Positions 1 to 64,000 of a stretch of DNA of 64,000 bases are shown in pieces. The position numbers were made by a program, and so were the translations under genes. The notes under the pieces are model-generated. The model searched no databases, was not told the origin of the DNA, and saw nothing but the letters and a program-made list of their open reading frames with translations. This DNA is from Toxonevra muliebris (lineage: Eukaryota; Arthropoda; Insecta; Diptera; Pallopteridae): NCBI GenBank assembly GCA_963691655.1, contig OY829328.1, forward strand, positions 11,424,704 to 11,488,703, given 5' to 3'. Position 1 is the stretch's first letter. The number at the start of each line of letters is the position of its first letter.

Positions 1-2362
1 TTTGACTCTAAAAGTGGCTGCTTTTCCTCTTCGTTCTTTTCCTCTCTTCTACAGATAAATGCAATTTAATTTACTGCTGCTGTTACAAAATACGAAAATT
101 AGTTAGCAGTAAAGTTAGTTTTCAAATATGCGTGTCAACAAAAGTTAATGCTGTTAATTTTGTGTTTTCTATATTCTGACATTGATTGACATTGATATTG
201 ACATTTTACCTCAACTTTTTTGTAATGAATATTTACAAACTTCCACCAAATAACTGTCAAAAACTGTACATTATTAAAAACGGCGATTGAAACAATCGAT
301 GGTTCAAAAATTATTGCTATCAGAGCAAAGGAAATGAGTCTAAGTATAATTTATGTAATTTACATTGCATTAAACGGATTTTAAATATTTTGCATTTCTA
401 CCCTTTTCTATCTCACACACAAGGAAATTCGAATTATAATGGAATTATAAATTTGAGAATCAATTCAAATTATAATAAAAAAGAACTTTTTCCTTGCTTT
501 TTATATTGTATAATTATGTATTTATGTATATTGAATAATTATATGAGACCAATTTCGTTTTCATCAACGGTTGTCTTCTTTATGAAAAATCTTTAATTGA
601 AATGAGGAGAGAGATACACCGCTGATGAATGCATATATTGTAACCTGATTGTTTGTAATAAATGTAATTTTAATTTTTATTCTCTATTTGCGTATTTTAC
701 ATTTTGTTATTATAGTTATAGTTTTATTGCACATTATTATTATTATTTTTGATTCATTTTTATGCTGGACTATTATTGTGCTGTAATTTATTCAATAAAC
801 TGAAGTTGAAAAAAGGACGCGTTGGCGGCAGCTATAACAATAACTAAAATGTTTTTGTAGTTTCCAAAGATAACAAATAGAAAGAAATAAAACAAAATCA
901 TTAACAGCTAACAAAATAACAAAAACAAAAAAAATAAATAAAAAAGGCAACTAAATTAATTGACGAAATTTTGTGTTGATTATATTTTGTGTTACGGATT
1001 TATCGTTAGAAATAAAACAAAAGAAAAAAAACAAAAAAAAAAATCAACTTTATACACTTTTTCTACATGTTTCTATTTTTATTTATTCTTGTTGCTGTTA
1101 AAGAGTCAGTCTCTTGTACATTTGCTGTATACTTCAACTGTTTTGCTACTTTGTTTCTTTTGTTTTTAAGTGGATTTTTGTAACATTTGTGTTGTTGACC
1201 TGTAAATCTATGTGTGAGTGTGCGTGTGTTTGGCCTTTACATATGAGTGTTTTATTCTTTTTGGCTATTTTCATATACGCACATACATACATTTGTATGT
1301 ATTTGTAGTGTGGATATTTTTATGAAATTTTGTTGCATGTCTTCTTATCTGTATATACATAGTTATGTACATACGCAACTCATGATGTCCTCTACTCATG
1401 AATTGTAATTAATCAGTTTATGTTTTAGGTAGTTCTAATTTTGGGTTTTATTTATTATTTGTGTGCAAAGCGCATACATACATATTTAATACATACAAGC
1501 AAACATACAATTATGAGAATATACGTGTGTAATCTTTTATTTTGTCAAATACTTAAATTTATTATTATTATTATTAGCGTTTATTATTATTTTATTGTGA
1601 AAAAGATAATTAACTGCAGTTGAAAATTACCGAAAATCTTTGTATTTTTATTTTTTATTTTTTTTGTGTATGCTATTTTTTATTTTTTTTTTATTTTCAG
1701 TTTAAACACTAATTACTATGAGGAGGATGACCTGAATTCTTTTTAATATGGGCATTTGATACGATTAAGAAGAGTTTTTGATCCATTGATTAGTTTCAAT
1801 CAAGGTGGATTGGTTGGTTAGTTAAAGTGGTGGCTGGTGCCATGAACCGAATTACCGTTTTGATAGGTGGCTTTCTTATTAGCCTGACAAGAGGATAATA
1901 TTCATCTCCACAGGTTTAGAAAGTTTGTTAACTTATTCGTGCATACTTTAGATCAGGGCTGATCAGCCAGAAGCTCAATTGGCTCATTTTCAAATTGTGT
2001 TTGTTGCAATGGCTCATTTGGCTCTTTTAAAATACATGTGTTTGTGTGTTTGTTGGCTGTTTACAACAAACACAAAAATTGTTGTTGTTATTTTCATTTC
2101 GCAGCGCCCGATCAGGGATGTTTGTTTGTGTGTTTTAATTTGCTTGATCAAATTTCTTTAATTTGTTATTGTCCCACCACCAAAATCATTTAATTTCCCT
2201 CTCATTGTGTCACAGGTGATTATGTTGTGATCGTTGTTGTTGTTGTTGCTTGGCTCTCAAAATATTTTTGGTGGTCACCCCTGATTTAGATAGTTTTCTG
2301 AGATTATTGCTATATGGATTGATTAAAATATTCGACCTGGTTCGTTCTAAATTTGGGCATTC
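1..2362. other. AT-rich non-coding DNA, no gene seen
   Basis: I see no coding signal here: the open frames are short and full of Phe/Tyr/Leu/Lys homopolymer runs. Poly-A/T runs and simple repeats occur near 900-1060 and 1640-1700, and CATA/TATG microsatellite patches near 1270-1300 and 1360-1375. A GTT/TTG run lies at about 2232-2250, immediately left of the inverted-repeat element described next. Confidence 0.6.
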
Positions 2363-3100
2363 GCCGAGAACACAGCTGGGTAAATTCAATTACATTACAT
2401 TCCCAATTCCAATTACAAGGAATTGTAATTGGTACTTAAATGTTTTCAATTCCCTGGTAATGGAATTGATAAAACTTTCAATTCCATTATAGGGAATTGT
2501 AACAGGTAATTAAAATTTCTAAATTCCTAGGTAATGGAATTGGAAAAATTTTCGATTCCATTACAGGGAATTGTATTTTGTAATTAAAAATGTATCAATT
2601 CCTTAAAGGAATTGAAAATGTAATTGAAAACAAAGGAATTAGTTATTTAAGTGTAATTAATTACTTTCTTGGAATTAGTTCAATTCCAAAAAAGCAAAAA
2701 CTCATTAGAAGCATTTTACAATTTTTTCCGAATTTTTTTTTTTTTTTTGTTTTGGTTTTTTGGAATTGAACTAAAAGGGAATCAATTACTTTTTAGGAAT
2801 CATTCCAACTAAATTGGAATTTAATTCCAAGTAAGTAATTGATTACACTGAAATATTAATTTCCTTTCTATTCAATTACATTTTTAATTCCTATAAGGAA
2901 TTGATATATTTTTAATTACAAAATACAATTCCCTGTAATGGTACCGATTACAATTCCTTGTTATGGAATTGAAAGTTTTATCAATTCCATTACTAAGGAA
3001 TTGAAAACATTAAAATACCAATTACAATTCCTTGTAATTGGAATGGAGATGGAATTTAATTCCTAAAGGAATCATTACTACCCAACTCTGGCCGAGAACA
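2363..3100. mobile_element. 718-bp inverted-repeat MITE with 10-bp target duplication
   Basis: The element spans 2373-3090. It is flanked by perfect 10-bp direct repeats GCCGAGAACA at 2363-2372 and 3091-3100. The left end reads CAGCTGGGTA and the right end, reverse-complemented, CAGAGTTGGGTA. The two arms (about 2373-2690 and 2760-3090) are long imperfect inverted repeats built from GGAATTGNAATT-like blocks, so the whole element can fold back on itself. There is no coding capacity. The CAG/GGGTA ends resemble hAT elements, but those make 8-bp duplications; 9-11 bp is typical of Mutator-like elements, so the superfamily is left open. Confidence 0.85.
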
Positions 3101-3264
3101 TTTGCTTTCCTTCGGGAATTTACAGTTGCCTTAGTAGCTATTGTACGGGATGCCCATTTTGACCAATAGGGCAGATACCAGTAATAACTGCTGTCAATCT
3201 TGATATATCCTTTCGGTTCTTTTTGATAAAGTGTGATAATTTCCTCAAATTGTAGTTTGGCCAT
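3101..3264 (-). pseudogene. Unrecognised open frame interrupted by the MITE
   Basis: On the minus strand an open frame starts at 3264 (ATG) and runs into the MITE at 3100. If the MITE and one 10-bp duplication are removed, the frame continues without a stop through the left flank (2372 down to about 2230), ending in a poly-Gln stretch. About 100 codons would then be open. I do not recognise the protein. It could be an old transposon fragment or a chance frame. The region 3265-3424 shows nothing further. Confidence 0.25.
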
Positions 3265-3424
3265 AACGCTTTGCTGCTGCTGGTTCAGCAGGTCGTCATC
3301 TATGCGTTTGTAAAGGATGTACTCTTCTTTGATTGACTTTACCCTTTAAAATCAACTTATTCAAAGCAAAAAACTGTATAATTGCATCGAAAAAGCACTC
3401 TTTAAAGCAGAGTGTAAAATAATT

Positions 3425-3622
3425 TCGTATATTATGAATTTCTTGAATCAACCTTGATTTTTCGTGGAGAAATAACAAGTATAGAAATATAAAAAATTTA
3501 TTGATTCATGAATTAACGTAAATTTTTTTAAGTTTGCTGCTTCATACGACACAAAACGGCAACTTCCATAACCAAATATAATATTTCATCAAGTGACGTT
3601 TAGTTTGGTTCAGTTCATGGAG
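3425..3622 (-). repeat. Dispersed repeat, copy 1 (partner at 19104-19290)
   Basis: This about 200-bp stretch is homologous, in opposite orientation, to 19104-19290. Shared blocks include TTGATTTTTCGTGGAGAAAT (3453-3472), the CTGCTTCAT-GACAC segment around 3537-3555, and the AAGTGACGTTTAGTTTGGTTCAG segment near 3590-3615. The partner copy lies directly downstream of a mariner/IS630-type transposase N-terminal relic, so this is probably the remnant of the same transposon family on the minus strand. It is heavily decayed, with no intact frame. Confidence 0.6.
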
Positions 3623-3727
3623 AAATAAGAAGGTGAGAAAACCATTACAAAAACAAAAGATGCCGTAAATGAGCAGAGCCATTTTAATGATAACGCTGTA
3701 GAGCATTTAGTGGCTTTTTCTGAGGAA

Positions 3728-3764
3728 TTAACCCTTAAATAGCCACTGGTCACTGCAGTGACCA
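3728..3764. repeat. Possible piggyBac-like terminus with perfect palindrome
   Basis: TTAACCCTTAAATAGCC is followed at 3747-3764 by the perfect 18-bp palindrome TGGTCACTGCAGTGACCA. TTAA followed by CCCTT is the usual start of piggyBac-type termini and their TTAA target. No matching opposite end was found nearby, so this may be a solo end or coincidence. Confidence 0.3.
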
Positions 3765-4343
3765 ACCACTTCCGCGTCTGCCTGTGCCGCCATTTTACGT
3801 TCGCCATTTAAAATAAACATCTGATCTTACTGTCTAAAGTTTTCTTTATCGATACGTATACAGTATACAGTTATTTTTAGCTCGAAAAGCATGTTTTGCC
3901 AAAGTTTTAAACAACTAACTGAAAAAAGGTGTTTTTATTTTCGAATTTTGTGTAATAAATATATTGCCGTGTGGACAAATTTGTGTCAGACGGTATGGGA
4001 TAAAACCAAATAACTATTTTTAAAAATTATTGCGAATGTATTTTAATTTATTCTCCAGATAATCGCAAAAGGTTACTACAGAGGTCAACCATGTAAATTA
4101 AAATAACTGCACCTTAAACTAATTTATTTGAAAACACGTAGAACAAACGTTTTTCGGAATCACAAATACTACCTCTGGGTATGGTTTTAATTGAAATCGG
4201 ACGTTTTGGGCGTTTAATGGTTAATAAAACCCAGTTTTTTTGAAAGTTTAGATTGTAAATGGAAAAGTTATTTCCCAGTTTTCCCAGATTTGTGATTTTA
4301 AACGCTTTTTCCATTATGAAGTTTTTGCTTTAGTCTATGGTCG

Positions 4344-5174
4344 TGGCGCACAGTGGTTTGACTGCGGAAAAAATCATTTTTTTGATGCGTCGATATTAGA
4401 AATTTTTTTCTTAATTTCTATTCATAAATATTTCATTAGCACATTATAAAAAATTGGAAGGATTAGTTCATTAAATAATTGTGGGTAAGCTGCCGAAGTT
4501 GATGAATGCTAAACACAAAGTGCTAGTATGTATTTTGAAGCGTTTTTCGGACGCTTAAAACTATTTTTTTATATGTGTTATATATGAAGAATGTATTTAA
4601 TAAATAAAAACAAACGAACAATTTTTTTTTTTAAAATATTGGTTTTTAGAAACTAAAATTTCAAGATAATTCCTTAAGTTCGGTGCACCAGGTCTGTCTT
4701 GCGAAGGTGTGCGAAATATTCTAATATATAAAAATGTAAAATATAATTTCTTAGCTAAACAACAAACAAAAAATTAGCTACGGATAGCTACGGATCTCAT
4801 TTTTATTAACAAAATACTAAATGCATATCGGGTAAAAACTGTATGAAAATGTGATTATTTGTGGTATCAGTGTACTTTGAACAGATTGAAATTTTTTTGT
4901 CAAAAACAAAAAAATTTGATTTAAAATGAAATGTTGAAACAGTTAGAACTATTTTTTTATGATATTTATCTCAGTATCTTGATTGTAACGGATTTTAGAG
5001 CTATTTCAGTTTTACTGTTGTATGGGAAGTGGGCGTGGCAGTTGACCGATTACGCCCATTTTCATAATTTTTCTTTTCCACGACTTAAGAGTGACTCATG
5101 TCAAAAATCGTTATGCTGAGATGATTCCTTATATTTTTTCCGCACTTTGTATGGAGTCAAACCACAGTGCGGCG
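4344..5174. mobile_element. Non-autonomous Transib-type DNA transposon
   Basis: The element spans 4349-5169 (821 bp). The left end is CACAGTGGTTTGACT and the right end, reverse-complemented, CACTGTGGTTTGACT; both arms then share GCGGAAAAAAT. The first seven bases fit CACWGTG, the heptamer of Transib transposons and RAG recombination signals. The flanking 5-mers are TGGCG (4344-4348) and CGGCG (5170-5174), matching at four of five positions. Transib transposons make 5-bp GC-rich duplications, often CGNCG. The interior is AT-rich and has no transposase-sized frame, so this is a MITE-like derivative mobilised in trans. Confidence 0.75.
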
Positions 5175-8100
5175 GAGTAGTATCATTTAAATGCAAATGA
5201 GTCTGCAATTTATTTTTACCAACACCGCCCGCTAGGGTGTGCTTTAGTGCAAAAATTCTAATTTCAATGATTTTTGAATTCTGAACACACTAAAAAATAA
5301 AAATTAATGTAGTTTGTATGGAATTTATTACTAATTATTCTGCTTGTTTCAAATAGCATAAGTTATTTTTCACAAATCATTTTTTTCCGTGGTGATAATT
5401 ATAAATAAATATGAGCATGATATTTACGATATGTGTAATACACATTGTATATGGATGTTAATTAAATACTTGAAACTTCCCACCGAATATTCAGACAAAT
5501 ATACAAACGTGATACATAAAATTATTTACAAACTGTTCATGCCTTCTTTTAACAAGTTGAAAATAATCTTGTTTGTTTTAAAATTTTTTTTTTTTTATTA
5601 TAGTTTTAGCCAGAGCTGTGCTAGTATTGATTTTTTATTTTATTTTTTTGTTGGAACAGCTAAAGAAGTATTCAAGTATGGTATTGATTAATTGAAAATT
5701 CTGAATACTTGTATTCATAACCGAAAAATGTATGATTGTGATTACGTATAGTCATAATCGAAAAATTTTTGATTATGATTATTTGATTACGATAATTAAA
5801 AATTTTTGATTATGATTATTTATAATCGAAATTCAAAAACTTATCTACTTATAACGATACACGTCATACAAATTTGAAAAATTTATTTTCCTACTCATTT
5901 GTTTGTAACACAAATCTTTTTGAATATGTAATTAGTTCTTAGAGGGATGAAAATGTAACGAAATACATGAAATTTTATTTAGAAAACTATGTCTTTGAAA
6001 TAAAAATAAATTGAGAAAATATAATTTTAAGAGACATTGCAGTAAAAAATATTTTCCTTTATAAATATGTTACAAACTTGCTACTCAAGCTGAAGTCTAA
6101 CAGTATGGTGGTTCTTTGTGCCAGTTCTAGATTACTGATAAACTAAGGACCAAAACAATCATCAAGTATTTCCTAATAGTCTTGGTGTATTCTCTTTGTT
6201 ATGATGAGCTGGTTAAATCTTGTATTTCTAAAGATTTCATATGAAAACAAAAATTGTTGACTAGCTAAACTTTTCACAAGAACTTTCAAAAGTTTAGAAA
6301 TAAAATACTTTATTTTTTTTAATTTTCTTGCAAAAAAAAAAAAAACTGGATACTCTTTAATATTTTATTTCTTTTTGAAATATACAAAAGAAATATTTTT
6401 AAAATTGTTTGCTCGGAAGTAGTTACTAAATTCGTAAACTTCTAAACTAAATAATTCATGTTTCAATATAAATATTTCAACTTTCAATTAGTTACAAACT
6501 TTCAGAGTTCACTAAAGTTCACAAAAATTTACTTGGTCTTAAAAAAATTCTAAACAGTAGCTTAGTTTTTTTATTTTTATTCCTTTTTATTGAATTTGTT
6601 TTTCAAAGTCACTGAAAGGATTTTGACATACATCAATCAATATCAATAAAATCCCTAACACGCTATCATTCCAATCTTTTTTTTGCACATTTTACATAAC
6701 CACACGCCCACATAAACAAGCAAAATTCTGCATATAAAAACATGAAGCAAAAATGCATGTCATGTGGTATGAGGGTGAAAAAACAAGAAAAAATAACAAT
6801 GAAAAATAAAATAATTCGATGAAAGTTTAGTCCTTGAGTTAATAAAATAATTCTATACACAAACTTTTGTGTAATATAACTTAACCCTGAAAGCTAACAA
6901 CATCATTATGCAGCTAGTGCATTTTAGTTAACTTTATTTGAAAACTATTGTTATTATTATTAGTATTTACCAACTAAGTAAAAAGGTAAATATTTTTAAA
7001 ATTAATGATGGTAAAACAAATAATAAATAATTTTTTCCATATTTATAAATAAAATTGAAAGTAAACATGCAGTGGTGTAATTTCGAGTATTGTGGCACAC
7101 TCTGCATTAGTGTGGTAAGAAAATTTTTACGTTTCAAGCTTTAGTCTATAACTGCATAAATTTGAACTGTTTGTAATATCAGAAACCACCACTATAAATG
7201 AAATTACTGAACTATAAATGAAATTACTGCAATTGTTTGGAAACAAAATTTAAATGTTTGCATGCTTGCCAGCTACACAAATTATGGCGGAACACTTTAC
7301 AAATACAACACCACTATAATTCTGACTTAAATTTTAATATTTACATACAACACTGTGTTTGCACCTGCAAACAAAACGGAATTTATTGATTTTCATACTT
7401 ATTTTTATTGTTATTATTATTTATATTTGCACTATATGCAGTAATGACTTGCGATTGCAGACTCATTTATTTAATTTTTTTTTCAAGTTTAATAGTATTT
7501 TATTTGCTTTGTGTGTAGCATAGAATTAGGCGCGGGTTTAATTAAACCAAAATACTTGGATATAAAGCTGCAAATGAAATAATGAATCGGGAAAAAACCA
7601 AAATGAAAAAATGTGCTACTTTCATAAATCGCTATTAAGTTAAATCATTCATCATTAACTGTCAGCAGAAACTATATAGTTTGGCTTATTTTTTTTTCTC
7701 TACTTTTCCATTCTTCGTTTTCTTTTGCTTTCATTTAGTTTTTTCTCTACAGTCGTTAGTTATGAATACACTCACGAAAATAAAAAACGAGAACAAGAAA
7801 ACTCAATGAAGTTACATAAATTAATGTTACCAGCTCTGAAAAGGTGTCAATAATAATTGTGCACTTGATTTTATGAACACGTATATAGCTGGTAGCGCCT
7901 GTGAGGAAGGAGAAAAAAATTTCTGTTTTTTTTTGTTCTTTGGTTGGCGTGACAAGTTATAGTTTTTGTTAAACTTATTGTTTTGGTTTTCTAGTCAAAT
8001 TAGTTAAGACATTATTATTTTGATAAATATAATGATAATTTTCTAGTAGACTTAAGCAATAAAGTGGGCTAAAAAAGTAAAGAAGAGAATAAAATTCATT

Positions 8101-8370
8101 TTTAAATATGTTAAGTAAAATAGTAGAGCAATGGATATCAACTCAGGGACGGTAAATGCCCTATTCTGCCAAAAGTTCAGGAATTTAGGAATGTTTCCTT
8201 TGCCAAAAATATAAAGCCTTGCTCGACCCACTGCTGGAATAACTCGTCCTCTTTGTAGCGAACTCTATAGAGTGGTTCTGTAGCATGCGCATTAAAGCCA
8301 TGCGAAGAATTCTAACATTGTGGTGATGTTTCCTTGGTTTTGGTTCAATTACAATATTTTAGGTAAGAAT
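5175..8370. other. AT-rich non-coding DNA, no gene seen
   Basis: Nothing coding is visible; open frames are short and of A/T homopolymer composition. A run of GATTATGATTATT-type imperfect repeats lies at 5690-5830. A 20-bp tandem duplication of CTATAAATGAAATTACTG occurs at about 7191-7229. Confidence 0.55.
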
Positions 8371-8685
8371 TCAAGGAAGATACTTTGCCTTCTGTTTTTG
8401 TATTAAACATATACGATTTTGTGTTCCAGTCTTTCTTACTGGAATTATTATCTGTCCACATAATACCAAATTTGTTCCCCATTTCACCCAATCTTCACTG
8501 TACTCAAATGTAGTTCTCGGATAGCGATATAGTAAAAAAAGTTGCTTGTAAGAAGCTCTGAATAGGTACGAATTTCTATTCACTTTATCCTGCCGGAAAT
8601 CTTGAATTCCTGCCCAATAGTCTTTGAGAGTTTTGCTTTGCAATTCTTTATTATTGTTTGGATGTGATAAGATAGCGCACCACAA
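8371..8685 (-). CDS. Unrecognised 104-codon open frame, doubtful
   Basis: This is one of the few open frames away from the main exon with balanced amino-acid composition: Trp-, Tyr- and Arg-containing rather than Phe/Leu/Lys runs. It starts at ATG 8685 and ends at TAA 8371 on the minus strand. Local base composition (about 8140-8960) is less AT-rich than the surroundings. I recognise no domain or motif, and no splice sites or start context support a host gene. It may be a remnant of a transposon or simply an open frame by chance. Confidence 0.2.
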   Translation of the reverse strand: MWCAILSHPNNNKELQSKTLKDYWAGIQDFRQDKVNRNSYLFRASYKQLFLLYRYPRTTFEYSEDWVKWGTNLVLCGQIIIPVRKTGTQNRICLIQKQKAKYLP

Positions 8686-10344
8686 AAAGATACAGTACCT
8701 ATGAGGGACCTAAGTGCCCCATTTCGCTAAGCTGACCATATTTTAATTTCCATCAAATCGTTCACGATCCGGAATCAAAGCAAGTGCAACTTTATTTCTA
8801 TTGGATAGGGTTGAAAAAGCTCAAAACACACCTTACAGGTATGAATTCTGCGCTGTTAGAGCTTTTTGCGCTTTTTGACTATCCGAGAGAGTGTAATTTT
8901 TGGCAACGATTACTCTTCTTTGTAAACTTTCTCAGGCGCAAATTGTCATAGCATAGACCTTCACCTGTTGAAGCTAGTGCACCGAAAATGTAAGTAGCAA
9001 TTCAACCATAACTAATGGTCCTTTTTGAGATATATGGTACATAGTGGAGTGAGTTGATAGAAATTAAAATCAAATGTTACATCGGTGTCGTGTGAGGCTT
9101 CATAGTATGTGTGGGTTTATAAGTATGTGTTTAATTATATATTTTACTGTAAGCCCAAAAGTATGCAATACATAATTTCTATATCAAAAACGGCTTACAC
9201 GTATATATATCAATGGAATAATCGAACATATTAAAAATGGTTTTTATATATTGTATTGTGTTATTGCATAGTTTATTTTAGTTTATAGTTTATTTTTTCC
9301 TAATTGAAATAGTAAAATAGTATTAACATAGGCGAAGAAGTGCATTGAAAAGAGAAAATGAGAAATGTAATATAACCCATGGTTGCACTTTTTGAAACAT
9401 AGAAACGAAAACTTTTATAATGAAGTAAACAGCAATGCAGAAAGTATGTTATCACATCAATCATGTGACGAGAGCAGAAGGGATTGGAACTTTGTCTTAG
9501 ATTAACTGAAAACATATAGGAATATACAATAGAAAATACAAATTTGGATTTTAAGATTTATTAATAGTTATAGGATGATGCGTTTTTAGTGGCACGAGGT
9601 GTATGATTTCCCTTTTTCGCGAAGAGGAATGATTAATTATTAGGAAAAAATGTACTAGTGCGGAAAGGGTGCATTTATGATGTCGTAAATGTATGTCAAT
9701 GACCTCCGGTCATTTGCAAACATAGTTCTTGTTAAAATTTGCTTTTATTGCAAAAGGTACGGCAAAACTTGCGAAAGAAACAACTTATTTCAACATCTAT
9801 TCATGCCATTAACAGGAAAAAAGCTTATAAAATAAGAACAGAATAAAAAGAATACAGTAGAAAGAAAAATCAACCGGAATCTGTATATGAAGGTATGCGT
9901 GGAGATGGATGAGAACGAATACAGCACCCAGTACTAGTTAACAGTTGTGCCTCATATTTGTTTTCTCGATTCACTGCTCCCCATTTTCTAATTTTTTTAA
10001 GCTCGAAATAAGTCATTTTTAGAAAAAAAATTCTAGTAGGAAATTTTTGGTGAAGCTCGTATTTACCATAAAATATATCGCTTTCCGATTTGGTACACTA
10101 CCCCATTCTTTACGTTTTTGATCACTGTCTTTTACACAGTTGCAGTAAAAATGTCAATGTTTAGAAACCACTCGCTTTTTTGTTTTTTACCAAAACCACT
10201 CAAAAATTTTTAATGAAAATATCAGAAAAATGAAAGTTTGGAAAGCACATTTATTGCGCTGGAAAATCTGTTGTGTCACTGATCGGAGCAGTTATACTTG
10301 AAGTCGCTAGAGGCAAAGCGCGCTTATCAACACCAAGAAATTTC
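8686..10344. other. Non-coding DNA, no gene seen
   Basis: The stretch 8690-9000 is relatively GC-rich and may belong to the same old repeat as the preceding open frame, but no termini could be paired. The remainder is AT-rich with no coding signal. Confidence 0.5.
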
Positions 10345-10598
10345 TACACTCAGAAAAAAATCACATGGAATCAATATGAAAATCCTTCTATTTCAATAGG
10401 ATTTGGTCAGGGGTATTTTCCCATAATTTTAATAGTTTTTAGACTATCATTTTCGATATAATGTAGCTATATTATGGTATATGTTATTGATTTCATGGTA
10501 CAGTCCTATTGATTTCATGCTGTAACACTATTAATTTAATGGTATAAAAAGTAATGGGACGTTTTTCGTGATTATTGGGATGTTTTTTTCTGAGTGTA
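10345..10598. mobile_element. 250-bp Tc1/mariner-type MITE with TA duplication
   Basis: The inverted termini CACTCAGAAAAAAA (from 10347) and its complement TTTTTTTCTGAGTG (ending 10596) are each bordered by TA (10345-10346 and 10597-10598), the Tc1/mariner target. The interior contains several short internal repeats of the type ATTGATTTCATGGTA (10484-10540) and could itself fold. There is no coding capacity. TA flanks plus short termini and 250-bp length fit a non-autonomous mariner-type MITE. Confidence 0.75.
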
Positions 10599-12114
10599 TG
10601 TTCCGATTTGATGCACTTTTCGTACTGGTACATCTCTCCTATACATTTCTTATCGTATCAATAAGTCGGTATCGGAATATCGTCAATAGGTAACGAAGTA
10701 TTGCTAACACAAGAATTTTCACTTAAGAATAATAGATATTCCACTGAACTTTTAACCCATCTTAACCTCGATGGCATGTGAAAACTTAAGAGTGTTTCTT
10801 TTTAGGCTTGCGCGTGTCGGGAGATTAGCAAAAAAAAACGAGATTAAAAGTAACAGTGGTTGTGGTGCGCATGAAACCAGTTACACACAAACCGGCAAGT
10901 ATTTAAACCCCTTCTTCTATTTCTTTCGGGACACCAAACTAGTGCTGCGTATTTTTTTGATCGGCGGACTGCGAGTCTGCAGAGCCAGGTTACTATTTTT
11001 CAGAAGTTCAAAGTGAACTTGTGGCCTAATCAATAATGCGATTTATTTGAAGGTTTCAAAGCTATCAAGGATTTTTCAAAGCCAATACTTTTAGTATTTT
11101 AGACTTTGTTTGTATATTTTTGATTTGAAAAATATAATAAATCTTCAGAAAAGATTCAGAAAATAGCAAAGTAAGTAGTTGAGATTGAACTCAAAGGTAA
11201 AAATGGGAGCTTTATGGTTGTTATATTTATAATATCTGAAGATAATGTGAACATATTTTTAAAATCTATAACTTTGCCTACACTGTAGATTTTTGCTGGG
11301 TAAGTGATTGTATCACAAATAGTATAACTCTAAGCTTTGTGGAAGAATATAAAAAAAAAACAAACTGCTGCCTAGTTAGCAGCAGTTTGGAGACATCAAA
11401 CTTTTTTTTGGATAGAAATACAAAGTTACATTTGATACTATAACCGCCACTCCAAATAAAGTAAATTTATTATCCTTAGGGTAAGAACTAATAATTTGAA
11501 ACTTAATGTCAAATTTGCAAATGTGGTTGAACTCATATAATTTATTTAGCTTAACCTTCCTCGAACCGCATTTCCACTCAACATAACTAGGTATATGCAA
11601 TTCACATAAATTGAAATTTTATAGTTTACTGTCAAATTTTGACATATTTGCCGCATTTCATGCATGGCGTAATTTATTATGACATTTATAATTTAAATAC
11701 ATAAGAGAAAATGCGTGTGTGCATGTATTTATAACATATTATTCACTGATATATCCAAGTGCCAAGTTAAATGTATGTGTATTGAAATTAATTATTTTCG
11801 TTCAACGTATCAACAACAACAACTAGAATAAAAAATTTAAGCAAACCCAACAAAACCACATGGGGCCTACAAAATGATGCGTGACGTCGCCAAGTTGACG
11901 ACTTTAAAATCGTTTAAAATGCAAAAACACACGACAGTAAACACGCACATACACCTAAATCTATGATACGTACATACTTATGTGTATATTTACACACATA
12001 CATATGTATGTATATCTACGAGAGTGCATAGCCATTACATGTACATATAACTCACATACGACGACATCACATCCCAGAGAACCAATCAGCAAATGTTGAG
12101 CGAACATTCGTCTA
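10599..12114. other. Non-coding DNA, no gene seen
   Basis: No coding signal was found. A tephritid/drosophilid-style CATA/TATG microsatellite lies at about 11940-12010. The segment 11376-11600 is open on the minus strand but has no recognisable product. Confidence 0.5.
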
Positions 12115-12218
12115 TACTATCGCAAATGAGCTCAGAAACGAGCGTTTTGCAGTAAAAAATACCAGCGTCGCATGAAAATTCGCTTAATGCTCGTAAACGT
12201 GATCGCAAAACGATAAGT

Positions 12219-12405
12219 TTTCACTTGGTGGTTTTGCCATTATCTACCAAGATGTGTACTTGTGCACTTTCTAATAACTCTCATACACTTCATATCGATA
12301 GTGAATATAAGAAGGTTATGAGAATTAAACACCAGACCAAGACAGGAACCGAACCCGCACACTTCTGGGTAAAAGTTTAATACACTACCCACTAGACTAT
12401 CGAGT
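12219..12405 (-). mobile_element. tRNA-derived SINE, copy 1
   Basis: Read on the minus strand the head contains a pol III A box TAGTCTAGTGGG (12399-12388) and a B box GGTTCGGTTCC (12355-12345), with starts 44 nt apart as in a tRNA. The body continues to about 12219, where the 3' end contains the inverted pair CTTGGT/ACCAAG (about 12225-12250). This could form a terminal hairpin recognised by a partner LINE. A second copy lacking the tRNA head is at 21664-21765. It is the most readable pol III-type repeat of the window. Confidence 0.75.
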
Positions 12406-12444
12406 AATATCGTTAAAAACTCGCAAAAATATCGCAAAACGATC

Positions 12445-12984
12445 ATTAGCGGCAGGGTTCGGACCTTGAATATCGAATGTCGTAGTAAATGAGACAAAAA
12501 AGCGTAGCAAAAACAAAATTTCCGTAGTGAATTTAGAAATTTAGAAGAAATGTTTTTTTTAATAAAAATATGTATATTTAAAAAGAGTACAAATGGGCAA
12601 AAAAAAAAAAAAACATTAAAAAATCATTACATTTATGCGAATTGAGCGGCTTCTTTATTGCTTCTTGTAGACACCTTTGATTTGTTCATTCTATTTTTGC
12701 TATTTTATCTTATGTAAGTTCTATTTGTTGTAGCGATTTTTTTGTTTAAACAAGTTTTGCATATATTTGTGTTCTTTTTTCTTTGGCAAGTTCCAACAAG
12801 TAAAATAGTTACCATATTCACGTATTTGACATGTGGCTTCAGGCTTTTTTGTACAAGTAGTATGCAACGAAAAAAATCCTAGTAGATTTTAGCTCAAGCG
12901 GAGTGACAAAGAAGATTTTAAAATTTTGCTAAAAACGTAGTAAATATACTACGATCGTAGTAAAGTCCGAACCCTGATTACCGA
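12445..12984. mobile_element. 524-bp hAT-like non-autonomous element
   Basis: Termini are CAGGGTTCGGACCTT (from 12453) and, reverse-complemented, CAGGGTTCGGACTTT (ending 12976). The flanking 8-mers are ATTAGCGG (12445-12452) and ATTACCGA (12977-12984), matching at six of eight positions, as expected for an aged hAT 8-bp duplication. GTAGTAAA blocks are repeated inside both ends. The interior is AT-rich with no transposase frame. The element lies inside the degenerate ATCGCAAAACGAT array. Confidence 0.75.
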
Positions 12985-13215
12985 TATCATAAAAAACTCG
13001 TACAAAATATTTCTAAATGCTCGCAAACAATATCAGAAACGATTCGTAAAAAGGCTCGCAAAAGGCTCGCTAATGATATCTTGAGTGTCGTAAACAAAAT
13101 TTTTGCTGCCACAAACTGAGCGTAGCGTTTTCGGATCCAGTTGCGATAGTTTTATTCGCAAAAGTTTCGCCAAACTCTCTTAAGCGATATCGTTTACGAA
13201 GATTTTGCCCGCTGG

Positions 13216-14371
13216 AAACTTCTGGCCTTATGAAGTTAACGAAAGTGACAGTTTTCATTGTTGTTGTTTTTTTTTTTTTTTGCTGGGGCTCTAGTTGTTG
13301 TTGCTGCTGATTGTTTGATGACAGAAACGAAATTGTTTGGCATGTGCGGTTGTGTATGTGTGTGTTTGCATTTAATGTCCGCATTTAATGAAAGTGTCAA
13401 CATTTGACAGCATTGTTAGCAATCCACATATGAATAATTATGCAAATTGTTTAATTTATACCTCTCTCTGCTCACATACTACATACATACATACATGCAT
13501 AAATATTAATACATACATATGTATGTAAATATATGCACATCAGCATTATTTTTGTTTTGTTTTTAAATTGGCACTTTTTAAATTCTTACTAAGTACATAT
13601 AAATTCCCTTTACTACATATTTAACATTCTATGGTTGTGTGTTAGTGTGTGCTCGTTTAATATTAAATTGACATTGACCTTTTCTCTATGTGGCATACAT
13701 AAACACACACAAACACACGTTAAAGTTTTTCCCATTGTTAATTTGATCTCTACGGAACGTTTCTTTTATTATATTGTATTTAATCTTACATTATTGTACA
13801 CTGGGGGCACATGACATAGAAATATATATTATTTTCTAAAAATGCTGCTACTGTATAGCTATTTTAACAATGAACTCTGTAATGCAGTGTAGCTAACTAG
13901 AAGATATTTATTGTTTTGGACAAGCTTTTTAAATTTTTGCTATTTTCTTAAATTTAATTTTAAATAATTGAATGAGTTCTTTGTTAGATTATCAGACAAA
14001 GAGTTTGAAGAATGAATTCGGTATATTCTTAAATTTTGCAGATATGATTTGTGCACAATTGAGCGAAAGGAAGTGAAGAGAGGAAGTAATATTATAAGTT
14101 TCGGGGTCCCAAATCAAATTATACGCATTACTGCATATGCTTTCGAGTTTATTTTAAGCAACAATTTGTTCGATTACCCCTAAGGAATTTTGTCCAACTA
14201 GACAACGAGTCGATTATGATTGCCTTGCTGGGGTTCTATTTAAAATAGAGATATTCAAAGTCTCGTTCCCATCACTTAATGGAATCAGTTGTTTTTCTAC
14301 TAAAGATGATTCAGGCAGCAGAACATCAACTATTATAGACTATCATATATAATACGTAAAATATACTGAAT
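13216..14371. other. Non-coding DNA with microsatellites
   Basis: This stretch holds poly-T/GTT tracts at 13255-13310 and CATA/TATG repeats at about 13470-13530. CACACAAACACAC tracts occur near 13700-13720. No gene is seen. Confidence 0.5.
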
Positions 14372-15246
14372 GAGTGTCGTCAGGGTTGGGGCATATTTTG
14401 ACTTTTGGTCATAACTTCCGTTCAAAGCTGAGTTTTTATTAATGTTGTATTATCATTGAAAAGATCTCACAAATTACTATGTTTTTGCTGAACAATACAA
14501 AAGAAAACAATGAAAAATATAATTGGATTAATAGTTCAGGAGTTATAGAAATTTACAAAGACCAAAAATTGTAGTCAGGGTCGGAGCACTGTAGAAAATC
14601 AATAAGAAATGAAGGAATATGATTGGGAATAACATGAAAATCAAAGGAATAGGAAAAATTACACTTGAAAATCGGGAAAAGAGACCTGAAATCAAAATAA
14701 AAATTCTTCTGTGTGAATTTTAAGGAAAATTTAATTTTTTTATACACACACACGATTCGATACGTTAAAATGGTACGAAAAACATGCACGAGTGAAAAAA
14801 ATTTATTTTCCGAGTCACAAAATTTTCGGTGTTCCGGCCCTGATTACAAGTACTGCTCCCAGTACTGACAACACACGTCATTTAGTTTCGCATCATTTAC
14901 AGCATATTCGCGTGATGCAAACACCATGAAATGCTATATATTTCCACTTCTTAAACTTTATCGAACAATTTAAGTTAACTTACTTTCATGTTTGCATGAT
15001 ATTTTTTAAATTAATGTACTTTTTCTGGCATTGCTAAAAGTTTTTCTACTCTTTTTTTTAGCATGCGGTCACTTTTCTTCTTTTAACACTTATATACACT
15101 TAACGCTCTGAACTCAAAATGGCATGAAAATTTTGCTTTCGGCATGACAAATAATACTGTACATTAACTTAACGGACATCAGTGAGATATAACGGAGAAA
15201 ACGACACTATCCCGACCCTGACAGCGCCCCGACCATGACGACACTC
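14372..15246. mobile_element. 875-bp inverted-repeat element, class unresolved
   Basis: The outer 21 bp at 14372-14392 (GAGTGTCGTCAGGGTTGGGG, then C) and the reverse complement of 15226-15246 match at 19 of 21 positions. Related TCAGGGTCGG blocks recur internally at about 14574-14584, 14833-14843 (reverse) and 15210-15222 (reverse), so the element has nested subterminal repeats. No convincing target duplication was found and there is no transposase-sized frame. Confidence 0.6.
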
Positions 15247-15584
15247 CCCTATATAAAATATTGATAAATCGATTCAATCATATCAGTATAGCATACTTGC
15301 TATTTTACTTAGTAGTTTACTTAGCAAACGCTATAGCAAGTAGTTAGTTCTTATTGAATGGAATCCTTCCTTGCTCTAATCGTTAGTCGTCTACGTTTAG
15401 CTTCAATATCTCAGTACCTTTCATTGGAACGGAAACTACTTACTGTGACGGTAGTAGTACCTGGTGGCAAGCTTTTATTTGCTCTCTAGACTAACAGCGT
15501 TGTTGGGGTTCCATGGGTAGTTCCCTGATAAAAAATCCTCTTCAATATTCAATCTAAGATCTCTTGACTCTTTGTTCTTATATG

Positions 15585-15660
15585 TATAAGCAGTGTGCTA
15601 TACTTTGATCTCTGGGTCACGGGTTCAATTCGCAGTAAGAGCATGGCATCTTTCTTATAA
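15585..15660 (+). mobile_element. Possible tRNA-like SINE head
   Basis: A B-box-like GGTTCAATTCG lies at 15622-15632, and an A-box-like TAAGCAGTGTGC 35 nt upstream at 15587-15598. The intervening sequence ends in a tRNA-arm-like TCTCTGGGTCACG. The tRNA fold is not complete and there is no acceptor, so this is at best a decayed SINE head rather than a tRNA gene. Confidence 0.35.
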
Positions 15661-15795
15661 GCGGATCCAGAGATTTCGAAAGGGTTTTTAACTTTTTTGT
15701 CTCTTTAGGATTTTTTCATTTAATGAACTCAAAATGTATAAGATATTATGTCGCATCCCCAATTGGTACAAAAAATATTTAAAAATAATAATAAA

Positions 15796-16060
15796 TTCAA
15801 GGTTTGTTAACGGGCTTAGATGAAACATCACACCATCACAAAGATCACTGATGAGGAATTGTGGCGGGTTCCAAAACGGCCGTATGGTTTGCCTGCCCTT
15901 TATACATTGTTGCGACTTAGTCACTTTATTACTTTGATAAAAAAGAATAACGTTTCATCTAAGCTCGTTAATAAACCTTGAACTGTTAAGTATTAATGAA
16001 GTAAGTCAAACTATGGAATATGAACAACTAGATTTCAGTTTCATAGTCTCTAATAATTAT
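15796..16060 (+). mobile_element. Hammerhead-ribozyme repeat family, copy C (old, diverged)
   Basis: Homology to copies A and B is clear in two places: the ribozyme region (15842-15890) and the tail AACAACTAGATTT...TTTCATAGTCTC (16028-16055). The ribozyme region lies between nearly perfect 31-bp inverted repeats at 15796-15826 and 15952-15982 (29 of 31 matching), which the other two copies do not have in that form. The copy is too diverged for other boundaries to be set. Confidence 0.7.
15842..15890 (+). ncRNA. Hammerhead ribozyme, copy C (probably inactive)
   Basis: Elements in order: stem I strand AGATCA (15842-15847), core CTGATGA (15848-15854), stem II GGAAT (15855-15859), loop TGTGGCGG, GTTCC (15868-15872). 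Then AAAA (15873-15876), palindrome CGGCCG (15877-15882), TA (15883-15884) and stem I strand TGGTTT (15885-15890). Both stems keep pairing through G-U wobbles. The position of the invariant catalytic G12 (first base of GAAA) is A, so self-cleavage should be lost. Stem conservation despite divergence supports the assignment. Confidence 0.7.
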
Positions 16061-18904
16061 CTAAATAATAATAAATAAGTACAGTTTAGTCTGGACCGAA
16101 ATTACAGAATGCGATTCTTCTTGCTTTTTATTGATGGCTATCGCATCCTCAGCATCCCACGTAGCCAATTATTCACATACAAACGTTTGTTGCTTTCTAG
16201 TGATTTCCACGATTCGCAAAATCTAACATTTAATAAAAACCGTTTCAAATAGTTTCTAATTACATTTAAACTGATTACAAACATTTTCACCTCAAAGGCA
16301 GATGTATCGTTCAAATATTTCTCTATAAAAGAAAAAATAACAAAAACATGGAATGCTCGTGTTTGTTTTTAATTTGTTTGTTTTATTTTGTTGTTTTATT
16401 TTTTTGGATGACTTTGAACTCTACACTTAGCTAGTGCTACTTGAAAATGAAACTTTACTAAGAAAGAATGTTTCTAATAAATAATTTTGTAATGTAAATG
16501 TAAAGCAGTTTAATTTTTTGTACATTTTTTTGTATTCGTAGAGAAAGAATTGTTGACATTTTTAGCCCTTGAGCATTTGACAGCCAAAAGCCCAATGAAG
16601 CTTACTGTCAGTGCAATTCAAAAAGACAGAAACGAAAAAAAAGAAAATAGAAACACGTGGAAAAAAAGGAAAAGAAAAGTAAATTGAAGTATGAAAGTAA
16701 AAGGCAAAATGAAACACTCATACATACATATCACCACACCAGCGCCAAATATCAGGAAATCAGAGGCAAAAGTTGATGACAGGAATACAATCGCGCGTCG
16801 CTTGTCATTTGTCTTCTTTATGTTTATGTTGTCGTTTCCCCCTTCCCTCCGTACATACATCGACTCCAGTCAACCACTGGCGCTGTTGCTTTTATGTCTG
16901 TCGCCTGTTTATTTTATTGTGTATATTTGTTCTTCAGTTGAGTTGCGTTTCGAAATGGTGATTGCAGCGACCGACGACCATTTTGTAGGAGGAACTTAGA
17001 CCAGGTATGTGAGGTAGCGACCATATAAGATTCTCTCACTCCGAAGAGCTTACAATTCTCTTTCGTGCTTTTCGGATATTTGTTACTGCTTTATTATTGT
17101 TCCATAGTTTCTTTTTTTATTTACATTTGAGCCCCAGTCAACCTTATTATTTTAAGGTTCCTAGTTATTTATTTTTTTGTTTCTGTTGGAACTTCCTTTG
17201 TTTTACTCTGTGTATTTTTTGTTGGTGTAGTTCTGGTGCTGTCTGCCTTTGCAAATGTACAATATTACGCCATATTGTGTTAACCGTGCTGACAAATTTT
17301 GTCGTGTAACAGTAAATAGAATACGGATAAACTTTTGCGTCAAAAGTTTTATTACCTTCGTTTTTTTGTTGTTTTCGTTGTGCTTTTCTTTTTCTTTTTT
17401 TTTTTTGGCAGGGGTGGAGGAAGCTTGTTTTTTTCTTGCGCTATTGCGAAATTGTTTAAAAAGTGTTGTTACAAAGTTAAGTTTTCTTTTCTTTGCTGGT
17501 TGTTGTTGTCATAATGAAAGTTGCTTTGGCAGTTGGTTTCAAGTCTGTAAGTGTTGAGGCCTTGCACTTAGCCTTTAGCAAACTATGCTGAAAAAATAAG
17601 TATATTTTCATATTCATAAACTGAAATAAATGATTTTTTTAATTTCTTTTTTTTTATTCTTATTTGAGAGAAATCTCATAAATCTGCTTGTTTTTTATTA
17701 TACTTTATGTAGTTTTCAAAGTTTATGACTGTTATTTAAAATACCAGTCAATGTTTTTTGCATTTACTCTGTACAAGAGAAAAGCTTTGCAGTAGCAAAA
17801 TATTTGATTTATGGGTATTTGTTTTGTAGTTATTAACTTATTTATGAGTTTTTTCCCCCAAAAAAGTTTCCATTTAAATATTAGAATTCGTTTTACTCTA
17901 TTCCAAACTTTTCTTTTTTAAAAAAAGTTCCCCAGTGATCATTCAAAAGTTGAATTAATTTTGCTTTTCCTGGTAGTAACTCAATACATTGCTTTATAAT
18001 ATTCCTAGTAGTTATTATACACAGGAGTTTATAAAAATCAATGCATGAAGCTCTTTATTTTTGCTTTTGGAGAAAATATTCTACATCACGTTTGGCATTT
18101 TCAATTCACCGAAATTATGTAATTGCGAAGGTTTAAATTTCTTTTCTAATTGTAGTAGAACTGCAGCGAGTATGTATTCAGTTTGATGCAAAGTGTAAAA
18201 TAAGAAATTTTCTTTTTTCACGAAAATAGATTTTTTGAATCACGAAAGTGAAAGGCGAAAGCAATTGAATGAAGCAAATAGGATGGAACTGAAAAATTAT
18301 TCCAGAGTGCGCAACAAACATTTTCTTGTAAGCAACTACAAAACTAGCACTACAAGTCCTTTTCATCACAAATCTTTTTGCTAAAACTAAAACATTTGGT
18401 AAAGCTATTTTTAACAATTAACATGGAGAGATATCAAACATTCCACAACTTTCGAAAATTTTATTGGCGAAATCAGATGTATTAAATATATACGAAAATG
18501 TAAAAAACATATTTTTAAATGTAAAATGTTTTTTAAAATAAAACATTTAAATAGAAGAGTAAAACCAAAAAATGAAATAAAAATCGTTACCATTTACACA
18601 CAGAAATATTTATTTTTGGAAAGTCAACTTCATGGGCGGCAGAAGAAGGTGTGCATAATTGACCATACCAGCCAGTTTCCTCTTTCTCTTGCCCAAGAGG
18701 TCGTCTTGACAGCAAGAAATCTTTCTGAATGTAAATTGGGACTAATTAATGTGAATGATATAAATGTAAAAAAAAAAAATCAATAGCTATTGTCTAAACT
18801 TTGATAGCTTATTGCTCTGACGTCTCAGGTGATAGCACTGTCATTCTTGGACGTTTATTAGAAAATTTTTTGCTTTGTTCTATAAAGCTTTTGCGAAATA
18901 TATA
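16061..18904. other. Non-coding DNA, no gene seen
   Basis: The composition is AT-rich, with poly-T tracts (17340-17410, 17630-17660) and short open frames rich in Phe/Cys/Leu on both strands around 16618-17557. None has a start context, splice-site pattern or recognisable domain. A slightly GC-richer patch at 18610-18730 is unassigned. Confidence 0.5.
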
Positions 18905-19180
18905 TGACCAAAATGATCGATCAATAGAACGAATCATCGGTAAATTCGAGCAAAAAGATCCGGTTACCGACCTCTAACCTCTCGATTCCTCGTCGTGTGC
19001 AAGTAATTGGCGTTTCTGTGACTTCAACTTGGCTAATTTTGTTAAAAACTGGGGCGTGCATCCGTATAAGATTCAATTGGCAAAGGAACTGAAGCCCCAA
19101 GTGAACTAAATTAAACTTCACATGATAAAATGCTATGTTTGGCTATGGAGACTAACTTTTGGTGTCGCGCATGAAGCAGA
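18905..19180 (+). pseudogene. Mariner/IS630-type transposase N-terminal relic
   Basis: Conceptual translation in shifting + frames gives ERIIGKFEQKDPV (from 18927), then IGVSVTSTW (about 19007-19035), then NWGVHPYKIQLAKELKP (about 19048-19098). This order matches the N-terminal helix-turn-helix region of mariner/Tc3-like insect transposases, where a helix of the form RIIxKFExTGSV precedes GxSVTSTWRIL...LHPYKIQLxQELKP. At least two frameshifts and a stop break it. Downstream it grades into the dispersed repeat shared with 3425-3622. Confidence 0.7.
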
Positions 19181-19290
19181 AGATTTAAAAAATTGACATT
19201 AATTCAATAATCAATCAATTTTGCATATTTCTCCACGAAAAATCAAGTTTAATTCAAGAAATTCTTGATTCACGAAGGTACATTTTTTCT
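19104..19290 (+). repeat. Dispersed repeat, copy 2 (partner at 3425-3622)
   Basis: The reverse complement of this segment aligns with 3425-3622 over most of its length, including TTGATTTTTCGTGGAGAAAT. Since it follows the transposase relic directly, it is probably the next part of the same element. Its right edge abuts the minus-strand ribozyme repeat that starts at about 19304. Confidence 0.6.
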
Positions 19291-19303
19291 TATGTTTTTT
19301 TGT

Positions 19304-19698
19304 AGACTATGGAAATTAAATCTAGTTGTTACTTTTCAAAGTCATGAGTACTGTTCCAATGTACGCTCTTCATCAAATAATGTATAACAGGCTTAAAGAA
19401 CGTTTATGTGTAGTCATCACAACAACAGTGTATACAGAGACGGGCAAATCAGACGGCCGCTTCGGAATCCGCCACGATTCCTCATCAGTGATCTTAGTGA
19501 TAGTTCTTAATCTTTCAATATCCTATATAAGCTACTAATATTTGAAATCATAACCAAGAATTCCAGATTTGATTCCAAATATCTTCACTGAATAGAAATA
19601 TTGAAAGAAAACTACCACTACCGTTCAGTATACTTATTTGTTGTTGTGTTTTTCTCCTTACTACTAGTCTGCATAACAGTCCGTTATTTCAAACACCA
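19304..19698 (-). mobile_element. Hammerhead-ribozyme repeat family, copy B
   Basis: Read on the minus strand from about 19698 (TTTGAAATAACGGACTG) to about 19304 (CATAGTCTACAAAAAAA), this copy matches 33712-34106 at well over 90% by eye. The one clear indel is about 16 bp near 19353-19370, which copy A lacks. The 3' end is A-rich after TAGTCTAC. There is no coding frame. The ribozyme lies near the middle. High identity to A means the two inserted recently from a common source. Confidence 0.85.
19446..19494 (-). ncRNA. Hammerhead ribozyme, copy B
   Basis: On the minus strand: stem I AGATCA (19494-19489), CTGATGA (19488-19482), stem II GGAAT (19481-19477), loop CGTGGCGG, ATTCC (19468-19464). 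Then GAAG (19463-19460), palindrome CGGCCG (19459-19454), TC (19453-19452) and stem I TGATTT (19451-19446). All invariant core bases are present except that the A15.1-U16.1 pair is G-U. Predicted cleavage follows the C at 19452. Topology is type I (open at stem I), with a 2-bp stem III capped by two bases. Confidence 0.8.
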
Positions 19699-19699
19699 G

Positions 19700-20441
19700 T
19701 TTTTAGTTTTTTTTTGATGTGTAAACATTTTAGCTCACGGTATGGGCAAAATTTCAAATGTGTAAAATGTAAGAATAACTGTATCGTAAGATGTAAGATA
19801 ACTGTAACGTCCAGTTCCCCTCTTGCTCACACTACTGCGCGGCATGACTGTGCTACTCTAAACAACAAAGAGAAGAAGAGAGGGAGAAATTAAAATACGA
19901 GCGGAGTTTGTTTGTTTATGTTTCTATCAATTTACTCTCACATATATGTGCATACGAAAACAAAATGTGTGTGTACATTTATTATTTGTTGGTGTTAAAC
20001 GTGTGGAGATCGACTATACCATACAAGCAGAGAAGTCGCCGTAGCAAACACAGGCGTTTGATAGGTTTTGTATTCGGTTAGTTAGATTGCATTAAAATTA
20101 GATATTCTTTAAAATATAAAAACAATATAATAATGATAAGTAATAAGGAATCTAGGTTTAAATAAATGTATAAACAAAATGTAGTGATAATGATAGCAAA
20201 TCACGGCATTATAAAAATTTTGCTTTGTACATTAGCATTAGAAAAGCAACACTTTTTTGATCTATGTAAATAGAAAAAATCAAACTTATTTATTATAAAA
20301 TCACTTATTTACTTCAATAAAAATACATTCTTTTTATTTTTATTAAATGCAGTTAAGACAACTCTCTTTGAGGTGCTTTTAAAAAGTAGTGGGGTGACTA
20401 GTCATCCCTGTTGCCTTTCTAAGGTTAAATGCGGAAAGCAC
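19700..20441. other. Non-coding DNA, no gene seen
   Basis: AT-rich sequence with no paired termini or coding signal. Confidence 0.5.
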
Positions 20442-20525
20442 TTATCGTCGCCTGAGGATTGATTTGACGTATGTGTGTACAAATTCATATACCTATACGC
20501 CAAATCATTTCTCAGGCGACGTTAT
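20442..20525. mobile_element. 76-bp hairpin element or hairpin RNA candidate
   Basis: The segment 20446-20521 starts CGTCGCCTGAG and ends CTCAGGCGACG. The arms pair over about 26 bp with few mismatches (GTCGCCTGAG, then TGATTTG and CGTAT blocks) around a loop of about 22 nt. It is bordered by TTAT on both sides (20442-20445, 20522-20525). The GC-rich base of the stem stands out in this AT-rich region. It may be a miniature transposon with a 4-bp duplication or a pre-miRNA-like hairpin; the sequence alone does not decide. Confidence 0.55.
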
Positions 20526-21663
20526 GTAAAATTTTTAAATCTAATAAAATTTCAAATCGACAGGAAGATAAACTTAAAGCGCGAAAAAAAGTATGCAATT
20601 GCAGCTGCGTATATGCGAGCATATAGATTCCGATGCATTGAGTAAAAGAAATATAATGCAACTACAACATATCAGCCCTATTCACGATTTGGTGCAATTG
20701 CAAAATATTTATGTTATCACAACAACAAATATATGTGATATGGAAAAAAAATTTGCATTTGCAATGATGCAAGACCATTTGCAATTTATGGTGAATTGGG
20801 CTATTATATATAAAAGATAATGATATCTAATAAGTTTTTAAGTTTATAAAAGAATTGTTTTAATTTGAATTAATTACCTAAGCATATAGATTATACATTA
20901 AATGCCTATATATGGCTATACATATGTGAGCTTATGTATATGACATTCAGTTGGCTTAACTGTTTACACATCAAATATCTTGCGTGCCTTGCACACATCC
21001 ATTGTTTTTAGTTTACCAAATAGAATTTCGATTCACAATTTTCTGATTGATTCTAGATTATTTTACACTCGAGTTTAATGTCCAACCTTAAAATGAATGG
21101 AACCAGCGCAGAAATATATGTTATATGCTTTTTCCCCTCGAATCCACATAACTTTACAAAATGTTACATTAACACTAAGATTCCCAACAAAATCATTTTG
21201 ACTCCGGGAGTGTTTTTAGTCGTGTTCTATTTTTCTCCTAATTTTTTTTTTTCGTAATATTATTCCGTGACTTTTATTTAATATAAAAAGTGAATAGAAC
21301 GAAATTTGTTCAAAAACTTTCATTGACTGCTAAATTTTATTTAAGATGCCTAAAGGAGTCATTTTAACTCCTCACTATATTTTATGTAAAAACTCGTTAT
21401 TTTGTCTATTTTTATTTGAAATAACGCCATCTTAATTCGCTAACGCCCTAACATGCATTTTTTTTAAATTTTATTAGAGAAGCAAAAAGCACTTTTATAT
21501 TTGGAGTATTGTTTCCAGAATTTTTAATTTAACCTAAAAGAATAGATTTTTTTTCTAAGTGGCTGTCGAGAGACACACTCAGGCCAGAAAGGTTCATTGT
21601 GATATCACATGATTGGATTTACAGTTTAACGTGCCGGTTCCGAAAGTAACTGTGGCAATTTGT
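20526..21663. other. Non-coding DNA with a possible piggyBac-like end
   Basis: TTAA at 21169-21172 is followed by CACTAAGATTCCC and TTTTGACTCCGGGAG, reminiscent of piggyBac-type ends, and GGAGTCATTTTAACTCC recurs at 21355-21371. No complete element could be delimited. No gene is seen. Confidence 0.35.
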
Positions 21664-21765
21664 TATCACTTGGTGGTTTTGCCATTATCAACCAAGATAC
21701 TTGTACTTGTACACTTTCTTATAATTCTCATGCACTCCCTTTTGATAGTGAATATAAGAATGATA
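21664..21765 (-). mobile_element. tRNA-derived SINE, copy 2 (5'-truncated)
   Basis: This matches the 3' part of the SINE at 12219-12405 in the same orientation: TCACTTGGTGGTTTTGCCAT, the ACCAAG arm, the CTTGT(A/G)CACTTTCT block and GATAGTGAATATAAGAA. Homology stops before the A/B boxes, so the copy is 5'-truncated on the minus strand, as is usual for retroposed elements. Mismatches to copy 1 are scattered. Confidence 0.7.
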
Positions 21766-24700
21766 TTTCCCTGTTTTCACTAAGCTACCGAAGTGGCTTA
21801 CTTTTTATGTTCATCTCAATATTAATTATATCAATTATATACCTTTTGGTATATAATTGATTCTTGCAATCAGCATTTGATTGTTCAGCAGGATTGAAAA
21901 AAATATATACGCGATGATTTAGGATTGCGTACATAGTTCACGTTCCCTAGCCCAAGAGGAGTCAAAAAATGTCAACGTGCTTTTCCAGATTTAGCAGTTT
22001 TATTGTGGTTATCAGGGTACCTAACCTAAGGGTCGAAATTTCCTATATATGCTACTTTTTTACTTAAAAACATTATCGATAGTGGTATTTTTCTGCTTTT
22101 GGTACATTGGTACATGTTTTTAAAATTTGGTACATTTTGTGGGCACAGTTAGCTTTTATAATAATTAAGAATTGTAAACTTATGTTCAACATATTTTTTG
22201 TTGAAAAAGGTAAAATTTAAATATCCATATATAATATATAATGCTTTCAAAAAAATTGTGTGTCGGACGCTAAGAGTCTCATTATATCTAGTCGGCCAAA
22301 AACTATTTTTAAAATACAAAATATATTTCAATAAAGGATGTGGTCTGGTGTTTCTGCCTAATTTTTAAGGTTATTTCGGGAGTTTTTTATTATAACAAAA
22401 TAAAATGTGATCATTTCATTTGTTTTTTTGTTGTTATTGACATTTTTAGCTGTACAAAATATTGCTTTTGGAATTTATTTTACCATATAGTACTTAAAAT
22501 CCTCTTAAACAAAAAATTTAAATGGATTATTGTTGGCTTGTCGTTCTAGCAGGTAGTAAATTTAAACATTTGTATTAAAGAATAACAAAATGGCAGACTT
22601 CCAAATATTTTTTAAATCGCCTTGTTTTTTGCTAAAAAACGTTGTAAAAAATAGGAAATGATGACAATAACAAATATATAAAAATAAACAATTCTACTAA
22701 CAGCGAGAGCCAGGCTTGTAAAATAACACATTAAAATTCAGCCCAAAAAGTTCTATAGAATTCTCTCATAACCCGGAGCCGGTCAATAAAACGTTGTTTC
22801 GAGAAAAACGCTTTTTAAGTTTTAACAACAGATAAAGTTTTCACAACAGGCGCTCTCGATTAATATTTTGAGTTTTGGTCTGAAATTTTTACAGTATACT
22901 TTCAAGTATACTTTACAGTATACATTCAATATATTGTACCTTCGAAATGCATTTAAAAAAGTAATCGATTTTTTGAAACTCGAACACCAGACTACATAAT
23001 TAATAAATAACTATTAATGTTATTTATTATATTGGTACATTTTCCCTCCATTTGGTACATTTTTTTGTAAATATTGGTACAAAATATAATGAGTAAGTGG
23101 CAACCATGCCTAAAAGTTCCATTGAATGTCGGTTTTAGTATGATCTAGTGCGCTAGAGATTGTTCAGAAAAATAATGAGAGTAGGCAGCAATGAATTTTT
23201 CCAACCCCCCGTTACTATAAATCACATTAAAATTCAAAAATCATCAAAATTCAATTTAACTCGCTTCTCTATACAATTGTAGTTCAATTTCGTAAGTACT
23301 GAGGGTTGAAATTTTTTAGTTAATCCCTTTGCCTACCAGACCACCCCAAAGTCGAAAAATCTTAACTTTTGCAGCCCGTTCTTTTTGCTACAATATTTTG
23401 GGAGTAGGTGGAGCTATAGGTCCAAAATTTGCGGGCAACCTTCCTCTTTCCAAAAAAAAAAAAAATATAGTCCACTTCGACCACCCACGCCACCAACTAA
23501 TCTGACGGGGCCTCTATATCCCAATGGTCGTCAACGGTAAAAATCAATGACATATTCCAATTTTGTTAACAGGTGAATTTATTTGGAATGAAAAGAAATT
23601 TGTTTATATTTTTGATTGATGCATTGAACGTTCCCTCAAAATTTAAAGCTTTACCCGGGTCAATAATTTTGGTTGATAACATGGTTGCATAGGATAGTAG
23701 TATTTATTTTAGGAATATATGTTTTTATATTTGATATATGCTTTTAGTATTATTGTCAAAATATTAAGAAGCAACTATGTGTTCAAAAGCAGTAACCGCT
23801 TAAGTCTGAAAAGCTCATTTCAAGTGAACACGGTTTGAAGTTAATGTGATTAGTTGCCACTCTACGCAAGCGAATGCGTTTCACGTACATGTGCATTGGA
23901 ATAAAAAGAATGCGATAGTATTTATAACTCAATTCTGCGCATCTGTTTTGACTTCAGTGCTGCATACAGAATATCTACACATCTGTTTCAAGCATTATGG
24001 AATGCGTTCGCGTGCTGCTAATGTGAGAAAATATTCGCACATATTTTGAACTTTGACGGCCATTGGGACATATAGTTCCTACAATTTTTCACACCTTTCG
24101 AGGTAAAATACATTTTTTCGCGACTCTTTTGTTTGCTAATTTGGAGTCGCTGAACACGAATCCGGTGTCAGATTTGCGAAATTCCCAGCGGTTTAGGAGC
24201 GGTCGTCACAGGGTTAAAATTAAAGAATCATGAAAGCGCTGTAAAATATTGTTGCTAAAAAATATATGACCAATATATTATTTCACACTGAAAACCAACA
24301 ACAACCACCAAAAAGTTACACAAAACCACACTGATGGAGCGTAAGAATATTTCTACAATTTTCCAAGAAGATCCTCGTTTTTAACGCTAAAAAATTGAAG
24401 CTTTTGTTGCAATAGAACAAAAAACCAACAAAAATAGAAAAACAAAAGTGAAACCAAACGAAAGTTAAGTCAACAACCAGCAATTTTCTGTATGCATTGG
24501 TGATGATGATGATGACAGTTAGTTAAACAAAATGGAGATAATTGCAACCGTGAGACAGTTACTAGATTCATGCATACATTTATACATACGTATGTATATT
24601 CATATTACAAATAAAGTATGAACTTTCGCATTTATATTTTCGTGTAGTTTTTTTTTTGTATTTATTTTAGCCAGCGCCAGCGAACTTCAAACCAAAAAAT

Positions 24701-25096
24701 AAAAATTTTTAATATTTACTTGTACGTATGCATGAAAAGAATGTATGCATATGTGTGGGTATGTGTAAATATGATACTTCAAGTTCATCATATCAAATGC
24801 GGGGTAGTGAGAATGCAGAAAGATAACGATTGACGTCGTTGTTGTTGCCTGTTGGCTGTTGCTGTTGTTGATGTGAATGCGTGTATAAATGAGAATGAGA
24901 TAGTAACATCTAAACTATCTACGGCAACGTCGTCACATTACCTGTCAGCTGCTAGTCCAAGGTACCAGGTTATAGCTTCTACTCTTGCTGCTTTACTGAT
25001 TATTGTCTGCCTCTAAGTTTATGTGAATGTGTATCTTTCTCGTCTCTCTGTTTCCCCATCTGTCTGTCTGTTTGTTTGTCTACTTTTCTCACCTCA
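21766..25096. other. Non-coding DNA, no gene seen
   Basis: No coding signal. A dispersed repeat (23640-23715) is listed separately. CATA/TATG microsatellite lies at about 24574-24605, and GTT/CTG tracts at 24837-24872. Confidence 0.5.
23640..23715 (+). repeat. Dispersed repeat pair, copy 1
   Basis: The about 75-bp segment containing CCGGGTCAATAATTTT, GCATGGTTGCATA-like and AGTATTTATTTTA blocks recurs in the same orientation at 28310-28385 with scattered substitutions. It has the look of an old transposon terminus, but neither copy could be extended to a full element. Confidence 0.6.
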
Positions 25097-25168
25097 TACA
25101 CACACACACACCCACATTCACACATACACACACACACCCCCACATTCACACATACACACACACATACA
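25097..25168. repeat. (CA)n microsatellite with duplicated unit
   Basis: Two copies of an about 32-bp unit (CACACACCC(C)ACATTCACACATA) lie head to tail inside a CA-dinucleotide tract. A CTG/CTT-rich trinucleotide region follows at 25320-25350. Confidence 0.8.
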
Positions 25169-28100
25169 AGTTCATCTGTTTCAGCGTTTTAACGATGATG
25201 ATACTTTCCACCTTCGGTAGCATTTATGCACAATAAAACTGACGCTGATTAAGCCTCCAGTCGTATGTCAGTACCATATACAGCTCAAATAGAAACGAAT
25301 GTGGATCATTACTCAGGGCTGCTGTTGCTGCTGATGCTGCTGCTGCTTCCAATGATGAAATAGAAGAAGGTTGAAGGTGGAGGTGAAGGATGAGGGTTTA
25401 AGAATGAAGAGCAGCAGAGTACAAATAAACAAAATGCAAACAAAAAGCAGCAACTAAAATGAAATAATACGAAAATGCCTGAAAACAACGAATGAATGAA
25501 TGACGAGGAAAAAACCTTTGTATTTGTATTTTGTTGTTGTTGTTCTTTTTTTCATTTTGTTTTTGTTTGCTGTTGGTAAACATAACCTCTTTCATTTCGC
25601 AATTTTTCTCGCGTCGCTCACTGAAGTATCATTAACGTTGCAAACGCATGAATTGTCAGTTAAATGACAGTGAAAGTTTTGATGTGTTAGTATACTTTTT
25701 TGTTTATAAGTATGCATGCAGTTGTATATGTGTGATTCCATTTTATATTGATGCATGTACGGGTGTGTATTTATATGTGTTTATTGAATAAAGTATAAAA
25801 GAAAATTAAGTTATATTTATATTCTACATAGTAAAGTTCTTATAATATTACGCTGGCATAAAATGATTAACAAATATGAATTAAAGAAAATTAAAGCCCA
25901 TAGAAAGAAAAAATATCACAGAGATTTCTTGTCGAGAGACTGAGTGAGCAAAATTTTGAGTAATGAATTTCTAAAAATTCAGTTCTATAACCGAAAGATT
26001 ATTTTTATCAAAACGAAGTTGATAATATTATGATTTTGTTTTATGAATAACAACAATAATAATTTTTCGTAATTATCTCCTTTTTTTACTTTAAAAAATT
26101 TCTCACTTTATTTCTTTTAAAATATTAATCAACAAAGATCTGGCAATGATTTCTATATCTCAGTTTTTAACTTTTCCAGCCTGTGAATGCAGGATTGTCT
26201 CAGCAGCACTATGACTTTCAGAATTCGAAGTTATAAACTAGTTACTATAGAAAAAAGCAACGGGTTGCCTTCTTCTAAATAACATTTCTAAGGCCGGAGG
26301 TAAATTCGCTACCCAAATCATTGGCTTTGTATCAGCTAGCAGTTAGTCAAATAGATGTGGAACAAACTGTAGAAGCCATTATATTTCTAATGCAAATTAC
26401 GGGGTTATTGAGATCGTATGCCGATTTACTCATATTCATGCTTGAAATTAATTCAAACTTTCGTATATATGCGTGCAATATTTACTTTACATATACATAT
26501 ATAGCCACATATGCATGTATGCCTTTGAATTTCTGGATCCCTGGCAATACTATCAGTTCTTTTTTAAATTATTTATTTTCATTTGTTTTTTGATGCTTGT
26601 GAAGCCAAACCTAGAGAAGTATGAATAAGAAATTTACAATTTTAAGGTTTACATTTTTTTTGTTTTGTCAGAAACTTCATAAATTTTTAAATAAATTGTG
26701 CTGCGTGAAATTTCATTCGAAATGAACTTCACTACTTTTTGTTCTTTTACAAAAGTTTTTTGTTTTCCGTTTTTTGATGCTCGTTTTCCATTTCCCTTTT
26801 GCCATTTCGTTTTGTTTTTCTTTGTTTGATTTGGTTATTAAGCGCTATAATATTTTTTCCATTTCTGTTCGTTGTTGTTGTTTATTTTCTTGTACATTTT
26901 TCTCCTTGGTGATTTTCCGGGTTGACATACCAACAAACCAACCAACAGGTTGATTGATGAGGTGTCAAAATTTAAATATTACATCATTTGAAGTATTGAA
27001 TTTATTACGTTATTATTATGTGCAAAAGATGAAATTTAATTTTCATGCATACCTATATAAATACATAAATTTTATTAGGAATCAATGGAGAAAAGAAAGT
27101 TTTCATTTCTTTTTATACGTAAGCATTTAATTTGTAAGTTGAGTATTTCTTGGAAATGTAAAGAATTCAATAATAAGAATTTTTGTTTATTTGCAAAAGG
27201 TAAATTGAAAAACAAAGCTCCTTATTATTATGTAATCTAATATAAAATATAATTCAATGAATTCACCCAATGCAATTATATGTCGAAGGAAATTCTATAT
27301 ATTGATAAGTCGCATCTACGGTGCGTATGAGTAATTCCAATTTAGCTCTCAAGTGTTAAATGTAGTGTGCAATCTAATCTAATATTAAATAATGCATTTA
27401 CAGGGTATAGCCAAAAACTAATGAAATTGAGTATCTGTAAGAAAATGGAAAAACAGTAAACATAAAAGTTGAAATAACAGCTGCTGTAATAGTTTTTCTT
27501 CTTAGGGTAATCGGATCGTATGAGTAATAAAAGTTAAATCAATATAGCAACAGGTTTATGTAATATTATTACGAAATAAAGCATTACCGAAAAAAAGTTA
27601 TATGTGTATATGGGCCGACGGTGCGTATGAGTGATGACATTTAGTAGAAGTAATAAAAATACTACTGAAAGCAAATTAAAAACTTTGGTTACTAAATTAA
27701 AATTCTTGAGCACTTAAAAATTTATACAGATTTATAAATCAGTTTACAGTTTCTTATTTATTTATGTTTCAAATTTTTTCAACTCAGACTCCCTTTCGAT
27801 TTTTGGTTCATAAGATTCGTGAATGGAAACCGATTGCTACATGCAGCATATCACTAGGAAAGTTATATAATTCCCCACATTTTTGTTTGATGACCTTCAT
27901 CTTCAGGCAGGGCCCAATTAAGATCAAACTTAGGAAGCTTCAAAAGCTTGCCTGCTATTGGAGTGTTGATTGATTTGTTGATTAGTTACGATGGCTGAGT
28001 CACATCAAGCTTACTTTGGGTCATAATTAAAGCTTGAAGTTGTTTTAAACCACTTCCCACTTATTCATCAAAGCCTGTACTAAACCCACCCCGTAGAATC

Positions 28101-28309
28101 TAGGTATCCTACCAATTCTTCAGACTAACTGCTGAGCATTCAGATTAGCTATCGAGGATATACTTTCTCAGAATCTAATATCTACCTACTAAAGTTGAGC
28201 TTTTGCAAAGGAAATCCGTAACTTCAGCTGTGAATTTTAACTCTTTCCGTCGCGGTCCTAGATGGCTTGTGTTTTTGGCAACAAAGTTTTCAAATACCAT
28301 TATTAAGGG
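25169..28309. other. Non-coding DNA, no gene seen
   Basis: A motif CGGTGCGTATGAGT recurs at 27318-27331 and 27609-27622, with a partial GGATCGTATGAGT at 27509-27521. The rest is AT-rich and holds no gene that I can recognise. Confidence 0.5.
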
Positions 28310-28385
28310 CTAAACGTAAAACCGGGTCAATAATTTTTGCTAGGTTGCATGGTTGCATAAGATATTAGTATTTATTTTAAACACA
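28310..28385 (+). repeat. Dispersed repeat pair, copy 2
   Basis: Direct-orientation partner of 23640-23715 (ACCGGGTCAATAATTTT at 28321-28337, then GCATGGTTGCATAAGA and AGTATTTATTTTAA). Confidence 0.6.
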
Positions 28386-28539
28386 AATTTAATTTTTACA
28401 GAAAAGCGCGCAGTTTCTTAAACAGAAGCAGAAATGTAGATGATTAGCTTGTTGTATTTTTTGCTTTTCACTCTTCATTAAGTACACACATGGTTCAAAA
28501 ATAGATTTAAGTTTAGGTTCTGATATTTTTAGACCAGGA

Positions 28540-28620
28540 GGTGACCGTAGTCTAGTGATGCTGGACTGCTATACAGGGTGCCCGAATTCAATGCTCGGCA
28601 CACTCAAAAATCAAAAATAG
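28540..28620 (+). mobile_element. Possible tRNA-like SINE head
   Basis: A-box-like TAGTCTAGTGAT (28548-28559) shares TAGTCTAGTG with the head of the SINE at 12388-12399. A B-box-like AATTCAATGCTCGG follows at about 28585-28598. Downstream sequence is unlike the first SINE, so this may be a different SINE sharing a tRNA-type head. Confidence 0.4.
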
Positions 28621-31600
28621 TAAATAAAAATGTTTCAGATTCGGCAACTGGATTATACTGCTGGTTGCCAAATTACTCTGCGCGACAAATTGAGAACGAC
28701 TAAAATTGATCGGGATCAGGGTATGCTTCTTAGATAGCGAAAGTACTTCAAAGTACTGTGGTTAATTCTGTTTTGAGCCTCATCGTCGAACTATTTTTAA
28801 CGCCGTCGCGCTTGATAATTGGGTCTTCGAACATTTAACTAATGAAAATACTTTATGTTGCCAATCGATAACAAATAGAAAATGTATGTGTTTTATTTAA
28901 TAATTTTTTACTCAGGAAATGAAAATTTATTACGTATTTAATATTTTTTAAATGCCTTTTCCATAAACATACGGACATAGTTATATAAAAGTATTAAAGA
29001 AAATTCTTTACCACTAAAAAAAATATAAAAATCAACTTTGTTTTTATTATTATTGATATTTTGTGTGTGTGTGTGTGTCTTTTCTTGTTGTTGCTCGTGA
29101 TATTTTGTTTCACTAGTTTCAAAAAAAAGGAAATAAACTTAGCTAAATTATACCAAAACAGTGAATATGTGAATGTGTGCGTGTATGGAGAGGATTGTTT
29201 TAAGTAATTGATACCCATTGAACTCCAAAAATATGAATGGCTTGGTGCCGTTTGATTGTGTCATTACTATTTGGTGTTTATATGGTTTTGTTATTTCTAC
29301 TATGTACATATGTTATTGTTGTTGTAGTTATATATTTTTATGAACGAAATTGGTTAGCTTAGTTTATAGTGCCTAAATGCATAAACTTGAGTTGTTTATA
29401 CTTATGGCAACGTTATTTAGCTTTATAGCTGCATTACGCAGCTGAAGTTGTTGGTACGTGTGTGCTCCTATAACAAAATTAAAAAAAAAACAAACAGGAA
29501 AAAAAAGAGTGCAGACGTCATGTTTTGTTTTTGAGTAAGTCATAAATTAAAGTAGTGTATTTTGTACTTTGGCCCATGCTTTTTTCACTTTTCGTTTTTT
29601 TGTTTTTTTTTGTTCTTTTATGTGCTTCGATTGAAGCAAGCCATGAAAATAAACGTTTAGGTTTTTAAATTTGTAACAAATTGCTTGCAATAAATTTCTA
29701 TTTTCTCGTTTAGTTTTCTTCGTTTTTATGTTCTCTGCATTTGAAATCGCTTGCTGTAATAAAATATTTATGTAGCTTATTTAAAAAAAAACACTGTGTT
29801 CATTGTTAATTGACCTTAAGACTTGATAATAAACAACGTGGGTGTTGGTTGCTAGATGGCTAGTAGAAATTTGGGAAGAAGCGAGAATCGAGAGCATATT
29901 TTGCCACAATGTTATTTACTGTTAGAATTCTTTTTGTTTTTTACAGTCGCGACGTGTTTTGTCTGCAAGTATGTTTTCGTTGATTGAACTCTTTGTATGT
30001 CCGTTTGTCTTACACGTGGTATGAGTAACTTGAATGTACTTTAATTGAGTACTTGGTAGTGAATTCGACGACGAAGGAACAGGGGGAGTAGAAGTATTAC
30101 CGTGCATTTGAAAAACTTCTTAATTGCCAAATTAAATGTTGCTGTTTTAATGTTAGTATTTTTGATCCATTTTACTTCAAATTTGTTGTAGATTGCAGAG
30201 AAAGCAGAATTCACGTGAAATTTTGTATAAAATGTATTAAGCAATTATTTTTACATGTTATCAAAATGTTTTTTTTTTATTTCCAGCATTTACCATAGCA
30301 AAAATTATCTGTGAATTATTTATTCATTCGTGCAATACGAGTAGTTTAGGATATAAATTGTGTAATGAAAGCTTGCTTTGAACTCTACACTGACGGGTCT
30401 AGTATAACTAATTATTTCTGAATCACTTCAACTTCTTGACGAAGACAGTGCTTTCCTGGCATTTAAGAAGTTTCTTGCCTTTTTTATGTCATTAACTTGA
30501 CATTGGTTTCAAATCATGAAGGAATGAAGGGCCATACTAAACATTGCTCATGAGAAACCAGTTGCTATGCCCCGGCGAAAAACTCTCTCATCCTGACTGC
30601 AGGACCCGCGGGACACCGGAGAGTAGAGCACATATCCACATATGCTGAAAACTATACAATACAAGTTACAGAAGTTGCAAGTACTTGGTAGAGATAATTA
30701 CCCTCTCTCACTTCCTCTGCCATTGATCGAATTTATTTCAAAATCATACAGAAGATATTCTATGACAACATTATCCAAGATTTACAGAATATAAAATTCC
30801 TTATTCTCAAGGGTTGGAACCATTGACAAATTGAGGATGTAGTAGCAAAACGCTGCGACGCTTCAGTTATTCTCTGACAGTTAATCTTATCTTAATTAAA
30901 CTAAAAATAGAAGTGATGGCATGTCTCAGATAGCATCTATCAACGATCTGTTTTTTCAACATAATCACTAACATATCTTTGAATTCTTCGGAATTAAAAC
31001 CCAAATGAGAATTGAATGAAACAAACTTTCCGACCATTATGCCAAGCAGATAGGTCAAACGTCAAATACGCCTAGAAACAGCAGCGGTATGGTAATGGGA
31101 GCATCAAAAAGCAACGACGAACACAGCAATAATAGTACAATAGTTCTTTGGCTTCCAGAAGATATGGTGATAGTGTACATTAAAGACGCTACGAAATCAC
31201 TTGAAGTTGGACAGAATTAATATTGTAATTATCAGGCCAATATCTAAAATCATAACTTAGACAAAAACCAAACTTAAAATTAGAGTAAACCTCAAATCAA
31301 AATCTAAACTGAAAACCTAATGAAAATTTATACTAAAATTCCGACAAAAGCAGACCAAAAATCCAAACAAATTTGAATAAAAATTTAGACCAAAACTAGA
31401 AAGAAACTCGCGTCAAATCTCTGATCAATACCTACATAGAAAATAGATTAAAACTGAAAAACTAGCAGCAAAACTCAGAACAAATTCAAATAAAAAAATC
31501 ATCATCCCAATATTCAGACCAAAAAACCAAACAGAATTCGGAAGAAAAGTAATATTGACAGCTACTAGCCCCTCTCCATTTGAATCTGCGCCTTCGCTTG

Positions 31601-32368
31601 CGATTAGTAAACTTTAACAAACTTTGAGTAAAGCTAGACGCAGTCACATGTTCCTTTTTGGAGAACATCAAGTTGAAGCTTTTGATATGAGAGCAATAAC
31701 CGCACATCAAGACTTTAAAGAGTGATTAGAAAATTTGTTTGCCTCTTTATAAGAACTTAAAACTCAAAAAAGCCTGTATCCACTCGCCCAATTCTTTTAA
31801 TTTCATTATTGTCTACTTTCTGCATTAAAGTTTTTCATCATTTTATTTATTTTACAAACTTTATTGTACTAATTCCAATTATATTGCTAACAAACTACTA
31901 GCTAAATTATGATAAGACAATATACTTCCCAAGACGCGTGGAGAGATCAATGAAATAACACACCTACCTACCTAAGGTAAGATACTGTCATAGATTCTAC
32001 TACTAAAACTAAAGCTTTGAAAACTAATGCAGTTCAAGATGCTATTTTCAGAGAATATCTGGATTTCTTTTAGCACGAAAATTTCGTATTTGCGAAGGCA
32101 ATGAAAAATATTTTTACTTCTCCTGTTAGATCTTCAAATTAACAAATACAATGATTTGAAAAAACTTTTATTTTACCACGTTTATATCAACTCGCTTTCA
32201 GTGGTGTCTGTCTGCTTGTTCAGGTGAAATTAAGAAATCGATTTTAAACTAACTTCCTGATGAGTTTGAAACTTTAAACATAGCTCAGAACTGGATGACA
32301 ATGTGATATAAAATATCTAAAATATATATAAATATAATATAATATTAGCGTTTATTTTTTTACATACA
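28621..32368. other. Non-coding DNA; weak transposon traces
   Basis: A (GT)n tract lies at 29062-29078. At about 30385-30405 a + frame reads LYTDGSS, recalling the YTDGS start of LINE RNase H domains, but the frame breaks at once and nothing else supports it. The 30540-30620 and 31050-31200 stretches are slightly GC-richer and unassigned. No gene is seen. Confidence 0.45.
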
Positions 32369-32575
32369 CAATAATTATAGTACAACATACTTTCAGGCTA
32401 TAGTATAAATATTATTATTATGCAATAATTATAGGACAGCGTACTTTCAGGCTGGGGAATAAATATTATTATTATACAATAATTGTAGTACAGCATACTT
32501 TCAGGCTGGTGTATAAATATTATTATTATACAATAATTATAGTACAGCATACTTTCAAGTTGGTATATAAATTAG
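32369..32575 (+). repeat. 54-bp tandem repeat, about 3.8 copies
   Basis: Units beginning CAATAATTATAG start at 32369, 32423, 32477 and 32531, an exact 54-bp spacing. Each contains TACTTTCAGGCT (TTTCAAGTT in the last) and a TAAATATTATTATTAT tail. Units differ by few substitutions, so the array is young or homogenised. Confidence 0.9.
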
Positions 32576-33586
32576 AAGTACGGTGTTAACTAACAGATGG
32601 TATAGCTAATGTAAAGTTTGCGTTGAGGATAATTAATATGGCGTTTTGGAAAGTAGATATTTGTCAATAAGATTCATAGATCAAAGCATTGCATTCATCG
32701 TTCGGAAATGTGTCAGTACATAAGCAAACAACATTTTTAGTACACTTTCGTACAACTAATTCTTTTTATGTGATATTATTTCAAAGAAAATTATAACTGT
32801 GCTGCTTTTCTTATTTGGTTATTATCGATTACACAGTGCAACACGGAAAATTTACAAGGCTTGGGCCTATATAATTGTTGGATTGGTCGTAAAAAATTTC
32901 ACACACACAAGACTAAAGAGCAGAAAATAATAATTTACATAAAAAATATTTTTAAATTAATAAAATAATTTCTCCTAGCACCATAGAGATTTATAACTTC
33001 ATACAGATTCTTAACACCATACAGATTATTCTGAAAATTTGTTGTTCTGAATTTTAGTAGGTATGAAAATACTTGTATGATTTTAAACGAAAAACGTGGG
33101 ATGCATATGTGAGAAATTATTTTATACTTTTTAGGCCATTTTAAAAACGTGGTATATTAAAAATATTTTTTTATTTAAATTTTTTATTAAATTTTTTTTT
33201 AGCTTGAACAAAAACAAAACTTTTTGCTGAAATTCAACCAAATTTCCAAACAAAATCTTATTTACTATAAGACTTTAAAAGTTTTCTTTACCGAATATAT
33301 TTTCTAAGAAAACAGGTAATTCCTAAAAATGCTTAACATTTGCTCTATGATTTCACTTTTCGCTCTTATCGCAGCAGTATTGTATTCTGAAATGACGTCA
33401 TAAGAATTTTAATAATGGTATTAATGTTAATAAACAAGTAAGAAAATCACTTACGTATACACAGGGAAGGACAAAAGTCTACATACACTACCGGATTTTC
33501 AGTTTCTCTGAACCTAAGAATGTAAACGAAAAATTAGGATTGTAGTTTTAAAAAGGAAGGTTATTTATTTATAACCAAGACTTTGA

Positions 33587-33636
33587 AAAATTAACAACTA
33601 GATTTAATTTTCATAGTCTACAAAAAACATAATAAA
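33587..33636 (+). repeat. Tail fragment of the ribozyme repeat family
   Basis: ACTTTGAAAAATTAACAACTAGATTTAATTTTCATAGTCTACAAAAAACATA, read across these positions, is nearly the same as the tail of copy A (34052-34106). It lies 75 bp upstream of copy A in the same orientation. It is either a separate 5'-truncated copy, or one end of a terminal direct repeat/partial head-to-tail dimer. Confidence 0.75.
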
Positions 33637-33711
33637 TTGATTGAATGGGGCCTGATTCAGAAAAATGTCATCTAGAATCATTTTGCTAAAACACACACAC
33701 ACTCATGTACT

Positions 33712-34106
33712 AGACTTTGAAATAACGAACTGTTATGCAGACTAGTAGTAAGGAAAAAAACACAACAACAAATAAGTATACAGAACGGTAGTGATAGTTT
33801 TCTTTCAATATTTCTATTCAGTGAAGATATTTGGAATCAAATCTGGAGTTCTTGGTTATGATTTCAAATATTACTAGCTTATATAGGATATTGAAAGATT
33901 AAGAACTATCACTAAAATCACTGATGAGGAATAGTGGCGGATTCCGAAGCGGCCGTCTGATTTGCCCGTCTCTGTATATACTGTTGTTGTGATGACTACA
34001 CATACACGTTCTTTAAGCCTGTTACACATTATTTAATGGAACAATATTCATGACTTTGAAAAGTAACAAGTAGATTTAATTTCCATAGTCTACAAAAAAA
34101 AAACAT
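33712..34106 (+). mobile_element. Hammerhead-ribozyme repeat family, copy A
   Basis: The copy starts about 33712 (ACTTTGAAATAACGAACTG) and ends in CATAGTCTAC plus an A-rich tail (34081-34106). It is non-coding, and homologous along its length to copy B on the other strand, with one about 16-bp deletion near 34034. Together with the tail fragment it lies inside the Tc1-like element, so it inserted after that element. A short outer pairing AAGAAC/GTTCTT (33901-33906 with 34008-34013) encloses the ribozyme. Confidence 0.85.
33915..33963 (+). ncRNA. Hammerhead ribozyme, copy A
   Basis: Elements in order: stem I AAATCA (33915-33920), CTGATGA (33921-33927), stem II GGAAT (33928-33932), loop AGTGGCGG, ATTCC (33941-33945). 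Then GAAG (33946-33949), palindrome CGGCCG (33950-33955), TC (33956-33957) and stem I TGATTT (33958-33963). Stem I and stem II pair without mismatches. Conserved-core bases C3-A9 and G12-A14 are intact; A15.1 is G (wobble with U16.1). Predicted cleavage is between 33957 and 33958. Such short palindromic stem III forms are known to act well as dimers (newt satellite 2 type). Confidence 0.85.
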
Positions 34107-34128
34107 AAAAAAAATATACTTCAATTGA

Positions 34129-34215
34129 ATAATAGCTCTTGAAGAAACCGGAAGCTTAGTTGCCTCAATGCCACGTCGACTACAAGCATGTATTGACTCC
34201 AAAGGAAAGTGACAT
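34129..34215 (+). pseudogene. Tc1-type transposase C-terminal scrap
   Basis: The + frame reads LVASMPRRLQACIDSKGSD, matching the usual Tc1 transposase C-terminus (a segment of form LVxSMPRRxQAVIxAKG). It lies upstream of the longer transposase relic in the same orientation, so it probably comes from a different Tc1-like copy. Confidence 0.65.
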
Positions 34216-34599
34216 AAAATGTTATTGCTCATGCTAATGAGTTAGTCTTTAGACAGATTCGTAATGTATGAAGATTTTTGAAATGTTCATTTTTTGTTAT
34301 ATTTGTGAATTTACCGTTATGTTGTTATTGAAGTAAATTTTGTAATATTTTTTTAATAAATAAATAATTATAATTATTGTTTATAAGAGTATTGACGTAT
34401 GTTAAATGAAATCCGAAATAATTGTAGGGCGTGCAAAACAAAGTGTAACTCTTTTTCAAAAATGAGCTGGTGAAGTAACCATAGTATTTATTAAGTATCG
34501 GGTACGTTGGATACACAGAAAATTAAAACATGAAGACAAACTAAGTTTTTCAATATTTAAAAGAAATATGTATTAAAAACCTTGTATATATATTATAAT

Positions 34600-35275
34600 T
34601 AAAGTGGTAGAGAATAAAGCTATGATATAAAAAGAAAGTTGGCACTCATCTGAAAACAGAAACAGTAAGTTGATTTGCGAAGTCTTTTAAACAGTTTGCG
34701 AAAAAATACAAAGTTTCTTAAAATACAAATAAAAAGTATTTGAAATTGTTGGACACTCAACAAAAAGTAAGAAACGCTTTCCAAAAACTATAAAAAAGAA
34801 ATACTATCCAAAAACTGTGTGATGAATGACGAGTCATCCTTTGCAAATGGGAACAGACATATTATTTTGAGTCTTCTAATGTGAAAGCAATGGACTAGAA
34901 CAAATTTATTTATAAGACGAAGTTCCCAGAAAAAGTTTTATTGTGGTTGGTCATTAGCAACCATGGAATTAGTGATCCAGTAATTTTAAGTGATGGTTTG
35001 GCCGTGAGTTCGCAGAGTTACAAAGAAAGATGTCTACCGGTTATTGGAGGGTTTGATCATAATATCACCAATTAGAAAAAATATTTTTTTGCCCAGATCT
35101 GACGTCTTACCATTACGCCAACACAACTCTCAAGGGTTTGTCATTAAATTTATGCCGAAGATCTGTAATCCCTCAAATGTCCCAGAATTGAGTTAAACCA
35201 AATTTTATTTTGGATTAATCTAAAGAGAAAGGTCTAAAACAATGAACATTGCTCAAAAAATGTAGATTCTTTAAT
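34600..35275 (+). pseudogene. Decayed Tc1/mariner transposase
   Basis: Translated in changing + frames: DESSFAN (about 34829), then KFPEKVLLWLVISNHGISDP (about 34919-34980), LSDGLAVSSQSYKERCL, and PKICNPSNVPEL (about 35155-35190). These match, in order, the catalytic half of Tc1/mariner transposases, where the second catalytic Asp follows the K/RVLLW strand and NVPELRPIE precedes the last catalytic residue. Stops and frameshifts throughout show it is dead. Confidence 0.7.
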
Positions 35276-35556
35276 TGAAAAACGAAAAAAACAGTTGAAA
35301 ACGATTGATACAACTTCAATTCAAAAGACGATGAAGGAAATGTCAAAAAAGTCCGAAAATCAAACCGCAACGGAATTGAAACTTTTTTTGTAATTTTTAA
35401 GAAAATATTATTATTATGAAAAAATAACTGTAAATCGTGTATAATGTTTTTTTTAAACTAATTTTGTTTCTGTTTGTATTTCAATCCCAATACGTTAGTT
35501 TTACAGAAATTAAAAATCCAGTGCGGTGTATGTAAACTTTTGTCCTTCACTTTATG

Positions 35557-38500
35557 TAGAAATATATACTATACCCTAAACATATTTAATTTTAAAATTT
35601 ACAGAAAATACACGTACATACAAAGTATTAAATAAACAAATAAAATCTTAGTTACACTTTCTCATTCCTTACGCCTTTTTGCTTCCTTTAGCTTTTCGTC
35701 ATTTTTCTTATTTTTATTTTTATTCTAATGCGCAGAAAATTTCTTATCGCTCTTAACTTACGCCTACAAAATATGCAAATATTTAAATATTTTGTTAAGA
35801 TTTCACATAAGTATGTATGTGCACATGCATGTGTATATGTATGTGTATATGTGTATTTATTTGTTTATATAAGAAGCAATAGCAACAGTAAACCGTAAAA
35901 AAACACGTAAATACATTTAGCGCTTTTAAAATATAATTATAATTTCATTGCTACCGCTTGCGTTGGTGCTGCCTCAACCACTTGAAAAATGTGAGTGTGA
36001 TTTTAATTAAAAGCGTTTAATTTAATTTCAGTCACTCAGAAGCTCAACTGTATATACAAATATTTGCTTAGATGTATGCGCTTAAGCATACATGCGTGAT
36101 ATTTATTTATTTCAAGTTTATTTATATATTTTCTTTCACTTGTTTAAAAAGTTGAAATGAAAATGAAATTTAATTTTACTGTAATTTAATAAAATTAAAT
36201 AAATATAGATTAAAACAGATTCTATTTCATATATTGTATAAACACTTTTAGTTTCTTTAACTAAATTTATTTTTAAAGCTTTTAATTTCACAATTATTAT
36301 ATAATTTTTAATGGAAGTATTTATAATTATATAATTTTTTTTTTTATTTGAATTGTTAGAAAATTTTAGCTTTCCTTTATTTATATCACAAAAATCAATA
36401 AATCTTATATGTATTAAATATCTCTACTATACAATATGAAGTCGCTTGAAGCAGGTATTTTTCATTTACAAGTATGTCATAAATCAATTTTTCTCAACGA
36501 AATTGCTGCCGTAGCCGTTATTCTATTATAACAACAAAAAGCGCTACAACTTATGTACTAGGAGAGTTATCAATTTCATGTTTCATATACTTAGCTATAC
36601 ATCTTAAAAATTGATAAAACTGGTGTTTGTTGCTGTAGTAGTTTCACTATCAAGATTCCAGTGTTGTCATTTATTTCCTCTTAAATTTAAGCTCATTTTG
36701 GACATTATGATGTATGTGTTTGGAGAATGTTTGAGTATGAGTAAGTATGTGTGTATGAGTATGAGCATGTGCACATATTTGCTACACTTAATTTCATATA
36801 CCTAATATCTAAATATATTTCTACACAATATTTCTGGATATTTTGATAGCTGTAATGAATTTATTGCATTGTCTAATAAAAAATAACTACATTAAAATGT
36901 TATTGTTGGATTTCTTTGCAATTTCCTCTGCTTTTATTTTTCTTTATTGGTTGTTTTTTTAAGTCATTGCTATACACACATATTTATTTGTATACATTTT
37001 TTGGTTGATAATTTAGTGTAAGCATGTGTTAAAGATTTATGTATGTGTTTACTCATACACATACGAGGTTTATGTATGCGAAGAAATGTGGTCTTGTTGC
37101 TTTGGTTTTGTATTGGTTTTTGTTTTGGTCTTTGGTCAAATTATAAACAGCACAACGAAAAATTCTGTCTTAACATGATAAGGGTTCAAAACCTAAACAG
37201 TTTTTTTAAACAGTTTTGCTGAGTGTGTAGAAAATATGGGAAATTATTTTCTGGTTCAGAACATATCAACACTTGATAAATTGCAAGTAAAAACAAAATT
37301 TCATAAAAAATGATACTAATAAAGTTTTTCTCAACTGTCATTACAAAAAACAAATTGAAATTTTAAGTCTATATTCCGAAATACATTTTTTACGGGGCTT
37401 TTTTTTTATGATTTTTAAGCTGGTTGAACTTTGAGAATGTTCAGAAAATTATTTTTATAATTTTATATAAAACTAGCTGACCCGGCAAACGTTGTTCTGC
37501 CCTTTTTGCGAAGAAGCGCGAAAATTAAAAAAAGAATAAAGTACTTGATATTTAAAATTTAACATTGGCAAAGACAATTCAAGCTTAAATTCCGTTCATT
37601 GAAAATTGAAAAATCGTAGGCTTAAAAATGTTCCTCATTATTAACACAATTGACATTTTCATAAGTATTTAACATGCAGAGCTGTATTATCACCAATGTG
37701 AACTCAACGACGTGTACGAAAACAACTGAAGTCTGATAGAAAAGAACATAGTGGATATTTATAAAAGAAGACCGTTAGGCGCATTAGTGAGTGAACTTCG
37801 ACAAAAACAAAACCATATCAGCTGATGATACCGTTTGAGAAAAATTATTGACCCAGTTGATGCTAACGGGGTCATTTTGCAGTTAGATAGAAATTCCAGC
37901 ATATCTGTAGTAAAAAGGAATAATAAAAGGAAAAAGTGAGAAGAGTAAAGTCCTAACAAGAATGTTTCAAATATACTTTTGTCAACTCTAAAAAAATAAT
38001 GTTGAAACTGTACCCAACAGATTATTAAAAATATAATGGTTTTTTTTTTTTTGAGATAAGAAATGCATTTGTTTTTCATTACTTTACATACTTTTATGTT
38101 ATTAACAAAAATCTAACCATGTAATTCTTTGTTTTATACGATCATATTTGAAAGGGCGGCAAATGCCTTTTTACCCCAGCGACAAAAACCGTAGCTTCAC
38201 CACTGTCTGATACATAGTTTGTGAAAATTTTCCTTTCATCAGTCAAGAGTTTTCCACATCCAAAATCATTATTTATTTTTTGGAAAAATGTTTGGCATTA
38301 AATTGGGTGTCCAAAGAGACTGCAACTCAGCCAATTTATATGTTAAAACTAACAATCACAGATTCTTCTATAGAATTATGTTGGCTTTTTGAGTAAGCAG
38401 AATTTGAGATAATCATCAGTTCGCAGCACAAACTGGTAGCTTTTATGTAATCTCAATGCGGTATTGCTTGCAATACCTGAAAGTTCTGTCAATAATTTAA

Positions 38501-41500
38501 ATAACGTATAATTCAAGCCTGATAAAAGCAACTTTCAGCTTCGTTTAGTTTACACCGAACTATAATTAAACTCAAAGCCCTCTGAGAAACGATGAATGCA
38601 CAGCGGCGCCTTTACTAAACACTCACACAATTAATACTAAACATAAAGCTTAATAAACAATATCAATAAGAAAATTTACCTCTTGGCAGATAAATTCTAC
38701 GCAATTAAATAAATTAGCTCAAATGTAATTAGAAGGTGATGCGTCTTCTTTTTCTTCTTAGATATATGCTTCTTCCTTTTCTTCTTCTTCTTCTGCTGCT
38801 ACTGCTGATAACTAATTTAATGATAAGCACTTTAGCGATAAGCATATCGCAACACAGCTACAAAAACACCAAATACCAACAGCAAATAATTATTTAACCA
38901 TCACTACTAACAGCAACAACTAAATACAACAGCAATATTTTCTGCGCCATCTTCCCTATGCCAGAATTCCTCAGTTTAAGCTTGAGATTTTATTATTGCT
39001 GTGTTGTTGTATTATATACATACAATGGCGTGTCATTACTTACATATTTTTTATTCTTTATTGTATTTGGAAAATAGCTTCATTAATTTATGTGTGCATA
39101 GCACAAATGATTTCTCATTTTCTTTCTTTAACGTGTCTCCGTTTTTCGAGAGAGTCAAGCCAGTGCAAATGGGTTTCCATTTTCCTCAATACTTACACAA
39201 AACAAAGTATGAGTGTATTTCAGTAGCTTAAGTCGATGTGCATTAGTTTTTGTTTTTGTTGCCTTTTTGATGTTGATGTTTTGCAGCATTAACCAATTTG
39301 ACTCAAAAGTTTTTGTTGAAACAATCATAATTTTTTTCTTTTCCTCTTGTGCTATAGAGTTACTAACTTTTTGGTTTGTCTTTGCTGTTGTTGTTTTGCT
39401 GTTTGTTTTTGTTTTTTTTTGTGTTTTTGTTGGAAATGATAAATTAATGTGAATATAATTTTTTGCCACTGGCTGTGAGGTAAGCGCAAGCAAACTTTCC
39501 GTACGATGGCACAAAATTTGAGCTTAGGAAGTTAGCAACCAACAGTGAAGCAGCAAACTGAGCAACATCCATGGCGTAAATCTGTGTATATAATTATCGT
39601 CTGAAGGTGAAGTAATTACAATAATTATATTTATTAAATGCTGTGGCAGCATATTTTTGGTGCTGGCTGTTATTTGATGTGCAAACTTTGTGTTAACCAT
39701 ACCCCATGTCGTTTAGCGTTTGTTGTTGAATTTGTTGTGAATCTGCAGAGATAAGGAAAAAGTTTTGACTTCAAATTAATTATGTCTTTAATAAAATGAA
39801 TTGCAATAAAAAAAACTATTTGAAATAAATTACTTTGACTTTTATACTGAGCCAAACTTTAATTTTGCTGGCGGAAGCTGCCAAAAGTTTTAGATCCATT
39901 AAATTAATATTGGCACGCATTGGTCTTATCACTAGTAATATGATATTTAAAGATAAGCTAATAAGCTTTGCAAGTAAAAGCTTTCTCTGTATATTTTATG
40001 TGATTTTTCAGCTTTAACGACTATTTTAGGTAACAAAAGAATCTGTTTGACTTTTAAAGGTAATTTTACATATACATACAATAAATAATAATATCACTAA
40101 TACGACATGATAACCTATTAAATATTATTCCAACTCATATACTATATTTCAAGTGTCCTTTTTGAGATAGATACATAAATACAATACACAGGAGAAATGT
40201 CAAATACATCTACAAATTTGTAAGCATGTGGAATGTATTAAACTTATATACCCCAGATATAAATTCGTGCATGCTTTTAAATAAATACATACACACATAC
40301 TTATCTACATATATACATATATTCTTTATTATATAAAGAAATATGTTTGCTCTCAATGCCATACTTGATAATGAAATCAGCGTAAAAATATGTCTACAAT
40401 ACACACAAATATAGAGAAGAATAATAAAAATGCTTCAGTGACAACGAAAAGATCAAAATACACACACACAGGAAAACACACAAAAAAGTTTGTTATTACC
40501 AAAAATAAAAGACATCACAATATAAGGGTATAAAGTACAAAATACATACGCTTTAACCCTCATACACAAGCACATATTTGCACTTACACTTGTTCTGCAA
40601 ATAAAAAAAAAAAGAAGGAAAATCAATTTCACTTATTTACGACCACACATAAATAAAGTAACACACACCTGCTATTTTGTATGTGTGTAGTTCACATTAA
40701 GGCGCATACAAATGAACACTTAAATGCTCTTAAAGACACACTCATACATGCACATATACTTATAAACTTGAGAGTACCTACATTTTGTATATATATGTAT
40801 CTATGTATGTATGTGAGTTTGTTTTCACAGCAAACTGTATGTGTATGTATATTTAAATTAATAGGTGTTTGTATGCCTGTAATAATGCCACCCGCTCAAA
40901 TCTAAATGAACTAAGAGATTTGAAAGATTTACATGGAAATTACTAGGAAATTTTATAATCGATTTATTTTAAATGCTCGTAACTTTAAGAAGGAAATAAA
41001 ATTAAACTTTGTGACATTAATTTAATTTATGATGTGTGCATATATTTTATGATACTGATTTAAAATCGAATATTCTAATCTAATCATTATTTCGGAATAA
41101 CTTATGGGCAGGTGAAAGCATTCCACGATTCAAAACTTTTATAGATTCTTTTTAAAACAAAGCACAGCCCTGTGCCCTATATGACTGAGAACCATCTATG
41201 TAATTTTTTGCCCTGCATACGAATCTGACAGCAGAATTTTTCTGTCATTTTAGAATTCTGCGAAATCTTAACTCAAGTACAGAAATGTCGATTTTGGTCA
41301 TCTTAAACCTCGAAAACCTTTAAGGTGGTTAAGGTAAGGTGGTGCTGACATTCCTGTGAAAAATTTTATGCAATTATAACTTTTGGCTTTTCCGACCACA
41401 ACAGCGTATTTCAGATAGAAGTCATGACAATCAAGGAGGAATCGTCCTGAAGCTAACGTGATATATGAAAAGGGTCTACAATCAAGCAGCTTTAAAATCT

Positions 41501-41520
41501 TTTATCTCCCAATCAAATGT
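35557..41520. other. Non-coding DNA, no gene seen
   Basis: A long AT-rich stretch with CATA/TATG microsatellites (about 35810-35860, 40270-40320, 40790-40815). It has CTT-rich tracts (38740-38800) and poly-T runs (39405-39420). Short open frames are shadows of these. One dispersed repeat start lies at 37472. Confidence 0.5.
37472..37530 (+). repeat. ACTAGCTGACCCGGC-type dispersed repeat
   Basis: ACTAGCTGACCCGGCAAACG (37472-37491) is the start of a repeat form I recall as very common in arthropod genomes. A related ACTAGCCGA...CAGGCGTTGCCCGGG is at 46720. Its class is not clear from this copy, and only the first 50 bp or so are recognisable. Confidence 0.5.
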
Positions 41521-41806
41521 TCAAACAGCTGTGTGGCCAACTCAGCGCTTTTCCCGCTGATTTTAGTGCTTTTTGAAAATTAAAACGCGGAAAAAAGTGA
41601 TTTAGCGTTCAGAGCGTTTTTTCAATTAAAAATATCTTCGAAAAATCGAAAAAATTTTCATTGACTAGAAGTATCAGATGTGTGCCTGTGTTAGTAAAAA
41701 AGCTCAAATGTATTGAGTTTTCACGCACTTTTATAAAGAAAATACGCATTTTATTCTTCATTTTAGCGGATTTTGAAAAACAAAAGTTGGCCACACTGTC
41801 AATCAG
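41521..41806. mobile_element. 270-bp hAT-like MITE
   Basis: Termini CTGTGTGGCCAACT (from 41529) and, reverse-complemented, CAGTGTGGCCAACT (ending 41798) differ at one of 14 positions. Flanking 8-mers TCAAACAG (41521-41528) and TCAATCAG (41799-41806) match at seven of eight. An 8-bp duplication and CAGTGTGGCCA-type ends fit the hAT superfamily. Sub-terminal GCGGAAAA/CGGATTTTG blocks are also inverted. No coding capacity. Confidence 0.8.
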
Positions 41807-43359
41807 TTTGATTTGCTCTTAATTTGTGCGATGGTGCCGAAAAAAGATGCACTGCACTAAGGACGAAAATCACTTCAAGTGTTTCAAAAATCTAAAGCTT
41901 GGGGAATCAGTGTATTTTGTTACTACTAACACCCTCATAAAAAAGGGATGTAAGTGAATTGCTACTACACCTACTGTATGAACTACACATATTTTTTATT
42001 AAAATGAGAAAAGTATACGTATCACCAGTAATTTAATAATTGCAATAGTTTTCAAACTACCATTTTTTTAGTACTTTAACGACTTTGAAAAGATGTCTAG
42101 ACTTTTGACGTACAACAATGTTCATTAATTTTTTGGTATATATTATATAGAGAATATTGTATTGGTAAAGAGAATATTGTAAGTGACTGAAAGTGCATTC
42201 TGACTCCATTATGAATGTTTTGTTTTGAGTTTTTGAAACAATGACCAGCTTATCTCTTGTCTCACCGTTGCAAACCACTCCTGCCAAGAAGACAATTGGA
42301 ATTCTTATGTCAGCGTGTTAGCTGCATTTAACTTTTTAAGTAACAAAACAAACAAACGAAAGTTGATGGGCAGAAGTAACCCAAACAAAATTTATTTTGC
42401 CTTAACTCTATAGTTGATGAAAACCCAACCAGACTTTGTGATATGATAATTAGAAGGCAATGCTTAATTGGAAAACATGCAGAAATCACAGCAGCAGCTG
42501 AGTTAAAACAGATCACTGCAATTTATCTTGTATGCATATATCCAGTCCTGATTCACTTACGAAAGAAAGAATGATCTAAAAATCTATCTGCAATTTAGAC
42601 CAAATAGCTCTTAATTTAGACTACACAGCACTAAAAGGTTCAAATAGCTTGAGAAAGCAGGACTCTTATTTTTCACATGGTATTTCTTTTCTACATGGTA
42701 TTAAAGTATACTTTGCTAGCATAAACCATCAGGCACCTGCAGCACGTCTTTTTAATTTAATCTAATTTTTTTCCATTTCCCCGCCGCGGCAAATTAGCCG
42801 GAAACTGTGCAATTTGTGTTTTCAAAATACTTATCATAGTAGCATAACACTTAAAAAAATAAATGCTTAAAATATATTTCAATATCATTAGAAACCAATC
42901 ACTTGTTTTATTTTTTGATACAAATAAGAAAAATTGCAGTCGATACTATGAAATTCACCTTGCTGCTAAATTGCCGCGGCGCGCCCCTCTTAATATCAAA
43001 TACAAAATAGTTGGCGAGCGGATTTTTTTCGCGGGTGCTTTTTTTTGCACTATCTAACAAAGGTGTTCACTTTGATCAGAGGCTTTGAGAGGTTTTAATG
43101 CTCTAATTTGCCTACTACGCAAGACTTTTGACACAGAGTGATTAGTAGGGACCGAAATTCTTGTACTAAATACACAAATTTTTTCCACATAACTCTCATG
43201 AGTTTCATTCTTATTATCATTATCCCACAGGCGGGCGTATTAGAATCACTTGAATGTCTTAGTGTCCAACAAAAAATATCTCCAAAAGAACAGCCCCGTG
43301 GTTCTTAAAATGTTAGTGGAGTGTCAGGCAAACATAGTCATGAAAAAGCATGTATGTAG
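41807..43359. other. Non-coding DNA, no gene seen
   Basis: No coding signal. A GC-rich patch CCGCCGCGGC lies at 42781-42790, and GCCGCGGCGCGCC at 42972-42984. These are unusual here but unassigned. Confidence 0.45.
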
Positions 43360-44590
43360 TTGTTTGTGATGGTTTTTGACCAAATGATTCCGCAAATATT
43401 CCACAGGCATCCGTTGATGACAGTCTGGAGTTTACCACAGATTCGATCCGTAACTTACCATTTCTCTGTGCCATAAAGCAATACCGATTTGATACTTAGG
43501 CTACAAATTGAAAGTTTCGTATCTGGGCTTTGGAAATGTGCGGTGCTACATTCTCTGTGGCTCCGCCATTCTTTGTCAGCTTGCTTCCAACGTAAGTGAA
43601 GGTAAAGACATCGTCGTTAGTCTCACTCAGAGCGCCAACTTCGAAGATCAGCAGTTCGTGGTTGTCTGCCCCCATGTTCATGATCTTGGTTTTTGGCCAG
43701 TTTGATCTTGAGTCCTACTGCTTTCGTGTTTCTCATCAGGGCTTTGAGTTTATGTTGGACTCCGACAAAAGAAGATGACATGATGCTTATGTCGTCTGCG
43801 CAGTCGAAGTCACCCAGCTTCTCATGTGAGCGACATTGTATGCCACCCAGTACATTCTGCATTTGTTCATTCTAGAACTCTGTCCAGGACTAAAATAAAG
43901 AGCAGAAGCGATAGGATGCTTCCTTGTTGTATTCCAGTTGCTATAGAGAACTTCTTGCTGAATTTGTTGTTGAACCTCACTGAGCACTCCGCGTTTTCAT
44001 AGAGTGTATGTGCGAGTCATACAACTTTATCTTACAATTTTCTTCAGATGGCTCTTCTGTCGATGGTGCCGAAGACGCGTTCAAAATCAACGAGTAGCTC
44101 GAAAATCGGAAGCCTCCATTCCTCCGACTTCTCGATTATGATGCGCAGAGAGTTGATGTGGTCGACACAGTATCTCCTTGGTCTGAGGTCATTTTGTTCT
44201 CGACGCAGTTGTCGGTTGATGACTGGGGCTATTCAATCCAGGTGAATAAAGGCGGAGACTTTCTGGTTAGTGTTCAAAAGCGTTATGCCGCGCCAATTTT
44301 TGCATAGGCTTAGGTCAGCTTTCTTGGCGATGGCGCCTTCTTTTCAATCTTTAAAAAAGCGTTGTTGCTCCCACGCCAGCTGCTGCTTAGATGTCGGCAC
44401 TGTGTTTGAACAATTCAAGTGGTAAATTGTCCGGGCCAGCGGCTTTCAAGTTTTTAAGTTTCACGATCAAAGTGATGATCTCGCCTGGTATTGATGACTC
44501 TGTCGATATATTTCTGTTTGAGTTGCGTCATCGACTTCCAAGAGTTTATCTGTTCTGATGGTTATCTGTCCTTGAGCAGCACAGATAAAT
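43360..44590 (-). pseudogene. LINE reverse-transcriptase relic
   Basis: Read on the minus strand through several frameshifts, RT motifs appear in order: a start with LLEVDDAT (about 44540); WRGITLLNT-like (about 44300); CVDHINSLRIIIEKSEEW (about 44170-44115) followed by a DFE block; TGIQQGSILS (about 43945); the catalytic box CADD, normally FADD/YADD (43802-43791); KAVGLKI (about 43735); FTYVGSKLTKNGGATENV (about 43610-43555); and KLQTVINGCLWNICGI (about 43440-43390). This is the finger-to-thumb order of insect CR1/RTE-like LINEs. Both ends are missing and it is dead. Confidence 0.8.
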
Positions 44591-47500
44591 AAAAACTTCT
44601 CCAGCGAATGCGCTTTCTTACGATGAATTTTATTACTTTCCACGCCAATAGCGTTTATTCTTTATTGAACTCTGCTAATAATAGCTCCTACTTTTTCTCC
44701 TTGGAACCTTAAGGAAAATATAAAAAGTTTTTTAAAACTATGATAACTGTAAGTTCAATTGGATTTACTTTAAATATGCCACTTCCTACTAACTTAAAAC
44801 TAAAATTTCATAAAACATTGAAATATGTATGAACAAAAAAAATAAGACTAACATCTTGAGTGCAAAAGTTAAGAAAAGAATGTTGATTGTCCGTATTAAC
44901 ATGGAAATAAAAGTCATCCTATCATTAGTCAAATGAATCAAATGAATCTTGTCTCTTGCAATGATTAATTACTCTTCAAATTGAAGATTCTCGGAACTTA
45001 GTCGCCAACATAATATGCAGAAAAGGTAAATTAAAAAGTTTTTCAGAACTTAACATTGTTTTTTATCTAAAAAATTGCAGCAGAGACTCAGAGCTGTATG
45101 ACATCCTTCTGCAAAATAGGAAAGTTTTAAGTGGATAATTATTTCTTGTTTCTCAGCCAAGCAATTCTCAACATTACTTTGTAACACATTTTCTGTTCTG
45201 GGATATTCATGACAATACTAAAGTAATATTTTAATCAACCCCAAACAAAAATATGAGTTTCCTATTTAAAGCTTTCATTCAGTTAAAACTTTTTGATGCT
45301 TTTTCCGCTTTTAAAATTTAAATTTCATAGTAATCGGCATATCTTGTTCTATGTACTACATATATTTCTATGAATTATATATTCGAATGAATTTAAATTT
45401 TTCCAAGAATTACACTAAAATTAGCTGATGATTATAAACTTTTACAGCATAACCACAGTAACATATCAGGCACACATTAGTCTTTTTTGTTGGTTACTTA
45501 AAAATTTAACGGCACCCACCATCAAGAGAAAAATATGTGTATAAAATAATATTATAAATAAAATATAAAAATATATGTAAAATATGTACGAGCATAAAAA
45601 AGAATGGTTTCTTTCAGTTTCCGGCGCCTCGCCAATTTCTCACTCCACAGCAAGTGTCTGTGGTTCAGCAATTTCAGTGCGGTGCTTTAGAAAACTCTCA
45701 TGTTAAGCATTTTCAATGCCTTTGAGGAAAATATGCTATAATGAAGCTGCTTGGTTAATACAATATATTTATTTTTTAGTCTATGTTTCATTAGCCACAA
45801 ATTTAAGTGTACTGTTGTTTGTACTACAACATACATATATTTTTTATATTTTTTATATGCATCATTAACGTTTTGTTTGTAAATTGTGCTCTTCATCATA
45901 AAATCTTTTTGGTTTTTTTCTCTGTATTTTTTTATATTATCCGAATATTTGCCTTAACCTCCACACTCTTATTTTTATATACTTCCTTTCTTCATTTCTT
46001 TCTATTGGCGAAGCTTTATCATAAAGTGGAAGAAAGTAAAAAGTTTTTGCATGCCGCCAAAAATGTTTGTTTATGTTTTTGTTGTCGCCGCCGTGGGATT
46101 TTTGTATTTGGTTATTTTTCGGTTATAAAATTTTCAAAAAATTTCAGCAGCTTTTGTTTTTACACATTTGTCTTCTTCAGTGCGGTATGAAAACAACAAA
46201 ACTCTTTATTTTAATATTCATACATCTACTATACAAACAGTTAAATTATAATTGTAAGAAAAACAAACAACAAAATTTAAGAAAAATAAGTTTGTTTGTT
46301 TTGATTTTGTTGCCCATCCCCTATTATATTGCCATTTTTTCGAATACACATCTATTTTTTTTTCAATGTTTTTCTAGACTTTTGAAATTTTTTTTTAAAT
46401 AATTCAAAATTCCATTACATACTTCTTTATGCATGAGAAAGAAACACAAATTATAGCTGAAGCAGCAGCAGGCATGTGTATCTACTTAAAATTTGTTGTT
46501 TTTTGTTTTGTTATTTTCATATTATTTATGTTGCCAAATTTCGGCATATAACAAATAAGAAGAATACAGTTTGTCCTATGATTTCGACGCGTTTTGGAGT
46601 GTGCGAATTTAATAATGTCACTCATACGTCATAGTGTACGTACGAAAACTGAGACTATTGTAAATGAATGAGTCTGGTTTGGCAGCTTGGTGTATAAGTA
46701 TATGTATATTATATTATATACTAGCCGAAAAATACCAGGCGTTGCCCGGGTTGTTACTATTGATATAATGTAGTTCCACAAAAACTTTTATCATTTATCC
46801 ATAGATGAAAATTTGTGGACTTGTATTAACCTCACACAACGATACTTTTTCTGGATCTCTCTTTCCCTCTCTTTACCCTTAGTGAAGGTATGGACTTAGA
46901 TATACAAGTATAATTGGTTTTGACCGCATTAACGTATTAGAAAACAGCGCTAGATTTGTAATGAAAATAACTGCCTACGTACATATCGTGGGTGAGGCCG
47001 AAGAAAACACGTTTTCACCAACTAATGGGGAGGCATCACGTCCCATTCAACAAACCGGCCCGCTATCTGTTTGGTGATTGGAATTAACAATCCTACGTTC
47101 TCTGACAAAATTTAATGTTCGATCCTTAGTTGGTTTGTAAAATATTTAGTATTTTGGTTGTATAGGAAGTGCCACGCCAAAATGGGCAGCCGCAATTATG
47201 TTTTTTGAATTTTTTCAAGCTATTATTTTTGAAATGCTCTAAAAATATGCTTAGGTTGTCCACATAGAGGCATTAAGTAGCATCTATGCATGAACTAATA
47301 GCAGCAATAAAATGCCTCATACATAATAAATCTCCGAATTAAGATAGAATTCAGATAGAAATACTGAAAGTGTGTACTAAATATACAGTAAAACTTCTGA
47401 CATTAATCCTATGAATACTGTACAGAATCGAAAAATTTCGAAGTAAGGAAATCTTTCGTCGTGATAGTATCTGAAATTCTCTTCTTAGTGGAAAAATTTC

Positions 47501-49793
47501 ATCATAACAACAAGCTCTCCTCCTAGCTCCCGCACTATGGGCACCCATTCAAAAGTTAACTATCAAGTCAGTCGTACGCAAATTTACTTTCTATTAGCAA
47601 TCAGCAATGTACTCCGATGCATCATTAAAGAAACAAATTTTTTCTTGTACGTATTTATTGTAATTTATACGATCTATGGGTAGAAGCTATAAAAATCATA
47701 CATCTTACTACACAGGTATTAAACACAACTTTTTGTTCAATTACAACCGTCATAGACATTTTTAAAGTTATTTGCAGAGAAACCTTAAATAATGGAAATT
47801 TAGTTGTCTCAAAAAAAATTAATTTAATTTGCTACCATCTGAATAGATAACAAAATAATACTCTTACTTCAAGATACCTACTTTAGCATAATCTCATCTA
47901 TGTCTGCATAAAGTAAATGTGTTCTTATGTGTGTCTATGTCTGCTATTAAAGTGTTGATAAATTACCTCAAGGCTCAAGTGTCTAAAAGTACGTCACGTC
48001 TTCAACAATGTACCAATTAGATTCAAACGTAGAAAACTGAAGACAAATCTAATTAATTAAAAGTCAAATCAAATAATGTTTTCAGAACAGATACTTCGTT
48101 GCTGTTGTCCACTTCAGCAGTAGCGAGAATTACAGCGAAAAAAAAAAACGAATTTAAAAAGCAGAAAACCTGTTTGTTCCAACAAGTGCCCGAAAAAATG
48201 GCATTAAAGTGAGCATAAAACAAGTTTTTTTTCTGAAAGAGTCTGAATAGACCTCTAGCGATAGAAGCATGATGTCAGTTAAATTGAATTTAAGTCGATG
48301 GCTTTTTATAGAAAATTATAACCAGAGGAGGTTTGTTTTCCTGCTTTCATATCTTTTTTTAGTGTACGCTGAAATGTAATGGCAGCGTGTTCAAAAAAAA
48401 AAAACTTAAAAAAATGTGAAGCTAAAAATGTAACAGAACAAATTGAGGGTAATTTAAAAGTCAAATGCTATCGCCAGCAACTGATGTAATGAAGAAAAAG
48501 AGACAGGTAACAGTTGCTGCTATTATAAAGAAAACATCTTTCTCTTGTGCTTTATTTGCATATGTGTGTGTGTGCAGACTGGGCAAGGAAATTCATAAAT
48601 AGACAAGTGTGTAAATGTTTATGCTGTTGAGTTAAAATAGAAAAAGGAAACTAAGTTCATTTTTTTTTAAATAGCTTAACTTCAATTTAAACACTTCCTA
48701 CTTGAAATTTTATATTTAAACTAAAATTTTCCAAGATGATTTTAAAATAAGATATTTAGTTTTATTTACGTAAGCTTAAATAAATTATTTGAAATTATTT
48801 TAAGTACCTTTATAAATACATACATATACCCATTCGCCGATCTAGAGATTTCCTGAAAGGAGTTTTAAGTTTTTGGTCCATTAATTTTTTTTTTTACTTA
48901 TGACCAATGACTAAAATGTATGTAATTTTTGTCGGTAAGGGATGTTTAACCCTAGTCTCCCACCCCTTCCCTTTCCTATACTCTCGTCAATCTAAGTTCA
49001 ATTGTTTTTGTTCGTACCTACATATAGCGAAAATGTAAAATTTTTAATTTTATTTATGCATTTTGTTTTTGACACCAAAATATATTTTCATTTTCTAAGA
49101 AATAAAAAATGGTAGCAATTATCCTGAGCAGCAATTAAAATTTTCTGCATTTTAAACATTTTATTTACAAAACGGTTTTTCTACATGGAATTTTTTGCTT
49201 TTCTCATTTTTATTTCGCTATTTCATTTTACATTTCAGCATATAGAATCTTTTGATTGTTGCCACCATCACTACAACTACCACCACTTCGTTTTGTATAC
49301 AAATTTTCCACTTGTTTTCCCTAAAATAAGTGCCTTATACTCACTCGACGAGGTTTTTTTTTTTTAAATTACAATAATTTTTTTTTATTTTTGTTACCTC
49401 TGTTTGTTTGTTTTGTACATGTAGAGGAGAGTCGTCGGTTTTTGGGGTAGTGAGTAAATCAACTAGAGAATACTAGGTGAGCAAAATTCTTTATGGAGTT
49501 GCCGAAATTTTTCTGTTCCTCATTAGCTAAAGATATATAAACAGTTAAAGAAATATAATGACACTTTGCAAGCATTGATTGGTCAACATTTGTTGCTTTA
49601 AAAATAAAATTAAATTCATTTTAATTAGTCGACGAAATGCTTAAATATGAATTCCGATTGTTTCTGCTTTGATCTTCTTATATTAGCATATCTGAGAACT
49701 GCGTGGAGCAGCATAGTAGTTAGTATGCTAGCAAGAAGTTTTCTACAGTTTGCCTTGCAGCTCATTACACTTTTCTGCAAATGAAAACTTTTG
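44591..49793. other. Non-coding DNA, no gene seen
   Basis: Mostly AT-rich. Short open frames at 45807-46402 are of Phe/Leu/Tyr composition and unlikely to be real. ACTAGCCGAAAAATACCAGG at 46720-46739 begins a degenerate copy of the ACTAGC-type dispersed repeat; 46960-47110 is somewhat GC-richer, probably part of it. Confidence 0.5.
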
Positions 49794-50284
49794 AAAACGA
49801 GCAGAGACGGGACAAATGCACTTAGGGTAATGGGAAGTTGCTGAGTCCGAATCCGTGGTCCGTTTTGCTCTGTTACGTCACAAAAAACATTTTTTTTTTA
49901 ACCTGGCTCAGTAACGGCTCCGCTACAAGTTGCCATATGGCACCGCTAGGCATTACTGGGTTAAGTTAACAACGAGATAAAAGTTAACGAAGATAACGAG
50001 GATGAAAAAAATTACGAAAAAATTAATTAATTAAAGAAACAAAATTTTTTTTTTAAATTTTTAAAGTTAAAAAATAAAAAAAAACGAACATTTTTTTTTG
50101 TAAAAATGGATGTTTTGATGAAAAGAAATATGAACTGCATTTTTAATTTTTTTGTTTTTTCAATTTTAAAAAGTTTGATGTCAATAACAAAAAACTGTGA
50201 CGTAGCAGAGCAAAACGGACCACAGACTCGGACTCAGCGACCCCCCATTACCCTGAGTACAATTGTCCCGTCTCTGCTCATTTT
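49794..50284. mobile_element. 491-bp inverted-repeat (foldback) element
   Basis: The left arm 49794-49888 and the right arm about 50190-50284 are inverted copies, about 87% identical over about 90 bp, both starting AAAAYGAGCAGAGACGGGAC. Most differences are transitions. The spacer (49889-50190) contains a GC-richer stretch, GGCTCAGTAACGGCTCCGCT (49904-49923), and an A-rich tract. No target duplication could be fixed. There is no coding capacity; the class is unknown, although CAGAGACGGGACAA could be a hAT-like end. Confidence 0.7.
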
Positions 50285-53200
50285 TGGCTGTTGAACAGTG
50301 TTATTAATTAAATTTTGTATGTTCTTATGTATTATGTATACCATATGTGTGGGCATTCTCCTTTTCTATTAAAATTTAATTATTTATTGCTATTATTTAT
50401 GCAAAAGGAAAATAAGAAAAATCATTTTAAATATACTTTGAATGTAAATATAAAGTTATCTACAATTTATTAGATTTGAGTTAAATTAAATTTAATATTT
50501 TTGTTGACATTTTTAATAAAAAGTTTTCAGAGACATAAATACAAATGTATGTCTGAGGTTATGTGACATATGACGCACAACCAAAAAACAAGAAAAGATA
50601 AGAAAGTGTACACATATTTGTACTTTAGACAAGTTTATATTTGCATATTTATAATTAAAATTTGATTTTTAGTAAAATACTTTCTATGTATTTTCTTAGC
50701 ATGTTTATTTTCTACCTTAAAATAAGAAACAGTGAACGACATAAAGTTAGTAAAGAATCAAGTGGATCAATGGATTTATGTACTCAGAGAAATGCAATGA
50801 AGGTTGACTCAAATCAAACGGAATCTGACACGATAAAAGTGATGCAAGGTACAGACAGATTCACTGTCAGTTATCGAGAGAGAGCTCATTGATTTTGTAG
50901 CCGGTTGGCAGTCTTATACTCAACATAAAATTCGATGGAAAATATTTGTAATGATCATATTACATCATTCGGAATGATCTGAAATATCCAGAGTGGAACC
51001 AATGCTGCAATCTATAAGACATCAAACAAAATTATTCATTGGAACAGGTACTTTTTCGCTACAGGAGAAATGGCGACAGTTTTCTAAATTGTTGCAATTT
51101 TTAATGCAACTTAATGGTAATGCAAGTAAATAGAAAATGAACGGAATAGCGGTGAGGCTCTAGTAAAGGCCCTAGAAAAACAATTTTTTTTTTTTTAAAT
51201 AGATGACTGTTGGAAAGTAATGCTCTTAAGATGAGCTTTACTTATTATTTTTCCCTACCTGAAATTCTTAGGTCTCCTAAATAAACAAAGAAACTCGTAT
51301 TAAAATTCTCTCTTCTCTGTACTTCCTCTGCCCTGATTGAGTTTTGTTACCCGTTATCCGATCCGGTCCGATTAACTTAAAGTTACTGAAAGGGTAATTT
51401 TGCCTAACATTAGTAAGCCGAAACTGTATTTCTAAAGAGCATAAAAGTTTTCAATTTAATATTTACATGTTAGCTTATATGCATAACCAAATAAATTTGA
51501 GTTGAAAGTGGTTTGAAATAAACCTACATAAAGCAAACAAATAAGTACCTACCTGCAATTAGAAAAAAAAAATTATTTTATTTTTGTAACACAATAAAAT
51601 TTTATGTCTGGTATTATTCTTTCTTTCAATAAATTTGCATTAAGACTTACTTATTTACTGAATTGTAAGCATTCAGTTTGTATGTGGAGAATAAGAGCTT
51701 AATGTACAACAATAATAAACCAAAATATACATTTTCAATAAATATGCTTATGCCTAAAAAAAAAAAAAAAAAATAATTAAGAAGTAAATTGACCAGTCTT
51801 CAAAATAAAGTACAGAGCAAACAAAAAGATAATTGCATTAGTATTTTAGTTTATTCCGAGAACAATAAAATGTTAAATGTTGTAATCTCGAAAAGGAGAA
51901 GTTTTTGAAATAAAATATTCCTATGTTATAAATTGTACATACTTATATATGTGCCTAGTACACACTGATTAGGAAAACATTAATAATTGAAGTTTTAGAG
52001 AAGCAATTAGTTGAATGTAAATATATATTTTTTCTAGGAAGTATTAAAACTTAAGGGGTTATAAAAGTATGGAGGCAAAATTTGCAGTCATATACTAAGA
52101 GAATATTTTTATTTCATTCACTTTAAATAAATCGTTCTGAGGATTGCATACAACATACGTTTTGGGACCTTGGCTGTCAATTTGCTATTTTTTATATTTT
52201 TATTTCATGAAAAAATTTAATTCAGTAGTTATAGATATGTACGTCAACATAAGGTATTTCTTATATTAAAAAAAATTTGTTTAAAGTATGTCAATAAGCA
52301 TAATTCTGTTGGGTAGTTGATGGCCATAGTCATGTACAATAGAAATATTCATAGGCTCTCATGTTGTGTAGAGCTGCAGTATCAATTTCCTCTAATAAGA
52401 ATTTTTATGTGTCTCCATCAAATGAAAAATTTTACGTGTTGAATTTAGTAGAAAAAAAATTTATAAAATTTTTGAATCAGAAGAAAACTCAAAACACATA
52501 AATATTTTCTTCTAAAGCTAAATAACTCAACACAATTGCCAGGTATGAATTTGCTTTCGAAGTTTTTTGATTAAATTATTATGGATTTATGTGTTTTTAA
52601 TTTACAATATTTTTAAATTTTGAATACTTTTTCATAGGTGTGGTTTATATATTTACATATATGAATCCACATTGCAGTGCGAGTTAAAAGAAGGGTTGAT
52701 GGTGTTAGTAAATGCAATAAAATACGCAAATACTTTAGTGTATATTATTACCACCAAACACTTTTAGTCGCTCACATAGAAACGTTGGTCTCATTCATGT
52801 ACACATATGCAAGTATAAGATGCTGGATATGTAAAAAGTTATTTAAAAATAACACAAAATTAGTTTGAAATAAAGTCAATAATAAACTTTTAGATAAAAA
52901 GAAAAAGAAAAATCAATCAGAAGCTAAATAAAAAATTAATAAATTAAAAATCGTATGCAATTTTATACTTCTTTGCAACATTTACCATTGAAACTAAAAC
53001 AAGAAATGTTCTTGCTACAGAAAATGCACACACATATGCAATCGTGTTTATGAAATGTATACAGTCAGCAGTATATAGTAATGAAAAATAACGTAGTAAT
53101 ACCCTCCTGGCCCCAAGTGACGTTCGATTCGTTTTGATTGTTCAAGACAATTGATGAATCACCACTGAAACTGTGAGAGTTCTAGCATTGATTGCGTGTA

Positions 53201-53490
53201 TGTGTGTGTGTGTATGTTTGAGAGAGGGATAGCATTGCAGCAGAAGAATAATATTATTTGCAATTTTTATGATTTTCTACATGCTATAACGAGAGCTCGA
53301 GTAGTTGATATGAGTATGTATTGTAAAAAAAGTGTCAACAGAGTTATACAAGTAAACCTAACCATGTGTGTCGTGTGATGATGATGCAGTTGCCAGATGC
53401 AATGAAAATATCAGGGGTTGCAGCTATACATAAGTGAATAGCGGTGATATAAACGAATTTTTTTATATCTTATTTTATTTTATATTCCTA
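50285..53490. other. AT-rich non-coding DNA, no gene seen
   Basis: Poly-A tracts (51188-51197, 51756-51772) and a (TG)n stretch (53196-53214). No coding signal. Confidence 0.5.
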
Positions 53491-54103
53491 TATATTCTAC
53501 ATTCAGGCATAGAGCAAAATAAAACTGCTGATCTTTTGGCTAAAAAAGGTTCAGCAGCCGAATTTTGTGGACTTGAACCATGCATCGCCATTGGTGATGG
53601 ATTGGTGGAAGGCCTGATAAGACAGTGGATAAATCTGAACATTGTAAAAGATGGAAAGAGGCCACTGACTGCAGGCAGGCAAAGACGGTCGTGAAGTGGT
53701 TGCGCCGTGAGTCAGCCAAAGTCGTCGGACTAAATCGGATGACCTTGAGCTGGCTAACAGCGTTGACTACGGGTCGCGGTCAGTTCCGGTATCACCTCAA
53801 GAACATGAAACTTGTTGAGGATGATACCTGTAGGTTGTGTCTGGAGGAGCTGGAAATGGCGGCGCACTCACTGTGCCAATGTCCAGCGTTGGCGAGCAGA
53901 AGGTTGGCAATCTTGGGTCATCGATACGTAGATGAATCTGAGATTGGCCACCTGGCCTATAAGGATATGCTCGCGTTGACGCAGGATGCCAATACTCGCA
54001 GCTTGCTTGTTTATGAGTGCTTAGAGTAGAGGCATCAGGCGGTAGGGGACGAAAAGGGTCTGATTCGGCTAATCTCCGAACTAATAATAATAATTATATT
54101 CTA
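53491..54103 (+). mobile_element. 5'-truncated LINE 3' end (RNase H + CCHC)
   Basis: The body spans 53500-54094, flanked by 9-bp direct repeats TATATTCTA (53491-53499 and 54095-54103). It opens inside an RNase H domain at HSGIEQNKTADLLAKKGS (from 53500) and shifts frame between about 53625 and 53660. It then continues as CRQAKTVVKWLRR, RYHLKNMKLVEDDTCRLCLE and AHSLCQC to a stop at 54027-54029. CRLC...H...C is the C-terminal zinc knuckle. A short 3' UTR ends in (TAA)n (about 54083-54093). RNase H, CCHC and the TAA tail fit the I/R1/Loa group. One frameshift makes it dead, though it is otherwise well preserved. Confidence 0.85.
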
Positions 54104-54363
54104 ATACCTTACCGTTCTTGTGGTCCCGAAGGAGATTATTTTAAAAATTTATAATTATAAATTATTTATTAGCTTCAATAATTTTTATTATTATTTTTTT
54201 TGTTTGAATAATCCAAATTATTCATTTTATTGTAATAAATTATTTATCTTTGCTATCAAGTTTGCGGTTGAATGATTTCAATTTAAAACTCTATATGAAT
54301 ACTTAAATTAATTATATAAATTCAATATGTTTCTAAATATTCAATATGAAATTCTTATTTCAG
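54104..54363 (+). other. AT-rich stretch ending in a candidate splice acceptor
   Basis: The stretch is very AT-rich and ends with ATTCTTATTTCAG at 54351-54363, a reasonable polypyrimidine tract plus CAG. CTAAAT (54332-54337) could serve as branch point. If used, the exon starts at 54364 and the DNA to the left is intron. A transcription start instead of a splice site cannot be excluded. Confidence 0.45.
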
Positions 54364-54789
54364 CAACAAAATTGAAATTCGGACAACCATACCCTCTTCA
54401 TATCTGCTAAATAGATTTATGCACAATCCCAAGCCCACAAAGATGTAAAATTATAAGATACCAAACCAACAATAATCAAAAGTAGCATAATAATCCAAAT
54501 GATGCGAAATGATGAGTTTAGGAGATGAAACAGATGAAACCACAGAAACAAATGCAATTAAATTACTATTGCCATTATCATTGGAACAATTATGTGCATC
54601 ATTAAAGAAAGTGCGCATTAAGAATAAAAGGTAGTAAATTGAGTACTGAATGAAGTGAACTAATGACATCAGTTTCAATCAAATCACAGCAAATCGACAC
54701 AAACCGGAAACCAAACCAATATCAATCCAAACCAAACCAAACCAACTTATCAGGAAATACCAAACGTTAATACGTTAATATATCACAAA
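54364..54789 (+). other. Probable 5' UTR of the large exon
   Basis: 426 nt between the candidate acceptor and the start codon, with CAAACC-rich, relatively T-poor sequence near the 3' end (54690-54760). Several short upstream ATGs occur, including an ATG-TAA minimal upstream frame near 54443, which would be expected to reduce initiation at the main ATG if transcribed. Confidence 0.45.
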
Positions 54790-56939
54790 ATGCTGGCTAA
54801 CATATTACTTATGCTGGCCATGCTAATACTAATACAAACAAATTATAATCAAGTTTTCAATGCAACGTCCGCATCAGCAGTAGCAGCGGCAGCAGCAGCA
54901 AAATCAAATGACAAACCCACAGATACATTTTACATACGACATGGACGATCAAAGGTGCGACACTCAAATGAAAAGGAGCAAATATTGCGTAGTTTGCTTG
55001 CAGCTACTAACACGAATATAACGCATGATACAGCAGCAGTTGGTATGAGTTATGATAATGAGCTTAGTAGTGCGACAGTAATTGGCAGAGGTAATTCTAC
55101 TCCACGTAGATTGAGTAGTATGATGGTGTCAAGCAGCAGTAGCAGCATAATACCCAGCGGCAACGGGCATTTATTTGGCAGTGAATATTGGCAGAATTCA
55201 GATGCAAATGGTACGATGATTGCAAATCATCATGTTCCAACACCACCACCACCACCACCCCCAGCAGCACCTATTGCCAAACCACATTTGCTAGGATCAG
55301 CAGCAGCTTCAGTAGCAACATCAGCATTGTCATCATCGCCAGCAGCAGTAGCAGGTGACTTAAGTTATCATCGCAGTAAAACCATACCACCCCCTACATT
55401 GGCACCTGATTCTGTTACCGCTTTGGTTCCGGTAACGCATAAAATTCGGAAATTGCATATGAAGAAAATAATGGAGAGAATACGCAATCGTGTGGACAAG
55501 CGACTGGGTATTACAAAAGTTTCGAAAAATCATCGTAGTTTAGTTGAAGCTGAACATATGCAAGGCAGACCAACAGATGTAAATGAAGATGATGATGACG
55601 ATGATGAAAACGACGATTTGATGATGGGTGGTGAGTTGAATGAGGTTATGCAAATGGCAGATGAATTGGATTTAGCGGATAACAACAAAAATATCAACCA
55701 CAACAATGACAATTCATTTGCGGACGACGCATATCAAAATGATGAAGAATATGTAATGACAACGACATCAACAGCATCTAGCATAACATTAAAGCAGCAA
55801 CAGCAGCAGAATGAGTTGACATATATTGGAACATTTGCACCAGCACCCGATGATGATGGCGATGTTGAAGCAGACTTTCATTTGAATGAAATCAATGAAG
55901 TGACCACAGTGCAACCTGAGGACCCATACGCAGGCAGTAGCGAAGTCAGAAAAAAAGCGTACAATGAGTTGACAAATCTCACGCCTCCACCCAAAAATTA
56001 TGCCACATCAACAATTTTGCATAAGCTTCCAATGCAAAAATTAAGAAAATGGCGCATGAATAAACCAACGTTGCTAAGATTAGATGAATCTAATGAAACC
56101 GATTACTCATTCAGCAAACATTTCGATGCATTAAATACAGCAGAAGATGATGATGAATTACAGAGCGATGCTGCTAATGAGGCGACACCACCAGACACGT
56201 ATGAGTTCGATAGTGTTCAAGATATGAGTGAATTGATGTCAATGGAAAATAACAATAACTCTAGAACAGCAACTACAGAAGAGCAACAGCAGCAGTTGGG
56301 TATTGGCAATGGTAAAAGGCATTCACCAATACGCTTGGCACATATGGATAACAATGAAGTGGTTTACTCTTCGGAAGCGCCCACATTGCGTACCACCGAT
56401 TACATTAACTTATCTGAAACACATTCCCTTGGACCTAGTCAAGCGCTTGCTAGTACCAGCGTTGGTGGCATTGCTATGGATCGGCAGCAAGCGTTGGATA
56501 TTGAAGAGATAAATTTTGATGATGTTGGCCTTTCGGAAAACTTTGAAGATGGCACCATGGATGATGGTCATATGATTGATAACCATAATGCAAATGGTTT
56601 TCCTTTAAGTACAGGCGATGGCTCGGATAGTGGTGGCGGCGATGATGAGTCTGAAGGATATGAAACAAATCGTTACCTGGCGGGTGTTGTTGATGCTGCC
56701 AATGAAGATGAAATCTACGATTGGGATGAAATATCACGAAATAATCGTCGAAATTTAATGCGTGGTCGCGATGTCGTCACAAAATTTCTACAAATTGTTG
56801 AGACACAACATTCACTCGGTTCGAACTGTGAAGCGGGCACATCGTTAAACCTCGGTGAGGGTGTGGTGGATCGTTATGCACAGGATCGTTTTCGTGTCGA
56901 GGCAGAGGTGGCGGTCAACCGTGCCAATATGCTGACGAG
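54790..56939 (+). CDS. First coding exon of a secreted/membrane protein, possibly a GPR158-like receptor
   Basis: The exon opens at ATG 54790 in the context CACAAAATG, a good fly start, and stays open for 717 codons. It ends at the donor CGAG|GTAAGT, so the last coding base is 56939 (phase 2) and the apparent stop at 56941 is intronic. Residues 1-24 form a signal peptide-like stretch (MLANILLMLAMLILIQTNYN). Then follow an Ala run (about 30-37), a Pro run (about 151-158), a basic helix (KIRKLHMKKIMERIRNRVDK, about 217-236), an Asp run (about 266-274), Gln runs (about 335-339, 498) and many Asn/Asp/Ser stretches: mostly disordered and acidic. There is one Cys (residue 680). The last 70 residues (RGRDVVTKFLQIVE...DRYAQDRFRVEAEVAVNRAN) look conserved. 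NC..G followed by a helix with A..AVNRANMLTR recalls the ectodomain start of class C orphan receptors such as GPR158/179 and their fly relatives; this is recall, not a search. The rest lies beyond the window. Confidence 0.8.
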
Positions 56940-59900
56940 GTAAGTTATTATTGGAAATATTTTACAGTAAGAAAAATAAAAACAAAGAAAAACAAACAAA
57001 GAATGAAAATCGATTTAAGTATTTATGAAAATAGATTTTTTTCTCTTAAAATACTTTTTATTAATCTAGTTTTCAATATTACCTTTTAAGTTTTCAACAA
57101 ACTTATTCTTTGAATTCTTTCGGAAACGTAATACGCACATATATTTTATTTCCTTGCCTTGACAATAATTTAACTGAAATTTCATTACATTAAGTTTCAT
57201 TCTTGTTTAAAAACCCATGAAATTAATGTACCTTGTTAAGGAAAAGCAGAACAAAACTACATCAACAACAACAACAAAATAATAATAATAATAAAAATAA
57301 TAATCTAAGCCAAGACAAACTTTCTACCCCCATCTCCAATGCAATGACTCGATATCAAATCGAAAAAATTGAACCACTCCTAGTCAGTTTTGCCTTCAGT
57401 TTCAGTATCAGTGCCAATACATTTCTTGCAGAATTGTATGCTTGTGTTGATAAAAGTTCGATTACTTTTCTTCAAATAAATAATAAAGAGAAAGAAGAAG
57501 GAAGAAAAATACTTTGATGAGTCCTTCTACTGCTACTATTGTGTATACATACGAACATATGTATGTACGAGCATATATGTATTTGTGTATATGTCCAATG
57601 TGTACTAATATCCAAAAGATTTTTCCAACATTTGACATTTCAAGGGTATTCGATTCAATACGAAATCATGTCATGTTAAACCAAACACAGAAAAAAGTGT
57701 TGTACTGTAGTTGATAGTAGCTAGTTGTATCAAAAACGGATGCGGTATACTCGTAACTACTTATACCTTTGTGTATGAATGTATCCAATATATATATATG
57801 TATATATATATACATATGTAAGAATAGCTGATTTATGTATATAAGTAAGTGTGCGTCTTGTGTGTCTGTGTGTATATGTGTGTTTACAAAAGTTTTGATT
57901 TCATTTTGGTTTGCTAAAATAACAACTTTTGCTATTTGGAGACATTTTGAGGTAGAATTTAGTATTTCACTACTCTTTCTACTCTTTTGGTTGTTTCTCC
58001 TACCCACCAAATATACTGAATAGACGAAAGTTTATTTTTGGGTGTGGTTTTGGTTAAAGAATTGTATGCATGCGTTGTTGTTGTTTTGTTTGTTGCTATT
58101 CTCTAAAAACCAAACGATTGAGTAATCGAAGTACCGCATTACCGATAACATTGTCAGTTATTTTTTTTTTATTTATTTTTTTTTTTTTTTTGTTAAAGTA
58201 TTAGATTTATTGTATTTTAGTAAATGCAGAGTACAGTAAAAGACATCGCTTAAATTCCACATAAAATATGCAGCGGGAGATTTGGTAGCAAAAGCATGAT
58301 ATTCATAGAAGAAGTAGGAAGGGAAACATCGGCAACAACAGCAGTACGAAAGTAATTTTTTGTGTAATTCCATGTCTATATATAAATAGCAAAAGCTTAA
58401 ATACGCAAATGTCCCCGAGTAACTGTGACAATAAACATTTTATTTATGTATATGTATGTATGTGTTGCTTACTTTTTATATATTCACCATATTTACCGAA
58501 AAGTTTATTTTACTTTACGACCATTTGGTATACTTACCTACATAAGTTCATTCATTTTTGCTCTGCTATAACTTTTAATGCCAGCAATATCATTAAAGTA
58601 GGTAGATAAATATAGTCAAAACTTAAATGCTATAAAAGTAAATTCTTAAGTTTATACGTACATATATAGCAAACCCAAAGGGAGGGAGAGTTTTGGAAAT
58701 ACCCATATAGTGCAACTTGATTATTGTGAGGGCATTAAAACTATTGGTTTTTTAAAGAATGCTTGTTTTTCCCGGGAATCGTAAAATTTACGTTAGGCAC
58801 CTCATACATCATTTGTATATAACTCGTGAGCTCTGACTACGATGACATACTCAGGTTTTTGAGATATTTACAATTGAAAATTTTAGAAAGTTCTAACCAA
58901 TTAATATTTACAGCAGCATTTTAGAAAAAGGTTACGGCAGTAGCTATTTCTACTTAAGGTAACCTATTTTATGAGTTAAATGTTTTTAGCACATTTTGAA
59001 CCTGGACTTAATTAGGTCCATCTTGAGTTTAAACATGTATATCTTTTTTGTTTCTTGACGAATCGATCTGAAACTCCATGACTTCTTGTTTTCTGAGCAC
59101 AAAATTTGTTTCAATCGGAATAAGTTGACATAACAACTTTTTTTTATTGTCTCAACCTCTAAAGTTACCCCCTGTTCCTAAAAAAGCCCAGGTGTTTATT
59201 TTGTGTATTGTTAAATTAGTAACAAATTATTTTGAATTTGAGGTTTATTCAAATGCAAAATATAATTTTGGGGTTTAAGGAAAATATATATATAAAAAAA
59301 AGATATATGTATGTATGCGTAAATACATACACACACATACATACAAATTATTGCCACATCTATGTGTTTTGCTTATGTAATTATAAACCGTTTGTCTGAT
59401 CTCAGTCAAATTTGGTGTTGAGATGCATTTGTATATATGTCAAGTTGTGGGCTATAAAATGTGACCGTATCTCAAAGTGGGTGTGGCTTTTTGCAAAAAT
59501 CCAATATCTTCGAATATCATATCAAGCTAAAGTAATAAAATTGTGATCCGCTGGTGAACAATGAAATATATAAAAAATCATCTCTTTGAATCATTTTAAG
59601 CAATTTCTGAATTAAAATTTATAAGTCGGAATGGAACAAACTGATTCTTAAAAATATTTTTCATATTGAATTTAACTAAAAATTACTTAATAGTTCCAAA
59701 TTGGTATTACACTAAGAAACGTTATTAATTTCAATTAATATTTTAATAAAAAAAAATATTTTTGGATTTTAAAATGCAAAATTTTAAACTCAAATTAAAA
59801 AAAAAATTTCAAGTTTATTTAAACTTTGAACTTAAATTCCACAAAAACTCTCTAAACAAAGGGTCAATCCGAATTACCTCCAACCATCACCTATTTTATC

Positions 59901-59995
59901 ATAATTACAACTAAAAAACTTTCATTAATTGAAACTGTATAGTTTTTCTAAATTTTGTAATTTTGCAAACACCTCATTTGCTGGTAATTCGAATC

Positions 59996-60397
59996 ATCGA
60001 TCCGAATTATATGCAAGTAGAAAAACGCATGCTGTTAATTCGGATCGATATTAAAAGTAAATTTTTTTCTTAGTATATTTTCTAAAATGGTGCTTATTTT
60101 TACCAAACTATAGCAGAATGTTTAGTGAAGAAAACCCTATATAAATTATATAAATATACTTACCAGCACAAAAGTTATTATTGTTATAAAATTTGTGGGT
60201 TTCTTATATTATTTGCTAAGGTTTTGTATGAAAATTCAACTGATTAATTTGAAATAATTAAAATAAGTGTTGCATACTATTAAAAAGAGGAAATAATCTT
60301 CGTTCGTTTCGAAAAAAAAACGTAATTTTAAAAAATACCAAAGAAAAGTTATTAGCAAAACAAAATCGAACCGAATTGTGAACATCGATCCGAATTA
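59996..60397. repeat. Recurrent ATCGATCCGAATTA motif
   Basis: The 14-mer ATCGATCCGAATTA occurs at 59996-60009, inverted at 60036-60049 and direct at 60384-60397, with a shorter TCAATCCGAATTACC at about 59863-59877. Three exact 14-bp copies in 400 bp of very AT-rich intron are not expected by chance. It is probably subterminal repeats of an unrecognised transposon. Confidence 0.7.
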
Positions 60398-60485
60398 CCC
60401 TCATTTACGTTATGCTTTTTAAAAAGGTGCTTATTTTTACCAAACTATAGCAGAATATTTAGTGAACAAAGCCCTATATAAATTT
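60089..60485 (+). repeat. Direct 58-bp repeat pair
   Basis: GGTGCTTATTTTTACCAAAC... at 60089-60147 recurs at 60426-60485 with about five differences (337-bp offset). Both copies include CTATAGCAGAAT and CCCTATATAAATT. With the ATCGATCCGAATTA motifs they suggest a tandemly duplicated segment or two overlapping old insertions. Confidence 0.75.
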
Positions 60486-60530
60486 TCCGCAATAAAATGC
60501 TGTAATAGGCCATAACTATCGTTTTATTCA

Positions 60531-60550
60531 CTGGGCCTAATTAGGCCCAG
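60531..60550. repeat. Perfect 20-bp palindrome
   Basis: CTGGGCCTAATTAGGCCCAG is self-complementary over all 20 bases. A related imperfect form CTGGACTTAATTAGGTCCA occurs at 59002-59020. Both contain the TAATTA homeodomain-type core. They may be terminal motifs of one old element or protein-binding palindromes. Confidence 0.7.
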
Positions 60551-63500
60551 AAGGTTATGTTATTGCCTCCTAAAGAGGTGCCCATCGAAGAGTTAAGACA
60601 AAAATGTTGCAAGAAAAAAATATAAACTCTAAAAAATGAACAAAAATGGCGATTATATATTTAGAAGGCTATCCAAGCAAATTAAATAGAAATGTTGTCT
60701 GAGGTGCCTGATGCAAAAAAAAAATTCAATTTGCTGAGTAGTGTAAAAATTGTTTTTTTTTTTTTTTTTTGTGATAAACCCTGCTCCTTGTATCCGCCAG
60801 TGTCTGTTTGTATGTCTCAGAGGTTTGATTGATTTGGTTTTTACTTGTTTTCTACTAAGCCGCATGCCACTTTGCATCAATTTCAAATTAAATTTAAATT
60901 TACAACTTTTTAATACGCTTAAAAATGTGTTCATGTTTGAAATGAATCTGTTTGACAACTTGCAAATTTGACACGCTCCAAACCAAAGCTGTAGTCATTA
61001 GCAAGATAAAACTTTTCCATTAAATATCATTAAATTTTCATTAAGAATTTTTCAAATTCTATACCCATATTTATTATGCTTCTTTTGCCAAAAACTAATT
61101 AATAACATGTCAAAATGTATAAAGTACAGTTTGCTAGATAATATGAATAATTCTCAAAGTTAGAGTATAGTTCAATAAGACTGTCGTCCTTAGCATAAAC
61201 TACTCATTAGGCATTTTGAAAATTCTGAAATATTTTTTAGTTCATACTGAAACAAAAGAGTTTTGTGGTAAGACTAAGAACATATTATATGTACAAGGAG
61301 ATTCCATCCCGACGGTCACGAAGTAGGGTGATAGAAAAAGGTATATTCGACAAGAAAGGCAAAGCTTTTTACCGCTGCTATGTCATAGTGATCGCATTAT
61401 AGGGGGTCTCAGAACATCAGAATAATGAACGACGTATATTTTTTCCAGAATAATGCAAAAACCGATTTTTTTGCATTAGAAACAAGCCACTTACACTACG
61501 TAAGTAAATAATGGAATTGTGTGTTGTTGTAATTGCATTAGGCTTTCATGTGGCGAAAACAAAATTTAAAATCCATTTACATTTAATCTTCTATAATATA
61601 AAAGTTTTAAACAGAAAATACCACTTCTAAAAAATTGAGAAAAATTCGTTTAAAGAATTTTTCCCATGCAAATTTTGTACAAAATTAACAGCTTTTTGAT
61701 CAAAACATGGTTAAATTTCACCATCATTCAAGAACAAAAAATTGCCCTAGTTATCCTTTAAAATACTTTGTTTGGAACAGTTACTCAGAATTCAATATTT
61801 AAAAAGTTATCAACGAATAAAGCTTTATCTTTTCAAAGCCTATTTGTAAGCCTTTGGTTCTATTTTCCACTAGAGACCTCTATATTTTTTTCTAAATCTT
61901 ATTTTTCTCATATAATCTTTCAGAAAATCCACTAGGAGCAGGAAAAAAAAAATCAAACTTTGCACAGATGGGCAATCTAATGAATAACTAAGTATTCATT
62001 ATCAGTTACGTTATTACGAAAATTTGCGCAAAAAAAAATCTATTTTGAGAGTTTATAAATTTGGTTTTCCGGTCAAAACTTTTAAATAAAAATCTCTGCA
62101 TTCAAATTCTAGCTATTATAATTAAAAACAACCCCTCAGAGTTTCAGATCAATCGGTAAAATGGTTTTCGAGAAAGCTTGCTAACCGATAGCGCGATATA
62201 AATGTCACATAATTTCCATTTACTGCACCAATCTTTATAAAATTTCTCGAGAGTATCGACTTTAAAAGTATGCTATACCAACTTCCCCGATTTTGTAACA
62301 TATCACAATATAAACATATAACCCTTTAAACTATCTCAAACTCAACAGTAACTACTTAATTTTGTTAAATGTATTAAAACATTTTTCTCTGAATTTATTA
62401 ATCAGTCTTTCCCCAAATTTAGCAAGCAACTAAACCATAATTCTTATGCTACTATGAATACACTTAATTTTCAATTAAAAATTTCGAACGCGACTTTTCA
62501 CAAAGTAAAACTTCTACATAGTTTTAATTTCTTTGCTGTTGCTTCACTAAGCACACATACACTTTTCGAGATATACTAAACTCTGAGAATATCTTGAAAT
62601 TAAAAAGCAAAAAGTTTTACAGCACAAAATTCCATTTCATCAAATTCAGCGGATATCTATTCCTAGATATTTTGAACCTACTGTATCATTTCATATATTC
62701 TTACAATATTCACTCGAAATTCGTATAAATTCTGGAACTTTAACAAAAAAAGTTTTTGACTTTTCTGAAAATATTCGCATTTTACTTTTCCTAGTATGTA
62801 TGCACGAGCTTGAATATATATGGTCGTAATTTGCTAGAAACATTTGTACCCAAGTTATTGTATTTAAGCACTTAATCGCATTACAGAATTACAGAGTTCC
62901 TCAAACTAACTCATAACTTATTTAACTTAAGTTTATGCTACTTTCACTGTTTTTTGTTGTTTTTTTTTTATGTGTGTGAGTGGATTCATTGGAAAATGTT
63001 TTCTAAGAAATCATATTAGCTCGCATATGTATATAGAGGAATGCCAAAATATAAAACAGCTGTTGCTATAGAATTTACTTGCACCAAAATTCAAAAACGA
63101 AAATATAGCAATAAAGAAAACTGAAAAGTTGTTGCATGCTGTTAAAAACTGGAAATTGTTTCAGGCATAAGTAAAACTTTTAAGTGAGTTTCCGGTTGAC
63201 TTTTATTTCTTCTCTTTCACACACTAAAACTAACACGCTTTCTTATGCCTCACATATACATGTATATATTTATATATACTAGTAAGTGAGCTAGTTTGTG
63301 AGAATTTTCTTTCCGCATTGTGACGCTTTTCCTTTTGTGGTGCCGCGCAATGAAGTACGTAAAGTTTTAGCACTATTTTGTATTTACTTTATTTGCGCTT
63401 GTATATAAGAAAGCAAAGTTTGAGGTGTTTCAGCTTATTTGTGTTTGTGTAGTGGTATGTAGTGTGAGTGACATTTGACTTTTTCGTGGGTTTTTTGCTG

Positions 63501-64000
63501 CATTTTATTTTTGGAAGATAAAATTCTAGAAAAACTCGAAAAGAAAGTAGTAGTAGTAGTAGTCGAAAGTTTGTAGTGGAGAAGTACTTAGTACTTAAAC
63601 ATTACCGCTAAAAAGTTTGTGGAAAGAAAACAAATTACGAAACACTAAACTGCATCCCTACTTCGTTATCCTTCTTACGAGAGTTTCTGAGTTTTTTCTG
63701 CTTTCAGTTTCGTGGTAATTTGTAAAATAAATATGCATTTGATGGGCATTCCAAATAGTCTTAAAACTGAAAACAAAATTTTGCCATAGATTATGCAACT
63801 TCTTATAGACTTTTCAATGAAACTTTTAGGAGAGTGAATTGCTGTCGCTGGTAATTTTCTTTAGATAAAGCCATGTTGTGCGTTTTATATTATTATTTTG
63901 TCAATACTTAGGTAAAGCTGAGTATCAACCAGTGTTTTAAAAATTTTGTGTCCTGATAAGTCTTGGGTAGATATATCATTCCCGGCATCCTGGAATTGGC

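Follow-up and report, generated by a model that had tools for sequence, protein, structure and literature searches.

Does a fly genome hold a small retroposon with a self-cutting ribozyme of its own? The question is raised by two repeats, copies A and B, that lie in opposite orientation in a 64,000-nucleotide stretch of Toxonevra muliebris DNA (the window). A first-pass annotation had read in both of them the segments of a hammerhead ribozyme in the right order, and had proposed a small non-coding retroposon. The core of a type I hammerhead consists of CUGANGA, GAA, the A15.1-U16.1 pair and H17. Type I hammerheads are found on non-autonomous repeats, dispersed or tandem, such as the SINE-like Sm-alpha of Schistosoma and the newt satellite, and those of the amphibian type perform better when dimeric.

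Every segment named in the annotation could be located in both A and B (Table 1), which are 92% identical over 419 aligned bases. The extent it gave for copy A, 33712-34106, is part of the element. Counting in the upstream duplicate of its 3' 60 bases, together with a 75-bp spacer, takes the true span to about 33574-34112. A relaxed hammerhead descriptor (6-bp stem I, 5-bp stem II, GAA, A or G at 15.1, U16.1-H17) picks out A and B alone within the window and has no match in 7910 windows resampled by a Markov procedure. When A is demanded at 15.1, nothing matches in the window or in the Markov resamples, A and B dropping out because both carry GAAG.

Table 1. Copies of the element in the window and the parts of copy A. 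Positions are those of the window.
Feature	Position	Strand	Remarks
Copy A	33574..34112	+	Ends approximate; R1, spacer, main body and R2; more than one unit of 486 bp
R1 of copy A	33576-33636	+	Partial direct upstream copy of the element's 3' end; pLTR-like partial tandem
Spacer of copy A	up to 33711	+	75 bp between R1 and main body
R2 of copy A	34049-34109	+	After main body
Outer stem, 5' strand	33761..33788	+	Beyond stem I; from fold and covariation with C family
P2, long imperfect hairpin	33789..33914	+	Branches between outer stem and stem I; from fold and covariation
Hammerhead of copy A	33915..33963	+	Predicted cut after 33957; GAAG replaces GAAA
Stem I, 5' strand AAATCA	33915-33920	+	
CTGATGA	33921-33927	+	
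Stem II, GGAAT	33928-33932	+	
Stem II loop	33933-33940	+	
Stem II, partner ATTCC	33941-33945	+	
GAAG	33946-33949	+	
Stem III, CGGCCG	33950-33955	+	
TC	33956-33957	+	
Stem I, 3' strand TGATTT	33958-33963	+	
Outer stem, 3' strand	33965..33991	+	From fold and covariation with C family
Copy B	19283..19700	-	Ends approximate; 5'-truncated at unit phase 79; stops at R 3' end
Hammerhead of copy B	19446..19494	-	GAAG
Copy C	15796..16053	+	Different subfamily from A and B; ends approximate; core 15832-15912
Hammerhead remnant of copy C	15842..15890	+	G12 to A; cleavage triplet GUA

In the alignment A1 described below, GAAA stands in every one of the 34 A-family rows. Because A and B have GAAG in its place they are not textbook ribozymes. 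That both share the GAAG raises the question of common descent or gene conversion across 14 kb. Copy C has AAAA where GAAA is expected. To judge by their letters, all three copies are probably poor or inactive as ribozymes. The window by itself offers two or three decayed copies; the copies elsewhere in the genome decide the case.

Those copies are dispersed and number in the thousands. The textbook core CTGATGAG(N)CGAAAC(N)GTC has 2927 matches (1436 + 1491) in the 491-Mb assembly, while the control, the same pattern read backwards, has 2 + 0. Exact patterns had no match in the viral contigs or prokaryote genome contigs scanned. As genome queries, copy A returned 2389 candidates and copy C 1228, and the best 40 of each were scored; because the searches score the best candidates only, the families are sampled from their most similar copies. 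The A-type alignment comprises 40 sequences (38 fetched, with A and B) and the C-type alignment 30. Pairing was assessed on two selections. Alignment A1 (50 rows) has 34 of the 38 fetched A-family and 16 of the 30 C-family loci, partial, gappy and duplicate ones being dropped; alignment A2 has 43 of 82 hammerhead rows, hand-picked against redundancy, together with window copies A and B.

What have these copies in common? The A consensus reads AGATCA-CTGATGA-GGAAT-CGTGGCGG-ATTCC-GAAA-CGGCCG-TC-TGATTT. Over the hammerhead it agrees with the C consensus at 47 of 49 positions, as against 19-39 of 49 in eight neighbouring 49-nt blocks. The two differences in C, U-A to U-G in stem II and C to A at H17, are both tolerated. 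A third subfamily, T3, represented by six loci plus a fragment in locus L009, has GGAACC..GGTTCC, CGATCG and TGATCT, so that stem II, the palindromic stem III and a stem I wobble are altered consistently. The type I core letters (CTGATGA, GAA, A15.1-U16.1, H17) are present in all three consensuses; single copies decay, the catalytic base G12 being A in 4 of the 32 rows of the C list. The predicted hammerhead of the A, C and T3 families has three helices round the core. The minimal palindromic stem III that the annotation had noticed is present as CGGCCG, although in a monomer it comes down to 2 bp and a 4-base palindromic loop.

Across the 45 hammerheads of A2, 95.9% of the pair cells are standard, compared with 20-56% when the partners are slid, and 12 cells show two-sided changes, compared with 2.4 after shuffling. 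These changes fall on stem II position 5 and on the inner stem III pair (CGGCCG to CGATCG). Compensatory changes are found in stems II and III across subfamilies, yet the count of pairs with a two-sided change (2) is not above shuffles, of which 206 of 500 reach 2, because few events underlie the changed cells. The conserved RNA shape is, on this comparison of copies, very probably a self-cutting hammerhead ribozyme.

The Rfam hammerhead models, the first check that the annotation had proposed and a matter of recognition more than of definition, failed to recognise the element, including copies whose core is perfect. At E<=10 they gave no match in copy A, 20 relatives and 7 further loci, and at the gathering threshold none in the window or in array L114, which suggests that these models can miss an abundant family. 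RNAalifold, run on the 50-row alignment A1, did not choose the hammerhead and gave another weak structure instead. Taken by itself, the 71-nt core of copy A folds no more stably than its shuffles (z = 0.36), a fold constrained to the hammerhead lies about 5 kcal/mol above the minimum free energy, and the pair probability of stem I is 0.21 in A and 0.04 in C. A young unit folded as a circle has z = -8.1.

Around the hammerhead lies a larger predicted structure. In the fold of copy A, stem I opens into a three-way junction with the outer stem and P2. In the 50 copies of A1, 90.3% of the cells in these surrounding arms are paired versus 36-44% when slid, and 74 cells are two-sided versus 27.6 in shuffles; the number of two-sided pairs, 12, is not above shuffles (53 of 500 reach 12). 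Between the A and C consensuses the arms show five double compensatory pairs. The C consensus breaks 13 of the 86 pairs predicted for the A structure and has a gap at 8 others. In T3 the fold gives this junction again, from an outer stem whose letters differ.

The unit is about 486 bp long (483-487). A young unit has a GC fraction of 0.337, and in two young units joined together the longest open stretch is 52 aa; the early statement that it has no ORF is borne out. Ends and target-site duplications (TSDs) were studied in 55 distinct A-type copies (loci L001-L046 and L077-L106, duplicates removed). Placed on a circular 486-bp unit, these copies run from less than one to slightly more than one unit and are opened at varied points. 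Their 3' ends cluster at two phases, 475-12 in 30 copies and 395-406 in 23, with two elsewhere. The 5' ends vary; 54 of the 55 fall 0-280 nt downstream of the predicted cut, in a sample in which shorter copies could hardly appear. The boundaries shift with the scoring used: the start of L090 falls at phase 409 or, with looser scoring, at 235.

Counting only words with at least three different letters, we found TSDs of at least 10 bp (10-13 bp) at 7 of the 55 copies, against 0.07 expected from mismatched flanks, and of at least 8 bp at 11, against 1.48. Because TSDs flank its copies, we take the A family to move through RNA. The C family showed no clear excess of TSDs of at least 8 bp in 27 of its 30 loci (L065-L067 were left out as duplicates): 0 of 27 against 1.12 expected with the first boundaries, and 3 of 27 against 1.42 with wider ones, the ends being ill-defined. 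By eye, copy C has a candidate 14-bp direct repeat (15783-15796 and 16063-16076), weak as a TSD because it is A/T-only and such words recur by chance.

The element also occurs as homogeneous head-to-tail arrays beside its partial-tandem single copies. By eye, 31 of the 100 core sites listed sit in nine such arrays with a period of 483-487. Four arrays that we fetched have constant periods of 486, 484, 485 and 486 and about 3-5 units. From one unit to the next, identity is 99.55-99.83% (3-5 mismatches per array over all comparisons), and between the four arrays it is 97.1-99.8%.

Might these arrays be ordinary satellite-type amplification by unequal crossing-over, in which circular RNA plays no part? 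Homogeneous arrays of some 3-5 units can come from crossing-over, and at the three arrays with both flanks readable no end word longer than 6 bp is shared and no TSD was found (the 5' side of L115 is N). Against this, three of the four fetched arrays have one common 3' end point, and the single copies start and stop at varied points of a circularly permuted unit. We regard amplification of this kind as possible, though on the doubtful side.

A second explanation retains the retroposon and does away with the cleavage: a SINE-like element mobilised by a LINE, whose hammerhead shape is kept for recognition by reverse transcriptase (RT) or for its fold and does not cut in vivo. Preferred 3' ends, variable 5' ends and TSDs would all fit, as would the fact that the strongest predicted folding is the P2 hairpin with the outer stem and not the hammerhead. 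Moreover, in PAc, one of the Penelope-like elements (PLEs), cleavage was dispensable for insertion in vitro, as stated in an excerpt of PMC11167929. Against it stand the unpaired catalytic letters (CTGATGA, GAA, H17) kept in all three subfamily consensuses, and head-to-tail arrays are what a cutting ribozyme would be expected to leave. A SINE with a Pol III promoter was rejected for want of a B box: A-box-like sites occur, but no B-box-like site with at most one mismatch was found in the A unit, the young unit or T3. We consider a non-cutting element of this sort unlikely.

A DNA transposon was weighed as well. DINE-1/mini-me-like Helitrons (HINEs) such as Helitron3_Cv of Calliphora move by rolling circle and make no TSD, and the hammerhead look would be a chance property of a conserved core of about 90 bp. 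In excerpts of the published descriptions the Helitron3_Cv consensus is 395/396 bp, and DINE-1/mini-me elements are described without target-site modification (PMC3630058, PMC2374699, PMC4067079). Our element resembles them in size and anatomy, in its fly abundance, in being non-coding, in a possible hairpin near the 3' end and in a GTCT/TATA stretch by the conserved core; a Drosophila DINE-1 core looks alignable with it by eye. (A DINE-1 string had no match in the viral contigs scanned.) It differs in its TSDs and RNA-type ends, in its partial-tandem copies and homogeneous arrays, and in a core that is a complete hammerhead in three subfamilies. The movement through RNA excludes a Helitron for the A family, and the genome consensus together with the TSDs removed this reading from the leading place it had held. 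We now think it very improbable.

The 5' end of copy C has a bearing here. It is a 31-bp inverted piece of the copy's own sequence (15796-15826 against 15952-15982), and such an inverted repeat resembles Helitron subTIRs. In the listed relatives of copy C, however, the 5' arm was not found in the expected place and could be matched to nothing but the reverse strand of the other arm, so the subTIR interpretation was dropped. An inverted start of this form is like an outcome of twin priming or template switching.

Derivation from the box C/D snoRNA SNORD24, with CTGA as box D and AAGATC as guide, is hardly credible and was set aside: the matches (copy A at E 0.04; 16 of 20 A-family relatives, best E 0.0038 in L031; array L107 at E 0.2; two of six T3 loci, at 22-24 bits) all score below gathering (best 36.9 against 41 bits), come from copies that are not independent, and explain nothing downstream of CTGA.

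How, then, are the copies best described? We conclude that they are, in all likelihood, decayed members of a non-autonomous, non-coding fly retroposon, kin of the metazoan non-LTR retrozymes, with a type I hammerhead and a PLE-like minimal helix III. The proposal of a small non-coding hammerhead retroposon has thus gained support from thousands of copies, the lack of an ORF, the TSDs and the intact consensus cores of the subfamilies. It is the putative hammerhead in the conserved RNA shape that makes the element a fly relative of retrozymes. As portrayed in excerpts of PMC7229834 and PMC7761336, metazoan retrozymes are non-coding and low in GC, carry type I hammerheads, range from single copies to tandem multimers and have TSDs longer than 4 bp; their units are reported as 150-450 bp, most invertebrate ones have a stable helix III, and insects are named among the hosts of similar repeats (PMC7229834). 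The present element is likewise non-coding and low in GC, with a type I hammerhead, single and tandem copies, units of a few hundred bp, TSDs of that kind in its A family, and an RNA predicted to be strongly self-paired. Unlike the retrozymes of those excerpts, it has a unit of 486 bp, a minimal palindromic helix III of 2 bp and a predicted hammerhead set in a three-way junction with a hairpin of about 125 nt. Retrozymes and PLE hammerheads are known; the unit length, the palindromic minimal helix III and the junction arm are what differs. Among the open-access papers listed by our searches none describes this family, judged by titles and abstract openings.

Other hammerhead repeats may be compared as well. 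The hammerheads of Schistosoma Sm-alpha and the newt satellite are named in excerpts of PMC7229834 and PMC6155905, and, likened by description, those repeats and ours are alike in having a type I hammerhead on a non-autonomous repeat. The atypical hammerheads of Diptera share with ours their location in fly genomes; they are of type III, according to an excerpt of PMC7936874, whereas ours is of type I, with helix I as the exit of its strand ends.

PLEs, too, invite comparison. Their minimal hammerheads, partial-tandem copies and internal RT starts are described in excerpts of PMC11167929 and PMC6155905, and the element is like them in its little or no helix III and its partial-tandem copies. 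The unit itself is not a PLE, because it has no ORF and so neither RT nor GIY-YIG, though a PLE may move it. PLEs and Terminons have been proposed as movers of retrozymes, and the role of minimal hammerheads in PLEs has been called a mystery (both in an excerpt of PMC7761336). In the same fly genome a GIY-YIG frame adjoins an RT at 62220467-62221644 of contig C2. From recognised motifs, we take these frames to be a GIY-YIG domain and a Penelope-type RT, and hence a PLE. The RT has 122 genome matches, which form at least three classes of identity; some of them tie in score, and several lie in frames of 827-866 aa. When three PLE families were compared with the element by the upstream region of a single copy each, no significant sequence was shared. 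We infer that PLEs are the likeliest lender of enzymes.

The preferred reading, a retrozyme-like retroposon, suggests the following mechanism. Tandem or over-length transcripts would cleave themselves after GUC (GUA in the C subfamily), leaving RNA 5' ends at TGATTTGCC. The palindromic stem III would need two paired hammerheads, either in cis (two units of one array) or in trans. Ligation could then close monomers into circles. A reverse transcriptase borrowed from elsewhere might begin at either of two sites inside such a circle or inside a multimer, and what is inserted would be a copy of about one unit or, from a multimer, an array. The pair of preferred 3' ends would be comparable with the internal RT starts and optional 3' tail of PLEs.

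A more specific version can be put forward, as a speculation that we would not expect to hold in every part. It supposes a circular-RNA retroposon in which the palindromic helix III makes cleavage the work of two ribozymes, such that arrays cut and lone copies do not; in which a hairpin on helix I replaces the loop-loop contact; and in which a Penelope-type RT starts at two fixed points and makes arrays in one step. If true, this would be a new hammerhead architecture in a fly retroposon. This one insect genome contains hammerhead elements by the thousand, young arrays that are nearly identical, and PLEs whose open frames are long. Whether a minimal palindromic helix III cuts only as a dimer, and whether PLEs move retrozymes, can therefore be tested directly in one insect.

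Several minor observations may be added. At position 106 of the reverse complement of L120, some 210 bp ahead of the reading frame of a PLE, is a hammerhead-like stretch, CTGAGGA..GACCGAAACGCGTA..GGAG; by eye, its mini stem III is the palindrome CGCG and its stem II is preceded by an additional U, and the descriptor program gave no match there. A SNORD24-like stretch, AUGAUUU...CACYAAGAUCACUGAUG, lies upstream of the hammerhead and runs into it, also in L111 and L112. Four C-family copies (L064-L067, C1:86565527-86578137) are spaced by about 4.1 kb and form a larger tandem duplication. A lone core match at C1:721059-721090 of the same assembly (G000) has a different loop and stem III (CTGATGAGGAAGCGTGTTCCGAAACGTAAGTC) and is perhaps a fourth subfamily or a decayed copy.

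Elsewhere in the window, a 54-bp tandem repeat of 3.8 copies occupies 32368-32572, and at 2401-3049 nested inverted repeats (108 + 126 bp) are accompanied by a 74-bp tandem repeat in what may be a foldback element. The ORF at 53598-54029 is presumably the C-terminal end of a non-LTR retrotransposon. The longest ORF (54667-56943, 758 aa) encodes an uncharacterised fly protein with relatives in Teleopsis, Rhagoletis, Ceratitis, Zeugodacus and Drosophila, which points to a host within Schizophora; two of its 11 matches have precomputed Pfam domains.
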